Virus record (IMG/VR): IMGVR_UViG_3300013233_000293
Span: 1-62,708 of that record
Reading direction: 5' to 3' (one strand)
DNA from: a virus
Length of the DNA: 62,708 nucleotides
Shown: positions 1 to 62,708 of the stretch, in pieces
How positions within the stretch are numbered: position 1 is the stretch's first letter
How the letters are laid out: each line of letters begins with the position of its first letter
Notes under the pieces: generated by a model
Told to the model about the DNA's origin: nothing
The model's database searches: none
What the model saw: only the letters and a program-made list of their open reading frames with translations
Translations under genes and position numbers: made by a program

Positions 1-216
1 GTAAACCCCTGACCATTCTATGACCGAAAACCGCCTATATAAGGAGTAAAATTAGGAAGACCCATCGAAACCTAACTAAAAACCGGTATAAGACCTTGAT
101 TTAACAGTGGTTTTCAATCTATTTTCAATTACATTGAAATAATCCTTGTGTTTTTTATACAGGGGTCTATAATACCCCCATCGACTAACAAACAACCAGC
201 AGGAAGAAAGAATATG
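1..216 (+). repeat. Promoter/leader cassette, copy 1
   Basis: This stretch aligns without gaps to 8414-8629, with about 15 mismatches in 216 bases by eye (93%). The block from about 121 to 190, which holds the promoter, is almost perfect. The cassette contains an A/T-rich tract, a sigma70-like promoter and an untranslated leader ending at the start codon of the first gene. It starts with the right half of a palindrome that is complete at 8399-8424, so a divergent partner may lie just outside the window. Confidence 0.85.
146..173 (+). promoter_or_regulatory. Sigma70-like early promoter
   Basis: The -35 box TTGTGT (146-151) and perfect -10 box TATAAT (168-173) are separated by 16 nt. The same core recurs at 8559-8586, at 38837-38864 and on the minus strand at 8325-8352, each followed by CATCGAC in the transcribed leader. 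Transcription should start near 180 and drive the genes at 214 and 642. Use by unmodified host RNA polymerase is inferred from the consensus. Confidence 0.75.
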
Positions 217-642
217 TACAAGCTCAAAGATTTGATCGTTAGTATTGGTAAATTGCCTCACACCACTAAATCCTTCACTGCTGCAACCACCACCGTATCA
301 ACCCTGTTAGGCGGTGATGAAATACCATACCGGCATTCGATTCAGTTTCACTTGGCGGGTAAGGCGCTATGCTCATTCCGTAATATGGAAGCCTTCGAGG
401 ATTCCGTGTTCTACAATATTATTGGTTTAGGCGTGGATGATATGGAAACCGACTTCATGGTTTTTAAAGAAGTCAAAGAGACCACAGACGACACAAAAGC
501 CGTATCTTTGATGGAACACATCGAAGATCGTAATATGTGTATTGATACAGACGACAACGGCTATGTATTAGCGGTAGACTATGATGTGGACTATCTGCTG
601 AATTGGGCACACAAAAACGGTATGATTTTGGAGGAAGTGTAA
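214..642 (+). CDS. Unknown protein, first gene of early operon
   Basis: The product is 142 residues and I do not recognise it. An upstream in-frame GTG at 148 lies inside the promoter, so the ATG at 214 is chosen; it is preceded by AGGAAGAAAG. The protein is mildly acidic, without membrane segments or Cys motifs. The stop overlaps the next start (TAATG), implying translational coupling with the 642 gene. Early expression from the cassette promoter suggests a host-takeover or accessory role, but nothing in the sequence shows which. Confidence 0.75.
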   Translation: MYKLKDLIVSIGKLPHTTKSFTAATTTVSTLLGGDEIPYRHSIQFHLAGKALCSFRNMEAFEDSVFYNIIGLGVDDMETDFMVFKEVKETTDDTKAVSLMEHIEDRNMCIDTDDNGYVLAVDYDVDYLLNWAHKNGMILEEV

Positions 643-1127
643 TGGCCATCCCTTCGCATATTTTAGCTAAGTTCGCAGCAGAAGCCTTAGAGAAAAAACC
701 CGTGGTAAAGTCAACCACAACACAAGAGGCTTTAACCCTCTTAGGGGCATACCCGCTAAAGGATTATGTGCCTTATCACCAAGTGGCTATTATGAAGAAG
801 TCGCTAGAAGCCGGTGACACTACGTTTATGGATACTGTGTTTGATCTACACAAAACCATAACCGATATGCCCGAAGTCTACGGACAGGATGGCTTAGGTA
901 ACAAAGCAGTAGCCCACTTGCACTATTTTTATAGTTCAGGCGATTGGTTTATCACGGAAAAAGATACGACCGACGAACAGCACCAAGCTTACGGGATCGC
1001 TAATCTAAACCATAACGGGTACGATGCCGGATACATCGACATCATTAATATGCTGGGAAACCCCCGCATAGAGCTGGATCTACACTATACCCCACAGACT
1101 TTAGATCTTATTAAGAATCCAGACTAA
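642..1127 (+). CDS. Unknown protein, coupled to previous gene
   Basis: The product is 161 residues and not recognised. The ATG at 642 overlaps the preceding stop as TAATG, and GAGGAAG sits about 6 nt upstream, inside the previous gene. An in-frame GTG at 603 lies deep within the previous gene and is less likely. The sequence is of mixed charge with aromatic stretches (HLHYFYSS, YDAGYIDII) and reads as a soluble globular domain. It shares the promoter at 146-173. Confidence 0.75.
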   Translation: MAIPSHILAKFAAEALEKKPVVKSTTTQEALTLLGAYPLKDYVPYHQVAIMKKSLEAGDTTFMDTVFDLHKTITDMPEVYGQDGLGNKAVAHLHYFYSSGDWFITEKDTTDEQHQAYGIANLNHNGYDAGYIDIINMLGNPRIELDLHYTPQTLDLIKNPD

Positions 1128-1135
1128 TCTGTAAA

Positions 1136-1166
1136 TAGGTTATCCATACTCACCACGGATAACCTA
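1136..1166 (+). promoter_or_regulatory. Leader hairpin before the 1171 gene
   Basis: A perfect 10-bp stem (TAGGTTATCC with GGATAACCTA) and 11-nt loop end 4 nt before the ATG at 1171. No T-run follows on the plus strand, so it is not a typical terminator. The only possible Shine-Dalgarno (GGAT, 1157-1160) is buried in the 3' arm, so folding could restrict initiation. It may also protect or process the mRNA. Confidence 0.55.
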
Positions 1167-1170
1167 AAAA

Positions 1171-1500
1171 ATGACAAACCAAACCACATTACCCACCACC
1201 AAAAAAGTTCTGGTTATCTTTGATCTGATACCAGAACGCACCTCAATGGCCATCGTCCGCTTAACACGGACTGAATACAAACTACTGGCCAAAGCCCACA
1301 ACTACTATGCCAACCAAAGCGACTATAACAAGGACGCACACGCTGCCCTTGAGCTAATCCAGACCGCTTTTAGCTACAACCCAGAAACCCCACGCGCACC
1401 AAAAACTTCAGTAGGCCTCACCAATTGGGCGGATAACATGGGACTAATAACCGACATTAAATATGTTGAACTCTTTATACACACGGGGCTTGTTAAATAA
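1171..1500 (+). CDS. Unknown small protein
   Basis: The product is 109 residues, unrecognised. The N-terminal part (VLVIFDLIPERTSMAIV) is beta-strand-like; the middle is helical with many Tyr, Asn and Ala. It starts 4 nt after a hairpin and has no exposed Shine-Dalgarno, so translation may be weak or structure-controlled. A bidirectional terminator follows at 1509-1535. It probably belongs to the operon that starts at 146. Confidence 0.65.
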   Translation: MTNQTTLPTTKKVLVIFDLIPERTSMAIVRLTRTEYKLLAKAHNYYANQSDYNKDAHAALELIQTAFSYNPETPRAPKTSVGLTNWADNMGLITDIKYVELFIHTGLVK

Positions 1501-1508
1501 CAGGCAAT

Positions 1509-1535
1509 AAAAAAGCCGGTTAAACCGGCTTTTTT
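1509..1535. terminator. Bidirectional intrinsic terminator
   Basis: A6-GCCGG-TTAAA-CCGGC-T6 gives a GC stem flanked by A and T runs, so it can terminate in both directions. It lies between converging genes ending at 1500 (plus) and 1552 (minus). Confidence 0.9.
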
Positions 1536-1551
1536 AATCGACCTTTTTTAC

Positions 1552-1827
1552 TTAGGCGGCTGCATCTTCCAATATACTAAATAGCTTGGCAGACACTGCG
1601 CCTTGATACCCATCCATTCCTCGTCCCTGAATATCACAACTGTCTAAGCTGAGAACGGTACTGGTTGGAGCCGCACTCACCCTGAGAGGGAACCGCTTAC
1701 CATAGGCACAGATCCAACACTCAAAGGTGTTCAGAGCCAGCACTTTTACCGTCATTCGCGCACCGTAAGAACGCACGGTTTGATTAACAGCGGCCAGCAC
1801 TTGAGAGAAGTGGTTTGAGTTTGTCAT
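1552..1827 (-). CDS. Unknown small protein
   Basis: The product is 91 residues, unrecognised. The start at 1827 is preceded by AGGAAGAATT. The protein has two Cys in a WICAY context and a third later (DSCD), and looks like a small alpha/beta fold. It is the only gene between the bidirectional terminator and a minus-strand promoter at 1861-1889, so it is probably monocistronic. Confidence 0.7.
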   Translation of the reverse strand: MTNSNHFSQVLAAVNQTVRSYGARMTVKVLALNTFECWICAYGKRFPLRVSAAPTSTVLSLDSCDIQGRGMDGYQGAVSAKLFSILEDAAA

Positions 1828-1860
1828 AATTCTTCCTAGGTTTGTTGTTTGTAGGCCGCT

Positions 1861-1889
1861 AGTTTACACAAATTAAATGTGTATGTAAA
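1861..1889 (-). promoter_or_regulatory. Sigma70-like promoter, minus strand
   Basis: Reading the minus strand, TTTACA (1889-1884) and TAAACT (1866-1861) are separated by 17 nt and sit about 35 nt upstream of the start at 1827. TAAACT is also the -10 box of the promoter at 4920. The fit is good, but the region is A/T-rich, so confidence is moderate. Confidence 0.5.
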
Positions 1890-1891
1890 CC

Positions 1892-3334
1892 TTATTTCAC
1901 CACAGTTAACCTCTTAATAGCCCGTGTAAAGGCCACATACCTAACATTATCTAACTGATCCTTGACCGACTGCCACCAGTCACAGACCACCATTATGTGA
2001 TCGGCTTCCCGACCTTTGGCACTATGTACGGTCTCCAGCATGAGGCCAATGGGTTTGTTCATCTTACTCACCACTTTAAGTAGAGAGGCTTTATTACTCA
2101 ATTTCAGACCTTCAATCAGTGTCAAAATACCCGCCGCAATATCCTTATTCATTTCTAGCTGATATGCCTGAGCATCCATAGCCGCAATTGACCTGAGCCT
2201 TTTCATCATCCCCCGCCAATCGTTATTCGATCCTATCATTTTCTTTATAGACGGAATGACACCTGAACCTTTCAAAGAGGCATCCTGACCTAATAGAAAC
2301 AGATCCACCCACAATTTTATTAATGTACTGTTGCGACTGCTGATAATCATATCAGGCTGATACTCCATCACCATATCTGCAAATGTCTCACCCTCTGGTA
2401 ACTCCATAATGTATTTCTTCACTACCTCGCCACCAGCCTTACTTGACTCACCTTGACTATCAGCCACTTGATGATTCACAAATTTCATAATGCGCCGAGG
2501 ACATCGGTAGCTGGTATTGAGGGGGTACTCCGCCAGCTTAAGCTCTTCCTGCAATAATTCTAGGCTACCATACGCCCCCCTAAACCCGTAAATGGCTTGT
2601 TTCTTATCGCCTACAGCACATACATGGCAACCGGCTTTATGCGCGTGAACCACCATAAGACGCTGATCTGGATTGAGATCCTGACACTCATCCACATACA
2701 GTATTTCTGGCACGTTACCCTTATCTATCCACCCGCGCTTAATCGGTTGTCTACACATATCATCAAAGTCTGCTGTTCGTATATTTTTATCCAACCTCTT
2801 TAACAGCTCCGAGACTACCCCTACATTGGCTATCCACTGTTTTAATGACTTAGGCGACATAGCCAATACACTAGGACACTTAAACTCTGAGACCAGAGAC
2901 TCCTTATCCGTGGCTAGAAAACCTCGACCACGTAGCTGTTTTAATATCCAAGCCATCGCCTTTGCATCTTGCCCCTTACCGAATTCACGTTCACAGAGCT
3001 TGTCCACTTTAAGCATGTCGATAGTAGGCTTCTTAGGATAAAAGCTAAGACCCCAAGTATGGAAAGTTTTAACTTCTAAGTGTCCACTGTTTATCCACTC
3101 ATTCTTACCACGAACTTTTTTAGAGACCTTTAAAATACCTAAACCTTTGGCCTTCTTCTCATTGGCTTTTTGAATATCTTTATTAAAAGATAACAGGAGG
3201 CTATTAGCGGGGTTACGCACCGACAACTCCATTAAGAGTGTGGTTTTACCACTGCCAGCGTCTGCGCTCACTAAAACATCTTGTTTATCTCTGAACGCCT
3301 TAAAAACATCTTTTTGTTGCTTAGACCACTTCAT
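1892..3334 (-). CDS. SF1 (UvrD/Rep-like) DNA helicase
   Basis: This 480-residue protein has the ordered motifs of superfamily 1A helicases: a Q-motif-like WSKQQKDVF (3-11), Walker A ADAGSGKTT (24-32), Walker B YVDECQD, motif III GDKKQAIYGFRGA, motif IV LNTSYRCP, motif V ETVHSAKGREADHIMVV and motif VI VRYVAFTRA. Such enzymes unwind DNA 3'-5' with ATP. At 480 residues it is far shorter than UvrD (about 720), so accessory domains are reduced, closer in size to phage Dda-type helicases. It could remove roadblocks or help origin opening or recombination. The start at 3334 is preceded by AGAGG on the minus strand. It is divergent from the XRE regulator at 3450. Confidence 0.9.
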   Translation of the reverse strand: MKWSKQQKDVFKAFRDKQDVLVSADAGSGKTTLLMELSVRNPANSLLLSFNKDIQKANEKKAKGLGILKVSKKVRGKNEWINSGHLEVKTFHTWGLSFYPKKPTIDMLKVDKLCEREFGKGQDAKAMAWILKQLRGRGFLATDKESLVSEFKCPSVLAMSPKSLKQWIANVGVVSELLKRLDKNIRTADFDDMCRQPIKRGWIDKGNVPEILYVDECQDLNPDQRLMVVHAHKAGCHVCAVGDKKQAIYGFRGAYGSLELLQEELKLAEYPLNTSYRCPRRIMKFVNHQVADSQGESSKAGGEVVKKYIMELPEGETFADMVMEYQPDMIISSRNSTLIKLWVDLFLLGQDASLKGSGVIPSIKKMIGSNNDWRGMMKRLRSIAAMDAQAYQLEMNKDIAAGILTLIEGLKLSNKASLLKVVSKMNKPIGLMLETVHSAKGREADHIMVVCDWWQSVKDQLDNVRYVAFTRAIKRLTVVK

Positions 3335-3371
3335 ATACTGTGCATCCTCTGGTTATCGGGAAGGTGTACCG

Positions 3372-3416
3372 ACCTGTTTTTTACAGAACACTTCTATTAC
3401 AAGCAAAACCTGTAAA
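3372..3416. promoter_or_regulatory. Candidate operator between divergent genes
   Basis: The 115-bp gap between the helicase and the XRE gene holds CTGT-TTTTT-ACAG (3374-3386, perfect dyad) and a wider inverted pair TTTACAG (3380-3386) / CTGTAAA (3410-3416). ACCTGT occurs at 3372 and again at 3408. This half-site arrangement is what a dimeric Cro/XRE repressor would bind, and the adjacent gene encodes one. Binding is inferred, not shown. Confidence 0.4.
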
Positions 3417-3449
3417 TAACCCGCACCGACACTAACCAAGGAAAACCCA

Positions 3450-3746
3450 ATGTCAGATCAACTTACAACTCTAGGCCAGCGTTTAAAGCAGACGCGCCAA
3501 TCACAAGGCCACACTCAATGCAGTTTGGCCACCGAGGTTAAAACCTCACAGGCTGTAATCCAGAAGATAGAAAATGGTCATAGCTTGCGCCCCCGATGCT
3601 TAGAAGTATTGGCGACTACTCTAGGTGTACGTTGTGGGTGGCTTCAATTCGGGGAACTACCTAAGACTCACGCTGAATACGACACTCTATACAAACTCGC
3701 ATACCCTATGATTATTGGTATGCCTACACAACCCACCAAAGGATAA
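3450..3746 (+). CDS. XRE/Cro-family HTH transcriptional regulator
   Basis: The 98-residue protein carries a classic HTH_3 domain at about residues 8-65: LGQRLKQTRQSQGHTQ, then the recognition segment SLATEVKTSQAVIQKIENG, then LEVLATTLGV. The tail (residues 66-98) is short, with no peptidase or ligand domain, so it is a Cro/CI-size regulator. Start ATG 3450 follows AAGGAAAA. It probably represses one or both divergent promoters through the dyads at 3372-3416. No integrase is visible, so a lytic timing switch is more likely than lysogeny control. Confidence 0.9.
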   Translation: MSDQLTTLGQRLKQTRQSQGHTQCSLATEVKTSQAVIQKIENGHSLRPRCLEVLATTLGVRCGWLQFGELPKTHAEYDTLYKLAYPMIIGMPTQPTKG

Positions 3747-3750
3747 CAAA

Positions 3751-4257
3751 ATGAAACTGAATCAAACCGAAGCTATTATGGGCTTTGTCGCATCCCTGTC
3801 TAATCTGAAAGCTCCCCTGACACTAGGTACAGCAGAGGGGAACTCAGCTTTAGTCCACTTGATGACCGAGTGGATGCAGCTTAACTCCGTTCCTGCTAAA
3901 CCCCGTGCAGGGTGGGAAGCCAATCTGAACCACTTGGATGTTTTACCTACCATTAAATTTCTCTACAACATTAACCCTCAGTCTATATATGGCCTGAATA
4001 GCCTACTCCCTCTATCTGTCGTAGATGATGCGAGTAAGTGTGTACAGCAGACCGTAGTGAAGACAATGGCTGGTGGTAACTCCGAAGAAGACGGAATGCC
4101 TAAGAGCGTGGTACTAGGCCGCCGCAACTTTGGAACAGATGATGATCCAAGTAAGGAATTGGTTGGAACCTATAAATTAGTGCTTACTGATTGCATTGAT
4201 TGCGCTGACCCCGTGCAAGATGTGATCGACACCGTTGTAAACGAACACAAGAAATAA
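3751..4257 (+). CDS. Unknown protein
   Basis: The product is 168 residues, unrecognised. The upstream in-frame GTG at 3715 overlaps the XRE gene; ATG 3751 starts just after that gene's stop, with AAAGGA upstream, and is preferred. The sequence has a helical first half and a Lys/Asp/Cys-containing C-terminus (LTDCIDCADPVQDV). It lies between the regulator and the ABC ATPase, probably in one transcript. Confidence 0.7.
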   Translation: MKLNQTEAIMGFVASLSNLKAPLTLGTAEGNSALVHLMTEWMQLNSVPAKPRAGWEANLNHLDVLPTIKFLYNINPQSIYGLNSLLPLSVVDDASKCVQQTVVKTMAGGNSEEDGMPKSVVLGRRNFGTDDDPSKELVGTYKLVLTDCIDCADPVQDVIDTVVNEHKK

Positions 4258-4281
4258 CAACCAAAGAAGAGGCTAAATAAA

Positions 4282-4902
4282 ATGATTACAAACGTAACCG
4301 TAGTAAACCCTAATTTGCAAACACGCATTGGTCAAACCAAGCTTGAGTTTAAGGCGGGTGTGAATATCGTGTGTGGATCTAATGGCAGTGGTAAAAGCAC
4401 GTTGCTCAATGCCATTATGTCCGGCATTGCAGGTAGTGCAGATGTTCGTCTAATTCGAGACCCGTCAGTGCCTGTAACCCGCTACAGTGGGGAAGAGGCC
4501 ACCGTGAAGCTAAGCGCACAACCTGACGATGACGGCGACATCACCAACCGTCACCAAAGCCACGGGCAAGGCTTACGCCAATACCTTAAAGTGTTGGCAA
4601 ATATTGAGGGTGAACACGTTGTCATTCTCGATGAACCAGAAACCGCATTGGATTTCATGGCAGTACATGACTTATGCGCGGCAATCGCTAAAAAAGGTGA
4701 CGATATTCAATTTATCATTAGCACCCATCACCCTCTGTTCTATACGATGAAAGCCGCCAATTTTGTTAATTTGGATCGAGAGCAGAAAAATTATCACATG
4801 GACGTGATCCGTAAATTACGCCGCCGCGTTTCAGAGACAGCAGTGGCCAACGCCAAAGCAACCAAGGCAAAGCGGAAAAGTAAGAAAACACCTATTTCTT
4901 AA
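4282..4902 (+). CDS. Single-domain ABC-type ATPase
   Basis: The 206-residue protein has one complete ABC ATPase core: Walker A GSNGSGKST (32-40), signature-like SHGQG (93-97), Walker B VVILDEPE (113-120) with D-loop TALD, and H-loop STHHP (His149). There are no membrane segments and no coiled coil long enough for an SMC protein. The C-terminal 30 residues are Lys/Arg/Ala-rich and might bind nucleic acid. It resembles soluble ABC/AAA_21 ATPases found in phage and defence loci. Its partner and substrate are unknown; the unrecognised 3751 product is the nearest candidate partner. Confidence 0.85.
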   Translation: MITNVTVVNPNLQTRIGQTKLEFKAGVNIVCGSNGSGKSTLLNAIMSGIAGSADVRLIRDPSVPVTRYSGEEATVKLSAQPDDDGDITNRHQSHGQGLRQYLKVLANIEGEHVVILDEPETALDFMAVHDLCAAIAKKGDDIQFIISTHHPLFYTMKAANFVNLDREQKNYHMDVIRKLRRRVSETAVANAKATKAKRKSKKTPIS

Positions 4903-4919
4903 AAAGGTGTAATTAATGG

Positions 4920-4947
4920 TTGACAGGGTTCCCCTACCCTGTAAACT
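4920..4947 (+). promoter_or_regulatory. Promoter with embedded dyad
   Basis: A perfect -35 TTGACA (4920-4925), 16-nt spacer and TAAACT (4942-4947) precede the acidic stalk gene. A perfect dyad ACAGGGT-N6-ACCCTGT (4923-4942) fills the spacer, so it can be an operator read as DNA. A similar TTGACA-N16-TAGACT promoter is at 6074-6101. Confidence 0.65.
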
Positions 4948-4993
4948 GGCCGCCATACCACACGGTATACAACAAACCAAAGAGGCAAATACA

Positions 4994-5692
4994 ATGAAAG
5001 CAACCGTGAAACTAATGAACAATCAGGCTATCACTTTGGCCGGTGACATCCTTGACGTAACAGGGGGGTTTGTGACAATCAGCACGAAAATCCCACCCGC
5101 TCGAAAACCTACGATGAAGACCTTTGCACCCCATGAAGTGCTTGCATATTCTGTTGGTGAAGGCGACGGCGCAGATACCATCACCGTACTGCGCGAAACT
5201 CCTGTCCTGACCGTATCGGGAACAGTTAACATGATGCCTGAGGGTGACGACATCGACGCGATGGTATCCGTAGTGGCCGATGACGGCACTACTCACGGAT
5301 TTATGGACTCCACCTCTCTGGTAATTGAAGTATCTGAGTTGGAAGAAACCGGATCGGTTGAACCCGAAGAAGAGCCGGAACCAGAAGCTGAACCAGAAGC
5401 TGAACCAGAGGAAGAGCCAGAGGAAGAGCCAGAAGCTGAACCAGAGGAAGAGCCAGAAGCTGAACCAGAAGCTGAACCAGAGGAAGAGCCAGAAGCTGAA
5501 CCAGAAGCTGAACCAGAAGCTGAACCAGAGGAAACCGAAGAAGAAATCAAAGCACGAAAAAAAGCGGAACGTGCGGCTAAACGTGCGGCTAAACGTGCGG
5601 CTAAAAAACCGATGCCTGAACCTGAGGAAGATGACAGCGGTGAAGATGAAGAACCCGAAGATGACGATGACGATGACGATGATGGCTGGTAG
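4994..5692 (+). CDS. Acidic E/P-stalk protein with basic and acidic tail
   Basis: The start at ATG 4994 (AGAGG upstream) gives 232 residues. Residues 1-115 are beta-rich with two segments resembling small barrels. They are followed by about 55 residues of EAEP/EEEP repeats, a basic RAAK-repeat helix, and a terminal Asp/Glu run. The Glu-Pro stalk should be extended and rigid, as in TonB-type linkers, holding the N-terminal domain away from the charged tail. The alternating charge suggests self- or DNA-binding control. Function is not recognised. It is transcribed from the promoter at 4920 and ends at the terminator at 5718. Confidence 0.8.
   Translation: MKATVKLMNNQAITLAGDILDVTGGFVTISTKIPPARKPTMKTFAPHEVLAYSVGEGDGADTITVLRETPVLTVSGTVNMMPEGDDIDAMVSVVADDGTTHGFMDSTSLVIEVSELEETGSVEPEEEPEPEAEPEAEPEEEPEEEPEAEPEEEPEAEPEAEPEEEPEAEPEAEPEAEPEETEEEIKARKKAERAAKRAAKRAAKKPMPEPEEDDSGEDEEPEDDDDDDDDGW
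5367..5530 (+). repeat. 12-bp codon repeat encoding EAEP/EEEP
   Basis: Two 12-bp units, GAAGCTGAACCA and GAGGAAGAGCCA, alternate in irregular order through this stretch. They keep frame and almost never vary at silent sites, the sign of recent slippage or unequal crossover. A second short array, CGTGCGGCTAAA three times, follows near 5570-5605. Confidence 0.85.
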
Positions 5693-5717
5693 TAACTAAA
5701 CCCTGATTAATAATTGT

Positions 5718-5747
5718 AAACAAAGGCGCTAGTAGCGCCTTTGTTTT
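5718..5747 (+). terminator. Intrinsic terminator
   Basis: A 12-bp stem including CAAAGGCGC / GCGCCTTTG, loop TAGTA, is followed by a short T-run. It ends the acidic stalk transcript, and the next gene begins about 14 nt later, so some read-through may supply the 5761 gene. Confidence 0.8.
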
Positions 5748-5760
5748 GGATGACATATTT

Positions 5761-6057
5761 ATGGACAACGAGACCAACGCGGTACTTATTGAGCGCATCG
5801 AATGCTTAAACTGTGCGAGATTGCTGGCATTAACCAACCCACCTGACACCTTGATTAGCTATGACTGCCACGACTCACCTAACTGCCCCGCCAATCACTA
5901 CGTCATTACCTTGGGGTGTGATATGGATAAAATGGCAGATGCGATAGCCACAGCGACACACGACAACAACGTGACGGATCTAAGCCGACAAATGCAAGAG
6001 CTTTGCAACTACCATACTGCCGTGCAGCGTAAAGTGCTGGAACTCAGCAAGCTCTAA
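5761..6057 (+). CDS. Unknown Cys-containing small protein
   Basis: ATG 5761 gives 98 residues; an in-frame TTG at 5746 lies within the terminator tail and is less likely. Cys residues at CLNC, YDCHDSPNC and GCD could bind a metal, but no known finger pattern is evident. The C-terminal third is helical. The Shine-Dalgarno is weak (TTGGAT, 10 nt upstream). No other promoter is visible, so expression may depend on terminator read-through. Confidence 0.6.
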   Translation: MDNETNAVLIERIECLNCARLLALTNPPDTLISYDCHDSPNCPANHYVITLGCDMDKMADAIATATHDNNVTDLSRQMQELCNYHTAVQRKVLELSKL

Positions 6058-6073
6058 ATAATCGTAATAGTTG

Positions 6074-6101
6074 TTGACACCTAACCCCTATACTGTAGAC
6101 T
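6074..6101 (+). promoter_or_regulatory. Sigma70-like promoter
   Basis: TTGACA (6074-6079), 16 nt, TAGACT (6096-6101), the same design as the 4920 promoter. It should drive the HNH gene at 6128, the sigma-like gene and the small basic protein, ending at the terminator at 7725. Confidence 0.7.
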
Positions 6102-6127
6102 AGCTAACATCTTAAAAGGGGCTGACT

Positions 6128-6532
6128 ATGCTATTGGATCTAACACCACACCACCTAAACAGCCCTGATTGTTGTGGTATATGTGAGGAGGCTAAATACT
6201 CCCTACTCGAAGAACACCACATTATCCCCCAAGCCTACGGAGGTAGAGACGGAGCATTGATTATGCTGTGTGGTAACTGTCATACAGACGTTCACACCAT
6301 ACATGCAGACCCTAGTTTATGCACCGACCCAATGCTTTTGACACTTAGGGGGATAATTGCCAGAGCTAAGGCTGCAACCCAAGATGATCCAAATAAGAGC
6401 GTAGCCTTTCAAGCCCGATTCACCGCAGCAACGCGCAAACAGCTAAAACAGCTTGCATCTATCTTACAGATGAATCAGCAGAAAGTGGTGGTAGCTGCCA
6501 TCCATGAGCTACACAAAAAATTTAATCCTTAA
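6128..6532 (+). CDS. HNH endonuclease with RHH-like tail
   Basis: The 134-residue protein has an HNH nuclease core at residues 15-60: CCGIC (15-19), the metal/catalytic pair HH (30-31) in EHHIIPQAYGG, then CGNCH (48-52) and a last His56. The zinc-binding Cys pairs and betabetaalpha-metal layout are intact, so DNA nicking or cutting is expected. Residues about 97-134 (FTAATRKQLKQLASILQM) look like a ribbon-helix-helix DNA-binding domain, an unusual partner for HNH. Free-standing homing endonuclease or host-DNA degradation are both possible. Start ATG 6128 follows AAGGGG. Confidence 0.85.
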   Translation: MLLDLTPHHLNSPDCCGICEEAKYSLLEEHHIIPQAYGGRDGALIMLCGNCHTDVHTIHADPSLCTDPMLLTLRGIIARAKAATQDDPNKSVAFQARFTAATRKQLKQLASILQMNQQKVVVAAIHELHKKFNP

Positions 6533-6553
6533 CCAAACCGGAGTTAACATATA

Positions 6554-7618
6554 GTGAACAGCCAACAATCCACAATCCACGCATTAGCCAATAAACACTA
6601 CACCTTAACACCTAGTGAGCTATCTATGGTGGTAGACGTATCCCTCGCCTACCTACTCAAGATCGTTACTGCTCAAGAGTTAACCGAAACTATCCAAGCG
6701 ATGCTAGGTCGAGATATACCGTGTGCCTCCTACAGAAAAGATCTCCAATCGGGCTACTACCTAAAAAATGTTAAACTATGGATCTGGCGATGTACCATAA
6801 AAAACTTGACACACTTAGCCGCAACCAAAGTAAGAAAAGCCTACGGTGTAGACCCCGCAGACCACGCACTGTACCAAACCCTTGTGGACTCTGAATATCA
6901 CCCTAAGCTACTGGCACTCTCCAAAACATACAAGAAGAGCCATACGCTAAAACAGTTTGATCGACTACTCCTATCTATTCTCGACGAAATAACCCCATAC
7001 ATAAAAAGATTTGCATACAAGAAATTAAACTTTATTACGTTCGGTAATGAAGCAATCGACCAAGACGACCTCCATGCAGAGCTGACGTGTTACGCCCTCA
7101 AGGGGATACTCACCCAATATCCCAAAGCTGATAACCGACTACACCTAACCAACATTGCAAAAGGCGCAGTACATAATCTTGGCATCAATCTAATAACAAC
7201 ATATACCAGCAAAGGGCGTAAAGCCTTAATCGCCAACAACGATGGGACGTTCAGTTCTGTGGTAGCAAGTCGGGACAGCACCGAAGGTGGCCAACTACAC
7301 GCGGATGGGGTATCTGTAGGGCTAGCCGGTGATCTCTTAGATAGCCACGCCGATAACAGCTTAGACGTGATGAGTGTTCAGACATTAACAGCCGAAGCAA
7401 CTGGGTTTAAAGCCGATATTTTAAACCTGTTGAGTGGCAACTACTGTGCAGAATTCTCTCAGTTTCTTGGTGGGAACCAGAAAGACAATGATGAATTTTT
7501 TGATGATTGCCTGAACCGAGGAAAAATGGGGCAATACATTGGGGCAATGGCTGACTATATGGACACAACACCCTATAAAATCCATTGTGTGATGAACGAA
7601 GTAAGGGCGGCACTATGA
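6554..7618 (+). CDS. Possible sigma-like protein (divergent)
   Basis: A GTG start at 6554, with GGAG 10-11 nt upstream, gives 354 residues. Around residues 160-210 the sequence (QDDLHAELTCYALKGIL, then an HLTNIAKGAVHNLG helix) recalls sigma70 region 2, where D-L is followed by a long helix and a DNA-melting segment. The clearer sigma-like protein at 41495 has its D-L motif at the same residue number, about 168. The C-terminal 120 residues are unrecognised. The call rests on motif resemblance only; it could also be an unrelated helical DNA-binding protein. Confidence 0.4.
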   Translation: MNSQQSTIHALANKHYTLTPSELSMVVDVSLAYLLKIVTAQELTETIQAMLGRDIPCASYRKDLQSGYYLKNVKLWIWRCTIKNLTHLAATKVRKAYGVDPADHALYQTLVDSEYHPKLLALSKTYKKSHTLKQFDRLLLSILDEITPYIKRFAYKKLNFITFGNEAIDQDDLHAELTCYALKGILTQYPKADNRLHLTNIAKGAVHNLGINLITTYTSKGRKALIANNDGTFSSVVASRDSTEGGQLHADGVSVGLAGDLLDSHADNSLDVMSVQTLTAEATGFKADILNLLSGNYCAEFSQFLGGNQKDNDEFFDDCLNRGKMGQYIGAMADYMDTTPYKIHCVMNEVRAAL

Positions 7619-7725
7619 AGAGTAAGCAAGCCAAACGTAAGAGCTGGATTCAAAAACGGGATGTTAGACGGGTAACGAAACAGCGAAAGAAGGCATCAGG
7701 CAAACAGTCAAGCCTTAGATCCTGA
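7615..7725 (+). CDS. 36-residue highly basic peptide
   Basis: ATGA overlaps the preceding stop. The 36-residue product has about 14 Lys/Arg and no acidic residue except one Asp (MKSKQAKRKSWIQKR at the start). It probably binds nucleic acid or RNA polymerase. The stop codon touches the terminator stem at 7725, so the gene closes the operon. Its translation is inferred from coupling and position; no separate Shine-Dalgarno is clear. Confidence 0.5.
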   Translation: MKSKQAKRKSWIQKRDVRRVTKQRKKASGKQSSLRS

Positions 7726-7764
7726 CCATAAAAAAGGGAGCCAATTGGCTCCCTTTTTTATGGT
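7725..7764. terminator. Bidirectional terminator, 18-bp stem
   Basis: A perfect 18-bp inverted repeat centred on AATT (7743-7746) has GGGAGCC / GGCTCCC in the core and A and T runs on the flanks. It ends the plus-strand operon and the converging minus-strand genes; the minus-strand gene ending at 7758 runs into the stem. Confidence 0.95.
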
Positions 7765-7934
7765 GTATAAATAAAACTAGGTGTATCTGGCGCGTATACC
7801 AGAACGGATGTACCCTCTGAATATTGAACCTCTACCGTATCACCGCTAATCTCTACATAGATACGGATAGTGGCATCCACCACCGAGTTAAGACCTAATA
7901 GCCATAACATGAGGGTCAGTATTTTAATTTTCAC
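7758..7934 (-). CDS. Small secreted protein (58 aa)
   Basis: GTG at 7934 overlaps the stop of the upstream gene (GTGA) and has GGAG 8 nt upstream inside that gene. The N-terminus is a textbook signal peptide: KIK, then hydrophobic ILTLMLWLLGLNSVV, with probable cleavage after VDA at residue 21. The mature 37 residues are beta-rich and acidic. No lipobox Cys is present. Export to the periplasm is predicted; superinfection exclusion or envelope change are possible roles, but neither is shown. Confidence 0.65.
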   Translation of the reverse strand: MKIKILTLMLWLLGLNSVVDATIRIYVEISGDTVEVQYSEGTSVLVYAPDTPSFIYTP

Positions 7935-8287
7935 CCCACTTGCTCCACGTCCTGCACCCCAGTGGCTAACCCCTGTAATTTTTGTTCGTCACCCACCACA
8001 CTTTGCAAATCACATTTGTTAATCGGGCATTCCTCTGTTTCACATAGAGCTAAGAAATCCTTGCTGTATTTCAAGCCGCAAACCTCCAAGGCTTCCATTA
8101 AAGGGGACTCCTTGCTTAGGTCTGCGTAACTCTCAAAAGCGTGGTATTCCAGAACAAGGCTACGAGAAGCAGGCTTATCTGTATGCCAGCCGCGAACACT
8201 GACGATGAAACCCTCACCTGCTTTAACTTCCTTTGAATACTTATTCAAGAAAGCGTCGAATTTGCTGTATTTGGTAGAAGTGGCCAT
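7931..8287 (-). CDS. Unknown 118-residue protein
   Basis: Unrecognised. The start at 8287 follows GGGAAACAAACAG. The protein has four Cys in the C-terminal half (CGLKYSKDFLALCETEECPINKC), possibly a metal site or disulphides. It is transcribed from the inverted copy of the early promoter at 8325-8352 and translationally coupled to the secreted protein downstream. Confidence 0.75.
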   Translation of the reverse strand: MATSTKYSKFDAFLNKYSKEVKAGEGFIVSVRGWHTDKPASRSLVLEYHAFESYADLSKESPLMEALEVCGLKYSKDFLALCETEECPINKCDLQSVVGDEQKLQGLATGVQDVEQVG

Positions 8288-8324
8288 CTGTTTGTTTCCC
8301 GTTGTTTGTTAGTCGATGTGAGGT

Positions 8325-8352
8325 ATTCTACAGAATCAGATAAAAAACACAA
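8325..8352 (-). promoter_or_regulatory. Early promoter, minus-strand copy
   Basis: On the minus strand TTGTGT (8352-8347) and TAGAAT (8330-8325) are 16 nt apart, and the leader carries CATCGACTAACAAACAAC as in the plus copies. It drives 8287 to 7758. Compared with the 216-bp cassette, this arm lacks about 85 bp between the palindrome and the TTTAACAGTG element. Confidence 0.75.
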
Positions 8353-8398
8353 GGATTATTTACAAGTATTTTGAATTATTTGAAAAACACTGTTAAAT

Positions 8399-8424
8399 CA
8401 GGGGTTTACCAAGGTAAACCCCTG
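8399..8424. repeat. 26-bp palindrome between divergent promoters
   Basis: CAGGGGTTTACC-AA-GGTAAACCCCTG is a perfect 12-bp inverted repeat. It is the hinge between two oppositely oriented copies of the promoter cassette. The first bases of the window match its right half. It could be an operator, a recombination junction or an origin-like element. The interval 8288-8626 contains only these regulatory sequences and no gene. Confidence 0.8.
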
Positions 8425-8629
8425 ACCATTCTGTGATCGAAAACTGCCTATATAAGGAGTAAAATTAGGAAGACCCATCGAAACCCAGCCAAAAACCGGT
8501 GTAAGACCTTGATTTAAAAGTGTTTTTTACTCTATTTTCAATTACATTGAAATAATCCTTGTGTTTTTTATACAGGGGTCTATAATACCCACATCGACTA
8601 ACAAACAACCTACAGGAAGGAAGAATATG
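8414..8629 (+). repeat. Promoter/leader cassette, copy 2
   Basis: This is the second copy of the 1-216 cassette, gap-free at an offset of 8413. It includes the promoter at 8559-8586 and the leader up to and including the start codon at 8627. The genes behind the two copies are unrelated, so only the regulatory block was duplicated. Confidence 0.85.
8559..8586 (+). promoter_or_regulatory. Sigma70-like early promoter
   Basis: TTGTGT (8559-8564), 16 nt, perfect TATAAT (8581-8586), identical to the first cassette. It drives 8627, 9386 and 9838 up to the terminator at 10209. Confidence 0.8.
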
Positions 8630-9340
8630 GCTACCCTCACACATCAAGAAATCGCGGATCAATTAGCAGAGTTGCGCGGACAGTTGGCCGCCACTATGCA
8701 GGGGATAAACGCTTTGTATAAGGCACTGGAAGACAGTCAAGATACGGAAACCACCCATGTAGACACCACAACAGAAACCAAAGAAACGGCAACTGAAAAG
8801 GAACCCGACCTGCTCCCCCCTGAGTTATCACGTTACAAGGTTCTATGCCCAGAGGGTGAAGAAAGCCTTTATTGCGTAACGTATAAAATGCCTAAAAAAT
8901 TCGCCCTTAAAATTATCAAATCCGCCCAAGAGTCAGACACACTTAACCCGTTTGATCCAGATGAAGCCATCTACGATGATGGATTGCTCTACGTTGATGG
9001 TGAATTGGAGCAGGATTTTGATATTGTTGTGACATCGGCTGTACGCGATGGGACATTGCCACGCTTACCCGTCAAGAAAGCGTTTCTAGTAGAACCGGAC
9101 AAAGACAACCACTTTTTGACATTGTATGAGTTTTTGGAGGATGCGAAAGCACTACCACGAAAGGGTAAAGTACGGTCTGCAATTTTGGAAGAATTGGAGG
9201 AGATAGCAGATGTTGATTTTGATGGCGCGGATTCTGAAACAATGGAATTACTCAACAAAGCCGCCGACCTGACCGTAGATAGTGATGAGTTAGAGGAGCT
9301 TATCACGCTGGCAGAACGTACCCTAGACGAACAGGCTTAA
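8627..9340 (+). CDS. Unknown acidic protein
   Basis: ATG 8627 (CAGGAAGGAAGA upstream) gives 237 residues; the in-frame GTG at 8561 lies inside the promoter. Residues 1-35 form an amphipathic helix, about 36-60 are a Thr/Glu-rich linker, the middle is alpha/beta, and the C-terminal 70 residues are Glu/Asp-rich helices (LEELEEIADVDFDGAD). Strong acidity and early expression are compatible with a DNA-mimic or inhibitor of a host protein, but this is only a possibility. Confidence 0.75.
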   Translation: MATLTHQEIADQLAELRGQLAATMQGINALYKALEDSQDTETTHVDTTTETKETATEKEPDLLPPELSRYKVLCPEGEESLYCVTYKMPKKFALKIIKSAQESDTLNPFDPDEAIYDDGLLYVDGELEQDFDIVVTSAVRDGTLPRLPVKKAFLVEPDKDNHFLTLYEFLEDAKALPRKGKVRSAILEELEEIADVDFDGADSETMELLNKAADLTVDSDELEELITLAERTLDEQA

Positions 9341-9351
9341 ACACACTTAAC

Positions 9352-9372
9352 TAGGGTAGGCCACCTATCCTA
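9352..9372 (+). promoter_or_regulatory. Intergenic hairpin before SWIM gene
   Basis: TAGGGTAGG-CCA-CCTATCCTA gives a 9-bp stem with one G-U pair and a 3-nt loop. AGAGGT follows directly and serves the ATG at 9386. There is no T-run, so mRNA stabilisation or processing is more likely than termination. Confidence 0.5.
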
Positions 9373-9385
9373 AGAGGTACACAAG

Positions 9386-9832
9386 ATGGATATTAAAAAC
9401 GCTGCACACACTGCACAAAATATGGGACGCACCACCACACCAATCAGCACTTTTAAAATGTGGAAGCAAGGCCATAACCACATCCTGTTTATGGGCAAGT
9501 TTGAGGGTACTAAAGACACGCACAAAGCCCAAATTATGTGGGTAGCCGAAACAGGTAAGAGGAAACGCTTGGATGTTTTAGGTACTAAAGAGCGTCAAGT
9601 AACCCCTTGCAGTTGTTCTGGTGATGTTCAGGTACACTGCTCTTGTCCAGATTACACATTCACTTTTTATCCTGCCATCAAAGATCATGGGAGCCATTAC
9701 AAGGTGTTACCACCTGCACCTCCCCCAAAAACAGGGAGAACCAGAGCTATTAAAGAGCTTGGCTTATGTAAGCATCTATTAGCTCTGCATAGCGAAATGA
9801 TCCGGTCTAAACTTCTATTAATTAAGGACTAA
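9386..9832 (+). CDS. SWIM-type zinc-finger protein
   Basis: The 148-residue protein has the CxC...CxH signature of SWIM fingers: HCSC (84-87) and LCKHLLAL (C128, H130), with an extra CSC at 75-77. Between the halves is a 40-residue insert rich in Pro and Lys. SWIM fingers bind DNA or protein. A second protein of this type lies at 41058 in the replication operon, with the final CKHL at the same residue number (128-131). Start ATG 9386 follows AGAGGT. Confidence 0.75.
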   Translation: MDIKNAAHTAQNMGRTTTPISTFKMWKQGHNHILFMGKFEGTKDTHKAQIMWVAETGKRKRLDVLGTKERQVTPCSCSGDVQVHCSCPDYTFTFYPAIKDHGSHYKVLPPAPPPKTGRTRAIKELGLCKHLLALHSEMIRSKLLLIKD

Positions 9833-9837
9833 TAAAA

Positions 9838-10173
9838 ATGGCTGCATTAGCCTACTGCCTTGGACTGACTATTTTAGTATGCCTAGCTATAACACTGGGT
9901 GCCTACCTACTACGTTACCTTCTAGTGCTGGTTTCTATCTTCTACATCCACGTGAAAGTCGATAACCTACTACCTAACATTGGAATTATACGAAGAGAGT
10001 ATAGAAACCGTAAATTATGGAAGATCCGGTTTTTACTTATTTTATTATGGAAACCGCGTATTACCCTAGACCTACTTGGGGTTAGGGCCACAAATAACTT
10101 ATTCACCCAAGACTACACCCACTACTGGCCGAGAACTACACTTCTGGGGGAATTACGCAACCCAAAACCCTAG
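9838..10173 (+). CDS. Small inner-membrane protein
   Basis: The 111-residue product has two closely spaced hydrophobic segments at about 3-40 (ALAYCLGLTILVCLAITLGA, then YLLRYLLVLVSIFYI) and a third shorter one near 64-72 (FLLILLW). The rest is basic and polar and probably cytoplasmic. No holin context is present here; the lysis genes lie at 36.6-37.8 kb. Inner-membrane location is predicted, with superinfection exclusion as one option. Start ATG 9838 follows TAAGGAC. Confidence 0.7.
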   Translation: MAALAYCLGLTILVCLAITLGAYLLRYLLVLVSIFYIHVKVDNLLPNIGIIRREYRNRKLWKIRFLLILLWKPRITLDLLGVRATNNLFTQDYTHYWPRTTLLGELRNPKP

Positions 10174-10208
10174 TACCTATACACTAGTAGTTAACCCTTA
10201 CCATCATC

Positions 10209-10233
10209 AAACCCGCTAACCAGCGGGTTTTTT
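10209..10233 (+). terminator. Intrinsic terminator
   Basis: AAACCCGCT-AACC-AGCGGGTTT followed by TTT is a standard rho-independent terminator. It separates the early operon from the structural genes. The remaining 60 nt before 10296 hold no clear promoter. Confidence 0.9.
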
Positions 10234-10295
10234 ATTGCCTGCAATATGCGCAAAGGTAGTTATAGCCTTTAACCAACGGAACAGAGGTTTAAACT

Positions 10296-11525
10296 ATGAA
10301 AACCCGCGTACTGTTGGCTTCAACACCTGACGCACCGACTAACACCGCTATGCTAGAGCATAAGTGTACTAAGTGTGAAGCCTCCACCATTGTATCTGCT
10401 AGCGTAGAGAAACCTTTCTGCATTAGTTGTGGTACTGGTGAAGTCGTATCCGTTGCCCAAGCCAACACACAGAAGCCTATGGCTTCTTTTACTAAAGATG
10501 AGTTAGCGGCTGTCCAGTGCATTCACTGCGCTACACATCTAATCCTACCCATCGAAGACATAGCCGCACACACAACACATTCTATTGGTGTTGTACATTG
10601 TCCCGCCTGTTCTGCCCAAGTTGCGTTTGAAGCACCTAGCCTCATAAAACATGACCTACATGATGAAGACGAAGAACCTAACCATCCTAAAGGTTCAATG
10701 GCAGCTAAACGTGCAATGATGTCTGAACACGCATCTACCGATGATGACTATGACGATGAGCTGGAAGATGAAGAGGGTGATGACCTAGAAGACGATTATC
10801 TGATCGAAGATGAGGAAGTCGCTTCAATTCTCAAACCTCTACCTGAATCCGCTGAGTTTGTGGTTTGTGACAACAACACTATTCTGTGTATCGCAAACAC
10901 CGAAGTTATTGCCCACGCTGCCCATGATAAGCCCGATGCTTTTGTAGCTGCGTGTAAGGTAGCTACTGAGGAAGCAAGCCTATCAAGTGTTTTAGCTGAC
11001 AAACGCTGGACACGGGTTACACAGGAAGTAACGGCTAAACTCGCTGACAGTTTAGAAGAGGCTAGTAAAGCCGCGTCTGACACTCTGGCAGAAAAAACAG
11101 CTCTAATTGCTTCTGACACGAAACAATCATTAGCTCTAGCCGCTTTCGGTATGAACCGAGGTTTCTTCACAAAAGAAAACCCGTTGCAATCCGCATTGGC
11201 TAAAGTCTTAAGTGATAAGGGTGTGTCTAATGCAGCGCAACTGGCATCTGAAGCTTTGGCCTCTGCTGGCGATGACTACGTTGAGGCTTTGTGTGAAACC
11301 ACAGCATCTTTGATGGAAAAGCCTCTTGATGTACGCAATGAGTTATCAAAAACCATTATGGACATTGAGCTACCTAAAAACCTGCCTAGTCTTTCTCCCT
11401 TGGAGCAACAATTGGCCAACCCTGTGGTGGAAGCCTCCGTTTCTTCAACCATTAAACCTATTACGAAAGCAACTTCCAAAGTCAGTGAGTTAGCTCGTAA
11501 ATCCACACTCTTTTATAAAGGATAA
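10296..11525 (+). CDS. Zn-ribbon, acidic-linker protein before the capsid genes
   Basis: The 409-residue protein begins with two Cys4 zinc-ribbon-like units (CTKC...CISC at about 28-48; CIHC...CPAC at about 75-108). A 40-residue Asp/Glu-rich linker follows (DDDYDDELEDEEGDD), then a long Ala-rich helical domain. Its place directly before the decoration and capsid genes and its helical acidic character fit a scaffold or head-core protein, but no homologue is recognised and Zn ribbons are unusual for scaffolds. The prohead protease lies far away, at 53.5-54.2 kb. Confidence 0.75.
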   Translation: MKTRVLLASTPDAPTNTAMLEHKCTKCEASTIVSASVEKPFCISCGTGEVVSVAQANTQKPMASFTKDELAAVQCIHCATHLILPIEDIAAHTTHSIGVVHCPACSAQVAFEAPSLIKHDLHDEDEEPNHPKGSMAAKRAMMSEHASTDDDYDDELEDEEGDDLEDDYLIEDEEVASILKPLPESAEFVVCDNNTILCIANTEVIAHAAHDKPDAFVAACKVATEEASLSSVLADKRWTRVTQEVTAKLADSLEEASKAASDTLAEKTALIASDTKQSLALAAFGMNRGFFTKENPLQSALAKVLSDKGVSNAAQLASEALASAGDDYVEALCETTASLMEKPLDVRNELSKTIMDIELPKNLPSLSPLEQQLANPVVEASVSSTIKPITKATSKVSELARKSTLFYKG

Positions 11526-11530
11526 TACCT

Positions 11531-12187
11531 ATGTTGAATCTTGAACTCTCTGAAATCGAACGCTCTGGAACCGTAGCACTGGTCTCTGGTGTTTCTGCTT
11601 TGGAAGGTGCTGCTATGGTAACAACCGTAGTAGACGGCGTAGACAAAGCCCGACCATCTACCGGTGTAGCTGATGAATCTTTTGCTGGTTTTGCTATCAG
11701 TAACGTATCCGAAGCCCCAACCCTGCCTAACGTGGAAGATCTTTTGATCCCTGCCAGTGGTGTAGTCACAATGGCTAATTTGCCTGTACCTTCTACCGTT
11801 CGCGTAGCGGGTTATGCTCTGGGTGATCCAGCCGCCGCTGCTACCAACTACGCCATCTCCGGTGATGTCGTCACGTTTGCAGCAAGCGAAGCAGGCAAGA
11901 CCGTTGCTGTTACCAGTACCTATGCCCCTGCACTGGGTCAGGTTCGTCGCTTACAGGGGGATATTGCACCCGGCAACGTGCCTACTGAAATCGGTGTTAC
12001 CGGCATCATTAAAAGCGGTGTCGTGTATACCAGCTCTTTTGATACCACTGTTGACTGGGCAGCCGCTGCAACCGTTAACTTGGCTGCCGATGGCAAATTA
12101 ACTTCTGGTGGTGCTGGTTCTGCTATCCCTTGTCGGATTGTGCATACCCCTTCTGTTTCCAACCCTTTTCTTGGCCTGAGCTTGTAA
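11531..12187 (+). CDS. Probable head decoration/virion protein
   Basis: The 218-residue protein is Ala/Val/Thr/Ser-rich and nearly devoid of Lys, with an Ig-like beta segment near the middle (NYAISGDVVTFAASEAGKTV). It lies immediately before the major capsid gene and shares its highly expressed codon style (GCT, GGT, CGT). That pattern is common for capsid decoration or head-fibre proteins. Start ATG 11531 follows AAAGGA. Identification is by position and composition. Confidence 0.65.
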   Translation: MLNLELSEIERSGTVALVSGVSALEGAAMVTTVVDGVDKARPSTGVADESFAGFAISNVSEAPTLPNVEDLLIPASGVVTMANLPVPSTVRVAGYALGDPAAAATNYAISGDVVTFAASEAGKTVAVTSTYAPALGQVRRLQGDIAPGNVPTEIGVTGIIKSGVVYTSSFDTTVDWAAAATVNLAADGKLTSGGAGSAIPCRIVHTPSVSNPFLGLSL

Positions 12188-12228
12188 CTCAAACCAATTA
12201 TAAAACTTGTTTCAAGGAACACTAAACA

Positions 12229-13296
12229 ATGAAAAACAAATTCTCTGCAAACCGTCCGGTTGTTGCATCAACTCTGCGCCGTGGGTCTGAACGTCTGATT
12301 GGTGGTAACGGTGAAATGAACGCTGACAGTAAAAAAGATCTGTTGGCCGCTATTGCTACTCTGGTAGAAGCCGGTGCTAACAGTTCTGTTATCAGTGAAA
12401 ACGATGCGATTAGCCGTGAAGAAACTGCTGCAACCAACCGCGAAATGGTGTTGGCCGCTTTTGATGATAAAGAAGAGCTGGCAGCTTTGGGTGATTTGAT
12501 GTCAGATCAAATTAAAATTGCTGCTGACCGTGATGGCTTCATGCGCCGTTTCTTGCGTCACCAAGACATTGGTCAAGGTGAAATCCCTAAAGTGTCCATC
12601 GTAACCAAAAATGTTACGGCTTCTGTATCTACTGGCCCCGTCCAAACTCAAACACAGATGGTTCGTGATAACGAAGTGTACCCTGCTGAATTTTATATCA
12701 CAGCGCGTCCATACATTGAGCAGAAAGACATTGCCCGTAGCTCTAGCGATATTCTGGAACAGAAATATCTGGATGCGGTTGAAGCTGTAATGGTACAAGA
12801 AGATCGTAGCCTGTTGAAAATGGCTGACGACCTGATCGGACTTGATAACGAGCATGTGGTGTTCAGTGGTGGTTTTACCCCTACTGCTTTCGCTGAGCTT
12901 TCAAGTTCAGTTACCAACTGGGGTATTTCACCCGGTTCAATGTTGATCGCCAGCAACTTGTGGGCAGACATTACCACCAAAAGCGAATGGCAAGCTGTGT
13001 TAGATCCGGTCTCCCAGCATGAAGTTCTGCTTACCGGTAAACTGGCCTATGTCCACGGCGTACCAATGGTCTCCGATCACTTCCGCCACGAACAGCACAA
13101 AGTCCTGAACGCAGGCGATGTGTATATGTTCGGCTCTCCTAACCAAGTGGGTCAGTACACCGACCGCGACGGTATCGTTAGCCAAGCCATCGACGTTACG
13201 CATGAGAAAGTGCCAGGTCGCGGTTGGGTAATGAGCGAGTTGCTTTCAATGGTTATTGCCAACAGTCGTGCTATCGCTCGCGGCAACCGCGCATAA
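12229..13296 (+). CDS. Major capsid protein (HK97 fold)
   Basis: The 355-residue protein matches HK97-fold capsid proteins in plan. It has a charged helical N-terminal arm (1-100), then an E-loop/P-domain region with ITARPYIEQKDIARSS, a long helix (LEQKYLDAVEAVMVQEDRSLL), and an A-domain with GSMLIASNLWADI and VPMVSDHF. The C-terminal GWVMSELLSMVIANSRAIARG is typical. Codon use is strongly biased to GCT/GGT/CGT, fitting very high expression. AAGGAAC precedes ATG 12229. The N-terminal arm is a probable site for cleavage by the prohead protease. Confidence 0.85.
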   Translation: MKNKFSANRPVVASTLRRGSERLIGGNGEMNADSKKDLLAAIATLVEAGANSSVISENDAISREETAATNREMVLAAFDDKEELAALGDLMSDQIKIAADRDGFMRRFLRHQDIGQGEIPKVSIVTKNVTASVSTGPVQTQTQMVRDNEVYPAEFYITARPYIEQKDIARSSSDILEQKYLDAVEAVMVQEDRSLLKMADDLIGLDNEHVVFSGGFTPTAFAELSSSVTNWGISPGSMLIASNLWADITTKSEWQAVLDPVSQHEVLLTGKLAYVHGVPMVSDHFRHEQHKVLNAGDVYMFGSPNQVGQYTDRDGIVSQAIDVTHEKVPGRGWVMSELLSMVIANSRAIARGNRA

Positions 13297-13311
13297 CCTT
13301 AGGGGTAGTGT

Positions 13312-13716
13312 ATGAGTTTTTCTACATACCATAAGCCTCTTGACTTTGTTGTTGCTGGTTTGGCGGCTGCCCGTAAGGGTGATACAGAACAAGCCGCCAT
13401 TGCCTTACACCGCGCCATTAATCACGAAGGTTTCCAACTTGCTATGACCGAGTTGAGTAACTTGCTTGAAGAAAGCGCGTGCAGTTGCCAAGACAAGAAA
13501 GAAGATGCCGAAGAGCTGGATGAGCTTTTGGCAGAACCTATGTCAGACGCAAGTGCTAGCGATGACCACCAAGAGGCTACCCTTGATTTGGATGCGGATG
13601 AAGATTTTGATGAATGTGAAGATCTGGATGACGATGACGATGATGATTTTGAATATGTCGCCGCCGCCAGTATGAAACGCATTCGACGTGTCCAAGATAA
13701 CCTGAAAGGTTTATAG
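13312..13716 (+). CDS. Acidic head-region protein
   Basis: The 134-residue protein has a helical N-terminal half, CSC at about 57, and then a long Asp/Glu-rich tail (DEDFDECEDLDDDDDDDFE) closed by a short basic end (MKRIRRVQDNLKGL). Function is unrecognised. Position between capsid and neck genes suggests a head or neck assembly role. AGGGGTAGT precedes ATG 13312. Confidence 0.7.
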   Translation: MSFSTYHKPLDFVVAGLAAARKGDTEQAAIALHRAINHEGFQLAMTELSNLLEESACSCQDKKEDAEELDELLAEPMSDASASDDHQEATLDLDADEDFDECEDLDDDDDDDFEYVAAASMKRIRRVQDNLKGL

Positions 13717-13719
13717 GTT

Positions 13720-14337
13720 ATGGCCAGCTCTATACAAGATTACATATTTGCAGGCGTTCAAAAAATGCTTGAAGTGGAGCTGGGAACAAAACCAGAGCTT
13801 ACACTTACTGATGATCTGGAAGACGTGTTGCGTACCGTGAAAGCAGAGGACAGAGATCATTTAGTGGCCTTACGTCCTATGTCTATGGATACGGCAACGC
13901 CGCCCGGAACGGATGGTATGGGTTCAGCAAGAGCCGCTTCCCTATTTGATAGGGGTATAGGTGGCTTGCGCGGAGACCTAACCAAAGCAAATACTACCCT
14001 TGGTTATACCTTAGTGCCTACCACTTTTGAGTTCACGTTTTGGTATGGAACAACGAGTTTCAAAGACCTAACGGAATTTTTCGCAAAGTGGTCGTTCATT
14101 GGTAAAAATGCCCGAATAAACTTTAACTTGGATTATTTAAGCACTAACTATGCGATTACCAGCCAGTTAAGTTCTTCTTTATCCATACCCCCTAAGCCTC
14201 CTAGAGGTACATCGGGTTATCAGGTGTATGAAGGCTCGATCAAGACATCGGGTTTTTTGTCCAATGCCTCAGACCCTAGAGATCAATACGAAGTGCGGTT
14301 GCTTAGTGCTACCGACTTCACAATGGAGTTATCCTGA
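13720..14337 (+). CDS. Probable neck/tail-terminator protein
   Basis: The 205-residue protein lies between capsid and sheath, where neck and tail-completion proteins of myoviruses sit. Its centre (YTLVPTTFEFTFWYGTTSFKDL and ARINFNLDYLSTNYAI) has the strand-rich character of such proteins. No family can be named with certainty. It is coupled to the next gene (stop TGA shares a base with ATG 14337). Confidence 0.55.
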   Translation: MASSIQDYIFAGVQKMLEVELGTKPELTLTDDLEDVLRTVKAEDRDHLVALRPMSMDTATPPGTDGMGSARAASLFDRGIGGLRGDLTKANTTLGYTLVPTTFEFTFWYGTTSFKDLTEFFAKWSFIGKNARINFNLDYLSTNYAITSQLSSSLSIPPKPPRGTSGYQVYEGSIKTSGFLSNASDPRDQYEVRLLSATDFTMELS

Positions 14338-14585
14338 TGAGCAAAAAAAGCTCTTTAAAAAGTGATGATGGTGAGCTGGTTAGTCAACAGCCTAACCCAA
14401 GCCCACAAAAACGACCCGTGACCAACACGACCGTTTTATTACGTTCCCGTGTTAACCACCCGCTTGAGCTTAAATTAGGGGATGACGTATTAATCATTAG
14501 CCCCTACCAAAAAGTTCGAGTACCCACAGACCGAATCCTTGGCAATTTGCCACAGGGATTAATCAAAATTCAGGAGGTTAGCTAA
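14337..14585 (+). CDS. Small unknown tail/neck protein
   Basis: The 82-residue product starts with a Lys/Ser/Pro-rich disordered segment and ends in a beta-rich domain (HPLELKLGDDVLIISPYQKVRVPTDRIL). It is coupled on both sides by one-base overlaps, with the gene before it and with the tail sheath gene after it. It may help sheath or neck assembly; no family was recognised. Confidence 0.65.
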   Translation: MSKKSSLKSDDGELVSQQPNPSPQKRPVTNTTVLLRSRVNHPLELKLGDDVLIISPYQKVRVPTDRILGNLPQGLIKIQEVS

Positions 14586-16153
14586 TGGGTGCTGCATCCG
14601 TACAATTTTCAGAGATTGATTTATCTACCCGTGTACCTTCGTTCCCCGGGGTATTTGGTGCTATTTCCGTAGCATCTGACCGAGGTATTGTAGGTGATTA
14701 CCAGTTGATGACATCTGAGACTCAGTATCTCAACAACTACACCTACGGCGACCGTATTAACATTGGTGATGATCTGGCACATTACAGCGCACTGACCTTT
14801 CTGCAACGCTCCAACAAGCTTTGGGTGTGCCGCGTAGCTAACTCTGCCTTACATGGCGGCCTGTTAGTACCGACCGTTGCAGGGGGTGGTGCTTTATCCG
14901 CGTTTACCACGGGTATTGCAGACCCTGAGACCGTGAGCTTCCCCGCGCAAGTAGCCTTTGCCATTGTATCAAAAGATCCAGGTACTCCGGTTTCCCGTAT
15001 CAGCAGTTACGTTGAAGCAACACCTAAAGTAGCTGCCAACGCCTTTACTGTTGTCGTATTGTTTGACGGCGTGGAAGTAGAGCGCCATATCGGTTGCCGT
15101 GTACAGGGTCAGAAAGACGGGTACAACCGCTCTTTGTACATTGAGGACGTGGTTCGCAGTTCAGCCTACATCAATGTCATTGACAACATTGCCGAGTTAG
15201 ACACAGAGCAGCCTCAGTCTTATACGGTTGCAGATGCCATTAACTTAGTAGGCGGTTCTGATGGTAATGCCGTAACTGACGGTGATCGCATTTTAGCATC
15301 GGATAAGATGAAAAACACGAATGCCTACCCTGTTACGTTGTTGCTTGACGGTGGTAACACCACCGTCAATTGGCATAAACAGCTTATTGGTATTGCAGAA
15401 GGTCGTAAAGATTGCTTTGCCTTGCTGAGTACGCCCTACACCGCTGAGAATGGTGCTACCTACCTCAACGATATTATTGCGTATCGTAAGACTACGTTGA
15501 ATGCCAACACCTCCTACGCAGCTTTGTACACACCACACGTCAAGATCTATGACAAGTTCAATGATCGTGACCTGTATGTTAGTCCTGAAGCTTTCGTAGG
15601 TGCGGTTATCAGTAACACGGCTGCTCAGTTTGAACTTTGGTATCCACCCGCCGGTTTCCGTCGAGGTAAATTACCTACGGCAAAAGATTTGCGCCGCCGC
15701 TTTACCGATGGCGAAATGGATTTGCTGTATGATGAAGGTATTAACCCACTGCGCTTCCAAGCAGGTAAAGGTATTACCGTTTGGGGTCAGAAAACATTGT
15801 TGTCTAGCCCAAGCCGATTAGATCGCATTAACGTCCGCATGATGTTGATCGTTATTGAACCCGCTATTGCCGAAGCTCTGCAAGATTACGTCTTTGAGTT
15901 TAACGATGTGGCAAACCGCTTGCTGGTAACGGCTATGGTGGAATCTTACATGGATAACATCCGTGGACGCAATGGCGTGGCTGATTACTACTTCATGTGT
16001 AATGAAGAGAACAACACGGCCAATGACATTGATAACAGCCGCATGAACGCATGGTTGTTTGTCAAACCCAAAGGTGTTGCGGAGTTTATCAAATTCAAAA
16101 CCATCATTACCCCAACGGGTCTGGACTTCGGTTTAGCTGCCCAAGCGATTTAA
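14585..16153 (+). CDS. Contractile tail sheath protein
   Basis: The 522-residue protein is of gp18/sheath type. Its N-terminus (DLSTRVPSFPGVFGAISVAS) and the ...NKLWVCRVAN... strand are typical of the sheath N-terminal domain. The C-terminal region (RLLVTAMVESYMDNIRGRNG, then MNAWLFVKPKGVAEFIKFKT) matches the domain that forms the inner helical sheath contacting the tube. It defines the phage as myovirus-type. It is followed directly by the tail tube gene. Confidence 0.95.
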   Translation: MGAASVQFSEIDLSTRVPSFPGVFGAISVASDRGIVGDYQLMTSETQYLNNYTYGDRINIGDDLAHYSALTFLQRSNKLWVCRVANSALHGGLLVPTVAGGGALSAFTTGIADPETVSFPAQVAFAIVSKDPGTPVSRISSYVEATPKVAANAFTVVVLFDGVEVERHIGCRVQGQKDGYNRSLYIEDVVRSSAYINVIDNIAELDTEQPQSYTVADAINLVGGSDGNAVTDGDRILASDKMKNTNAYPVTLLLDGGNTTVNWHKQLIGIAEGRKDCFALLSTPYTAENGATYLNDIIAYRKTTLNANTSYAALYTPHVKIYDKFNDRDLYVSPEAFVGAVISNTAAQFELWYPPAGFRRGKLPTAKDLRRRFTDGEMDLLYDEGINPLRFQAGKGITVWGQKTLLSSPSRLDRINVRMMLIVIEPAIAEALQDYVFEFNDVANRLLVTAMVESYMDNIRGRNGVADYYFMCNEENNTANDIDNSRMNAWLFVKPKGVAEFIKFKTIITPTGLDFGLAAQAI

Positions 16154-16164
16154 GGAGAATTTAG

Positions 16165-16689
16165 ATGGCATTAGCAGTTACTAAGTCTCAAGTACGCCAG
16201 ATCGGTGAACTTGCACAGACCTTTCGCTGGTCGTTGCAGATTATACGACCCCCTAAAAATGTGATTATTGCACCGAATCTCAACATTCAGTGTACGTCTA
16301 CCGAAGTACCTAAAGATGAAGACAATGAGTTAATCGAAGTCAACATCAGAGGCTTTAAAATTAAGCGTCCGGGCACACAGGATGAAAGTCACTCTATTAA
16401 CCTGAACTTGTTGGAGACCACGGATAGCCAGATAAGCATTATGCTGGAAACGTGGCGGTCACAAGTCTGGGACAGAGAGACCGGACAACAGCGCCCCATT
16501 GCCGATTGTGGTGGTGATATTATGTTGGTACGGCTGGATAACTTAAACAAAGCTATCTGGCAATACACCCTGTTAGGCTGTTACCCACAAGGTAGTGATC
16601 CTACAGGTGGTGAGTTAGGCGGTGAGAGTGAAGCTCTTAAACCCACACTCAACCTTTACTACGATACCTTCAAAAGTAGCGCAGTATAA
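16165..16689 (+). CDS. Tail tube protein
   Basis: The 174-residue product follows the sheath and has gp19-like size and layout: an N-terminal strand (FRWSLQIIRPP), then IEVNIRGFKIKRPG, a helix (ISIMLETWRSQVWD) and a C-terminal IWQYTLLGCYPQ. It forms the inner tube that the contracting sheath drives through the envelope. AAGGAGA precedes ATG 16165. Confidence 0.9.
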   Translation: MALAVTKSQVRQIGELAQTFRWSLQIIRPPKNVIIAPNLNIQCTSTEVPKDEDNELIEVNIRGFKIKRPGTQDESHSINLNLLETTDSQISIMLETWRSQVWDRETGQQRPIADCGGDIMLVRLDNLNKAIWQYTLLGCYPQGSDPTGGELGGESEALKPTLNLYYDTFKSSAV

Positions 16690-16693
16690 ACAC

Positions 16694-16731
16694 AGGATAT
16701 GCAGGTTAACGCCTGCATATTTCTTACTATG
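16694..16731 (+). promoter_or_regulatory. SD-hairpin-AUG initiation region
   Basis: AGGA (16694-16697) is followed by a perfect 9-bp stem ATATGCAGG / CCTGCATAT with a 6-nt loop (16697-16720). An ATG comes 8 nt after the stem, at 16729. An earlier ATG (16699) is inside the stem and only 1 nt from AGGA. If the stem folds, AGGA is brought close to the 16729 start. The region at 45420 has the same design. Confidence 0.6.
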
Positions 16732-17280
16732 TTTCTAAAAAATAAAAGTCAGATACGGCATATAAACTGGGGTTCGTCCCATCGGTGGGACATTAGATTT
16801 CCAGATGCACCTGAACCTTTCTCAACGTGGTTTCCCGCTACAGACGTAGAAGAAAATATTTATACCCTGAACACCAAAACCTTTGAATTTTATTTGTCTA
16901 CTTACGAAGTACCTCTAAGCACAACATTATTTGATTTAAAAATAACCTTTATAGATGACGAGTTGGACACCGTACATAACTGGATAGCCGATTGGGTAAA
17001 TTCTACTATGTTGGTTGCAGGAGCCGAAGGTTCTGCCCTTCACGTTGCCACGGTTAAAGACGCATCTCGCATAGTGCAACTGGTTAAACTGAACCCCCAA
17101 GGCGAACCTGTCTCAGACGTATCCTATTGGGTGATGCCTAAAGGTGGTGGTTATTACACTGGAACCTCTACTGCCAGTGTAAAGAGTAATATGGTGGAAT
17201 TTGTAATAACAGGTACGGTTGATCCGGTTATTACTGTCTCGCAAGCAGACGCACCACCTGATACGTCAACCGTAGCCTAG
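16729..17280 (+). CDS. Second tube-fold protein (tube-baseplate junction)
   Basis: From ATG 16729 the product is 183 residues (193 from ATG 16699). It has tube-fold features: WDIRFPDAPEPFSTWFP, FEFYLSTYEVP, then a helix VHNWIADWVNSTM. A second tube-like gene beside the main tube gene fits a tube-baseplate adaptor such as gp54 of T4. Its start region is unusual (see the hairpin entry). Confidence 0.7.
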   Translation: MFLKNKSQIRHINWGSSHRWDIRFPDAPEPFSTWFPATDVEENIYTLNTKTFEFYLSTYEVPLSTTLFDLKITFIDDELDTVHNWIADWVNSTMLVAGAEGSALHVATVKDASRIVQLVKLNPQGEPVSDVSYWVMPKGGGYYTGTSTASVKSNMVEFVITGTVDPVITVSQADAPPDTSTVA

Positions 17281-17293
17281 AGGTATATCGTGA

Positions 17294-18055
17294 ATGAGTG
17301 ATATTGAATTTGGTGACAGTACCGTAAACAGTTCAGTAGTGGAGCTTCAAGAGTTACCCAGTAAGTTCTTACCCTACCCTAAAGGGGTTTCCGTGTTCTA
17401 CCGACCCTATCGGTATGAGGAACTGGACAGTTACAACGACAGCTCACTAGGGTTAGCGGAGTCCCTGCGCTTTATCATGGATGGCGTTATCACGCGAGGC
17501 ATGGACAAGTATGACCTGACGCTAAGTGACTTCATGTACATTGCGTTGCTGCGTAAAGTAAGCTCACTAGGTACAGTAGAGTTTAAGGTGGGTTATGCCG
17601 ATGCACTAGGTATATCAGGCTCACAAGTCCTTACCTTTGATGACATTGTTTATGATGAATTAGAAATCCCTGTACTCCCCATACGAGCTAACTTAGCAGG
17701 TAAAGAGTGGGTGTTTAACCCATTAACCGTTAACCAATACCTAACCCTTATCAATCTAGGTGATGATAAACATCTTTGTGAACGTCACCTTATGGCCGCT
17801 CAATGTGCCAGCCCTTTCGATGAGTCTCTGACCTTGATTAATAACTTGGACGGCGCGGATTTGGTGACGGTTAAGCGCATCGACGAATACTTAGGGCATG
17901 GGATACAACCCGTGGTTATCACGTTCACACATAAAGATAAGGAGTACCGCAAGACCGTGAGTTTAGACGACCCACACGCTCTTGTGTGGCCTTTTCGTGG
18001 ACATACAGAAAATGCGGATGATCCAATTTGCTTTGGCCTACAAGCAGATTCTTAA
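17294..18055 (+). CDS. Probable gp26-like hub/tail-assembly chaperone
   Basis: The 253-residue protein begins with LPSKFLPYPKGVSVFYRPYRYEEL and a helical region ending in LTLSDFMYIALLRKVS, the pattern of gp26-like baseplate hub/assembly proteins. It ends just before the tape measure and overlaps the ORF at 18012 in the +1 frame, an arrangement typical of tail assembly chaperones. ATG 17294 is chosen over the out-of-frame GTG at 17290. Confidence 0.6.
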   Translation: MSDIEFGDSTVNSSVVELQELPSKFLPYPKGVSVFYRPYRYEELDSYNDSSLGLAESLRFIMDGVITRGMDKYDLTLSDFMYIALLRKVSSLGTVEFKVGYADALGISGSQVLTFDDIVYDELEIPVLPIRANLAGKEWVFNPLTVNQYLTLINLGDDKHLCERHLMAAQCASPFDESLTLINNLDGADLVTVKRIDEYLGHGIQPVVITFTHKDKEYRKTVSLDDPHALVWPFRGHTENADDPICFGLQADS

Positions 18056-18170
18056 TGCGGATGGGATATATAAAATGGATATGGCACACGTTCTTGGGAT
18101 GAATGAGTTACTGGTAGCCCAGTTGAAAGCCGAAAAAGAAGCCAGAGAGAAAGCAAGGGACAGAGCATAG
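18012..18170 (+). CDS. Overlapping +1-frame chaperone-like ORF
   Basis: Reading frame +1 relative to the 17294 gene is open past that gene's stop and encodes MIQFALAYKQILNADGIYKM followed by a charged helix (LKAEKEAREKARDRA). Independent start ATG 18012 (or 18018) gives 52 residues with only a weak GGA upstream. It could also be reached by ribosomal frameshifting near the TCT TAA end of the first ORF. It ends 3 nt before the tape measure. Confidence 0.6.
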   Translation: MRMIQFALAYKQILNADGIYKMDMAHVLGMNELLVAQLKAEKEAREKARDRA

Positions 18171-18173
18171 ACT

Positions 18174-21100
18174 ATGTTTAAACGTATTGGCGCGGTAGCA
18201 AAGAAAGCAGCTAACACTACAAAAAGAGGTGTTAGTAAAATATTAGGTGGTGGTACAGATTACAACGAACTGCACGACAACCTGACGGCTATCATCGCCC
18301 GTGCCAATATGACGGCGGGTGTATTAAACATAGATGAAGAGGCTATCTCCAAAGGAGAAAGCAAGTACGCGGATGCTATAAGAGAAGGCAACCAAGACAA
18401 AATACAAGAGGCTAAAAATCAGTTAGACGCACTCCATCAATTGAAAGACCTGCAACACAGTGATGCCAGAACACATACCGAAGCCATTTTAAACAGAGAA
18501 GAGCTAACCACTGACCAAGCGCAAGACACCCTCAACTATTTAGAAAGCTTGGTAGCTGCTACGGAAACCGTAGGTGGTGAGTTTGGCCTTACCGTGCAGG
18601 ATATGTTTAAGCAGTATTCCGAGAGCTTATCCGATAGCAGATTAGGCGGTAACTTTAAATTTGAGCTTGCCCAAGAACTTGCTGATTACACAAAAAACAG
18701 TGAAATATTTAGAGATACCGAATTAGCTCGTACACTACAAGACTTAATCACTAATAACACCACAATAGACGAATCAAACCAGCAGCAGTTTATATCTACT
18801 TTAACCCAATTGGGGGATAAGATAGACGTTGGTGGTGACATCCATACTATCTCCAATAGTTTATTGAACATGGATGAAAGTTCAGAGGTTAACGTGGATC
18901 AGGTTAATAAACTGGTCTCACTAATGTCCAATGTTGAAGGTTTTGAGTCAGAGCAAAGCAGGCTGGCCTCCATAACTCAGGACGGCGAAATAAAGACCGA
19001 AGAAGAGCTACAGGTTATGCGAGAAGTCTTAACCGACCTATCAAATAAAACAACCGAGACTCAGACCCTCTACACCCTACATCAATTAAATAAACAATTT
19101 GACAGAGCTATTTTAACCAATGACCAACTGGCCACCGCATTAAAAAAAGATGACCTAAAGAAGAAATTTTTAGAGAATCCTGATTTGGTATCCAAAGGAA
19201 AAAGTGTGGCATCTGGGGCCATCGCCCTTGCACTGAACACACTAGGGTTAGGCAACCTAGATGCAGCCCTTGGTATATCAGATAGTGTGGTCGAACTCGG
19301 TGCAACCCTAGCCGCTGCACTGGTGGCAGGTCGGGCTATGCGCGGAAAAGATAACAACAGAGACAACAGAGATAACAGAGACAACAGAGATAACAGGGGT
19401 AGGGGCAAATGGGGTAAGTTATTCAACGGGATTAAAAATTTAGGCAGTAAGGCCGCCGATTTTATCTCTGGTAATAAAGTGGCTACAGCCGTTGCCGTCA
19501 CAGGCGGTGCTTCCTTACTGGCCACGGGTGAAGCAAGCGCCTCAGACAGTGTGCTTACCTCGCCTACGACACCTGCTAACGTAGAAGCCCTACCTTCGGG
19601 CATAGGAGCTGATACACCTATGCTGCCAGAAACCGATGATTATACTTTGTTGGCAGCAGGTTTAGGTGTGGTCGGTGGTGGTGGGTTACTCGCAGCTAAA
19701 CTCAAGGATACTAGCCCTTTACCAGTACCTCCCACACCACTATCAACGGCTACCTTTGACACGAGAACCCCCACGTTACCAGACACGCAAAGCGTGCTAG
19801 ATCCTAACAACTCAGCCAGTAATTCAGCTAGTAATCAATTGAACTCAGCTAACAACTCAGCCAGTAATTCAGCTAGTAATCAATTGAACTCAGCTAACAA
19901 CTCAGCCAGTAATTCAGCTAGTAATCAATTGAACTCAGCTAACAACTCAGCCAGTAATTCAGCTAGTAATCAATTGAACTCAGCTAACAACTCAGCTAAC
20001 GGTAATGCTTCAACAACATTAGCCCGTAATATAACAGGTGTAAGCAATAACGCCACTAGCCTACCCACTAAAGTAGGTACAGGTGGGCTGAAAAGTACCT
20101 TGAAAATGACAGGTAAAGCATTAGGCCCAGCAGCTACCTTAATATCCGCAGGTTTTGCCGTATCCGATTTTCTAGCCGCAGATAATGACGAACAGCGAAT
20201 ACACGCGGTTGCCGAAGGCGGTGGTGCTATGGCGGGTGCAGCCTCTGGTGCAGCGTTAGGGGCTTTGATGGGCAGCGTAGTACCCTTATTTGGTACAGCT
20301 CTTGGTGGAATAGTTGGCGGTACGCTGGGGGGTATAGCAGGCTCAGACATAGGCATAGCCTTAGGTGAGTGGTTCACCGACGCTACCGATACGATACCGG
20401 ATAAGGTTACGGCTAAGGGTGGTCTCATAGAAGCCGCATACATCACGGATATGTTACGGCATGGGGACTATTCAGAAGATGATAGACAATCCTTGATCGA
20501 GCTGCAAAGTACGTTTCTAACGCAAGAGGTGTTTGCCCACCACCTGTCTAATCTGGTAAGTCAATTACCCGACGACCTACCAGACCATAAAAAATTACCG
20601 GCATTAATAAGTATCCTTAATGAAGATAAGGCGCTGGATGCGTACCCCCTGATAAAAAATGAACTGCTGGACACCGCATACGCTCAGTACACCTCTTCAA
20701 AATCCAATGTAGCTACAGGCATAATGAGCGCAGCTTCAACCGCCCTTAACCTGACAGGCTCCACCCTTAAGTCAGACGTGGCTAATCTTAGTTTGGCCAA
20801 CACCGAAACGTCTATGGTCAATAAACCCTTTAGCCAAACTTTAGACTTTAACGCCAGTGGTCTTGCCACGGATACCAGTGTAACCAGTAACCTGAGCCGT
20901 ACACTAGAGCTTGATACAAGTGCCAATGTAATTAACAACGTGCAGGGTACAGACCTTAGTGCAGTTACCGTAGAGGTGAAGAACGTGAAGGTGGACAGTT
21001 CAGTGATAGACCTATTGACAGACCAATCAAAAGCACTAGGGGCGAACACCGCATTTAATTTGAGTCCCAGTGATGTGAAAAACACTGTGATTATGCCTGC

Positions 21101-21188
21101 ACCACCAACACCACCACAGCCAGTATCACCAGAGAGTAAAGTGGACGATCTCGGAATCGCATTAACAAACAGTATGGCCTTTAGCTGA
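18174..21188 (+). CDS. Tape measure protein
   Basis: The 1004-residue protein is long, helical and polar, and sits after tube and chaperone genes. A glycine-rich hydrophobic stretch near residues 680-730 (GGGAMAGAASGAALGALMG and following) is typical of tape measure membrane-active segments. Residues about 398-412 repeat RDN, and 546-605 are four identical 15-residue units rich in Asn/Ser. The C-terminus is Pro-rich. At about 1.5 angstrom per residue it would set a tail near 150 nm. The start at ATG 18174 lacks a strong Shine-Dalgarno. Confidence 0.85.
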   Translation: MFKRIGAVAKKAANTTKRGVSKILGGGTDYNELHDNLTAIIARANMTAGVLNIDEEAISKGESKYADAIREGNQDKIQEAKNQLDALHQLKDLQHSDARTHTEAILNREELTTDQAQDTLNYLESLVAATETVGGEFGLTVQDMFKQYSESLSDSRLGGNFKFELAQELADYTKNSEIFRDTELARTLQDLITNNTTIDESNQQQFISTLTQLGDKIDVGGDIHTISNSLLNMDESSEVNVDQVNKLVSLMSNVEGFESEQSRLASITQDGEIKTEEELQVMREVLTDLSNKTTETQTLYTLHQLNKQFDRAILTNDQLATALKKDDLKKKFLENPDLVSKGKSVASGAIALALNTLGLGNLDAALGISDSVVELGATLAAALVAGRAMRGKDNNRDNRDNRDNRDNRGRGKWGKLFNGIKNLGSKAADFISGNKVATAVAVTGGASLLATGEASASDSVLTSPTTPANVEALPSGIGADTPMLPETDDYTLLAAGLGVVGGGGLLAAKLKDTSPLPVPPTPLSTATFDTRTPTLPDTQSVLDPNNSASNSASNQLNSANNSASNSASNQLNSANNSASNSASNQLNSANNSASNSASNQLNSANNSANGNASTTLARNITGVSNNATSLPTKVGTGGLKSTLKMTGKALGPAATLISAGFAVSDFLAADNDEQRIHAVAEGGGAMAGAASGAALGALMGSVVPLFGTALGGIVGGTLGGIAGSDIGIALGEWFTDATDTIPDKVTAKGGLIEAAYITDMLRHGDYSEDDRQSLIELQSTFLTQEVFAHHLSNLVSQLPDDLPDHKKLPALISILNEDKALDAYPLIKNELLDTAYAQYTSSKSNVATGIMSAASTALNLTGSTLKSDVANLSLANTETSMVNKPFSQTLDFNASGLATDTSVTSNLSRTLELDTSANVINNVQGTDLSAVTVEVKNVKVDSSVIDLLTDQSKALGANTAFNLSPSDVKNTVIMPAPPTPPQPVSPESKVDDLGIALTNSMAFS
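19809..19988 (+). repeat. Four perfect 45-bp tandem repeats in tape measure
   Basis: Units start at 19809, 19854, 19899 and 19944 and are identical at every base, including silent positions. Each encodes 15 residues beginning NSASNSASN. A partial fifth copy (AACTCAGCTAAC) follows. Perfect identity means very recent expansion, which changes protein length in 15-residue steps. Confidence 0.95.
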
Positions 21189-21811
21189 TGTATGACCTAG
21201 ATGCACTAGCCCTGATACCCGATGCAACGGTGAAACTTACCCATCAAGATACGGGTAAGCTCTTCAAGAGCTTTATCTCGGAAGATCTGTCGTTATCTGC
21301 CTCGGCCACTTACTCAAGCCCGTTTGAAGATTATCTGGCACAAAAACAAGATAGCCTATCTAAACTCACCTCTGCTATCAGCCTTGCAGGTTGGCAGCTT
21401 CCTAAAGTGCCAATGAAGGTGATAGGTAACTCTGCTATGAACTGGCAGTCTAGTGAACGTCCCACATTCTCCGTACCTATGACTTTTATAACCACCGATG
21501 ACCAGAGCAACACGCAACAAAAAGCCACAGCTTTGGCCTCCTATTGTTACCCCCGATCCAGTGGTAAAGAGTTATCAGATTTCATTAATCCACCTGGGGG
21601 TTTTATGATAACAGACAGCGGCGCAACCGGATTATGGGTGCTGGAAATAGGAGATTGGTTTAGAGCAACCGATCTTATCCTAACCGCATCCCCTCCAACC
21701 TTTTCCAAAGAACGCACACCTTATGGTCCCGTATGGGCTACTGTAGCTTGTCAGTTAGCGCCGTTCCTAGCACCGACAGAGGAAGTGTTCCTTGGGTACT
21801 TTAAGGTCTAG
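21188..21811 (+). CDS. Baseplate-region protein
   Basis: The 207-residue product is unrecognised but lies between the tape measure and the gp53-like gene, where tube-initiator and hub proteins are found. It is beta-rich with an acidic N-terminus (MYDLDALALIPDATVKLTHQ). Its start overlaps the tape measure stop, so the two are translationally coupled. Confidence 0.6.
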   Translation: MYDLDALALIPDATVKLTHQDTGKLFKSFISEDLSLSASATYSSPFEDYLAQKQDSLSKLTSAISLAGWQLPKVPMKVIGNSAMNWQSSERPTFSVPMTFITTDDQSNTQQKATALASYCYPRSSGKELSDFINPPGGFMITDSGATGLWVLEIGDWFRATDLILTASPPTFSKERTPYGPVWATVACQLAPFLAPTEEVFLGYFKV

Positions 21812-21813
21812 AT

Positions 21814-22149
21814 ATGTACTATATAGACCTTAAAAATAAGACTAGGCAAAGGTACAACCTAGCTAAATTTATGGAACATAACGGCGAAGTGTACGACGAC
21901 ACCACTTCTTATTTCATGGAAGAAGTCCAAAAGCTGAGTAACGTAGGTTCTTATGTTATTGAGTCGGCTGAGAGTCGTCCCGACATCTATTCACGGGATA
22001 TTTACGGGGATACCGCACACTGGCAACTGATCCTACACTACAATAAAATTATAAACATTGAACACCTCACCCTTGGCACTGTTCTGTTGTACCCTGCATT
22101 AACCGATGTGGAAACCCTTTATTTCAGGTTAAAGGCGTTGTCTAAATGA
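21814..22149 (+). CDS. Baseplate wedge protein, gp53/LysM-like
   Basis: The 111-residue protein carries the gp53-type segment RPDIYSRDIYGDTAHWQLIL, then HYNKIINIEHLTLGTVLLYP, which resembles a LysM fold (place name, YGD, N-x-I, L-x-x-G-x-x-L-x-x-P). In T4, gp53 joins wedges to the hub. The stop overlaps the next start by 4 nt. Confidence 0.75.
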   Translation: MYYIDLKNKTRQRYNLAKFMEHNGEVYDDTTSYFMEEVQKLSNVGSYVIESAESRPDIYSRDIYGDTAHWQLILHYNKIINIEHLTLGTVLLYPALTDVETLYFRLKALSK

Positions 22150-23243
22150 TCTCGGTAGACCAGCAGTACGCATTGCAGGCTCAAATACAGGGGCGTGATT
22201 TTCTAAATATAACCAGTTTGCAACAATTGGTATTAGTAGAGCAAGCAGGTACAGACTTACCCACGTTTAGCCTAAGTTTTACCACCACGGATAACTCACT
22301 CCGTACCTTAATAAACGAACGTAATCCGCTGGCCATAAGTTTAGGCCGCGATCAAAACGAAATGGTGGACAGCGAGTTTCGTATGTTGCGCACCAACTTT
22401 GCTAAGTCAGGTAAAGATAGTTGGTTAATAACCGTATCGGGGATTAAATCAAGTTTGACCCATTGGAGTAAACCCGTTACATCAATATCCGATAAACAAT
22501 CAGGCATTGAGCGCCTACTTAGCCTAGTACCTAACCCAAATAGCAACATAAGCTCAAGTGAAGACTCACAACACTGGATACAGACGGGCATCCCTAACAA
22601 ACAGCATGTAGATGATATATGGCTACATTGTGACCTACCTAATTCTTTTCCACTATTAGCAGCTACCTTAATAGACTTTAGGGTGATGGATGCAAGTACC
22701 TTAATATCCGGAACACCTGATTGGGTGTTTGGTACGGGTTCAGGGGACATATACTTTGATCCAGAGTATTCCATTCAGCAGCAGAGTGGGTTCCTTAATA
22801 GTGTAGGAGCTAGGGGCAGCAGTCGTACTTTGTATGATCCTGATACCGGAGACCATACCACTGTAACCTCTGAACCCCTAAGCCTGATGGCAATGACAGA
22901 ACAGGTTAACGCCTCGGCTGACTTCGCACCACTTAATCTACCTACGGCAACACAAAGCCGTAACGTACACCCTAGGTACTGGGAGACATTCGCACACAAC
23001 CACACACAGATAGCGTTGTACAGCAGTACAAAAGTTACGCTGACCTTATCCGGTGGTTACATTCCTATTCACCCTCTGGATCTTGTTATGTTTAAAGAAC
23101 AGGCCATTGGTAATCTACACGGGGAATCTGATGAAGTTATATCTGGTCTGTATATCGTGTCCAAGGTGGCGCGGACATTGGTAGCAAACCGCATTATAAC
23201 GCTGGTTGATATTGTGCGTGAAAGTACAAACGAGGTAGCCTGA
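22146..23243 (+). CDS. Baseplate hub protein (gp27/gpD-like)
   Basis: The 365-residue protein is beta-rich with two tube-like halves, beginning near LQQLVLVEQAGTDLPTFSLSF, and a C-terminal domain with YIPIHPLDLVMF and SGLYIVSKVARTLV. This is the expected layout for gp27-like hub proteins that cap the tube and hold the spike. It is coupled to the spike gene by an ATGC overlap at 23243. Confidence 0.7.
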   Translation: MISVDQQYALQAQIQGRDFLNITSLQQLVLVEQAGTDLPTFSLSFTTTDNSLRTLINERNPLAISLGRDQNEMVDSEFRMLRTNFAKSGKDSWLITVSGIKSSLTHWSKPVTSISDKQSGIERLLSLVPNPNSNISSSEDSQHWIQTGIPNKQHVDDIWLHCDLPNSFPLLAATLIDFRVMDASTLISGTPDWVFGTGSGDIYFDPEYSIQQQSGFLNSVGARGSSRTLYDPDTGDHTTVTSEPLSLMAMTEQVNASADFAPLNLPTATQSRNVHPRYWETFAHNHTQIALYSSTKVTLTLSGGYIPIHPLDLVMFKEQAIGNLHGESDEVISGLYIVSKVARTLVANRIITLVDIVRESTNEVA

Positions 23244-23887
23244 TGCTTATCAACATGCAGTTGTTCCTCCGCCGAAGAGACAGGTTATCCGGCGTTAAAC
23301 ACGGAACCGTTGTTGATAACGTAGACCCTGAGATGCACGGCGGTATAAAAGTGGAGATACCTAATATTCTGGAAGGCAGCGTGGACTCCCTGCCTTGGGT
23401 GATGCCTAAGATGTCACCCTTCCTCGGCGGCAGTGCAGACGCTCAAATATTTGCCATACCTAACGTGGGTTCACACGTTACACTGGAAGCCGAAGACCCT
23501 TACACTTGGTACTACACCGGATGGACACCATCACTGGCTACACAGAACCCTGACCTTATAAAAGACTACCCCAACACCTACGGCTTTATTGACGAACAAG
23601 GCACAGGGTTAACCATAAATAGGACTACCCAAGGTTTACTATTAAGCCATGTTAGCGGCTCAACCATCGAGCTTAATAAATCAGGGGATATGATAATAAA
23701 TAACCCCCGTGATCTAACATGGCAAGTAGGTAGAGACTTCATACTCCAAGTCGCTAATGAGTTTAAACTGGACAGTAAGACCACTAATATGAAGTCTAAG
23801 ATATACAACAACACCTCAACATCGGCAACCACCATTAAATCATCTGGGCCTACCACCATCAAAGGTGCGCCTATCTTAAACAACTAG
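23243..23887 (+). CDS. Baseplate spike, gp5/VgrG-like OB protein
   Basis: The 214-residue protein has the OB-fold signature HGTVVDNVDPEMHGGIKVEI, then VSHVTLEAED-like strands around 75-85. The C-terminus is rich in strand repeats (TINRTTQGLLLSHVSGS, FKLDSKTTNMKSK) expected of a triple-stranded beta-helix needle. Unlike T4 gp5 there is no lysozyme domain. The PAAR tip gene follows two positions downstream. Confidence 0.8.
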   Translation: MLINMQLFLRRRDRLSGVKHGTVVDNVDPEMHGGIKVEIPNILEGSVDSLPWVMPKMSPFLGGSADAQIFAIPNVGSHVTLEAEDPYTWYYTGWTPSLATQNPDLIKDYPNTYGFIDEQGTGLTINRTTQGLLLSHVSGSTIELNKSGDMIINNPRDLTWQVGRDFILQVANEFKLDSKTTNMKSKIYNNTSTSATTIKSSGPTTIKGAPILNN

Positions 23888-23895
23888 GTGTACTT

Positions 23896-24738
23896 ATGAC
23901 ATTCGCCCAACAAATAACAGACTTAACACCCTTGGTTGACCTCCATCATGCGGCGGTGACAAACCTTAGCCTCTGTACAGATACCGTTATAGCCGATGCC
24001 GCAGCCCTGACATTGGCACGGCTCGACGAAGTAAAAATTGACCTAGTGGAGTTGGGGAAATACGTTGATTATCATTCAACGTCTTTAGTCACCAACATTA
24101 TGAGTGGCGCACCAGACCTAGGTGAATTTAACCTAGAAGTAAGCCCTACAACACCTTCAATTTTAATAGGGTGGACACAGGCACTGGACAAGCTATCCGA
24201 TGGCAGCTTGTTAACCCAAACCTTTGCAAACAGTACATTGAGCTTAGGCACAGGTGATCCTTTTATCCCTACCGGTTTCACGGATGCCGCTACCTATGAT
24301 GCCGCCCTTTTAGTGAATCCTGTCATGGCCTCCGACGCAACCCTTATCCAGACATACTTAACCGATTTAGACACGGCAGTCACCGCACTTATTGCCGACC
24401 TTCTCACCAACTATAACGCGGTTAAAGGTGGTATGGACACCCTCTACCAGATGATTGCATTGAACAGCGAACTCGGTAAAAAGAGCGCCACCGTTTTAAG
24501 CTACCTTGGTATGAGTCTCGCAGATGTTCAAGCACTAGATCCTATTATGCAAGGCGTTGAATTAACCAAGCCCGGCACGTTGGCTAGCACAGGGTTCACC
24601 GATGCACTGAACGCGCTTATACGAATAGACAGTGGCACAAGCACCTTTGACGATGAACTTATAGAGGTTAAAGACACTATAAAAGTAAACATCGACTATA
24701 TAAACAGATGGAACGCACTACAGGCTGTTTGGTTATGA
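23896..24738 (+). CDS. Unknown baseplate-region protein
   Basis: The 280-residue product is helical, acidic and Ala/Thr/Leu-rich, with no recognised family. It lies between the spike and PAAR genes and overlaps the PAAR start (ATGA), so it probably acts in hub assembly or as a wedge component. ATG 23896 is preceded by TAGGTG. Confidence 0.65.
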   Translation: MTFAQQITDLTPLVDLHHAAVTNLSLCTDTVIADAAALTLARLDEVKIDLVELGKYVDYHSTSLVTNIMSGAPDLGEFNLEVSPTTPSILIGWTQALDKLSDGSLLTQTFANSTLSLGTGDPFIPTGFTDAATYDAALLVNPVMASDATLIQTYLTDLDTAVTALIADLLTNYNAVKGGMDTLYQMIALNSELGKKSATVLSYLGMSLADVQALDPIMQGVELTKPGTLASTGFTDALNALIRIDSGTSTFDDELIEVKDTIKVNIDYINRWNALQAVWL

Positions 24739-25010
24739 ACGCCGCACGATCAGGGGATAAAACCGCTGGCCACCCTGTTCCGGGCGCACAACCTATAGCC
24801 GAAGGCTTACCAGACGTTTTCATAAATGGTAAACCCGCGTCCTGTGTAACCCATAAGCTCCCCGGCCATCATTCACCTAAACCTGATACGATAGCCGAAG
24901 GTAGTCCCACAGTCTTAGGTGGGGGGCTTATGATGTCAGCCGTGGGTAAAAAGATTGATTGCGGTGATGTGATAGCCGAAGGCAGTCCAGACACTTTTAT
25001 AGGAGGTTAG
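24735..25010 (+). CDS. PAAR-repeat spike tip protein
   Basis: From ATG 24735 the product is 91 residues and starts NAARSGDKTAGHP, the usual PAAR opening. Repeated elements TIAEGSPTV, VIAEGSPDT and INGKPASCVTH match the PAAR cone, with Cys and His residues (C26-like, H28, H34-35) suited to metal binding. It would sharpen the baseplate spike. An in-frame ATG at 24708 would add nine residues but lies in the previous gene; the ATGA overlap favours 24735. Confidence 0.9.
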   Translation: MNAARSGDKTAGHPVPGAQPIAEGLPDVFINGKPASCVTHKLPGHHSPKPDTIAEGSPTVLGGGLMMSAVGKKIDCGDVIAEGSPDTFIGG

Positions 25011-25011
25011 C

Positions 25012-25380
25012 GTGTATCAAGACTTTGATCCAGACAACCCACTGACCACCCCGTTACTAGAAGGTGCAAACGCCGTTCTACACGCACTGGATAGCGTGTT
25101 CATAACCAATAAAAATGAGAGACTATTTAACTTAGAGGTGTCCGCTGGTTTTGAAAATATGTTATTTGATTTTATCAGTTCTGATACTGCCAGTTCCCTC
25201 TATGCACTTACCACTTCGGCCATCAATAGGTTTGAGCCTAGAGCTTCGTTAGACCATTCACGAAGCCGCATTACACCTAACCAAGCTCTCAATGGGTATG
25301 ACGTAATTCTATACATCAAAATTAAAGGTTACACCAAACCTACCGTATATAAAAAATTGGTTAAAAGGTTGGCATTATGA
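25012..25380 (+). CDS. Baseplate wedge protein, gp25-like
   Basis: GTG 25012 is preceded by AGGAGG. The 122-residue product has the gp25/lysozyme-like wedge features: ALDSVFITNKNERLFNLEVS, GFENMLFDFIS, then IRI-type C-terminal strands. Homologues interact with the sheath and trigger its contraction. It overlaps the next gene by 4 nt. Confidence 0.85.
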   Translation: MYQDFDPDNPLTTPLLEGANAVLHALDSVFITNKNERLFNLEVSAGFENMLFDFISSDTASSLYALTTSAINRFEPRASLDHSRSRITPNQALNGYDVILYIKIKGYTKPTVYKKLVKRLAL

Positions 25381-26840
25381 TAGCAGCAACGTCTCTCAGT
25401 ACCGAAGAAATACTCAAGGATATTTATGCCGAGGTCAGTACGCATACAGACGGCGCACTATGGAAAGAATTCTTCGATGGGGGTACAGGTGCTACTTTAG
25501 CGCAAACGTGTGCAGGTTTGGCTTCCTTCCTTGCTTACCAAGCACGGGCCTACAAAGGCGAGGGTTCACCACTGACCGCCAAGTTAAAATCCTCTATATA
25601 CGCCTTAGCCTACACCTTTGGCTACCCTATTAACCGTAGATTATCAGCTAAGGTTAAACTCAGAATAACCGTCACCACAGCGACTCTATGGCAGCGTACA
25701 AACCCCATTGGTTATCTAAAAGGTAAACCACTGTCATTACTTACAGATAAGACACTACCAGTAGGAACATATGATATTGAGTGTTATGTAGGTGAGTGGG
25801 TGACGGATGAAATAACGGTTGCTGAAAGTGTGGACTACTACGAGTGGATAGTGGCCACCGACCTTGATTGTGAATACGTTGACAATGTTGAAATAGAAGT
25901 ACGTCATAATAACGTGGCGGTGGCTACCACCAGATACCTTGAGCTAATGGATGCGAATACCCTTTTGCAGAAACAGCTCATTAACGGAATATCCATACTG
26001 TTTGGTAGCCCTGTATTGGGGCGGCCAGCCAAAGCAGGCGACATTCTGACGTTCACCCACTTGAAAATAAGTAAGAGCGCAGTTAGCCCAGAGGCTACGG
26101 TGTACAGCCTAACCGATCTTAAAATAGATTCGGCCTTAGCCTGCACCGCATTGACCTTATTACGCCGTGAAACTCTAGGAGATAACCTAGACAAAATAGC
26201 TCAATTGATACCCGGCTATTACGCGGCACGGCGTAGAATGATTAACCCTTCTGACCACGAAGCCATAATCCGCGCCTACCCTGCCGTGGTCGATGCTAAG
26301 TTTGCACCCGGCATATGTACGTTAGACCCATTAAACAACTACTCACAAGCGGTTTGCGAAGCAGCGGGTGGCACTTGGGGTGCTGCGGATACTCGGTGTT
26401 GTACATCCTCACTGTCCTATACACTGGATTCAGGTAACGCATGGACACTATCAGAGGAGGATGATGTTTACGCTTATATTCAGGACTTCGGCGTGGCCGG
26501 TGCTAACCTTGTGTTTCGTGTGGGTACCCCTGTAATAGTCTCACCTGAAATAACGGTTGTAGTTGACCTTGGAACGGACACAGCAGCTTTGGATATAAGT
26601 ATTGCCAACCTGTTAAAAGACGTTTGTTACCAGCTTGGAGGTGTGTTTAATACCGCAGCCTTTGTGCAGAAAATAAACGGATTATCAGGTGTGGTTTATT
26701 GCTACTTACACGCACCGACCATAGATCGTAAACTCTCATGGTACGGGTATTTTAAACCCGGCACTATCACCACAGCCTATACGACAGACACCACAACACT
26801 GAATAACTTCACGGCTACCGCCACAGGTTACACCGGATGA
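25377..26840 (+). CDS. Baseplate wedge protein, gp6/gpJ-like
   Basis: The 487-residue protein follows the gp25-like gene, as in nearly all contractile systems. The central part (GKPLSLLTDKTLPVGTYDIE, FGSPVLGRPAKAGDILTFTH, YAARRRMINPSDHEAIIRAYPAVVDAK, split here) carries baseplate_J features, especially the PSDHEAIIRAYPAV motif. A Cys-rich insert (about residues 312-343: GICTLDPLNN... ending DTRCCTSS) interrupts the fold between two strands. It overlaps its neighbours by 4 nt on both sides. Confidence 0.85.
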   Translation: MIAATSLSTEEILKDIYAEVSTHTDGALWKEFFDGGTGATLAQTCAGLASFLAYQARAYKGEGSPLTAKLKSSIYALAYTFGYPINRRLSAKVKLRITVTTATLWQRTNPIGYLKGKPLSLLTDKTLPVGTYDIECYVGEWVTDEITVAESVDYYEWIVATDLDCEYVDNVEIEVRHNNVAVATTRYLELMDANTLLQKQLINGISILFGSPVLGRPAKAGDILTFTHLKISKSAVSPEATVYSLTDLKIDSALACTALTLLRRETLGDNLDKIAQLIPGYYAARRRMINPSDHEAIIRAYPAVVDAKFAPGICTLDPLNNYSQAVCEAAGGTWGAADTRCCTSSLSYTLDSGNAWTLSEEDDVYAYIQDFGVAGANLVFRVGTPVIVSPEITVVVDLGTDTAALDISIANLLKDVCYQLGGVFNTAAFVQKINGLSGVVYCYLHAPTIDRKLSWYGYFKPGTITTAYTTDTTTLNNFTATATGYTG

Positions 26841-28018
26841 TAAAGACCCGTGACTTCTTCCCCGTAGCACTTAGAGACAAGGCGTTATACGCTAAGATAA
26901 GTGAGATACTGGATTACCTCATAGCCAAGAACTATGACCCTGAAATTCAATCCATGTCAGATCGCCTAAACCCTCAAGGTGCAGGTTTTGACGTTGACGA
27001 ATTCCTGAAGTTAATTGACGGTTTTAGTTACAAAGAATACTTATTTGGCGGCGTAGATCCTAAAACGGTTGCACATATGCTGCCTGCCATCTACAACCTG
27101 AAAGGCACTAAGCGGGGCCTACAGCTATTACTGGACATCTTAGGTATAGATGCAACGGTTTACGTTTGGTGGGAGGTACTACGAGCCGTTGATAGAGGTC
27201 AACCACTTGCCACTGAATTCTTTGATAGGTTTGTTGGTTACACAGCGGCTGACATAACCGAATGCCAGATATACCTACATTATGTTGACAAAGGTGGATC
27301 ACTGGCACGTCTAGGCGTGGATGCAGACGCTAAACTAGCAGAGTTAACAAACAGTTTCCTATGGGTATGCGCTAACATCGCGGTTATAAACCTGCTTAAC
27401 TCTTTCAGTGATACCGTAGTTATCGGGGATGGTTTTGAGTTTGGTCAAGAGACTACTTTAACCGACACCTATAGCGCCGCCAATTATAGATTCTCTCAGG
27501 GTTATTATGATGGATCAGGCGCTTATTCTGGAAACGCAACATACGGCGATATTTTAGAATTGGTGGATGCTGGATTTACATGGACATCCAGCACAGGGTT
27601 TTCGTCAACAGGTTCCAGCCTCACCTCAGACGTAGACACTGAAATTATCACGGAAGACCTTACAGGTAAGGTTTTAAGTCGTTACGAAGGTTTATCTAAT
27701 TATGATGGATCGACTTTCTACGGCGATACATTAGGGCAACAGAGGTTCAATACTGAAAGCTTGTTGCCACTGACCGATGAAGTGAACAAAGTAAGTAACC
27801 TGACCACAGGTGATACCGAGGACACCTTAGTTCAGTCAGTAGAGAACCTAGAAGTAATTCAAGATGAAGTGGTTGATGTTGTACGCGATACCTTCGACAC
27901 TTCACCTTTTGTATACAGAGGCAATGGTTTGTACGATGGGACACAGGTGTATGCAGATGTTATCCCAGACACACCACGCTTTACCGATGGCTTAGTTTGG
28001 CGAATTGAAGAGGTCTAA
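26837..28018 (+). CDS. Baseplate protein, gpI-like N-terminus with C-terminal repeats
   Basis: Residues 1-160 resemble the phage tail protein I/wedge family, with NLKGTKRGLQLLLDILGIDA and VYVWWEVL. The C-terminal 230 residues contain three related Tyr/Gly segments: YYDGSGAYSGNATYGD, LSNYDGSTFYGDTLG and GNGLYDGTQVYADV, each followed by an acidic stretch. They may mediate fibre attachment. The gene is coupled to 25377 by an ATGA overlap. Confidence 0.7.
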   Translation: MIKTRDFFPVALRDKALYAKISEILDYLIAKNYDPEIQSMSDRLNPQGAGFDVDEFLKLIDGFSYKEYLFGGVDPKTVAHMLPAIYNLKGTKRGLQLLLDILGIDATVYVWWEVLRAVDRGQPLATEFFDRFVGYTAADITECQIYLHYVDKGGSLARLGVDADAKLAELTNSFLWVCANIAVINLLNSFSDTVVIGDGFEFGQETTLTDTYSAANYRFSQGYYDGSGAYSGNATYGDILELVDAGFTWTSSTGFSSTGSSLTSDVDTEIITEDLTGKVLSRYEGLSNYDGSTFYGDTLGQQRFNTESLLPLTDEVNKVSNLTTGDTEDTLVQSVENLEVIQDEVVDVVRDTFDTSPFVYRGNGLYDGTQVYADVIPDTPRFTDGLVWRIEEV

Positions 28019-28019
28019 G

Positions 28020-28577
28020 ATGAAAGCAGAATCGAGTATTAAGGCGCAATCCGGCCTAGTGGCTTTGGACTGGGAGCTTATACTGGCCGAAGATCCTAGC
28101 GTAAGAGGTTGGGTTAGAGCCAGTTGGGAAGATATGTTAACGGGTGAGATCGGAACGTACCATGATAAAAAGAATCTGGTCGTAAACGGTGGACGTGATG
28201 CGTTGGCTAACCTATTACTCGCACCTCAAACAACACGACACCTGACAACCTTTAAAATTGGTACAAAGGGTCACTCAGGTACGGACACTTTGACCCCTGT
28301 AGCACCTACGGTAACGGATGCTGCGCTGATCGACACTGCACCCTATTCTCAGACCATTACCCCGATTACACAACCAACCACAGGCTTAAAGAACGAAGTG
28401 TTATCCACTATCATTCTGGAACCTGGAGTAGCTAACGCCGCAAACGGTAATCCTGTTGTGTATACAGAGGCCGGTTTGTTCCTATCAGACGGCACGATGT
28501 TCAGTCGTGAAACCTTTGTGGCCTTGGTTAAGACCAATACACGCCGCGTCACCTTTCAATGGTCTATTTTGTTCTAA
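28020..28577 (+). CDS. Tail fibre-associated virion protein
   Basis: From ATG 28020 the product is 185 residues. It contains NLVVNGGRDALANLLL and later VYTEAGLFLSDGTMFSRETF, typical of phage proteins that connect fibres to the baseplate. The start lies 2 nt after the previous stop, with AGAGG upstream. Confidence 0.7.
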   Translation: MKAESSIKAQSGLVALDWELILAEDPSVRGWVRASWEDMLTGEIGTYHDKKNLVVNGGRDALANLLLAPQTTRHLTTFKIGTKGHSGTDTLTPVAPTVTDAALIDTAPYSQTITPITQPTTGLKNEVLSTIILEPGVANAANGNPVVYTEAGLFLSDGTMFSRETFVALVKTNTRRVTFQWSILF

Positions 28578-28586
28578 GGAAAACCA

Positions 28587-29912
28587 ATGGCTGATATTAT
28601 TGAGTCTCTGGACTCGTACCCAAGCGTAGTGAGAGAAATTGGTGTAGGTGATCCCATCAGCGGTGGGCCTAATGGCGTGGCCAACATTCAGGCCAAGGCT
28701 ATTGCTGACCGTACCCGATGGTTGAAGGATCGGCAGGATACCTCAGCCCCCTTTAAAAACCGTATTATTAACGGAGCTGCAAACGTAAATCAGTATTCTT
28801 TATTTCATACGTTAAACGGTCGGTATGTTTTTGATGGTACAGGTGTTGATGCTGCGGGTGCGCGTAAAGTAAGCAGCAGCGGTATTAATGATGTACCCTT
28901 TATTGGTGACATGTGGAAATCACATTTATACGGTGCAGGTGGTGCGTTTGACGGCTACCCCGTAGATCGCCCTAGTATGAAGGGTAAGTTGGGAAGAACT
29001 TTAGAAGTCAAGACACCTGTTGAATACACCAGTGCCGCCAGTTTACTTGCCGCAACAGGTCAGACAGTAGCATCAACCTACTGGCATGGTCTTTTATATT
29101 GGACTGAGGGTTATCATATTCAAGACATCCTGACAAGTACCGACAAAACAGCGACCATAAGTTTCTGGTTTCAGGCCAGCCTCACAGGTGAGTACACAGT
29201 CGCAGTCAGAGACTATTTTGAACTTACACAAGCCACCCAAACGTCAATGGGTTCTTCTTGGTTGATGCCATTCACCTATGTAACGGCGAACGCACCTCAA
29301 CTAATAACCTTAACCGTTGACTTCTCCCAGATGCCATCTTATTTGGCAGGCACTTTCTTAGGTACTAAGTCTAATGCAGGCTTACAGATCGTAGTTGGTT
29401 TCTGTGACAGCGACGACCAACTATACACAACTGATCCAGCTAATATTAACAAGTGGCAGGGTAGCGCACTTGGTACGGCCAGCACTACGCAAGCGCCCTT
29501 AGCCACTCCCAATACGGTTAGGTGGTGGGGAACCGTAGGTAACTACATCCACGTCTCCGAGTTTCAGTTGGAGCATGGTCGAGTGTTCACAGGTTATGAA
29601 GCCCGACCACATAGTGTAGAGCAGGCGCTTTGCGCCCGATACTACGAAACAGGCTACCTGCTTTTCCGAGCAACGGTTGACCTGGGGTATCAAGCATTAG
29701 CCCCACAGCGGGCAAACTACATAACACCTAAGCGTATATACACCCCTACACTGAAAAGATGGTTCACTAACCTTAGTGTTGCTGGGAGCAGCGTGACTGA
29801 AAACTTCTCAGGTGTTAACTCACGCGGGTTCAGCACTAATGATAGTTTGGTGGCCGGAGCTGCGGGTCAGCACTACTACTTTTTCTGGGAAGCAAGGGCG
29901 GAGATCTTTTAA
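28587..29912 (+). CDS. Tail fibre / receptor-binding protein candidate
   Basis: The 441-residue protein begins with a short baseplate-anchor-like segment (GGPNGVANIQAKAIADRTRW, as in tail fibre proteins). It then has FKNRIINGAANVNQYSL and a jelly-roll-like domain (TISFWFQASLTGEYTV; VSEFQLEHGRVFTGYEARP), the pattern of carbohydrate-binding fibre tips. It is likely to touch the host surface. AAGGAAAACC precedes ATG 28587. Confidence 0.75.
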   Translation: MADIIESLDSYPSVVREIGVGDPISGGPNGVANIQAKAIADRTRWLKDRQDTSAPFKNRIINGAANVNQYSLFHTLNGRYVFDGTGVDAAGARKVSSSGINDVPFIGDMWKSHLYGAGGAFDGYPVDRPSMKGKLGRTLEVKTPVEYTSAASLLAATGQTVASTYWHGLLYWTEGYHIQDILTSTDKTATISFWFQASLTGEYTVAVRDYFELTQATQTSMGSSWLMPFTYVTANAPQLITLTVDFSQMPSYLAGTFLGTKSNAGLQIVVGFCDSDDQLYTTDPANINKWQGSALGTASTTQAPLATPNTVRWWGTVGNYIHVSEFQLEHGRVFTGYEARPHSVEQALCARYYETGYLLFRATVDLGYQALAPQRANYITPKRIYTPTLKRWFTNLSVAGSSVTENFSGVNSRGFSTNDSLVAGAAGQHYYFFWEARAEIF

Positions 29913-30457
29913 TGAGTAACCCCGATTTTGATTTTGATGACAAAGATAAGTTTGACCAAGGCGTTACGCTAGTCAAAGACGGTACGGTTTTAATTGGCTA
30001 TCGTGTAGGTGATGATTATATATCTCTACCTGAACCTGACCATGAACCCTCTGGCGACTACCGCAAGCTCAAGAAGTGGCTGGACGCAGGTGGTACTCCT
30101 ACCAGTGACAAAACCGCTTTAAAACTAACCAAGAAGGGTAGCGTGGATGCCGAGTTTCAGAAACGGCTTAAAACACCTATCACCACCTCAATTGGTATCG
30201 TGTTACCTCCTGAACAAGACCAGCTACTACGCTTAAAATTTGCGTATGACATGGCTGAATTTATGTCGGTGTCCGAGACACAAATTAAAGATGTCGACGG
30301 TCAGGTCGTAACCATAACGCTGACCGACCTAAAAGACCTTATCATCGAACTCTACAACGCTTACATGGGGTTAGAGCAACACTTAGCCGATGTTAAGCAG
30401 CGCGTCGAGGATGAAGAGGATGATGATGCCCGTGAAAACATTGATTGGGATGACTAA
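29912..30457 (+). CDS. Acidic fibre-region protein
   Basis: The 181-residue product begins and ends with acidic stretches (DFDFDDKDKFD; EDEEDDDARENIDWDD). The middle has KKWLDAGGTP, common in fibre-assembly proteins. It may be a fibre chaperone or a small fibre component. It is coupled on both sides by one-base overlaps. Confidence 0.6.
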   Translation: MSNPDFDFDDKDKFDQGVTLVKDGTVLIGYRVGDDYISLPEPDHEPSGDYRKLKKWLDAGGTPTSDKTALKLTKKGSVDAEFQKRLKTPITTSIGIVLPPEQDQLLRLKFAYDMAEFMSVSETQIKDVDGQVVTITLTDLKDLIIELYNAYMGLEQHLADVKQRVEDEEDDDARENIDWDD

Positions 30458-30795
30458 TGTTTTTAATGCTTAGTAAGTATGATTTAAACCATAACCTGAT
30501 AAATTATGCGACCATTGCATTAGATGAAAATGTGCATACCACTATTTATCAGGCATTTGGCGAGACCAAGGCGCTGCTCTTCACTGATGACCACATATTA
30601 CCCTCACTGGACGACCACGGGGAATCCATAATTCTTAATGAAGGTATGACGCTCGAACAATTAAGAATTCACAAAATGGTATTTGTGGTAGGCGCACCTG
30701 ATAACGACGCGCTTCAAAAGCTAGCACAAGATTGGGCAACGCACACTAAACAATCTGCTTACGGTATTCTTACAGTAGACAGCTCTGATTTATAG
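30457..30795 (+). CDS. Unknown fibre-region protein
   Basis: The 112-residue product is an alpha/beta, slightly acidic protein without recognised motifs. It begins at the stop of the previous gene (TAATG). Position suggests a role in fibre assembly. Confidence 0.6.
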   Translation: MFLMLSKYDLNHNLINYATIALDENVHTTIYQAFGETKALLFTDDHILPSLDDHGESIILNEGMTLEQLRIHKMVFVVGAPDNDALQKLAQDWATHTKQSAYGILTVDSSDL

Positions 30796-30803
30796 GTGAT
30801 TTA

Positions 30804-30989
30804 ATGGCCACATCGTTCCAAAAGTTTATGGATGACTTTGCGTATCAGATAGGTTACGAGTTGGGTTACGCTTATGGAAAACCGACGGTTGTTGTAGACC
30901 AAACTACAACGACAACCGTCACCACCGTAACCACTGTTGTAACCCCTGTGGCCGTAGACACCACACCAAACACAGGCTCCACACCTTAG
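30804..30989 (+). CDS. Small protein with Thr/Val tail
   Basis: The 61-residue product has an N-terminal helix (MATSFQKFMDDFAYQIGYEL) followed by a Thr/Val/Pro-rich tail. The helix resembles the start of the next protein (FGYEVGN against IGYELGY). AGGTGATTTA precedes ATG 30804. It may be a virion or assembly peptide. Confidence 0.55.
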   Translation: MATSFQKFMDDFAYQIGYELGYAYGKPTVVVDQTTTTTVTTVTTVVTPVAVDTTPNTGSTP

Positions 30990-31033
30990 CCGTGTACAGT
31001 TAATCAAGGTGATTTTTTTGAAGGAAAAGTCTA

Positions 31034-31879
31034 ATGGCTTATAATAATGATCTGCAAGTTTTGTTTGAAGTAATGACTGAGAAATTTGGTTACGAAGTCG
31101 GTAACTTGATTAAAAGTGAAATCAATGCTGTGCTGCAAACCTCTACGGTTGACGTGGCTGCCCTGACTGCCAAAATCAACACCATTGATACCATTCTTGA
31201 TGGCGATAACGCTGATACACAAAGCACCGTCACCAACCTGATTAGCATTGTCCAGTCTAACGCTTCTGCCGTTACCGCTAATGGTGAAGCCATTGCTGCT
31301 GAAACTGCTGCTCGCGTTACCGCTGTGAACAGCGCTTTGGCCGCTGCCGACGATGTTGATGTTAAAGTTGGTGATTTGGCTAACTTCGACAGCCCTGCTA
31401 ACGACGTGGTTGAAGCTATCAACAACTTGGATGCAGCTATCCAAGCTGTTGCTGATGCCGTACCTCAGTCCGAAGTAGACGCTATCGAAGCGGCTATTGG
31501 CCTGAACAACGATGGTACTTATAACACCCCAGTAGGTACTAACTATCTGGACAGCAGCACCTCTGTGATGAATGCTCTGACCTTGTTGGACAACGAAGTT
31601 AATTCTAACGCAGGCGACATCGCTCAGGAAATTGATGATCGTATCGCAGCCGATGCTTCTCAGCAGATCGCAATTGACAGTAAAGTGGCGCAAGCAGAAG
31701 TTACGGCTATCTCGTTTGCCGGTTTGTCCTCTTTGATCCGTAAGGGTCTGTCTGAGGGTGCTGCTGCCTCTATCGCTGGTACTTACACCGCTACTGGCGT
31801 ATCTACCAACGTTGGTGATGACGTAAGTAACCAAACCGTAGACAACCAAGGCGCTACCGCTGTAACTGCTGGCTTGTAA
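31034..31879 (+). CDS. Highly expressed fibrous virion protein
   Basis: The 281-residue protein is Ala/Asp/Asn-rich, with heptad-like helical stretches (AAETAARVTAVNSALAAADD; IAQEIDDRIAADASQQIAID) and a beta C-terminus. Codon choice is strongly biased to GCT, GTT, AAC and CGT like the capsid gene, unlike the surrounding fibre genes, so it should be made in many copies. AAGGAAAAG precedes ATG 31034, and a strong terminator follows. A high-copy fibre, whisker or head fibre is inferred. Confidence 0.65.
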   Translation: MAYNNDLQVLFEVMTEKFGYEVGNLIKSEINAVLQTSTVDVAALTAKINTIDTILDGDNADTQSTVTNLISIVQSNASAVTANGEAIAAETAARVTAVNSALAAADDVDVKVGDLANFDSPANDVVEAINNLDAAIQAVADAVPQSEVDAIEAAIGLNNDGTYNTPVGTNYLDSSTSVMNALTLLDNEVNSNAGDIAQEIDDRIAADASQQIAIDSKVAQAEVTAISFAGLSSLIRKGLSEGAAASIAGTYTATGVSTNVGDDVSNQTVDNQGATAVTAGL

Positions 31880-31911
31880 TAACCAACCGGGTTAATGCAA
31901 CACCTTCGGTA

Positions 31912-31941
31912 GAAAAGGGGCTAATTAGCCCCTTTTCTTTT
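31912..31941 (+). terminator. Strong intrinsic terminator
   Basis: A 26-bp palindrome (GAAAAGGGGCTAA and its complement) is followed by CTTTT. It ends the highly expressed fibre gene; the next gene starts 15 nt later with GAGGAAAATCCC. Confidence 0.9.
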
Positions 31942-31955
31942 ATGAGGAAAATCCC

Positions 31956-32345
31956 ATGAGAACTTTGATACCCGGTCATCTTATGGTTGACGTTGACGTT
32001 CTGTCTGAACAAGAACTCACAGATCAACGTAACCAACCAAACGGGGTAGCCTCCCTTAATGCGGATGCTGAGACCCCATTTTCTACTTTACCCTCTGAAA
32101 TTAAATATAATCATTTAGATCAATTTTTCAGTAGAGGCTACCCTTACACCAAACTTCCTATCTATCAAGGCACGGTACTAATGCAGGTTAAACTCCTATT
32201 AGGTATCAACGTACTGGCAACAAAAACGCTTTCTTACAATCAGAATAAACAGATAACCCAAGTAGTTATAACCGATGGAATAGATACGCTGACCAAAGAC
32301 ATAACGTATGCAGGTACAGTCATAACCTCAGTTCAGGTAAGTTAA
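31956..32345 (+). CDS. Unknown fibre-cluster protein
   Basis: The 129-residue product is unrecognised. It combines an acidic N-terminus with a beta-rich C-terminus (TKTLSYNQNKQITQVVITDG). ATG 31956 follows TGAGGAAAATCCC. It is coupled to the next gene by a TTAATG overlap. Confidence 0.65.
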   Translation: MRTLIPGHLMVDVDVLSEQELTDQRNQPNGVASLNADAETPFSTLPSEIKYNHLDQFFSRGYPYTKLPIYQGTVLMQVKLLLGINVLATKTLSYNQNKQITQVVITDGIDTLTKDITYAGTVITSVQVS

Positions 32346-33499
32346 TGATTAACTATGGCACGGATATTCAGGTAATCGGGAACCATACCTTTGAGGATAT
32401 ATTGGTGGGCCAACCTGCGGGTAACGCCTATGCTGAAAAGCTAGGCAGTAATATGTACCTGATAAAAACCAATATCATCATTGGGGATGGCATTACCGTG
32501 TCCAGCATAACCGACACCAACGTACACGTTACTGGCCTAGGCTCTTTGTTCCAGATAGGCAGAATAGACTCTCTTAACCTTGGTACACTCCGACCTAATG
32601 GCACAACAACCGACGGTTGTACCTTAATTCTACCAAACCTAACCCTAGCCTATGGTTTTGGTAACAATAACTTATCCAGCAACCTCACCCAAAGTGGTAG
32701 CCTGAATTTATACGGATCAACCATTGACGCTTGGTGTTTTTGGGGATTCTTCGCAGGGGATCAACAAGTCGTTGATATTGTGGATTGTTCCATTAATGGA
32801 TTTGGTAGAGTATCCGGTTTAACCGCAAGGCTTAGAAATGTAAGGTTTCTCCGCGCACACGGTCGTTACGGGGTACTGGCGACCTTAGGTGATATTAAAG
32901 AACTCACAAATTTAAGCGTAGGCGCTACCTTACCTGACGATCAGTTTAACGCAGCCGCCACTTACTTTAACCCAACATACAGCCTAACCCATACATTAAG
33001 TGGGTGTACGTTCAGTGGGTATACCAAGCTATGTTACGTTGAGGCAAACCCTTACTCACAGCATCATTATATGCGGCTAGTCGATCCGGACATTCAGGAT
33101 ACTTTTGACGCTTACTGGACAGACAGTAAATCCACTATTGAAGTGTACCGAACATATAAAATACGGGTATCCAGTACGCTCGGTAATATCTATACCGGCG
33201 CACCTTATACCCTAGCCGATGAATTAGGTAATGTTGTTAAGTCAGATGTTACGGATAGTAACGGTTATATAAATGAGCTTATGTTAGAGCGATCTATTAA
33301 CCAATTGGTCAATGTTCAGCGTAGTTATTACACAGTGGTCGTGGAACAGCAAGAGTTTAAACTCCCTGCCTCACAGTCTTATGTAGACCACATCCTATTT
33401 ATCGGCGGTTCCAGTTGCGACTGCACGGACATCGAAGCTCTTATACAGGCCGCCGAACTTAGGTTAACAACACACATAACCAACACACATTTAATTTAG
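32345..33499 (+). CDS. Beta-helix-like fibre/spike protein
   Basis: The 384-residue protein has repeated short strands and Asn/Gly turns (residues about 30-250), as in right-handed beta-helix spikes. An Ig/CnaB-like segment follows near residues 270-320 (YKIRVSSTLGNIYTGAPYTL; DVTDSNGYINE). The C-terminus has CDCTDIEALIQAAELRLTTH, which could be a trimeric helix. It may bind or cleave a surface polymer; no catalytic residues can be named. Confidence 0.6.
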   Translation: MINYGTDIQVIGNHTFEDILVGQPAGNAYAEKLGSNMYLIKTNIIIGDGITVSSITDTNVHVTGLGSLFQIGRIDSLNLGTLRPNGTTTDGCTLILPNLTLAYGFGNNNLSSNLTQSGSLNLYGSTIDAWCFWGFFAGDQQVVDIVDCSINGFGRVSGLTARLRNVRFLRAHGRYGVLATLGDIKELTNLSVGATLPDDQFNAAATYFNPTYSLTHTLSGCTFSGYTKLCYVEANPYSQHHYMRLVDPDIQDTFDAYWTDSKSTIEVYRTYKIRVSSTLGNIYTGAPYTLADELGNVVKSDVTDSNGYINELMLERSINQLVNVQRSYYTVVVEQQEFKLPASQSYVDHILFIGGSSCDCTDIEALIQAAELRLTTHITNTHLI

Positions 33500-33507
33500 G
33501 TGAAAAT

Positions 33508-34290
33508 ATGATTACGCAAATTGGTGGTAACTTTTTATATGATTTATCCGTAACCAATCCCAAGCTTGGGGATAACAGCGTAGACGCAAGGGTGCTGGAT
33601 GGCAGCCAATCCTACACTATGGCAGGGCTTACCTTAGGTGGCGTTACCTTTACAGTGGATGCGGTTACAGGTGCGCTAACCATTCAAGGTGATCTGGCAA
33701 TCCAAGGCACTCAGACAGTCGTTAACAGCACCCAACTTGCTATTGACGATCCCAGTATCACGCTCAACAAGAACGGCACTACAGGCACAGCCGTAGGCAG
33801 TGGTATCGACATTGAGGCTGATGGTGTAACCGTGGCCGGTTTGCAGTATGACGTAACGTATGCAGCCGAGTGGTATCACCTGAAAGCAGATGGCACTAAA
33901 GTCGGTCTTGTTGATGAAAGCTCTGTCCAAACCTTGACCAGCAAAGTTTACACTATGCCTACGGCTGTTGGCGGTTACGGGCAGGATCTACAAACCATTC
34001 TGACCGGTTTAGACAGCGCACAGGCTTCTGGCACAGCAGAACTTACGGCTTACCTAGACACCACTACAGGTTATGTGGAAGACGCAGCCAACCTAGGTAC
34101 ATTCTTGATGACCATCCCCGCGCATAACACATCAGTCGTACCTAAAGTGTATGTGTCCGGCATCCGGTTAACCGTAGATGCTGCTGCTGATCTTGTTGTC
34201 GTAGACTCTACTACCTTACGCTTTGCCTATGACATAACCAATGGTGGTACCTACCCTGCCAATATAACTGTTGATTATATCCCAGCATAA
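33508..34290 (+). CDS. Tail fibre protein with T4-like motif
   Basis: The 260-residue protein contains GDLAIQGTQTVVNSTQLAID followed by DPSITLNKNG and VGSGIDIEADG, the motif of T4-type fibre/gp10 shafts. The C-terminus is a beta domain (ITVDYIPA end). AGGTGAAAAT precedes ATG 33508. Confidence 0.75.
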   Translation: MITQIGGNFLYDLSVTNPKLGDNSVDARVLDGSQSYTMAGLTLGGVTFTVDAVTGALTIQGDLAIQGTQTVVNSTQLAIDDPSITLNKNGTTGTAVGSGIDIEADGVTVAGLQYDVTYAAEWYHLKADGTKVGLVDESSVQTLTSKVYTMPTAVGGYGQDLQTILTGLDSAQASGTAELTAYLDTTTGYVEDAANLGTFLMTIPAHNTSVVPKVYVSGIRLTVDAAADLVVVDSTTLRFAYDITNGGTYPANITVDYIPA

Positions 34291-34293
34291 CGT

Positions 34294-34665
34294 ATGTCCC
34301 TCACCGAGCTGATTAACAGTCTTATAGACCGGATTAACCAGTTCGGTGATCTGCTATCCAGTATACAGATTCACATTGGTACGCTTGATAGTCCAGCAGG
34401 TAACGACACGCTGGAAGGTCGTATTAAGCTACTTGAACAAGGTAGCAGCGTTTTAACCATTGATGAAAGACGCTTAGTGACCACAGGTGAGATAACCTTA
34501 GCCTACGCACCTAGAGGCGATCTTTACATACAGGTATTTGAAAACGCAACTTCTTCTATCTGGGTAGGGACGTTAGAAAAAACAGATTGGACAGTATCCG
34601 GAACAACCGTAACCGTGCCTGCTGAATTGGAGAATATGTTATTAACAGTCATCTACACACGCTAG
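34294..34665 (+). CDS. Fibre-cluster protein with N-terminal coiled coil
   Basis: The 123-residue product begins with a helical segment (LTELINSLIDRINQFGDLLS) and ends in a beta domain (EITLAYAPRGDLYIQVFENA). It is probably a fibre hinge or trimeric adaptor. The last 25 nt overlap the next gene if that gene starts at 34641. Confidence 0.65.
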   Translation: MSLTELINSLIDRINQFGDLLSSIQIHIGTLDSPAGNDTLEGRIKLLEQGSSVLTIDERRLVTTGEITLAYAPRGDLYIQVFENATSSIWVGTLEKTDWTVSGTTVTVPAELENMLLTVIYTR

Positions 34666-35120
34666 ACGAAATCCGAGAGTACAATCTTTGTTTGCTTCCA
34701 GAACACAGGCACACCGTTTTCAATAGTGTTTTTGATGAAAATAAAAAGTCAATTGATCTGGTGATGCCAGCCGTCTACGCATGGAAAATACCTTACCGTG
34801 CTACCACCTTATGTGAAAGCTTAGGCATCGAGTTAGTGGATGCAGGTAATCCCTACATGGTGGGTATGACATCCGAAATAGTAGGCGAATCCTCACACTC
34901 TTTTAGCCTCATGTTACCTCGTGTTGGGAACCCCTCGCCCTCCGTTATATTTGCCAGACCCCCTAACGGATTACATTTAATACTTAATAAATCGAATATA
35001 ACCTTTAGCCTGCGTGATAAGCATCTATCTGTATGGCCTGCCCACACTAATCTATTTTGGGGTGTTATCAGGCTTCTTGCCTCCAAAGGGGAGCATAGTG
35101 GCTTATCCAACATCCTATGA
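34641..35120 (+). CDS. Fibre-cluster protein with non-canonical start
   Basis: The frame is open from 34626 to 35120 but has no ATG or GTG near its beginning. The best-placed start is ATT 34641, 8 nt after GGAG (34629-34632); the other option is TTG 34692 with no Shine-Dalgarno. Sequence between them (HLHTLDEIREYNLCLLPEHR) looks like real protein, favouring the earlier start. The 159-residue product is unrecognised. A programmed frameshift from the 34294 gene is an alternative. Confidence 0.5.
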   Translation: MNSHLHTLDEIREYNLCLLPEHRHTVFNSVFDENKKSIDLVMPAVYAWKIPYRATTLCESLGIELVDAGNPYMVGMTSEIVGESSHSFSLMLPRVGNPSPSVIFARPPNGLHLILNKSNITFSLRDKHLSVWPAHTNLFWGVIRLLASKGEHSGLSNIL

Positions 35121-35508
35121 GGCGTTCCCGCCCATACCACATTACCTTGTTAACCTACCACAAGGTACGTTTAAGCTTCTACCTGACCAGTGGCAGTACA
35201 TAAACTTACCACTTACAGGAACAATACGTTCAGGTTTTATGGCTGCACTAGACAATGTTGTTATTGATAGAGGATACATCCTAGACCAGTACATAGAAAT
35301 CGCAAGCTGCTACCACCCCGATATAAATAAATGGCGTACCTACATAGTAGGCTTAACAGATGCCACAAACCCTAATAATTTTTTGATACCTACTGGAATA
35401 TATGCACAAGGCTTTTGGGTTAAAACTCTGGATTGGACAGTATTCGATCCACTCGACCTAACCTTGAATTGGGTAACTGACCCAACCGTGACCGAGATAC
35501 TACTATGA
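35098..35508 (+). CDS. Fibre-cluster protein
   Basis: GTG 35098 is preceded by AAAGGGGAG and gives 136 residues; the GTG at 35014 lacks a Shine-Dalgarno and is deeper in the upstream gene. The product (YPTSYEAFPPIPHYLVNLPQ, ...YIEIASCYHPDINKWRTYIV) is beta-rich and aromatic. It overlaps the previous gene by 23 nt in another frame and the next by 4 nt. Confidence 0.55.
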   Translation: MAYPTSYEAFPPIPHYLVNLPQGTFKLLPDQWQYINLPLTGTIRSGFMAALDNVVIDRGYILDQYIEIASCYHPDINKWRTYIVGLTDATNPNNFLIPTGIYAQGFWVKTLDWTVFDPLDLTLNWVTDPTVTEILL

Positions 35509-36275
35509 TAAATTTAACAGTGGCAGGTAACGTGACCGCATCCGGTGCTAGAGCCAATGCCAGTTATCGGTTGTGCCATGTGAACACCCGAAAATGGTCA
35601 ACAGTCAGGGATACGATTAACGGTCAGTACCACATAAGCACCGAAGATCAGGATTGGCTAGGCACAAAGATAAAGCTAGGCGACACTATACTAATTGAGG
35701 TGATTGGCTCTGACCTTTACGGAGCCACTGACTTTATCGTGGAAACCGATGTATATGCCTTAAACTGTGAACTTCATCCCGAACCCGACATTAATATGGT
35801 AGCGGATCTGTTCTCAAGCACCTATGGTAGCAAGTTTGATACTACCTACAGTGCAGCAGTTAACGACATAGTGAGGGTGAGTTATGCCGTAAGCCAAGAG
35901 TCTAAGTGGTTAACCGATGGCCAACCTTGGTATATAACCGATGCTAAGTTCACTGAATCATTGTTTTCTAATATAGGGGTTTCAACCGTAGTTATTGATT
36001 GGGGCGACACCACTGGTGACACACAGGTGATGTTAACCCAAGGGACTTACAGCGTGGATGTTACCTTGATTACACTAAACGGGGTCACACTTAGTAGAAC
36101 TTTGGTATTGGTCGTAGTAGCGGAATCATTAAGTAATAGACCTTTTGCTCAAATAACAGCCCTTAGCTTAGTAACCAGCCAGATTAATGCAACAAGTAAT
36201 ACCCATCAGCGTCTATTCGCTAACTCTAAGGTGCATCCACGCACCTTCCTTATAACACCTACCATGCAGTATTGA
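35505..36275 (+). CDS. Fibre-cluster protein with PKD-like domain
   Basis: The 256-residue protein has an N-terminal beta domain (LTVAGNVTASGARANASYRL) and a C-terminal PKD/Ig-like segment near residues 165-205 (VVIDWGDTTGDTQVMLTQGT, then YSVDVTLITLNG). Such domains extend fibres and bind sugars or proteins. It is coupled to the previous gene by ATGA. Confidence 0.6.
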   Translation: MINLTVAGNVTASGARANASYRLCHVNTRKWSTVRDTINGQYHISTEDQDWLGTKIKLGDTILIEVIGSDLYGATDFIVETDVYALNCELHPEPDINMVADLFSSTYGSKFDTTYSAAVNDIVRVSYAVSQESKWLTDGQPWYITDAKFTESLFSNIGVSTVVIDWGDTTGDTQVMLTQGTYSVDVTLITLNGVTLSRTLVLVVVAESLSNRPFAQITALSLVTSQINATSNTHQRLFANSKVHPRTFLITPTMQY

Positions 36276-36282
36276 GAAATCC

Positions 36283-36585
36283 ATGAATGACCAGACTTTG
36301 TTTGTTAAAGATGAAGGGACTGAAATTATACTGGATATTGGTATACCCGCTGAGACCATTACGTTAGCGCAGATACGATTTAAGTCTACGTCAGTAAATT
36401 TGAACACGGTAACTGCACAACCTGTGCTAGGCACGACCACGATTAATTACTTCACGACAGGCCAAGAGTTTTCCAAGGCAGGTACTTACTCAGTACAAGC
36501 GTATATAGAAACACCTGATTGGAAAGGATCAGGCGATATAACAACTATTAAAGTCTCTGATACTTTGGAGGCCACCGGATTATAG
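36283..36585 (+). CDS. Small beta domain fibre-cluster protein
   Basis: The 100-residue product is a single Ig-like domain (LDIGIPAETITLAQIRFKST; FSKAGTYSVQAYIETPDWKG), resembling the N-terminal modules of baseplate upper proteins. It ends the fibre cluster, 13 nt before the lysis genes. No clear Shine-Dalgarno beyond GAGA is seen. Confidence 0.6.
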   Translation: MNDQTLFVKDEGTEIILDIGIPAETITLAQIRFKSTSVNLNTVTAQPVLGTTTINYFTTGQEFSKAGTYSVQAYIETPDWKGSGDITTIKVSDTLEATGL

Positions 36586-36598
36586 TGTAGGAGGCTCT

Positions 36599-36973
36599 AT
36601 GCCATACGATGAAAAGAAAGAGGATAAACAGGATACTTCTATTTTAAAGCTTAGGAAGTCCTACCAGAAAATGGCAATTGCCGTACACGATACCCGAAAA
36701 GCACAAAAGCTGCTAACCAGCAACGTCGAGATCCTAGCAGAAAAAGTACATAACGTCGATATGAATGTTATGCGTAACACGACTATAGGCAAAGGCTTAA
36801 AATCAGTGGGCTTGGTTTTGTTATCATCCGCCCTTGCCTTAATAGCAAATTTATTAATCGAAAGTGGCAAACAAGGTAAACACAATGTACAACAAAACCC
36901 TCCTAGTGAATATTCTGGTATTCGGGGTGATAACCGCAATCACCTTCTCCTTAGTAAACACCGTAAATCCTGA
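36599..36973 (+). CDS. XhlA-like lysis membrane protein
   Basis: ATG 36599 follows AGGAGG. The 124-residue protein has a charged helical N-terminus (1-60) and one membrane segment (GLVLLSSALALIANLLI, about 70-88), then a polar tail. This layout is like XhlA-type lysis helpers. Its last 89 nt overlap the holin gene in another frame, so the two should be made together. Confidence 0.6.
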   Translation: MPYDEKKEDKQDTSILKLRKSYQKMAIAVHDTRKAQKLLTSNVEILAEKVHNVDMNVMRNTTIGKGLKSVGLVLLSSALALIANLLIESGKQGKHNVQQNPPSEYSGIRGDNRNHLLLSKHRKS

Positions 36974-37166
36974 ACAGGTTGGCGTTATCCTATTTAAACT
37001 ATCCCTAGTAACCTTAGGGACAATGCTTGCGTATTGGTTGGATTATCTTATCTTTCCTGATATGCGACCAGACATAACCTTATCGGATGAACTTCGAGCA
37101 GCGATCACAATGCGTCGATCACTGTTGTTCGTCGGTGTTATCTTAAGTGTTAGCCTAGGTTTGTAA
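36885..37166 (+). CDS. Putative holin (2-3 TM)
   Basis: ATG 36885 gives 93 residues with three hydrophobic segments: LVNILVFGVITAITFSLV (7-25), VGVILFKLSLVTLGTMLAYW (about 33-52) and SLLFVGVILSVSLGL (78-93). YWLDYLIFPDMRPD after the second is typical of the 2/3-TM holin family. It is placed between the XhlA-like gene and the transglycosylase. It would permeabilise the inner membrane at lysis. Confidence 0.75.
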   Translation: MYNKTLLVNILVFGVITAITFSLVNTVNPEQVGVILFKLSLVTLGTMLAYWLDYLIFPDMRPDITLSDELRAAITMRRSLLFVGVILSVSLGL

Positions 37167-37167
37167 G

Positions 37168-37803
37168 GTGGATCAGGTACTACGCAGAGCCTCTTGGTTG
37201 CTGCTGTTAGTGAGTATGGCCACCCTAATTAAGCCCGTAGAGGTTTATGGTGGTGTGTCCGTACCCCGTGCCTCTTTGAAGTACAAACGCTATGTTATTA
37301 AAGAAGCACGTTATCTATACGGCATGAATGCACCTATCGCTATGTTCGCTGCACAACTCCACCAAGAGAGTAGCTGGCGACCTAAGAGTTACAGTAAGTA
37401 TGCAAAAGGTTTGGCACAGTTCACGCCCTCCACGGCTGACTGGATTGTTGAAAAGTTCCCAGAGCTAACACAGGCAGATCGGGATAACCCGTGGTGGAAC
37501 ATACGCGCCATGATGAAGTATGACCGCTGGTTATTTAAGAGATTACCAAGTGACCGTAGTTGTGATAAGTGGGGCTTTACCTTAAGTGCGTACAACGGGG
37601 GACTAACATGGGTATGGAGGGATAAGCGCCTTACCAAACGTGAGGGAGGTGATCCTCACAGTTGGCAAGCGGTTCGAGAACACAGTAACCGTGCTGAATG
37701 GGCGTTTAAGGAAAATAGGGATTACACTAGAAAGATCCTGTACAGCTTGCAACCCATTTATAAAAATTGGGGAACCAAGCTTATTTGTGTACCCTCTGAT
37801 TAA
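37168..37803 (+). CDS. Lytic transglycosylase endolysin (SLT/GH23)
   Basis: GTG 37168 gives 211 residues. An N-terminal hydrophobic segment (WLLLLVSMATLI, 10-21) can act as a signal or signal-anchor. The SLT domain has catalytic Glu67 in HQESSW, GLAQFTPST (81-89), and AYNGG near 146. It cleaves peptidoglycan glycan strands. The 3' end overlaps the convergent primase gene by 23 nt, with no terminator between them. Confidence 0.9.
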   Translation: MDQVLRRASWLLLLVSMATLIKPVEVYGGVSVPRASLKYKRYVIKEARYLYGMNAPIAMFAAQLHQESSWRPKSYSKYAKGLAQFTPSTADWIVEKFPELTQADRDNPWWNIRAMMKYDRWLFKRLPSDRSCDKWGFTLSAYNGGLTWVWRDKRLTKREGGDPHSWQAVREHSNRAEWAFKENRDYTRKILYSLQPIYKNWGTKLICVPSD

Positions 37804-38749
37804 GCCGACGGTACATAGACTTAGGTAGTGTGGCGGGGTCAAGTTCAGCAACCCCTAGTTTTTTCGCATGAACCCACAATTTAACCTGCTGTACGCTAAC
37901 CCTCTTTTTGAGATCGGCGTACAGCTTTTTTTGTGCCTCTGTTCCGGGTCTCAGTCCGTTACCCTTCTTAATGTCACCATCCATCATTAACACAACCTCT
38001 ACGTTATGTCTTACACACAGGCGTTCTATCAACTTCATCTTGCTCTCACCCCATGCGTTTGTGCCTAAGATGGAGATGGCAGGGATACCCTTATCGAGTA
38101 ACTTAAGCGCATCCCTTGGCCCCTCTACGATAACAAAGGCGGTGTAGTCACGGGTAGCCAACATACCCTCAACATAATCATAGGGGAACAAACCATGAGA
38201 CTTAACCGGCGCATTAGGTGGCTCTATGAGATAACTTATTTTCTCCTTAGATAAGGCTGCACGGATAACCGCGATTGTCTGACCCCTGACCGTGATAGGC
38301 AAATACAGGCGAGGGCTTCCCCATTTATCATCGGCTCTAATACCCCCGACCTTGCGTACAATCCTACCGCGTATGGTTCTCCATATACCTGACCACGGTA
38401 CACCTTCAGGCAACCTAGCCCGACCCTTAGATAACAGGGATTGCCTACGGCGCAGCATCTCGGCCTCAGCAACCGCCGTGCTGTCTGTCTTAAACGCTGA
38501 ATTAGGTATCTCATCTAAACCGGCTACCCTAGCCAATTTATTCCAGTGACCTTTTTGCCCACAACCCATGCAATGAAAGGAGCCAACCGGATATTTACCG
38601 TTGTCCAGTAAGTAAACGCCTAATGATGGCAGGCTGTCGTTGTGTTCGGGAAAAGGGCATAGGATGAAAACCCCCGTTGCATTGGGCTTGCTAGGTGTTC
38701 TCAGCCGTTGTAGCTCCCTTTGTACAATATCTAATGCCTCGCTAGCCAC
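37781..38749 (-). CDS. DNA primase (CHC2 Zn finger, TOPRIM)
   Basis: A GTG start at 38749 (AAGGGGG upstream) gives 322 residues. CPFPEH (C31, H36) and CMGC (C60, C63) form a CHC2 zinc finger. The TOPRIM domain has VIVEGPRDAL (Glu209) and MMDGD (257-259). It makes RNA primers for lagging-strand synthesis, with the DnaB-type helicase at 59824 as the natural partner. It lacks a C-terminal helicase domain. It is alone on the minus strand between two plus-strand modules. Confidence 0.9.
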   Translation of the reverse strand: MASEALDIVQRELQRLRTPSKPNATGVFILCPFPEHNDSLPSLGVYLLDNGKYPVGSFHCMGCGQKGHWNKLARVAGLDEIPNSAFKTDSTAVAEAEMLRRRQSLLSKGRARLPEGVPWSGIWRTIRGRIVRKVGGIRADDKWGSPRLYLPITVRGQTIAVIRAALSKEKISYLIEPPNAPVKSHGLFPYDYVEGMLATRDYTAFVIVEGPRDALKLLDKGIPAISILGTNAWGESKMKLIERLCVRHNVEVVLMMDGDIKKGNGLRPGTEAQKKLYADLKKRVSVQQVKLWVHAKKLGVAELDPATLPKSMYRRLNQRVHK

Positions 38750-38836
38750 GGTGTACCCCCTTATAGTAGTGGCAACTTGTTTACAGGGGTCAAATACAAC
38801 TATAAATCACTAATCAACTATTTCTATAAAAAACCC

Positions 38837-38864
38837 TTGTGTTTTCTATTCAACCCCGTATACT
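38837..38864 (+). promoter_or_regulatory. Early promoter of replication operon
   Basis: TTGTGT (38837-38842), 16 nt, TATACT (38859-38864), followed by CCCATCGACC in the leader, the same family as the promoters at 146 and 8559. It drives 38918 and probably the replication genes beyond. Confidence 0.75.
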
Positions 38865-38917
38865 GACCCCATCGACCGCAAACGCGGATAACCAACACCT
38901 TAAAGGAAGCCAAAAAA

Positions 38918-39256
38918 ATGAAAACAATCCACGACACGAAATGGATTATGACCAAAGCCTGGAACCTTGTTAAAAACCACTCTTACACTCTAGGTGCTGC
39001 TCTAAAGCTGGCTTGGAGAATGTACCGAGTCGAATGTAAGACAACGGGTACGAAAGGAATGCAGACACTGGCCGAAAAATTCAAATACTGGACAGCTATC
39101 CTTTTAGAGAAGGGATTTTTCCTGAACGACTATGACCAGTATGTAATAGGCTTTGATGGGTATCAGAGTCTAGCAGAGATAAAGCTCAACAGAGCCGAAG
39201 ATGATTTTGTGATTACCTATGAGCTACTTCACGGCGTTTCAACAATTAAGAAATAG
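38918..39256 (+). CDS. Unknown protein, first of replication operon
   Basis: The 112-residue product is basic in its first half (MTKAWNLVKNHSYTLGAALK) and alpha/beta in the second. AAAGGAAGCC precedes ATG 38918. It is directly behind the early promoter. No family was recognised. Confidence 0.7.
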   Translation: MKTIHDTKWIMTKAWNLVKNHSYTLGAALKLAWRMYRVECKTTGTKGMQTLAEKFKYWTAILLEKGFFLNDYDQYVIGFDGYQSLAEIKLNRAEDDFVITYELLHGVSTIKK

Positions 39257-39316
39257 TTTGAGCTTTTGCACCCCGTAATTTGGTATGGCAACTTTTAATC
39301 AACAGGAATCACAGTT

Positions 39317-39862
39317 ATGAAACTCGACACGAAAACCTTGTACGCTTTGGCCTCTCTGAAACCTACCCTCTGGGGCGATGCACGGATTCACATCATACCC
39401 AAAGAAAACGAGTATTGGGTAAAAACAGATTGGTGCTTGATCCGCGTAACACAAGAGATCGAAGGTGGATCAGAACAAGAACCTTTCTCCGTAACCGTTG
39501 ACGTGATGAAAGCCGCGTTAAACGCTAAAAAGGAAACCGTGGCTACCGGCTATGGTAGCTCTCACGCCTTACACGTTGAAGGTAACGACCTAAAGAAAGC
39601 GTACACTGAAGAATGGACTTACGAGGAGCGTAATTTTATACAAGGTAACTCGCTAAGCTTCATGGGTTATGGTAGCCCCACGTTTGATATGAAGCAGCTC
39701 GATACAGTATCCGCCTTATGTAAAAAGCTGCTTGGATCTAAGGTTGAACGCTTGGCTCAGACGTACCCCGAAGGTCTGATGACAAACGCCTCCAATGGTG
39801 AGATTCACATTCACGCCGTTATCTTGGGTGTAAATGCACCACGGTTTAACAACCTAAGATAA
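39317..39862 (+). CDS. Unknown protein, possibly clamp-like
   Basis: The 181-residue protein is alpha/beta with FSVTVDVMKAALNAKKETVA followed by HALHVEGNDL, a helix-strand order reminiscent of one sliding-clamp subdomain. It is too short for a full bacterial beta clamp and no decisive motif is present. ACAGGAATCAC precedes ATG 39317. Confidence 0.6.
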   Translation: MKLDTKTLYALASLKPTLWGDARIHIIPKENEYWVKTDWCLIRVTQEIEGGSEQEPFSVTVDVMKAALNAKKETVATGYGSSHALHVEGNDLKKAYTEEWTYEERNFIQGNSLSFMGYGSPTFDMKQLDTVSALCKKLLGSKVERLAQTYPEGLMTNASNGEIHIHAVILGVNAPRFNNLR

Positions 39863-39868
39863 CTTGTA

Positions 39869-39899
39869 ACCCTATAAAGGGTGTTTTAACCAACACCCT
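39869..39899 (+). promoter_or_regulatory. Alternative hairpins upstream of RHH gene
   Basis: ACCCT (39869-39873) can pair with AGGGT (39878-39882). The extended strand AGGGTGTT (39878-39885) can instead pair with AACACCCT (39892-39899). The two folds share the AGGGT strand, so only one can exist at a time. The Shine-Dalgarno AAGAGGA lies just after them. Confidence 0.5.
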
Positions 39900-39918
39900 G
39901 ACCTAAGAGGATAAACCA

Positions 39919-40092
39919 ATGAAGATTAAGACCCCGAAAAAAGTAGGCCGTAAACCTGTACCTAGCCACCTGCAACGTAAATCAGTAACGCTGACCTTAC
40001 CCCCTGCACTGATTGCACAGCTCAAACAAGAGAACGCCAATATCAGCCGCTATATTGAAGCCCTATTAAACAAGGAGTTGGGTAACGTCTAA
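39919..40092 (+). CDS. Ribbon-helix-helix (Arc/CopG-like) regulator
   Basis: The 57-residue product has a basic N-terminal arm (MKIKTPKKVGRKPVPSHLQR) followed by an RHH core: strand KSVTLTLPPAL, helix IAQLKQEN, turn ANIS, helix RYIEALLNKEL. AAGAGGATAAACC precedes ATG 39919. RHH dimers bind DNA operators. Placement at the head of the nuclease and replication genes suggests control of this operon, possibly through the leader hairpins or promoter at 38837. Confidence 0.75.
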   Translation: MKIKTPKKVGRKPVPSHLQRKSVTLTLPPALIAQLKQENANISRYIEALLNKELGNV

Positions 40093-40129
40093 ATGTAAAG
40101 GTAAGCCAGTACCTACTGGAATCACTACT

Positions 40130-41047
40130 ATGCTTACCTTTAACCAACTGGCAGCAACCGCAAAACAACGATCAACTGGCTTAACCGCCATGTATAAAAC
40201 CCTCCTAGATAAAACCCGCTTAGATCCTCCTAGGGACGTGTACCTACGCCCTAGTATGCTCCCTGTATGCCCTATAACCCTACTCAATGATATGTGGGTC
40301 AAAGACCGCAACATACAAGGAGCCTGGGGCTTTTCCGGCTCTTTCTTCACCGAAGTAGGTACAACGGTTCACGCCGTACTCGAAGAGTGGGTGGGTATCT
40401 CAGGCCATCGACCTTGGGGTGATTGGATCTGTAATAACCACGACAAACCCGTTAAGTGGCAACACACCGACGATTCAACTTGCCCTGGTTGTGGTGGGCA
40501 AGGTAAATATGAAGAGGTGACAGTAGAATATCTAGGCTTCAAGGGTCACATTGACATTATTCTAATAACCGATGATGGTATCCTTGTAGGCGATTATAAG
40601 ACCAGCACCGCCAATAAGTTAGCCTACCCGACTTACTCCAAACACAACCCCGCTTACCCCCTACAACTCATGGTTTATACCTACCTACTGCACAAGCTGT
40701 TTGGCAAACACTTTATGGAGAAGTATGGTCTAAAAATAATGGGGTGCAGCCTTCTCTTCATATCAAGGGACAACCCGTTTAGAAGCAGGGAGTTTCACTG
40801 GGATGCAGAACACGCGATTAAGTTTGGTCGGCAGATAGCCCACATAAACCTACATAAGTTCAATGCGGCAAAACGCGCATACAAAGCAAATGACATTACC
40901 TTAGCAATAAAGCGTAGAGTCTGTGTAAACGCAAAGGACTACGAAAAAAGAGTTAAAGCGTTCCACCCCTTCGGTGGCTGCCCACTGGCCTCGAAATGTT
41001 TTAAGACCAAAGAAATAACACAACACTTAAACCAATTAAAACCATAG
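40130..41047 (+). CDS. Cas4/RecB-like PD-(D/E)XK nuclease
   Basis: The 305-residue protein has GTTVHAVLE (77-85), GHIDIILITDDGILVGDYKT (139-158; D142, D155, K157) and Gln179 in YPLQLMVYTYLL: the Cas4/RecB nuclease core. Cys47 (LPVCP) plus three C-terminal Cys (VCV, and GGCPLASKC with a C-x5-C pair) could bind an Fe-S cluster as in Cas4/AddB. An extra CPGC (118-121) may bind zinc. It would trim DNA ends in recombination or degrade host DNA. No CRISPR array is present. Confidence 0.85.
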   Translation: MLTFNQLAATAKQRSTGLTAMYKTLLDKTRLDPPRDVYLRPSMLPVCPITLLNDMWVKDRNIQGAWGFSGSFFTEVGTTVHAVLEEWVGISGHRPWGDWICNNHDKPVKWQHTDDSTCPGCGGQGKYEEVTVEYLGFKGHIDIILITDDGILVGDYKTSTANKLAYPTYSKHNPAYPLQLMVYTYLLHKLFGKHFMEKYGLKIMGCSLLFISRDNPFRSREFHWDAEHAIKFGRQIAHINLHKFNAAKRAYKANDITLAIKRRVCVNAKDYEKRVKAFHPFGGCPLASKCFKTKEITQHLNQLKP

Positions 41048-41057
41048 GATAGATAAC

Positions 41058-41489
41058 ATGAGACGCAAGGTATCAGACGAGGGTCTAACCCTAAGACAGA
41101 TGATTAAACTAACGCCAGGTTACGTTAGGTTCAATAGTGGTTACGTTACTGTGACAGGTCGGGTAAAGTACGACACGGACAAACTGGGACGTAAAACCTA
41201 TGCGATAAAGACCAGAACCAACGAGTTAGGTGCTAAACCCCGAAAGCACCTCCAGACAATAACCCTGTTAAGTGGCCGTAAAGCTTCGAACAGACGAGCT
41301 AAAGTACGGCTGGATTGTGACTGTGAGTTCTTCACCTACTATTGTGAACATGCGCTCTGGCGTTATGGAGCCGCTGAGATAAAGAGATCCAACGGTTTGT
41401 TCCCCCATGTTACCAACCCCCGCGCCGTGCCTATTGTGTGCAAACACTTAGACACGATCTTAATCCAAGTTATCAAGAACCGAGTATAA
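41058..41489 (+). CDS. SWIM-like zinc protein
   Basis: The 143-residue protein carries DCDCEFFTYYCEHAL (C87, C89, C96, H98) and VCKHL (C128, H130), with RYGAAEIKRSNG between. It resembles the SWIM-like protein at 9386, which has the same distal CKHL spacing. It follows the Cas4-like nuclease and precedes the sigma-like gene. Metal-dependent DNA or protein binding is likely. Confidence 0.75.
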   Translation: MRRKVSDEGLTLRQMIKLTPGYVRFNSGYVTVTGRVKYDTDKLGRKTYAIKTRTNELGAKPRKHLQTITLLSGRKASNRRAKVRLDCDCEFFTYYCEHALWRYGAAEIKRSNGLFPHVTNPRAVPIVCKHLDTILIQVIKNRV

Positions 41490-41494
41490 AGACG

Positions 41495-42337
41495 ATGATG
41501 AGTTCACAGCAATGGTTTCAAGCAATAGACGATGGCCTGCACCTTGGGCTTGAAATAGCTGTGAACACCACCGACCTTGTACCGAGCTACCTAGCGCAAT
41601 TACTTAACTATCAGCAGCTACATAAGAAAAGAAAGTTAAGCCTAACCTTTAAATGCGCTGATTTAATGCCTAGATTAGCCGCCACTATTATAGAACCCAC
41701 CCTACCCAACATACTGAGCCTTAAACTTAACCGTCACGTTATAACCATGCTGTTAAGCGATACTGTAAATAAAACCCGTGTAACAACAGACGGTAACACT
41801 TTGGGTAGCAACCGCGTAGTAGACAACGATCACTACCTCCGGCAACCCTTCACCAAGTCTTCTGTACACCGTGAATTGACTTCGGTGCTGGCCGCCGTTG
41901 CAGACGTTAAGTACCAGCTTTATCTATCTTACAAAGTGTATCTGGATAAGGTGGCTTCTTTCGATGCAACGGTTAGACACCTGAACTATTCACAGGCTGA
42001 CTTAGAGCAGAACTACTGGTTGGCTTTTGAGAAAGCAATTGTGTTGTTCAACGTAGATAGTGGCACGTTTAAATCGTACCTTGATCTTTGGGTTAAGAAG
42101 ATGAGGATCGAAGGGAACCACATATTAGGTAAGGCTCTGGATGCGCCTAGTACGGCTGGTGTAAATGTGCTGGGACAATCTGACGAATGCCTAGTTAATT
42201 GGGAGTCAGGTAGCAACACACTGGATACTGTAAACAAACAGCAACAGTATAAACGAATATTAGAACTTGCGCGGCTGGTAGACCCCAACGGCTACGCAAT
42301 ACAATCACTGGGATTAGGAGATTTTGATGGCGCGTAA
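41495..42337 (+). CDS. Divergent sigma-like factor
   Basis: ATG 41495 (or 41498) gives 280 residues. Residues about 165-205 (ADLEQNYWLAFEKAIVLFNV, then DSGTFKSYLDLWVKKMR) closely follow sigma70 region 2: D-L, aromatic helix, F-D-x-x-x-G-x-F-x-x-Y, W, then basic residues. A canonical regions 3/4 match is not evident. Position within the replication operon beside gp46/gp47-like genes recalls T4 gp55, the late sigma. It may direct late transcription; this is inference. Confidence 0.6.
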   Translation: MMSSQQWFQAIDDGLHLGLEIAVNTTDLVPSYLAQLLNYQQLHKKRKLSLTFKCADLMPRLAATIIEPTLPNILSLKLNRHVITMLLSDTVNKTRVTTDGNTLGSNRVVDNDHYLRQPFTKSSVHRELTSVLAAVADVKYQLYLSYKVYLDKVASFDATVRHLNYSQADLEQNYWLAFEKAIVLFNVDSGTFKSYLDLWVKKMRIEGNHILGKALDAPSTAGVNVLGQSDECLVNWESGSNTLDTVNKQQQYKRILELARLVDPNGYAIQSLGLGDFDGA

Positions 42338-43274
42338 ACGCACAGGTGGTACAGGGTTTGGCGGCCTTAATACTGAGACCTCACAGAAAGCAAAAAAACC
42401 TCAAGACATCGTTGATATTTTTGACCTTGTTAGCGACTACACTCAAGTACGTTTGGTTGGTGACGTGTGGAGCTATGCGACTCACTGGATCGAAATTAAG
42501 ACGGATAAAGGTGTGTTCAATATTCCTAAATGCAGCTTATCCTATGATCCGGATACCGATACTTTCGACGACACTTTGGAAGATCCGTATGTCAAGATTG
42601 AGAATAAACGTACTTGTTCCAAGCGATATTACGTTAATGCGATTATCCGTGATTTGCAGGACATGCAACCACGTAAGGTAAAGCACTCGAAGGACGAGCG
42701 TAAGAGTGGTATAGCCACAAAAGGCGGTGGTTGGACACCTGTGCGCGTTATCTCGATCCCTACATCCGTAGCCAACGAGCTGGGTAAGCTTCGTGCCTTA
42801 AACAAGCACAAGGTCAAAGGTAAGATGCAGGCGTGTGACATTACGGACGATGCGCTGGGTTGTGATGTGTTTTTATCACTGGATAAAGCGGCGAAGCCTG
42901 CTAAGTACAGCGTTAACAAAGGGGATGCAAGCCCACTTAATGACGAAGAGCAAAAGTTTCTAACGTGGGATATTTCAGAGTTACAAGTGCCTGAAACATT
43001 GGAAATGGCGAGAAAAGAAGCGGCTGCCCTTGAGTCTAAATCTGGTCTGGAACCTGACATTGATTCAGATGAAGATGATGACGAAGATGACTATGCCAAA
43101 CTTGAGAAAAAGGTAAAGAAAAAGAAAACAGACAAAAAATCAAAGCGAAACCGGAAAGACAAAGACAGAAAAAAGTCTAAAAAAGAGGACACCGAAGACG
43201 ATGCAGCAGCACGTCGAAAAGCGCGTCGATTGAGACGTAAAAAACGTATGGCAAAAAAAGAGGCTTCAAAATGA
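42327..43274 (+). CDS. Single-stranded DNA-binding protein (gp32-like)
   Basis: ATG 42327 (GGAG 6-7 nt upstream) gives 315 residues. The core (VRLVGDVWSYATHWIEIKTD, CSKRYYVNAIIRDLQ, VRVISIPTSVANELGKL, ALGCDVFLSLDK) follows gp32-like phage SSBs. After an acidic patch (DSDEDDDEDDYA), the last 65 residues are very basic (AARRKARRLRRKKRMAKKEASK at the end, split), the opposite of the usual acidic SSB tail. The next gene, coupled by ATGA, supplies an acidic protein. Confidence 0.65.
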   Translation: MARKRTGGTGFGGLNTETSQKAKKPQDIVDIFDLVSDYTQVRLVGDVWSYATHWIEIKTDKGVFNIPKCSLSYDPDTDTFDDTLEDPYVKIENKRTCSKRYYVNAIIRDLQDMQPRKVKHSKDERKSGIATKGGGWTPVRVISIPTSVANELGKLRALNKHKVKGKMQACDITDDALGCDVFLSLDKAAKPAKYSVNKGDASPLNDEEQKFLTWDISELQVPETLEMARKEAAALESKSGLEPDIDSDEDDDEDDYAKLEKKVKKKKTDKKSKRNRKDKDRKKSKKEDTEDDAAARRKARRLRRKKRMAKKEASK

Positions 43275-43792
43275 AAAACTTAGCACAAGCATTAGTAGAC
43301 AACGGTATTGACGCGGCTGAACTGGCAGAAGCCTTAGCTAATCTAGGTGGTAAAAAGGCCAAAGGTTCCAAGAAGCCGAAGAAGGCTAAAAAAGAGCCTG
43401 AGTTGTTAGCTGATTTGTCAGACGATGAACTACGCAGTGTCGCGGAAGAGCTTGAGTTAGTTAAGGGTAAAAAACTGGCTAAAATGCAACGGGCTGATCT
43501 TATCGAATTGCTCTCAGATGATGACATTGACGAGGAGGAGCTAGAAGATGCCATCGAAGAAATCATGGACGATGAAGACGATGATGACGATGATGACGAT
43601 GATGACGATGATGACGATGATGACGATGATGACGATGAAGACGACGAAGACGACGAAGACTACGACGACATGGACACCGACGATCTGATCGCGCTGGTGG
43701 TAGAGCGTAAGCTGGCCAAGAAAAAAGCGGCGAAAAAGATGGACGATGATGACCTGATCGACCTTCTCGAAGAAGACGATGATGCTGCGTAG
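43271..43792 (+). CDS. Hyperacidic protein coupled to SSB
   Basis: The 173-residue protein has a helical N-terminus, a Lys-rich linker and a Rho-N/SAP-like segment (LSDDELRSVAEELEL, then KMQRADLIELL). A run of about 20 Asp and further Asp/Glu follow, then a second similar segment (TDDLIALVVERKL). ATGA overlaps the SSB stop. It may act as a DNA mimic or as a chaperone that binds the SSB basic tail. Confidence 0.7.
   Translation: MKNLAQALVDNGIDAAELAEALANLGGKKAKGSKKPKKAKKEPELLADLSDDELRSVAEELELVKGKKLAKMQRADLIELLSDDDIDEEELEDAIEEIMDDEDDDDDDDDDDDDDDDDDDDDEDDEDDEDYDDMDTDDLIALVVERKLAKKKAAKKMDDDDLIDLLEEDDDAA
43580..43633 (+). repeat. Six perfect 9-bp repeats (Asp codons)
   Basis: GATGATGAC is repeated six times without change, encoding 18 of the consecutive Asp residues. 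It is a slippage-prone microsatellite that can change acidic tract length without frameshift. Confidence 0.95.
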
Positions 43793-43810
43793 TTAACCCT
43801 TGTTACCTAA

Positions 43811-43845
43811 ATAAAAAAGGTGGGCTTTTGTCCCACCTTTTTTAT
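43811..43845 (+). terminator. Intrinsic terminator before recA-like gene
   Basis: ATAAAAAAGGTGGG-N7-CCCACCTTTTTTAT is a long stem with a T-run. The next gene begins 13 nt later with TTGGAGAAATATT, so the recA-like gene needs read-through or an unseen promoter. Confidence 0.85.
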
Positions 43846-43857
43846 TGGAGAAATATT

Positions 43858-45414
43858 ATGACAGATACGAAAAAACCTGATGTTTATGCGGTGATGAAGT
43901 TGCTGGACTCTGCGCGTACCGTTGAGCAAGTACAGAAGAAGTTTAAGTTGGCCGGTGCTACAACCGATATTGAGGCGCGTCGATCCACCGCCGTATCTAC
44001 AGGGTTACTGACCACCGATCTACTGCTTAATGGCGGCGTCTATCCTAGTGGCTGGTACACCTTTTTTGGGCTAGAGCAGAGTGCTAAGTCTACGCACATG
44101 ATGACGGCCATGACCGCCATGTTTCATAGTGGTGTGCCGATACTCGCATACTTTGACCCAGAGGGCGCTACCAGTCCCGACTACATCGAAGCCATTGCCC
44201 ATGCAACCTCAACCCAAGCAACAGGTAGCCTAGACATTAAAAAGGTATTTGGTGTGCGCCACCCTAAGACCGGAGATTGGGTTATCGAACCTCGTATCCA
44301 CTACAGCCCTGAGAATGGCTTAGAAACCGTATGGAAGAGCATAGCCGCCATGCTCCGACGGCTACCCGATAAAATATACACCGAAGGTGAATGGTGGCTC
44401 TTGTTCGATAACACCAAGGAAAACATAAGCCGCTTTAAAGGGCAAGGTGATACCAAGGTAGGTAAGCGTTACGGCAAGATCGCCATTAAATCTCTGGATG
44501 GTGGTACCGCGCAAGCGCTAATCATCGTTGACAGTTACCCTGCTCTTGTATCAGAGGTGGATGATACCGATGATGGTTCTAACGCCATCGGTACAGATGC
44601 ACGAGGTCACAGTAAGCATGTACCCAAGATCAAAGGTCAGTTAAAACGCAAACATTGTACATTGGTAGGGGTTAACCAGTTACGCGACAGTATTAACCTA
44701 ACAGGGTCGGGGCCTAAGTTCTACGAGCCAGGTGGACACGCACTTAAGTTCTACTCCGATGCCCGTATGCAGCAAACACCTCGCTCTGTACCTCACGGTT
44801 CAGGACAACTGGAACTTGAAGACAGCGTGTTACACAATGGTAAGGGTGAGGATCAGTACCGTTATATCTGTATGCGTCCCACTAAGAACAAGTTTGGTGT
44901 ACCCCACTTAGAGGGTTGGTATCGTATATGGCAATCTGATCCCACGGGTAAAGGGCATGGATTCTGCCCAGTGTATGACGCTTGGCAGTACCTTAAGTCT
45001 ACGGGTCAGGCAACGGGTAGCATAGGCCGAAAGATTGATATTCAGCTTGGCCGACTGTCCATCACAGGTTTAACGTGGTTGGATTTTAAACGCCTCATTT
45101 TATTGGAAGGCGAAGAGCTTAAAGATTTTTGTAAAGCCAAAGGTCTTAAGAAAAACCCGCTTATCCGTGAACGCTGCTTTAAGCAATTGCGCTCAGGTGT
45201 TGGGATTGATAAATACTTCACCACCTTACACAAGCTGGATCAAGAGCTGCCCGAAGACATCGAAGAATGGACAGACGCACAGCTTAGAGAATATGCCGAA
45301 GAACATACGTTGATGAAGAAAACCAAGCTTAAACGTGCGGATCGGGACGCACTGTTATTGGTTGTTGCTGAGCACCGAGAGCCTGTAAAAGAAGACAGCA
45401 CAGGCACAGACTAA
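43858..45414 (+). CDS. RecA/UvsX-like recombinase
   Basis: ATG 43858 gives 518 residues. The RecA core has TGLLTTDLLLNGG, Walker A GLEQSAKST (71-79, with Ala where most RecA have Gly), YFDPEGA, Walker B ALIIVDSYPAL and the GVNQLRDS loop. It pairs homologous DNA strands. The C-terminal about 100 residues contain an extra helical module ending in AQLREYAEEHTLMKKTKLKR. It is longer than RecA (353) and UvsX (391). Confidence 0.85.
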   Translation: MTDTKKPDVYAVMKLLDSARTVEQVQKKFKLAGATTDIEARRSTAVSTGLLTTDLLLNGGVYPSGWYTFFGLEQSAKSTHMMTAMTAMFHSGVPILAYFDPEGATSPDYIEAIAHATSTQATGSLDIKKVFGVRHPKTGDWVIEPRIHYSPENGLETVWKSIAAMLRRLPDKIYTEGEWWLLFDNTKENISRFKGQGDTKVGKRYGKIAIKSLDGGTAQALIIVDSYPALVSEVDDTDDGSNAIGTDARGHSKHVPKIKGQLKRKHCTLVGVNQLRDSINLTGSGPKFYEPGGHALKFYSDARMQQTPRSVPHGSGQLELEDSVLHNGKGEDQYRYICMRPTKNKFGVPHLEGWYRIWQSDPTGKGHGFCPVYDAWQYLKSTGQATGSIGRKIDIQLGRLSITGLTWLDFKRLILLEGEELKDFCKAKGLKKNPLIRERCFKQLRSGVGIDKYFTTLHKLDQELPEDIEEWTDAQLREYAEEHTLMKKTKLKRADRDALLLVVAEHREPVKEDSTGTD

Positions 45415-45419
45415 CAACT

Positions 45420-45459
45420 AGGAGAAGAGGGTTAAACACTAACCCTCTTACTTTAAATG
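45420..45459 (+). promoter_or_regulatory. SD-hairpin-AUG initiation region
   Basis: AGGAG (45420-45424) is followed after 1 nt by a perfect 9-bp stem AGAGGGTTA / TAACCCTCT with 5-nt loop (45426-45448). ATG 45457 follows 8 nt after the stem. No Shine-Dalgarno is found between stem and ATG. Folding would set AGGAG about 9 nt from the start. The arrangement matches 16694-16731. Confidence 0.65.
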
Positions 45460-45942
45460 ACAGGCAAAGAACGCACAAACTTATTAAATAAGGCTATGGC
45501 CGGTTGGTTACTTCGCCAAGGCTACTCAGTATATCTGGAAGTCGGGGTGACGGCATGGGGTAAACGTCGATGTGATGTAGTCGCACTTAATACGTCCACA
45601 GATATTAAGATGGTCGAGGTTAAGCAATCATGGCCAGATTTTAAAAACGATGCCAAGTGGGTTGATTACTTACCACACTGTAATACTTTTTATTTTGGCC
45701 TACCCCAAGACTTATGGGACAAACATGAAGCAGATATACGAAAAAAGATAAAAGGGCAATCAGGCATCGGAGTTGTTGTACTTGAAGACAAGGGTTACGC
45801 CAAGGTTAAAGTACGCCCTAAGTCTAAGGTGATGAACCCTTTGGACAAGAAAGCTCTCATCGTGAGGCTAGCGTGGCGAGGTGGTATATCCCGTGCAAAT
45901 TCACGAAGAACCAAACAAATTATTAAGGCTTTGAAGACATGA
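45457..45942 (+). CDS. MmcB-like PD-(D/E)XK nuclease
   Basis: The 161-residue protein has the MmcB-family pattern RCDVVALN (D40), MVEVKQSWPDF (E54, K56), DAKWVDYLPHCNTFYFGLPQ and a basic C-terminus. It is a small restriction-like fold linked to DNA repair. The start is set by the hairpin-mediated Shine-Dalgarno. It is coupled to the next gene by ATGA. Confidence 0.8.
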   Translation: MTGKERTNLLNKAMAGWLLRQGYSVYLEVGVTAWGKRRCDVVALNTSTDIKMVEVKQSWPDFKNDAKWVDYLPHCNTFYFGLPQDLWDKHEADIRKKIKGQSGIGVVVLEDKGYAKVKVRPKSKVMNPLDKKALIVRLAWRGGISRANSRRTKQIIKALKT

Positions 45943-46826
45943 ATATTGTTTATTATAAACCCGATGTATTTAGTATCAGTGCGGCCTCTGTATTCAGCTC
46001 AGGCACTACACAATTTCACCCCGCTACGGATATGCCAGACGACCATACACCTCTCAGAGCCGCTACGCACGTCCTATTCGTAGGTTTCGTGCCTACAGTA
46101 ACCGCTTGGCAAGCTGCTTTAGCCAACCTAGCCAGTGATCCACTATACGCACCCGATCCTAGTCTATTACCCGCAACTTGTGTAACTGATGGCGCTACGT
46201 TAGCCGACCAATTAGCACTTAATATTAACGTGCTGGTGACACCTAAACAGGGGATAGCCGCCGCCATTTATATCTTTAAAAATGATATATTAGCTGGTAA
46301 TCCCACTGTTTTAGGTTATAAAGAGTTGGGTGGGGTGTTGCTGGCCACGGGTAAAGTACCCAGAGCTTTACGTTATCTACTGCGAGGTGATACCACTGTT
46401 CTAGGTACGTCCGAGGGTCAATATCTACGCGCACTGCTCATGGTTTCAGATTTAGATCCGGAGGCTGACATTCTAAGTTCCGGTGGGGTTTCCTACTCTG
46501 TAACCAGAGGTCGCGCGATAGAAGCCTATATCCAAGACAGGTTAACCACCTACACCACCCCGACATGGTTTAAGACTGCATGGTCGCCTGATGTTGCGGT
46601 CTCTGGTGCAGACACTACGTTAGGTAGCGCACCCAAAGATTTAATGCCATTTCTCATGCCAGACTTTGCAGGTGACATTTTAATATCAATGGATGCAGAC
46701 TTGACCGTGTATGTAAAAGATACCACACGCTATCTAGGTTGGGTTCAAGCACAAGGCTTTGCCTATGTGGAACACGACACCTTCCTAGAATACACCGCAC
46801 CCTTATCTGGAGTTTATTTGCCATGA
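45939..46826 (+). CDS. Unknown protein, possibly degenerate DHH-like
   Basis: The 295-residue protein starts MNIVYYKPDVFSISAASVFS and later has ATHVLFVGF, where DHH phosphoesterases have DG-x-x-A-A and a VD-DHH block; the catalytic Asp/His residues are absent. The C-terminus is also partly similar in secondary structure. The similarity is weak. It lies between two nuclease genes and may be a structural partner. Confidence 0.55.
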   Translation: MNIVYYKPDVFSISAASVFSSGTTQFHPATDMPDDHTPLRAATHVLFVGFVPTVTAWQAALANLASDPLYAPDPSLLPATCVTDGATLADQLALNINVLVTPKQGIAAAIYIFKNDILAGNPTVLGYKELGGVLLATGKVPRALRYLLRGDTTVLGTSEGQYLRALLMVSDLDPEADILSSGGVSYSVTRGRAIEAYIQDRLTTYTTPTWFKTAWSPDVAVSGADTTLGSAPKDLMPFLMPDFAGDILISMDADLTVYVKDTTRYLGWVQAQGFAYVEHDTFLEYTAPLSGVYLP

Positions 46827-47320
46827 GTTACCAATACACTAGACTAATATCAGATGAAGACACCGCCGCGTTCTTGACCGATTGTGTATCTGCTGGGACA
46901 GAGCTGGATGAGTTATATGCCATCCTACATAAGGAGACAAAGCAAGAGGGGTTCCGCTTTATTTATGATGAGGAGGCAGGTATCAACCGCATTGTTTCAG
47001 ATACACCGCGCATCGGTTGGCATCAGCTAAACATTACATGGGCAGAGCATACGCTAACGTACTATTATCCAGGCCCCTTCTCCGCCGTGTTCAAAATATG
47101 GACTGCCCAAGAGTATGACGAGCTTGTTAACAAAGTGCCTCTTATCGGTACCTACTTTTTAAACGATCCCAAATTAACCAATGTGTTTGCACCAAGTAAC
47201 CCGCTAAAAGGGCTGACTGTGTACGTTAAGGATAATGCCTTAACCGTTACAAGCCCTGTGCCACTACAGCTAGAAGGTTTCTATACCCCGACACATAAGG
47301 GGCATCGCCATGCCTGCTGA
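46823..47320 (+). CDS. Unknown protein in recombination operon
   Basis: ATG 46823 overlaps the upstream stop (ATGA) and gives 165 residues. The product is alpha/beta, aromatic and acidic (WAEHTLTYYYPGPFSAVFKI), and I recognise no family. Its end overlaps the Mre11-like gene by 11 nt, so co-translation is likely. Confidence 0.65.
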   Translation: MSYQYTRLISDEDTAAFLTDCVSAGTELDELYAILHKETKQEGFRFIYDEEAGINRIVSDTPRIGWHQLNITWAEHTLTYYYPGPFSAVFKIWTAQEYDELVNKVPLIGTYFLNDPKLTNVFAPSNPLKGLTVYVKDNALTVTSPVPLQLEGFYTPTHKGHRHAC

Positions 47321-48293
47321 ACCTTTTGAGTGTGTGGCCATTGGTGATCTACATCTAGGTAAACCCCGCTTAGAAAACCTCTATGAAGACGCATACAAAC
47401 TACAGCTTGTGGAACTGTCCCGTGCCTGTGATTGGGCACTCAAGCGTAAGATTAAAAACGTGGTGTTGTTGGGTGACATATCGGATAAGCCTAGCCTACC
47501 AGATCACATAGAGTTGGCTCTTATTAATCTGTTGAACAAATACCAGAAAAACCAGAACTTCTATTTGATATTGGGCAACCACGATAAGGAACAGAAAACG
47601 GTTCACAGCCTGAGTAAGATCGAATGGTTGGCCAAAAATGTATGGGATAACGTCACGGTTATCACAGACGTATTAGCCTTGGGCGCGGTTGAATTTCACG
47701 CTTGGCCTAATCACACACCCCTGAGCAAAGGCACGGTTTGTTTTGGCCACGTAGAGCGTCCTGGATCCTTAGCTGACAATGGAATGACGCTGGCCAGTGG
47801 GTATGAGCAGACAGACGATAACCATTGGGTTATGGGTCACTTACACACACCACACAAAACAGGGAACACTCGATACGCCGGTACTCTATACCAAACCTCT
47901 TTCGGTGAGACTGTGAACAAGGGTTTTGTCCATGTGGTAGTTGATCCCAGCCTACCAGAGCCTAAGATACGTCCGGTGAAGCACACACCTCAATTCTCCT
48001 TAGTCACCCTCACTGTAAATAAAGGTGAATCACCTGTGTTAGATGATAATCCAAACACTCGATACCGGATTTTCTACACTGACGAACTACCAGCTAATTT
48101 CTTACTGGACAATCCACGGGTAGTAGAATGCCGACCTATCAAGGATAAGGCGCAGCTAGAACGCCTGCTTATACCTGACAACATCGAGTATGAGGTAACA
48201 GACGGATTGCAAGAGTTACTAGAAGAAAAAGGTTTAGGTCACAAGTATGACTTAGCAGTATCACACATTCAAAAAGCACTAAAGGAAGATTAA
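47310..48293 (+). CDS. Mre11/SbcD-like nuclease (gp47)
   Basis: The 327-residue protein has all phosphoesterase motifs: GDLHLG (12-17), GDISD (55-59), GNHD (89-92), GH (146-147) and GHLHT (176-180), then YAGTLYQTSFGE. It is the nuclease partner of the Rad50-like protein at 49388 and processes DNA ends for recombination-dependent replication. The clamp loader gene sits between the two. Confidence 0.9.
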   Translation: MPAEPFECVAIGDLHLGKPRLENLYEDAYKLQLVELSRACDWALKRKIKNVVLLGDISDKPSLPDHIELALINLLNKYQKNQNFYLILGNHDKEQKTVHSLSKIEWLAKNVWDNVTVITDVLALGAVEFHAWPNHTPLSKGTVCFGHVERPGSLADNGMTLASGYEQTDDNHWVMGHLHTPHKTGNTRYAGTLYQTSFGETVNKGFVHVVVDPSLPEPKIRPVKHTPQFSLVTLTVNKGESPVLDDNPNTRYRIFYTDELPANFLLDNPRVVECRPIKDKAQLERLLIPDNIEYEVTDGLQELLEEKGLGHKYDLAVSHIQKALKED

Positions 48294-48296
48294 AAA

Positions 48297-49391
48297 ATGG
48301 CTGACACTTACGCGCTTAAATACCGACCAAAAACACTGGAAGCAGTGGTGGGTCAAACCCAAGTTATCGACACGCTACGCGGCATGTTAGCTAATGCGGA
48401 TAAGGTACTGCCTAACGCTTTGATGCTTACGGGGCCATCCGGTGTGGGTAAAACCACGTTAAGCCGTATGGTCGCACGCTATCTTAATTGTGAGACAGGT
48501 GATTCTTGCGGCAAGTGTGAGTCCTGCACGGAATTCGATCAAGGCTTATCCCAAGACTACAAAGAAGTGAATGCCAGTGACTCAGGTGGTATTGATGACA
48601 TTCGTGCGCTAGTACGCTCTGCCCGATTTAAACCACGGCGAAAGGTGCGGGTTATCCACCTTGATGAGTGTCATCGTTTATCCTCACCGGCTGCCAACAG
48701 CTTATTGAAACCCCTTGAAGAGCCACCTGAAAATACACTGTGGATCTTAGCTACCACTGACCCTCAAAAAATCCCTAACTTTAAGGCTGTGATGGGTCGC
48801 TGCACTCAGTTGTTCTTAGGACTACCTGAACAGAAAGACATTGTGCGCCGTATTAAATGGGTGGCAAAACAAGAAGGCTTAACATGGTTGAAGTCTAAGT
48901 CCGCCAAGTCTATTGCAGAGGTGAGCGGCGGCCATGTACGGGATGCTCTACAACTATTAGAGTCTATGGCAAACGCGGTGGCTTCCAAAGGGTTGAAGGG
49001 GTCAGATCTGCAAGACTTCATTAACGACCAATCCTTGACATCCGAAGACGTGGAGCTGGACAAAGCGGCATTGACCGTTCTGGACGGCGTGTACGCTAAA
49101 GAACCGGAAAGGGTTGTTAAGGGTGTACTTGACGCGGGTAACGCCGTCACACTCGCCCACAAGCTGCTGTACGCTAACCAGTACCTGTTAATCAATCAGA
49201 CCGTGGGTAAGCATCGCAGTGTATGGCCTAGCCCATTGAATAAGGGGTTGGTTCGCATGTTGGATATTCAGGGGATGCCCAAAGTAAAAACCATTAACAA
49301 GGTGCAAGGACGGTTGCTTGATGTGCTGGCAGAGTTGATGGCATTCCCTGCAAACCCTGATATGGTTCTTATGGTGAGGTTGAACGCATGA
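48297..49391 (+). CDS. DnaX-like clamp loader ATPase
   Basis: The 364-residue protein is close to bacterial DNA polymerase III gamma: YALKYRPKTLEAVVGQ, Walker A GPSGVGKT (46-53), a Cys4 zinc module (C65, C71, C74, C77), HLDECH (121-126), SLLKPLEEPPENTLWILATT and the GRCTQL sensor/arginine region (R168). It lacks the tau extension. It loads a sliding clamp. No partner delta or clamp is certain in this window. It overlaps the Rad50 gene by ATGA. Confidence 0.9.
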   Translation: MADTYALKYRPKTLEAVVGQTQVIDTLRGMLANADKVLPNALMLTGPSGVGKTTLSRMVARYLNCETGDSCGKCESCTEFDQGLSQDYKEVNASDSGGIDDIRALVRSARFKPRRKVRVIHLDECHRLSSPAANSLLKPLEEPPENTLWILATTDPQKIPNFKAVMGRCTQLFLGLPEQKDIVRRIKWVAKQEGLTWLKSKSAKSIAEVSGGHVRDALQLLESMANAVASKGLKGSDLQDFINDQSLTSEDVELDKAALTVLDGVYAKEPERVVKGVLDAGNAVTLAHKLLYANQYLLINQTVGKHRSVWPSPLNKGLVRMLDIQGMPKVKTINKVQGRLLDVLAELMAFPANPDMVLMVRLNA

Positions 49392-51532
49392 TACGTTTCC
49401 ATGAAGTGGATCTGACCAACATCATCTATTATAAAAAAGCCAACCTGAAATTTGAACAAGGTCTAACCGTTATTGGTGGTCACAATAAAAATTCAGGGTC
49501 ACAGGATGCACGGCGTAATGGTGCAGGTAAGAGTTTGTTACTCACCGCTCTACCTCACTTAGCCTTTGGTGATCCTATGGGCAAGAAGGTTAATAAACAC
49601 AGTCTGTTTTCAGATAAGGATGCCAAGATTAATTGGGATCTCTCTGTGGGTGACAATCACTGGAATATCACGAAGCACAAAACGGGTTCAGGTACACCTA
49701 AATGGACACTCATTAAAAATGGGGAAGATCTGGAACCGCGAACATCTGTGATTGCTGAACAGCTTGTTAAAGAATTGCTCCCACTAAACGAAGAGGAATT
49801 TTTCAGTACCGTCTATGTGGACAGCCGCAGACCTAACGTGATGCAAACGGGGACATCGGCTAATCGTATTAATTACTTCACTGATCTGTTTCGTTTATAC
49901 GACTTCGATAAGGTTAAACGCTACTTCGGGTCGGAGCTGAAAGAATTGACTAAGAAGAAGGCTCAGGTGGAAGTGTTACAGACTACCTTGGAACCGCTTG
50001 AGTGGTCACTTACCTTGAATGGTGAAGAGCTGGCCACCGCCGTGAAAGAGGCTAAGAAGCGGTTACGCAAGGTATCCCGTGAATTACGCAAAGTGGAACA
50101 TGATATAGGAGAGCAGAAGGCATACGACAAAACAAGTGACTTGCGTGAAGCCGCAACGTGTTTCAACAAAAATAAATATGTCAGGTTAGCAGCTAAAAGA
50201 GAGCGGTTAATGATATACGCACAGGACTTAACTGTTTACGAGGGCTACCTAGGGAAAAAAGCCGCGTACCTGACAAGGGTTAAAGCATCGGGTTTAAGTG
50301 GTAAAAATCTGATTAAAGCTCAGGCGAAAGAGGTTAGCCGATGGGAACAAGACCTCGAAGACTACGGACAGTTAAACGGGGATTACATACGGAACAACAA
50401 AGAGTGGGAACTGCATCTAAACCAACCTACTTTAAACCGTGTGAAGAAGCCGAAAGAAGCCAAACCCACGGAAGCCTTATACACCCTAAGATCTAAGATA
50501 GGTGCGCTGGTGCTGGACACAGACAAATGTACAGAGTGTGGGCAGAAAATTGATGCGGTACAAAACCAAGAAAAACACACAAAGTACCTAAAAAAATTAA
50601 AGGTGTTGGCCAAAGTAAATACAGAGTGGTTGCTGTACGAAGAGTACCTAGATCTGAAAAAAGATAAGGTGCGGAAACCAGAGGATAAGCTAAAGCCCGT
50701 GGAGAAGCCGCTTAAACCCAGATGTTACGGTTTAGATTTACGCACACCTGAGCCAGTGGTTAAACCAGATGCTGTGGTATTCACCAAGCAGAATGAAAAA
50801 GAGTATGCTGCCCAAAAAGGTTATGCCCAAGCCTGCGCCACCTTGGCGACCTTAGACTTGGAGGGTACGGGTTCCAGCACAGAAGCACTAACCAAGATTA
50901 AAGTGGCGCTCGAAGAGCAACAAGTGGCTGCACAAAATAAGTTGGATGCTGTAACCTCCCAACTTATTCAATATGAACAGGTGGCTCCACTGGCACAGAA
51001 AACAGAGGCCACCTTACAGGATTTGACAAAAGACCTAGAAAACCTAGACCTTTTCAGTGTGGTGGAATCCGCTTACGGTAGTAAGGGGTTGAAGCTGATG
51101 GTTATGCAAAGCCTGTCAAACAAGATTGTTGAAACCATGAACCTTCATGCACACCGGTTATCATCGGAGAAATTAACCTTCTCAATTAATGTGGGGATAA
51201 ACAACTTTGAGATACTGGTAAAACGTGCGGACGGCAGAGAGTCAGATGTTCGATTTTTATCAGGTGCAGAATCTCGAATATTTACCCTGCTGTGGTTGAT
51301 TGCTATCTTACCTCTGATACCTTCGGAGTGTAGATCCGACTTAATCGTGTTGGACGAATTTGAAGCAGGCTTAGATCAGGTTACACGCGACTTATTGCTA
51401 ACTGAGTTCTTACCTAGTTTGCTTACCATCGTACCTAAGATCGTATTTATAACACCTAATGAGGTGGATTTCGGAGACCATAGATACATGGCGGTTAAAC
51501 AAGGTAAAGAGACTACGTTGGTGGCTGTATGA
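49388..51532 (+). CDS. Rad50/SbcC-like ATPase (gp46)
   Basis: The 714-residue protein has an N-terminal Walker A (RNGAGKS, 43-49, after an inserted loop), long coiled-coil arms with zinc-hook CTEC (381-384), signature FLSGAES (about 622-628) and Walker B DLIVLDEFEAGLD (about 651-663). With the Mre11-like protein it resects DNA ends. It is coupled to the genes on both sides by 4-nt overlaps. Confidence 0.9.
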   Translation: MIRFHEVDLTNIIYYKKANLKFEQGLTVIGGHNKNSGSQDARRNGAGKSLLLTALPHLAFGDPMGKKVNKHSLFSDKDAKINWDLSVGDNHWNITKHKTGSGTPKWTLIKNGEDLEPRTSVIAEQLVKELLPLNEEEFFSTVYVDSRRPNVMQTGTSANRINYFTDLFRLYDFDKVKRYFGSELKELTKKKAQVEVLQTTLEPLEWSLTLNGEELATAVKEAKKRLRKVSRELRKVEHDIGEQKAYDKTSDLREAATCFNKNKYVRLAAKRERLMIYAQDLTVYEGYLGKKAAYLTRVKASGLSGKNLIKAQAKEVSRWEQDLEDYGQLNGDYIRNNKEWELHLNQPTLNRVKKPKEAKPTEALYTLRSKIGALVLDTDKCTECGQKIDAVQNQEKHTKYLKKLKVLAKVNTEWLLYEEYLDLKKDKVRKPEDKLKPVEKPLKPRCYGLDLRTPEPVVKPDAVVFTKQNEKEYAAQKGYAQACATLATLDLEGTGSSTEALTKIKVALEEQQVAAQNKLDAVTSQLIQYEQVAPLAQKTEATLQDLTKDLENLDLFSVVESAYGSKGLKLMVMQSLSNKIVETMNLHAHRLSSEKLTFSINVGINNFEILVKRADGRESDVRFLSGAESRIFTLLWLIAILPLIPSECRSDLIVLDEFEAGLDQVTRDLLLTEFLPSLLTIVPKIVFITPNEVDFGDHRYMAVKQGKETTLVAV

Positions 51533-52236
51533 AAATACTGGGCTTGGCCAACACATCTATGAACACGGTGCAAGATACCTTATCCAAAGGGTCAGGTATC
51601 GTAGGTATCCTTGACAAAACCACGGGTAAGGAATTGATACCGTATGATCTGGTATTAGCACCAGATCTGCCTTTGTTAGAGGCTTATCTACCGTTCTTTA
51701 AACCCGATGCCGCTGTGCTAGTGTGGGCAAGTGTAACCGATCTTATGGTGGCAGACATCCCCTGTGGGGACATTGACACTAGCGACCCCGCACACTGGAT
51801 ATGCAAAACAATGTGGGGTTCTACTTTATTCGATCAGATAGCTCAGGCTACACACATTGAACCCATGTTTAATCGGAGTCTGTCCGAATATTTAATGTCC
51901 AGCACGGATGATACACTGACCAACCACTTGCTACGGATAACCCGCACCTTTAAGAGTTCCGCATACAAGCCGCTGGTTATAAACACCTATGTTAATTGGT
52001 TAGTGGATTCAAAAAGTGTTAAAAACCTAGAAGCCGAACTTTTACTCTTTGGCGTAGATGAACAGGTTTTAGCAGCTACTCTTAAGTGGTTGGACAGTAA
52101 AAAAGGCAAACAAGCCATTGGTATATTCAGAGAAGCTTTGGCGACACGGACAGGATACGACGAACTGTGTAAAGGTACAGACGTAACACCTTATGATCTG
52201 ACCTATTTAATAAAGCACTTGGAAACAACGCTATGA
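51529..52236 (+). CDS. Unknown protein in replication operon
   Basis: The 235-residue product begins with an alpha/beta part (GIVGILDKTTGKELIPYDLV) and continues with helices (LLRITRTFKSSAYKPLVINT; LEAELLLFGVDEQVLAATLK). It might be a clamp-loader accessory subunit by position, but no motif supports this. It is coupled by ATGA on both sides. Confidence 0.65.
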   Translation: MKILGLANTSMNTVQDTLSKGSGIVGILDKTTGKELIPYDLVLAPDLPLLEAYLPFFKPDAAVLVWASVTDLMVADIPCGDIDTSDPAHWICKTMWGSTLFDQIAQATHIEPMFNRSLSEYLMSSTDDTLTNHLLRITRTFKSSAYKPLVINTYVNWLVDSKSVKNLEAELLLFGVDEQVLAATLKWLDSKKGKQAIGIFREALATRTGYDELCKGTDVTPYDLTYLIKHLETTL

Positions 52237-52871
52237 CAAAGATTAAACGTATTGGTATTTTTGGTGTGCATCGCACGGGTAAGACATGGCTTGCCAAAGA
52301 GTTAGGTGAACGGTACGACCTACCTTATTACCCTAGCAATGCGGAGAAGGTATTCTCCAAACATTCGGTGGATGCTGCGGTGCTTCCAGACTTTGCCAAA
52401 GTTCTACAGATTCAGAGAGATATATTAATCGCTCATTTACAACCACGCTCCCAACAACACCGATATGTGATGGATCGAACAGGCGTGGATTTTCTGGCGT
52501 ATACGTTGGCACACGCGGAGTGTACGGGTATCCAAGACAGTCGTATCCAAGAGTATATGCAGAAGTGCCTACGCTCATTAACCACCTTCAACGTACTTAT
52601 TCACATACCGCGAAGCCCCTTACTCAACACGGGTTACACCTGTGGTAAGGGAAGTGAGGATGCAGATTACATCCAACACCTTAAAGCGCAATATGCCGAG
52701 GTTATGGCATACCTTGGGCATAAAGTGGTGACAATACCACCTGAGCTGCCCTTGGGTTCCCGTGTGGATTATGTAATAAATGAACTGAACCTGATGGGCT
52801 TCTCTAAACCCGATGCCTCCCCCACAGAACGTCAGGTAATGACCACACCCGTTAAACTAGAGGATAAGTAG
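52233..52871 (+). CDS. P-loop kinase/NTPase
   Basis: The 212-residue protein has Walker A GVHRTGKT (11-18) and a later VMDRTGVDFLAYTLA, as in AAA_28/NadR- and deoxynucleoside-kinase-like proteins. It also has HIPRSPLLNTGYTCG and a C-terminal PLGSRVDYVINEL. It probably phosphorylates a nucleoside, nucleotide or cofactor. The substrate cannot be read from sequence. Confidence 0.7.
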   Translation: MTKIKRIGIFGVHRTGKTWLAKELGERYDLPYYPSNAEKVFSKHSVDAAVLPDFAKVLQIQRDILIAHLQPRSQQHRYVMDRTGVDFLAYTLAHAECTGIQDSRIQEYMQKCLRSLTTFNVLIHIPRSPLLNTGYTCGKGSEDADYIQHLKAQYAEVMAYLGHKVVTIPPELPLGSRVDYVINELNLMGFSKPDASPTERQVMTTPVKLEDK

Positions 52872-52872
52872 T

Positions 52873-53397
52873 ATGCACAACCCCACTGAACCTGAAAGCT
52901 GTACGGTAGCCGATAGTAGTAGGGTGCTGCTTGCAGATACCCTAGTAGAAAAACGTGACAAGGCCGTTACTGATGCTTTAGATACAGGTGTTATCACCCT
53001 TGAGGGTTTGTGTTCTGACCCCGACCGTGAAGTGTTCGACGTTAGGGTTCGCGTAATGTCTGGACTAGGCTTACTGGATACCGCAATCACTGAGTTTACT
53101 AAGAAAAAATACATTAACGTGTTCTTGGTAAACTCCGAGCAGGAACAAGACTTGATTCTGGAAAAGATGAAAGGCGCACTGATTGTTCTTGGCAAGAAAT
53201 ACTTGAAACGTCTGGATAAACAACAGCCTGACCCACACTTATCCGAAGTGGTGTTTATGGATGTGCTAAAGCGCCATAACATTATGTTAATGATTAAGGG
53301 TAACAGTAAAGGCTTCAGTGTAGCTCAATGCGAGAAACAGCTTAAAGATCGAGGTTGGGTATACCACACATTCCCTTTTGGGGCGGGTAGCCAGTAG
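52873..53397 (+). CDS. Unknown protein
   Basis: The 174-residue product has an acidic N-terminus and helical segments (MKGALIVLGKKYLKRLDKQQ) with a basic patch. GGATAAGT precedes ATG 52873. It is the second last gene of the plus-strand replication operon. No family was recognised. Confidence 0.65.
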   Translation: MHNPTEPESCTVADSSRVLLADTLVEKRDKAVTDALDTGVITLEGLCSDPDREVFDVRVRVMSGLGLLDTAITEFTKKKYINVFLVNSEQEQDLILEKMKGALIVLGKKYLKRLDKQQPDPHLSEVVFMDVLKRHNIMLMIKGNSKGFSVAQCEKQLKDRGWVYHTFPFGAGSQ

Positions 53398-53399
53398 CA

Positions 53400-53609
53400 G
53401 TGTCTGAACGTCTTGAAGCTCTGTACACCCAGTATTATAAAATACGCCTGCAAAACAAAAGCATCATACCTGTTTTGCAGGACAAGGTGGATGAATCCAT
53501 ACCACTATTGACTGAACGGTTAAAAGTAATTGATGGCCGAATTGTCCGCAATAGTCCATGCCGGAGTTTCAACTATGGAGGTTTCAAAACCAACAGGATT
53601 GAGACCTAG
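53400..53609 (+). CDS. Small unknown protein, convergent overlap
   Basis: GTG 53400 gives 69 residues starting MSERLEALYTQYYKIRLQNK, a credible helix. The last 90 nt overlap the minus-strand prohead protease gene, so the C-terminus may be constrained by it. No terminator lies between the converging operons. The call is moderate. Confidence 0.45.
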   Translation: MSERLEALYTQYYKIRLQNKSIIPVLQDKVDESIPLLTERLKVIDGRIVRNSPCRSFNYGGFKTNRIET

Positions 53610-54224
53610 GCGAAATCCCAATTCAGGGGTGCGCGAACCACCCTTGTTTAAGGTAATGGCCTGACCTTCTTTAATATGGGTACAGTTACCCACTTGCCTT
53701 CCACACACGCTACATGCGTAACCACCTGTTACATAGGCTCCCATGCTATAGGTGGTTACATCTTTGTTTAGGACGCGCTGAATCAAAGCAGTGTACTTAG
53801 ACCGGTCAAAAGCTAGGTAGTTAACGACCTTCCAGTAGCCCCCATTTGCTTTTTTCAACATGCTATCCAGTATGATCCCATTTGCTTTAACCACGTTTTT
53901 ATTTTCGTGTTCATAGAACGTGGGTTTACCTTTCCATGTTTTATAATATTGCATACCATGTTCAGGTGAAAAAGCGGCTAAGTTCTCGGCAAGAAAACCT
54001 AAGCCGTTACGGTTAGGTATGTTGGCAGGTGCGATGATAACCGGAACCATGACATAATCTTTAATATCAGGGCTTAGGTTGTACTCCTTGGCTGCGAACG
54101 ACAACCAACTTAAATCAATGGAGCTACCCCCTAGTGGATCATCCAGGTGGTTGTTAGCCGTTTCCATTGTCTTGCGTTTAAACTGTTTATGCAGGTCTAT
54201 GGGGTCGATCAATAGCTCACTCAT
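53520..54224 (-). CDS. Prohead maturation protease
   Basis: Start ATG 54224 overlaps the previous stop (ATGA) and gives 234 residues. The core (VMVPVIIAPANIPNRNGLGF, TFYEHENKNVVKANGIILD with His106, TTYSMGAYV with Ser160, then CSVCGRQVGNCTH) matches prohead proteases of large myophages that have a CxxC...CxH insert after the catalytic Ser. It would cleave capsid and scaffold. It is coupled with portal and terminase rather than with the capsid gene. Confidence 0.75.
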   Translation of the reverse strand: MSELLIDPIDLHKQFKRKTMETANNHLDDPLGGSSIDLSWLSFAAKEYNLSPDIKDYVMVPVIIAPANIPNRNGLGFLAENLAAFSPEHGMQYYKTWKGKPTFYEHENKNVVKANGIILDSMLKKANGGYWKVVNYLAFDRSKYTALIQRVLNKDVTTYSMGAYVTGGYACSVCGRQVGNCTHIKEGQAITLNKGGSRTPELGFRLGLNPVGFETSIVETPAWTIADNSAINYF

Positions 54225-54508
54225 TGTCGGATACCCCGACCTTCCACCCACTTATTCTCCACCTCGGTAAAGAACTTCTCTGTTTGTTTATCCGTCAATT
54301 CAGCAGGTGAAGCCACACCATATTTTTTAAGCAATGTCATAAAAAATTTACGATATTCTTTTCTGAGATCGGAACCACCTAACTCTTTAACCTTGTTCAC
54401 ATTCGCCACTACACTAACAAACTCCTGTGCTTTTTCTTGGTGGGATAAACTAGATTTGTTAATTCTCGTAAGCTGAGTCTCAACATACGCAACTAATTTA
54501 GGGTGCAT
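54221..54508 (-). CDS. Small protein between portal and protease
   Basis: The 95-residue product is helical and basic (YVETQLTRINKSSLSHQEKA; RKFFMTLLKKYGV). It starts one base into the portal stop and ends in ATGA with the protease. It may be a head assembly factor. No family was recognised. Confidence 0.65.
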   Translation of the reverse strand: MHPKLVAYVETQLTRINKSSLSHQEKAQEFVSVVANVNKVKELGGSDLRKEYRKFFMTLLKKYGVASPAELTDKQTEKFFTEVENKWVEGRGIRQ

Positions 54509-56145
54509 TACTTATTCCTTTTAAGGGCTGTTTTATGGGTTTCGGGATCAGAGATAGCGCGTAGTGCCTTAGCAATTTGTTCGTTTTGCTTAGCATTGGC
54601 TGACCTCTGATTCATAACGTGTTTCTTTTTACCTGTTTTCGTGCGTGTGTACAGCTCAGAGGCTGTACCATAGTCTCTGGTTATAATGTTTGCGCTGGCG
54701 AACTCTTCATCCTCACCTGAACCACCCCCAAACTCTTTTATCTGGTCTCTGAGTTTAGAATCAGCTTCAACACCCGCCACTAGGTTATCTATATCAAGGT
54801 TTCCTGCGGCTGCCCACATCCTGAGACTAATGGGTACACCTTTTTCCGTTAGGGTATCCAGTACCGCCATATAGTCGGTGTTCGCATCGGGTTGGAGTTT
54901 CTTGTGCCAGTCTATTTGAGGGATAACCCACTCACCCGTGTCATTCAAAGCCGTGCCATTAACCTGTAGGTAAGCGGTTGCCTCTTTAGACTCTTTTGCA
55001 AAACCATTTAATGCGGCAATCAGTGGGAATATCTTATTGTAGTAGAGCTGCTGTGTAATGGTGTCACGCTCTGCCTTCATATCCTCCACGAAAACAGACA
55101 TGGCACTTTCCATAGTGTTATAGGATGCATCACCACTTAAAAAGGCATCGTTTATACCCAATGCAATGAGCTTCATTGCACCTAATTGGTCACTAATGTC
55201 TGTCCACTTCCAGAAGTCACCGGCAGGTCGTATCTCTTGAGCCTGTACCGACCGGTGAGTAGCGATTATCGAACTAATGGGATCTTGTTCCGCACGTTGG
55301 AACAAACCAACTAAATTTCGATAGTCATCTTTCGTTGGCGACCACTCTTCGTCCCCTGCTGTTATTTGTAGGGTAGAGCGTTGTCGTCGTGTAGCCTCTG
55401 TTAACGTACCTCGATACAAGAGACGTTCCAGTAGGTAAATATGCAGCACACGGCGATAGTACGACACACCGCCGCTTATAGTGGATAGGGTGTTGCGAGG
55501 CAAATATAAGGTGCTGGCAGGTTCTAGGTCAACCTGACGTGCTGTGCGGAACGTATCCAAGATGGCTGGTGGTATCTTGTTCTGGATACGTTGAGCCTCA
55601 TCGGATTTATCGTTCGCAAAGTCTTTTAAGTGTTTGGGTACGTTAAGCCGGATAATGGGATCTTGGCTGTACAGCGGCACTTGCTGAATCTCAATATCCG
55701 CATAATCATGGGTTATCAGATCTTTAAAGGACTTAGTAGGTGCATCGAAAATAAGGGTGGCCGTAAACGCACCTGTCACCATACGGTCAACCGATAACTC
55801 ACTGTGCAGAGACCTCACATTAAGACTCTGCAAGTTCTTATTGAATACATCAAGAACTTCATCAGATGCACCGGTCAACGTAAAGTCTGACCAAGGTAAG
55901 TTAGCCTTTAAATCAACGGCTGAACCGCATATAGGGTCGTGCATATAAATATCACGGTAGACCGCTTGCAGTTGGTGAGCATCCTTAACTTCTAGGATAC
56001 CATCAAGTAAACTGCTTTTAAGATCTGCCCCTAGTAGGCTGCTGGTACTCTGCACCACGTTACCGCCGTTGCCTCCTTGGGATATTCCCCCCATCGAAGC
56101 AACCACCTTAAGGCGGCCAGATGCACTACGGTGGATGCGTTTCAC
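54508..56145 (-). CDS. Portal protein
   Basis: The 545-residue protein has portal features: VYRDIYMHDPICGSAVDLKA at the clip/wing start, a crown-like basic C-terminus (KTGKKKHVMNQRSANAKQNE), and the central SALYLPRN-like segment (ASTLYLPRNTLSTISGGVSY). It forms the dodecameric DNA channel that docks the terminase. It lies downstream of the terminase gene, as expected, and is coupled to the Zn-ribbon gene. Confidence 0.85.
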   Translation of the reverse strand: MKRIHRSASGRLKVVASMGGISQGGNGGNVVQSTSSLLGADLKSSLLDGILEVKDAHQLQAVYRDIYMHDPICGSAVDLKANLPWSDFTLTGASDEVLDVFNKNLQSLNVRSLHSELSVDRMVTGAFTATLIFDAPTKSFKDLITHDYADIEIQQVPLYSQDPIIRLNVPKHLKDFANDKSDEAQRIQNKIPPAILDTFRTARQVDLEPASTLYLPRNTLSTISGGVSYYRRVLHIYLLERLLYRGTLTEATRRQRSTLQITAGDEEWSPTKDDYRNLVGLFQRAEQDPISSIIATHRSVQAQEIRPAGDFWKWTDISDQLGAMKLIALGINDAFLSGDASYNTMESAMSVFVEDMKAERDTITQQLYYNKIFPLIAALNGFAKESKEATAYLQVNGTALNDTGEWVIPQIDWHKKLQPDANTDYMAVLDTLTEKGVPISLRMWAAAGNLDIDNLVAGVEADSKLRDQIKEFGGGSGEDEEFASANIITRDYGTASELYTRTKTGKKKHVMNQRSANAKQNEQIAKALRAISDPETHKTALKRNK

Positions 56146-56324
56146 TCGGAAACCTCCGGTAGTACCAGATTATGCTTATGGCATATTCTAACCTTTATCC
56201 CTTTGCTGGTGGCGGCTGTCATAGGTGTATTGCACACAGGGCATAGTAGGTTAGAGGCCAGCGCCGAAGTCTCTTCTGTACGGATCTCTTGTTTAACCCG
56301 TACAGGCATTATATGTTTCGTCAT
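56142..56324 (-). CDS. Small zinc-ribbon protein
   Basis: The 60-residue product has CPVC and a later CHKH that can complete a zinc ribbon. It sits between the large terminase and portal genes, and its stop overlaps the portal start (ATGA). It might assist packaging or head assembly. Confidence 0.65.
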   Translation of the reverse strand: MTKHIMPVRVKQEIRTEETSALASNLLCPVCNTPMTAATSKGIKVRICHKHNLVLPEVSE

Positions 56325-56344
56325 AATTAAATCCTCTTAAATAA

Positions 56345-59300
56345 CTACTTACTAAAATTGGAATTGTTGTCGTCGGTGCCAGCGGTTAGCGTAGCAAAAG
56401 AAAAATCAGGTGAGCTAGATGCTGTACCACTCCCTACGCACACCTCTTCCATCTCCACTTCTTCCTCGGTCATACCGTACTGGTACAGCAAGTCAGGTGT
56501 AAGACAAACGTGTAGACCCAGACAAGCCGCGCGTAATACATCATCTGTGTAACCCTCACCTTTCATAACAGAACCTCTGCTGTCTAAGGTTGCGGTCATA
56601 AACTGGTGGAGTAGGTGAGCCGCCGGTCGATACTTAAAACAATGGGGATAACCGTCCATACTAAGGTTATCAAACTCGGTAAAGGACATCTCAGGTTTGG
56701 GTAGCTTAATATAGTTATCCGTATCATCGGTTAGGTGGTCGTAGATATGCGAGAAGTCGCTAGGACGTAGGCTGTGGGTATCGGTGATGATCCCAAACTC
56801 ACCCTCAATATCCGACAATATTTTTATGGACTGCCAGCGATCAGCTAACACAACCTGCACGTTAAACGCTTCTATCATAGGATATATGAGCTGTTGAGCT
56901 AGGTAGGTGTAATTGAGTACGTTACCACCTTTAAGGGGTGCAACCTCTGCAACGGCTAACACCTCGGCTCCTATATCCGTAGGCCGCGTAATGGCCAAAC
57001 TGAAACTGTTGTTACTGTAACCCGCATCAATAGAAAGTACGGTAGTTCGACTGCGCTTAGGTGTCTTTGTCTTGGTTACGGCTGCGTATCGCTGAGGTTG
57101 TCCAGATCTGGACTCATGCCGTTTATACCGATACTTGACGTGGAACCGACCCCGCATGAGCGTTTTTATATGGTCAATGTCATTCACCCAAGGGTTCTCA
57201 GACATCGGAGGATTAGCACCGAAGTCACGCTCTGCTTTTATTGGGTTATCTCTGTACTCCTTTACGAAGGCTTTGCGGGGTAAATGTGGGTTCATCTCCC
57301 AAGTAGGTAGATGGTAGGTATAGACCTCCCGTGATCCTTCGTGGGTACGGATAAGGGTCATTATCTTATCCATATAACTCGATGGGCTGCTTATATTAAG
57401 CCCTAATCCCATCATAATGTTATCGTTACCAGATTCAAGCAAGGTTAATGCTGCGCCCCTGACCGTCTTAAGGCTCCGGTCAATGGCAACATACACTTCA
57501 TTGGCAGATGCCCTCTCTTTGGAGTCGTTATCCTCACCATGAGGAAACCAACCTAATTCATCAATTGCTGCAAAGATGCGGGTAGCTCCGCGCAACGTCC
57601 GTTTATTAGGCCCGTTAGGTTCCAGCTTAATGTTCTTGTGATAGTAGTGGATAAACGTGTCTTTGACCTTATACAAACTCTTACCCGTTTTTTCCTCATA
57701 GTCATCCAGCATTTTATGGTACGTCTGGAACCACGGGCTATCAGATAATGCAGTATGGAAAGGTTGGAATAAAAGCTCTACGGCCTTGGCGTAGGTTAAG
57801 CCGATAAACGACCCTACCAACAAGCTAGAGGACATAAGCCCAAGCGTCTCGACCGGCTTATTAACCATTAACCACTTGTGCGTTATATAGGGCAACAGTA
57901 GCCCACCTAACAGTGCGCTCTTACCACTGTTATGCGACAACATACCATTGGTTATAAAGCAGTGTTCTACAGGTATGTGGAAATCATAGGTAGGTTGAGC
58001 ATCCCGTAAATTACCCTTTCTAACAGTACCACGAGACAAAACGTAATCACCTTTTAAATAAGCCCTCACCTTATCCAAATTATCTAAGTCGCCTAGATCC
58101 GTAGTTAAATTGGCCAATATAGAAGACAACTTATGTTTACTGTATCCACTGGTTATGTACTTGGTACACACTAAAGGGGCATATTTAGTTATTAGTTGGA
58201 TACAATCGTTCAGTATGTTCAGTGGTATAACCCCAATGGCAGAGGTTGCGGCATTGGGTAATAAGGTAGTTGCGTGAATACAAGAGTTGGCGTACTTCCA
58301 GTAGTGTTCACCCTCTAAAGTGAGTAGGTGTTTTGCACCGGAGATACCCCATTTTTTCACATACTTTAAGGCTATGCCATTGTTGAAGGCCAAACTTTGG
58401 AAGTCTCGGCATACCTTAGCCGTGGGTAGCCTTAGAGTAATGCAGCCCCAACTCTCAGTGCCTGTGGATAAGGCTTTGCACAGGTAGTCCGTTTGTACCT
58501 TCTCGGTTCCGATAAGAACCGATGGCGGTACACTTTTTGATGCGGGATTAAACTCTTGTTTTCTACGCTGGTGGCCGAAAACACGGGTATCTAAATAATG
58601 CAGTATTTCATCGGCGCGGGTTATATCCCTTAATTTTTTATAGCCATTGTAAGTGTATACAGGGTGATCCCCTGTACCCTGTAATCGTCCATAAGGGGTC
58701 TCCAACGTGTAGATGATGTCCAGACCTGATTTAAAAAACTGGGTGGCCACCGCTACCTTCTTACCCTTAACTTTTAGGTTCATGGGTGTGAACCCCACGT
58801 CCTTACCTTGAGCGTAAGCGGATATGGACAGCAAACCTTGGTCGGGTATGGCTACCAGAGTATCGCCGACAACACACCGCTGACCCGCACAGCCGTCAAG
58901 CTCTTCATACACATTAAGCTCTTCCGTGAGGTACATTTCACTACGGGTAGCCGAACACTTAGGACATACGCCATTTTCTAAAAATGTGACTTTTGAAGGG
59001 AAGTCTTCGGCAGGATAGTTAACAGGTACGTTGTTAATATCAGCAAATTTAGGGTTGCTGCATCTGGGACACCATTCACCTAATAAGTGAGTAGCCACTA
59101 CTAATTGACGGGCAAAAGGGGCCTGGTTCATACCTTCTTTGGACATGGCGAACTTAAAGAAATTAGGGAATTCTGTGATATGGGAATCGTCGAAATCCAG
59201 ATCCTTCGGTGCGCCGTCCGTATCCAAAGCATTGTTTAATACATCGGTCAGGTTTAGTTGAGCGTTATCCCATTGGTTTTGTGCATCACGCTCACCCTCT

Positions 59301-59353
59301 TCTAGTTGATCCAAATCACTTTCAAGGGTCAATAATTCTTGGAGTTTCAGCAT
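56345..59353 (-). CDS. Terminase large subunit with intein
   Basis: The 1002-residue precursor has an N-terminal Cys4 zinc site (C95, C98, C130, C133), then the P-loop AGQR / SGKS interrupted by a 316-residue intein. Next come a Walker B-like AAIDELGW and an RNase H-like nuclease domain starting VLSIDAGYSNNSF. Spliced length is 686. The motor packages DNA into the prohead with the portal at 54508. Without splicing the ATPase cannot form. The upstream gene (59322) overlaps its start by 32 nt. Confidence 0.9.
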   Translation of the reverse strand: MLKLQELLTLESDLDQLEEGERDAQNQWDNAQLNLTDVLNNALDTDGAPKDLDFDDSHITEFPNFFKFAMSKEGMNQAPFARQLVVATHLLGEWCPRCSNPKFADINNVPVNYPAEDFPSKVTFLENGVCPKCSATRSEMYLTEELNVYEELDGCAGQRCVVGDTLVAIPDQGLLSISAYAQGKDVGFTPMNLKVKGKKVAVATQFFKSGLDIIYTLETPYGRLQGTGDHPVYTYNGYKKLRDITRADEILHYLDTRVFGHQRRKQEFNPASKSVPPSVLIGTEKVQTDYLCKALSTGTESWGCITLRLPTAKVCRDFQSLAFNNGIALKYVKKWGISGAKHLLTLEGEHYWKYANSCIHATTLLPNAATSAIGVIPLNILNDCIQLITKYAPLVCTKYITSGYSKHKLSSILANLTTDLGDLDNLDKVRAYLKGDYVLSRGTVRKGNLRDAQPTYDFHIPVEHCFITNGMLSHNSGKSALLGGLLLPYITHKWLMVNKPVETLGLMSSSLLVGSFIGLTYAKAVELLFQPFHTALSDSPWFQTYHKMLDDYEEKTGKSLYKVKDTFIHYYHKNIKLEPNGPNKRTLRGATRIFAAIDELGWFPHGEDNDSKERASANEVYVAIDRSLKTVRGAALTLLESGNDNIMMGLGLNISSPSSYMDKIMTLIRTHEGSREVYTYHLPTWEMNPHLPRKAFVKEYRDNPIKAERDFGANPPMSENPWVNDIDHIKTLMRGRFHVKYRYKRHESRSGQPQRYAAVTKTKTPKRSRTTVLSIDAGYSNNSFSLAITRPTDIGAEVLAVAEVAPLKGGNVLNYTYLAQQLIYPMIEAFNVQVVLADRWQSIKILSDIEGEFGIITDTHSLRPSDFSHIYDHLTDDTDNYIKLPKPEMSFTEFDNLSMDGYPHCFKYRPAAHLLHQFMTATLDSRGSVMKGEGYTDDVLRAACLGLHVCLTPDLLYQYGMTEEEVEMEEVCVGSGTASSSPDFSFATLTAGTDDNNSNFSK
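57929..58876 (-). mobile_element. Intein in terminase P-loop
   Basis: Residues 160-475 form the intein. It begins Cys160 (CVVGDTLVAI), has block B TGDH (227-230), block F YDFHIPVEHCFITNG, and ends His474-Asn475 before Ser476. All residues for splicing are present. The middle (about 250-450) has the size of a homing endonuclease but no clear LAGLIDADG or HNH motif, so it is probably decayed. Joining Arg159 to Ser476 restores AGQRSGKS. Confidence 0.9.
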
Positions 59354-59840
59354 GTTTACCTTTGTGTAACCTCTCTAGTAGTATCTCGTTGAGCTGTTCG
59401 GGTGTCACCTGTAGCCCAAGTTGCTCAACACTTAACCTGAGTGTATGTGCCACTAATAAGTCGGTTAATGGCTTCTTTATAATAGAGAGGTTTACATCTC
59501 CTAAATCTTGGGATTCGTGTTTTACCTCTTCCATAGCAATATCCAGCCCCTGCAACTGAGGAACTAAGACATCCCATAAAATACCCTTTATGTCTTGGGT
59601 GCGGTCGTAAATGCTACCAAGTTTTAATTGGAGGTCTTGCTCTGGTAGCAAAGGCAAGCTCTCAGGGCTTTCTACAGGGTTAGGTAAGGTCTCAGGGTCG
59701 ATCTTATAGTCCACTAACAATAGCGGGTTATGACGACGCATGAGAATCATAGGGTTTGCACCCTTAACCCTGCTCTGGACATGGTGAGTGGGCTTTAGTA
59801 GCTTGGCAGCTAACGCCTCCCCCTTATCCACTTTTGTCAT
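59322..59840 (-). CDS. Possible terminase small subunit
   Basis: The 172-residue product is directly upstream of the large terminase and overlaps it by 32 nt, the usual place for a small subunit. It is mostly helical (QDLQLKLGSIYDRTQDIKGI) with a basic N-terminus and C-terminal helices (PEQLNEILLERLHKGKH). No HTH can be read with confidence. Its start overlaps the helicase gene by 17 nt. Confidence 0.5.
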   Translation of the reverse strand: MTKVDKGEALAAKLLKPTHHVQSRVKGANPMILMRRHNPLLLVDYKIDPETLPNPVESPESLPLLPEQDLQLKLGSIYDRTQDIKGILWDVLVPQLQGLDIAMEEVKHESQDLGDVNLSIIKKPLTDLLVAHTLRLSVEQLGLQVTPEQLNEILLERLHKGKHAETPRIIDP

Positions 59841-61212
59841 CCAGATACTTATCTATATCATCACCAGCTTCCTTGAGCTTACGGTGTTTTTTACGCCCCG
59901 TCTCAGATCGTCGGCTTTCCTGTTTCACTCTGTCTAAGTGTTCTTGCTCTTGTTCGGTAACGTCATAAATCCGCATGGTGGAGAAGTCAACAGCTAGTTG
60001 GAAATCAAACATTTCTTGGTTACGGGACTTTTGAGGGATAATGTCAATGATGCCGGTTTCTCTGTTTTCATCGGTGTATACCCAACTCCAAAGGTTATTC
60101 GCATGTTCCTTAATGGATCGGGCATACCGGATAGCACCCTCATCCGATAACTGGGCTAGCAGGATAACCAGCTTGTTATTGTTCTTAGCCCAAACTTTAG
60201 CATACCTAGCGGCCTTACCTAATTGTAACCAGCTATCATCCCCGTCAACACCTTTAAGAAGTCCAACGTAATCAATGATAATCACATCGTCGTTATAAGG
60301 TCTGAGTAATGTGAGAAGTTCTTCTATGGTTAGATCGTCTTGTGGTTCAAAGATGCGGTGAACGCCACCGGCTTCGGTAACATCAGCCTCAAACTTATAC
60401 CATGCTTTACGGGAGGCTTTCACCTCACGTTTTGTTAACTCGGTGTACAGGTATTTTTTGGTATTAATCTGCGCCACGTTAGATACGGTTCTGGCCATAC
60501 ATTCACGTTCTGACATTTCCAAGGGTACGTTAACAATGGATTTACCGGCCAATGACATATTAATTGCCAGTTGGTTTGCCATTGCACTTTTACCACCGCC
60601 TGTGGTTGCAGCAATCACCACAAGGCTTGAAGGGGTGAAACCACCATTACGGTGATCGAAGGCAGCAAACCCTGTGGGTATCACCTCGCCCCTATCATTG
60701 GATAAAAGCTTTTCTAACAACCCCCTACTGTTACTGTTCTCGCCACCTGTTGTTAGTACCTTATGCTCTTCTAGTCCGCTGGTTTGTGCGCTTACCAGCT
60801 TGTCCGCCATGCTCTCGATAATTTCATCAATGTCAATATCCGGTTGACTCAGAGCTTTAATCGCGGCCTCACTCTCAAAGAAAAGCGTCCGTGCTTTTCT
60901 ATATTCATTCAGGCTGTCGTAACATCGGGATATGTGCCGATCATTCTTTAAGGGTTTTGTGTGGGTGTAATCCTCAAGGTCGGCTCTTGCTTCCTCTGCT
61001 AGGTGACTGTCAGTACAAAGGTCATCCCATGTTGGAATCTCTGCGTTACGGCGGACACTACGCTTAATGCGTTTGAACGCGGCAAGCATACTGTCATCAT
61101 AGAAAAACGCTGTGGATAAACCAGATAGTAATCGGGCTTTACCCATCTTATTTCTGGAAGCGCATACCGTCCGTATAGCCTGCGCTTCCAACTTCACATT
61201 AAACAGTTTCAA
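59824..61212 (-). CDS. DnaB-type replicative helicase
   Basis: The 462-residue protein has an N-terminal helical domain, then PTGFAAFDHRNGGFTPSSLV, Walker A ATTGGGKS (202-209), EMSERE, and Walker B DVIIIDYVGLL (about 309-319). ILLAQLSDEG and the QKSRNQ C-terminal motif complete the DnaB/gp41 RecA-like core. It unwinds DNA at the fork and works with the primase at 37781. The C-terminus is basic and disordered. Confidence 0.9.
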   Translation of the reverse strand: MKLFNVKLEAQAIRTVCASRNKMGKARLLSGLSTAFFYDDSMLAAFKRIKRSVRRNAEIPTWDDLCTDSHLAEEARADLEDYTHTKPLKNDRHISRCYDSLNEYRKARTLFFESEAAIKALSQPDIDIDEIIESMADKLVSAQTSGLEEHKVLTTGGENSNSRGLLEKLLSNDRGEVIPTGFAAFDHRNGGFTPSSLVVIAATTGGGKSAMANQLAINMSLAGKSIVNVPLEMSERECMARTVSNVAQINTKKYLYTELTKREVKASRKAWYKFEADVTEAGGVHRIFEPQDDLTIEELLTLLRPYNDDVIIIDYVGLLKGVDGDDSWLQLGKAARYAKVWAKNNNKLVILLAQLSDEGAIRYARSIKEHANNLWSWVYTDENRETGIIDIIPQKSRNQEMFDFQLAVDFSTMRIYDVTEQEQEHLDRVKQESRRSETGRKKHRKLKEAGDDIDKYLDDKSG

Positions 61213-61793
61213 GACATAACCCTTTTTGATCGTGTTGACATAATGCGTAGCGCATAATTAATGGGGAGTCCTAATCTTTGGAAGAACTGGATAGGCTCTT
61301 GTCCCGTAGTTACTACGATGCGGGGGATATTGGAGTACATCTCTAATATGTCCCGCAATTTCTCCATTTTATTAGGTGTAGCATCCGTAGGTACGTTCGA
61401 CAATACCAAGAACTTTACACGGGTATGACTCTTAGGGTTATCCCGCATATCATCTTTATATCCCCCATAAATGTTGTGCCAAACGCATTTAGCGCCATCT
61501 CTGTGGGCTTTGAGCATGAGGGTTGCAGCAGCTAATTTAGCGCGGCTATCGTTGACCTCGCTGCTGATACAGAGGGTGTAGGGGTTGTGGAGTGGTTCGT
61601 CGTAGCAGTGGTTGTACTCGGACAGCATTTGATCCCGCTTCAGAGGGAGCGGCTTAAATGTTTCCGATGCGCTAACGTAACCGACTACCAGATCCTCCAA
61701 GTAAAACGGGTGAGCTTTCAGCATGTAGCCTGGGAGTCCATCCAACAACAATAGCTTACGCTCGGTCTCTGTCATATCCAGTTTCAATCTCAT
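61209..61793 (-). CDS. Possible helicase loader (degenerate AAA)
   Basis: The 194-residue protein is immediately upstream of the DnaB gene (ATGA overlap). Segments LVLSNVPTDATPNKMEKLRD and IPRIVVTTGQEPIQFFQRLG resemble the sensor part of DnaC-type loaders, ending in ALRI. The expected Walker A is missing (CISSEVND in its place). It may load the helicase without ATP or be a regulatory paralogue. Confidence 0.55.
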   Translation of the reverse strand: MRLKLDMTETERKLLLLDGLPGYMLKAHPFYLEDLVVGYVSASETFKPLPLKRDQMLSEYNHCYDEPLHNPYTLCISSEVNDSRAKLAAATLMLKAHRDGAKCVWHNIYGGYKDDMRDNPKSHTRVKFLVLSNVPTDATPNKMEKLRDILEMYSNIPRIVVTTGQEPIQFFQRLGLPINYALRIMSTRSKRVMS

Positions 61794-62134
61794 ACTTCTA
61801 CCTCTATCCAGTGGGGTGCATTGTTCAACGTAGGTTTATCGTCGTAGTGGTATACAATCTGTTGGTGTACTAGACCTCCGGTTTTTGGACAACCTGTGGG
61901 GGGTTGTTCACCTGCCAATAACACTAGGGTTGGCAGCGTGTGCGCTTCTATAATTACAGATCCCCCTTTGTTTACATCTTGACGAAAAGTAATACTTATA
62001 GGGCAACTGTTTCCCGTGGCCTTGGTAAATTCCACACTTAATCCATCCGCCAAAAGGGTTAACTTCTGGTGATAGCCTGTCGTCGGTGGGATGTTACTAA
62101 GGAGTGAATGGATAACAAATAATGTTTTATTCAC
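61790..62134 (-). CDS. Unknown protein
   Basis: The 114-residue product is beta-rich (LADGLSVEFTKATGNSCPIS; GGSVIIEAHTLPTLVLLAG) with two Cys. It is coupled to the next gene by ATGA and lies between the SF2 helicase and the loader candidate. No family was recognised. Confidence 0.65.
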   Translation of the reverse strand: MNKTLFVIHSLLSNIPPTTGYHQKLTLLADGLSVEFTKATGNSCPISITFRQDVNKGGSVIIEAHTLPTLVLLAGEQPPTGCPKTGGLVHQQIVYHYDDKPTLNNAPHWIEVEV

Positions 62135-62143
62135 CCTAATTAC

Positions 62144-62708
62144 CTAGAATGTACGCCGTTTGGATGCGGGTGACTGACTGAAACTAAACCCCATTTCGTC
62201 AGGTTGATTACCTTGGGATTGGCTTCTAGGCGCAATGGCTTTAAAACTCTTGTGTTGTGTATAATCATCGGTCATAAGCGTCTTACTGCATGTCTTTAGG
62301 CAACCATAGAGCCAAGATACAGAGGGGTCGTGAAAGTATCGGATAATGGGAGTACGTTTTCCTTCCACTGGTGTACATACACGCTGAATCTCTTGTACAT
62401 AATTGGGTGTATTATTAATAGGGGCTACCGTATAAATAGCACTCCACATTGGCACATTAACCCCTGTGAGCATCGACCGCATGGCAATCACCACCTTAAT
62501 GCTCTTATCGGTTTTCATCGCATCTCGTGCGGCTTGTCTGCGATTTTTCGGGATGTCACCTGTGAAGATAAACGCGACTTTCTCCCCATATAAATCATCA
62601 ATTAACTTGGCTAGTACAACAGCATGACCTTTGTGGATGATCGGGATTAAAACGTAGTGACCACGTTTTATGTCTCTGATGGTTGTTCGCGCAATCTTAA
62701 GGTTACGC
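62144..62708 (-). CDS. SF2 helicase, C-terminal part (cut by window edge)
   Basis: The frame is open from 62144 to the window edge, giving at least 187 residues. It shows the SF2 C-terminal RecA domain: HYVLIPIIHKGHAVVLAKLI, VAFIFTGD, a motif V-like IKVVIAMRSMLTGVNVP and a motif VI-like YVQEIQRVCTP. The usual QxxGRxxR has Gln in place of Gly. The size and place fit a UvsW-like helicase. The start and Walker A lie outside the window. Confidence 0.7.
   Translation of the reverse strand, partial: RNLKIARTTIRDIKRGHYVLIPIIHKGHAVVLAKLIDDLYGEKVAFIFTGDIPKNRRQAARDAMKTDKSIKVVIAMRSMLTGVNVPMWSAIYTVAPINNTPNYVQEIQRVCTPVEGKRTPIIRYFHDPSVSWLYGCLKTCSKTLMTDDYTQHKSFKAIAPRSQSQGNQPDEMGFSFSQSPASKRRTF

Follow-up and report, generated by a model that had tools for sequence, protein, structure and literature searches.

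A predicted class 1 intein with a LAGLIDADG-type relic in the Walker A motif of a jumbo-phage-type large terminase

The large terminase gene of the virus record analysed here (the window, a linear record of 62.7 kb that is probably a fragment) is interrupted within its Walker A motif. The evidence makes a strong case for a class 1 cis-splicing intein, here in a terminase of the jumbo-phage type, whose origin most likely lies in a LAGLIDADG homing intein that has since decayed.

An intein between the two halves of the P-loop

The terminase precursor is encoded by an ORF of 1002 amino acids plus stop (56345..59353; this gene and all its features lie on the minus strand). It matches the terminase large subunit family phrog_17415 with an E-value of 4.1e-201 and contains the Walker A and B motifs as well as the nuclease acids of this terminase type. 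Gene order in the window (DnaB-like helicase, hypothetical, TerL, small gene, portal) is that of known jumbo phages. The extein alignment delimits an N-extein (aa 1-159, 58877..59353) with zinc-ribbon-like cysteines that ends in ...CAGQR, where AGQR represents the first half of Walker A (58877..58888). The C-extein (aa 476-1002, 56348..57928) starts with the second half, SGKS (57917..57928), and is supported by invariant columns of the alignment, which also locate Walker B (IFAAIDE, aa 593-599) and the conserved nuclease acids D776, D838 and D937/D938; the roles of these residues we presume from our knowledge of the family. Walker A is contiguous in the spliced terminase only.

Two further observations concern other genes of the window. 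The portal gene (54508-56145) encodes an uninterrupted INDAFLSGDAS, and portals of related phages (L104, L106, L110) carry LAGLIDADG inteins near the FLSGD motif. At 31031-31879 a long ORF on the minus strand (272 aa) and another on the plus strand (281 aa) cover nearly the same stretch, and neither has a PHROG match.

Based on splicing residues, profile matches and a structure model the intein comprises aa 160-475, i.e. 316 residues or 948 bp (57929..58876). It is inserted between ...DGCAGQR159 and S476GKSALL..., and its removal leaves a terminase of 686 aa. The residues typical of a class 1 intein are all present: Cys1 (Cys160, codon 58874-58876), TGDH at intein residues 68-71 (58664-58675), and a C-terminal His315-Asn316 that is followed by Ser476 as the +1 nucleophile, a serine found at this position in 50 of 50 inteins at the same site. 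A first-pass annotation of this DNA had proposed an intein that splits Walker A between AGQR and SGKS, and had listed Cys160, TGDH, HN and the +1 Ser; its coordinates are exact and each of these residues was found in the window ORF. The N-terminal part of the splicing (HINT) domain is assigned to intein residues 1-95 (58592..58876) from phmmer and model pLDDT values above 90, the C-terminal part to residues 278-316 ending in His-Asn (57929..58045) from profile and model. The GC content of the intein (0.44) is close to that of the extein (0.46) and thus does not point to a foreign insertion of very recent date.

The assignment is further supported by homology. The Pfam model Intein_splicing matches the window intein with an E-value of 2.9e-7 and 30.8 bits, a score below the curated cut-off of 35.8 bits, while phmmer aligns it with the NpuDnaB intein (E 3.6e-7) and a profile of 17 same-site inteins matches solved inteins with E-values down to 2e-11. 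The intein part of the ORF itself also matches the phrog_17415 profile (E 4.9e-10), because members of this family already include intein carriers. An AlphaFold2 model, computed from an alignment of 31 inteins (single-sequence input gave a pLDDT of only 30), has a mean pLDDT of 76, with values of at least 91 for residues 1-130 and at least 93 for residues 281-316, and thus shows the HINT fold of a class 1 intein, its splicing parts being modelled at pLDDT above 90. By Foldseek this model was matched to the Mxe GyrA intein (4oz6 and 1am2, E 3.7e-9 and 1.3e-8, TMt ~0.7), to LAGLIDADG-bearing VMA inteins (E 8.6e-8) and to PI-PfuI; the VMA inteins cover a larger share of the query than Mxe GyrA (TMq 0.43-0.55 versus 0.39-0.40). 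The closest viral structure model is I1TQI9, with 976 aa of the same length as the Lu11 terminase. A chance match to inteins is ruled out by the Pfam, phmmer, same-site profile and structure matches taken together.

The case for splicing is one made from sequence, and the insert might in principle be splicing-dead and the terminase broken. We rejected this reading as exceedingly improbable, given that the catalytic residues are all intact, the ORF is open throughout, the extein is conserved with its invariant terminase residues, and the fold is confident. For a splicing-competent intein the conserved residues suggest that Cys160 would attack the carbonyl of Arg159, that Ser476 would then accept the N-extein, and that Asn475 would cyclise, aided by His474, to join AGQR to SGKS in a 686-aa motor protein. 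That the packaging ATPase needs splicing can soundly be inferred.

The centre of the intein

The first-pass annotation had described a centre of 200 residues with no clear endonuclease motif and had suggested a decayed homing domain. Standard Pfam models indeed identify no endonuclease, LAGLIDADG included, in the window's centre, and a small LAGLIDADG HMM gave no match in the window. However, the centre is about 180 residues long, and a LAGLIDADG remnant is detectable by more sensitive comparison. With a profile of eight LAGLIDADG inteins hhalign yields a full-length, end-to-end alignment of the window intein, in which residues 113-170 (SKSVPPSVLIGTEKVQTDYLCKALSTG..., 58367..58540) align to the second LAGLIDADG repeat (NLEIPWAILEADCEAKAAFLASFVEGDG...) with the acidic motif replaced. 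MAFFT reproduces this register, and the model shows a helix-hairpin-helix arrangement at these residues with pLDDT values of 78-93. Repeat 1 is absent. Residues 171-277 (58046..58366), where model confidence is low and the hhalign correspondence weak, may perhaps represent the segment that follows the repeats in full-size inteins.

Aligned by itself to the LAGLIDADG profile, the centre reaches a score of 23.1, which 4 of 400 shuffles equalled (p about 0.01). The centres of same-site relatives align at the same place, and none of 200 column shuffles was as good in any of three overlapping sets. While an active LAGLIDADG enzyme has two repeats with catalytic acids, the window intein retains one repeat-like segment with the acid replaced; this remnant sits at the usual place of the endonuclease, and the fold matches LAGLIDADG-bearing inteins. 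The centre is therefore best read as a LAGLIDADG relic, with moderate confidence for the window alone and strong confidence for the same-site relatives. The suggested decay of the homing domain is thus borne out by profile-profile alignment, MAFFT and model.

Inteins at the same and at neighbouring sites

In a sample of 94 phage records with the window's terminase type and of IMG/VR contigs, we found 50 terminase ORFs with an intein at exactly the GQR/SGKS site (39 distinct inteins; some of the ORFs are one phage present in two collections), in jumbo phages and in IMG/VR contigs. All 50 have Cys1, T-x-x-H, Asn and the +1 Ser, although the uniformity of Cys1 and Asn is partly circular since candidates had to show GQRC and, ahead of SGK, an Asn. 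The named carriers are Lu11, Yoloswag, Y3, JA29 and HRDY3. TerL inteins of the 'Lupandier' jumbo phages (Lu11, Y3, Yoloswag, JA29, Alexandra) were noted in the 2020 PaBG genome paper (PMC7412058). They resemble the window intein in terminase family, in the GQR/SGKS site by alignment, in Cys1 and in the +1 Ser, but comprise only ~221-231 aa and have a smaller relic. A length of ~221-231 aa was also found for the inteins at this site in the aligned phages of Erwinia, Dickeya, Yersinia and Alcaligenes and in Lu11 and HRDY3. The window intein has 316 aa, compared to 221-256 in most same-site relatives, and is exceeded only in L035-L037 and L081. It is thus an unusually long case of a known kind, and same-site inteins are common in jumbo phages. 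In three of the longer cases (L035:5379-6380, L037:5379-6377, L081:5385-6383; 333-334 aa) the residue that precedes the terminal Asn is Glu in place of His, and none of these inteins gave a convincing family match.

The site is empty in the aligned terminases of GR7B, Peetri, PaBG, Motura, RHph_N46 and BcepSauron, where the +1 position is Ser, Ala, Gly or another residue. The comparison with intein-free terminases proposed in the earlier annotation thus has a clear outcome: GR7B, Peetri, PaBG and others have a contiguous extein, with GQR[SA]GKS uninterrupted in these three phages. In the extein tree the window clusters with the intein-free GR7B and Peetri (99% SH-aLRT), so that, unlike the 'Lupandier' carriers, it belongs to a TerL branch that is otherwise intein-free; occupancy of the site requires at least 3-4 changes (gains or losses) on this tree. 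Since the window intein is at most about 33% identical to other GQR/SGKS inteins, the 'Lupandier' ones included, no recent transfer is visible from any sampled lineage, and an IMG/VR search with the window intein alone returned no close relative.

Selection was estimated by the Nei-Gojobori method for about eleven pairs of related carriers, some with dS near saturation; as the window has no close relative the values are the relatives' own. dN/dS is 0.02-0.31 for the N-terminal splicing part, 0.05-0.27 for the relic centre and 0.03-0.09 for the extein. The low values of the centre demonstrate that the relic is not freely drifting in these relatives.

A neighbouring site is occupied in Xanthomonas phages from one host strain, PhiXhv-12 and PhiXhv-16 (terminase loci L005:1288-4869 and L013:1-3582). 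Their TerL intein resembles that of the window in its related terminase, P-loop location and block layout, but has 447 aa with two LAGLIDADG repeats and lies five residues upstream of the window's site (YA/CVGQRAGKS). It is absent in the sibling PhiXhv-15 (L012:1-2241), the terminase gene of which differs from that of PhiXhv-16 by 3 mismatches in 2241 bases and an exact 1341-base intein in the latter. PhiXhv-15 and PhiXhv-16 are a natural intein-minus and intein-plus pair. As the two genes are near-identical apart from the whole intein, this terminase can do without its P-loop intein.

The presence and absence at the PhiXhv site indicates mobility there. Together with the patchy distribution of the GQR/SGKS intein, with its at least 3-4 gains or losses, and a window centre longer than in most same-site relatives, it could suggest that the window intein still homes, by means of an endonuclease that escapes recognition within the 180 residues of its centre. 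We consider this very unlikely and rejected an active homing endonuclease, as the centre has no endonuclease family match, no repeat 1 and no repeat 2 acid. The window intein would rather originate from a LAGLIDADG homing intein that lost repeat 1 and the catalytic acid of repeat 2, and with both gone is most likely unable to home.

Other inteins were observed in the same or related terminases. In L087:4716-8373, L086:1958-5615 and L088:4944-8447 the terminase is encoded in two ORFs via a split intein (SPWF/C ... HN/C), and the ORF between the halves appears by eye to be a Vsr-like homing endonuclease, a 'fractured gene' layout. In the window's terminase family, L100:5751-7202 has a LAGLIDADG intein within Walker B (RFMA/SIDELG), and L071:3615-5000 and L074:2025-3443 have LAGLIDADG inteins before a zinc-ribbon-like Cys (EY/C). 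Outside this group, the P-loop terminase inteins TerL1-a and TerL1-b have been published in mycobacteriophages (PMC5050341). Their likeness to the window intein is one of position, i.e. the Walker A loop of a terminase ATPase, and TerL1-a sits between the invariant Lys and Thr, whereas the window's cut lies three residues earlier (R/SGKS).

Regulation and persistence

It had been suggested that the intein delays packaging until splicing is complete or responds to redox through Cys160. A regulatory switch of this kind, with splicing postponed to late infection or to the right redox conditions and thereby timing DNA packaging, has a precedent in mycobacterial DnaBi1, a P-loop intein that a cysteine disulfide keeps from splicing under oxidation (PMC6195587). 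Like the window intein, M. smegmatis DnaBi1 is a P-loop intein without endonuclease, a mini-intein; it differs in being a class 3 intein in DnaB that is redox-sensitive via Cys118-Cys48, whereas in the window's class 1 intein a pair of this kind would be hypothetical. Cys160 is the ordinary class 1 nucleophile and thus uninformative on redox. Its nearest possible partner, Cys155 at position -5, is Asn in most carriers, yet Cys in intein-free relatives, and Cys306, which adjoins the F-block His, is Gln in most relatives. Relatives retain endonuclease-less inteins at the same site under purifying selection; such selection is, however, to be expected wherever an intein interrupts an essential gene. 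A function in delaying packaging finds no specific support, as the window's nearest phages, GR7B and Peetri, are free of any intein and the PhiXhv terminase dispenses with one at a neighbouring site. We therefore regard a switch as quite unlikely and the redox proposal as unsupported. It is likewise unlikely that endonuclease-less terminase P-loop inteins, relic included, were domesticated for the timing or quality control of packaging, which would account for their being kept over deep divergence with the relic under purifying selection.

The favoured reading, a splicing intein with a decayed homing domain, would instead have the intein persist by descent, because an intact ATP-binding loop needs splicing and only an exact deletion would be harmless.

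On its own the window intein is one more phage terminase intein. It adds a data point: a longer intein with a LAGLIDADG relic, at a site where the inteins of most relatives are more reduced, and in a terminase lineage otherwise free of it. Seen alongside its relatives, it reveals five points of invasion in the terminase of this group of jumbo phages, the majority within or beside functional motifs. Whether endonuclease-free P-loop inteins are trapped, imprecise loss being lethal, or useful is now a testable question.
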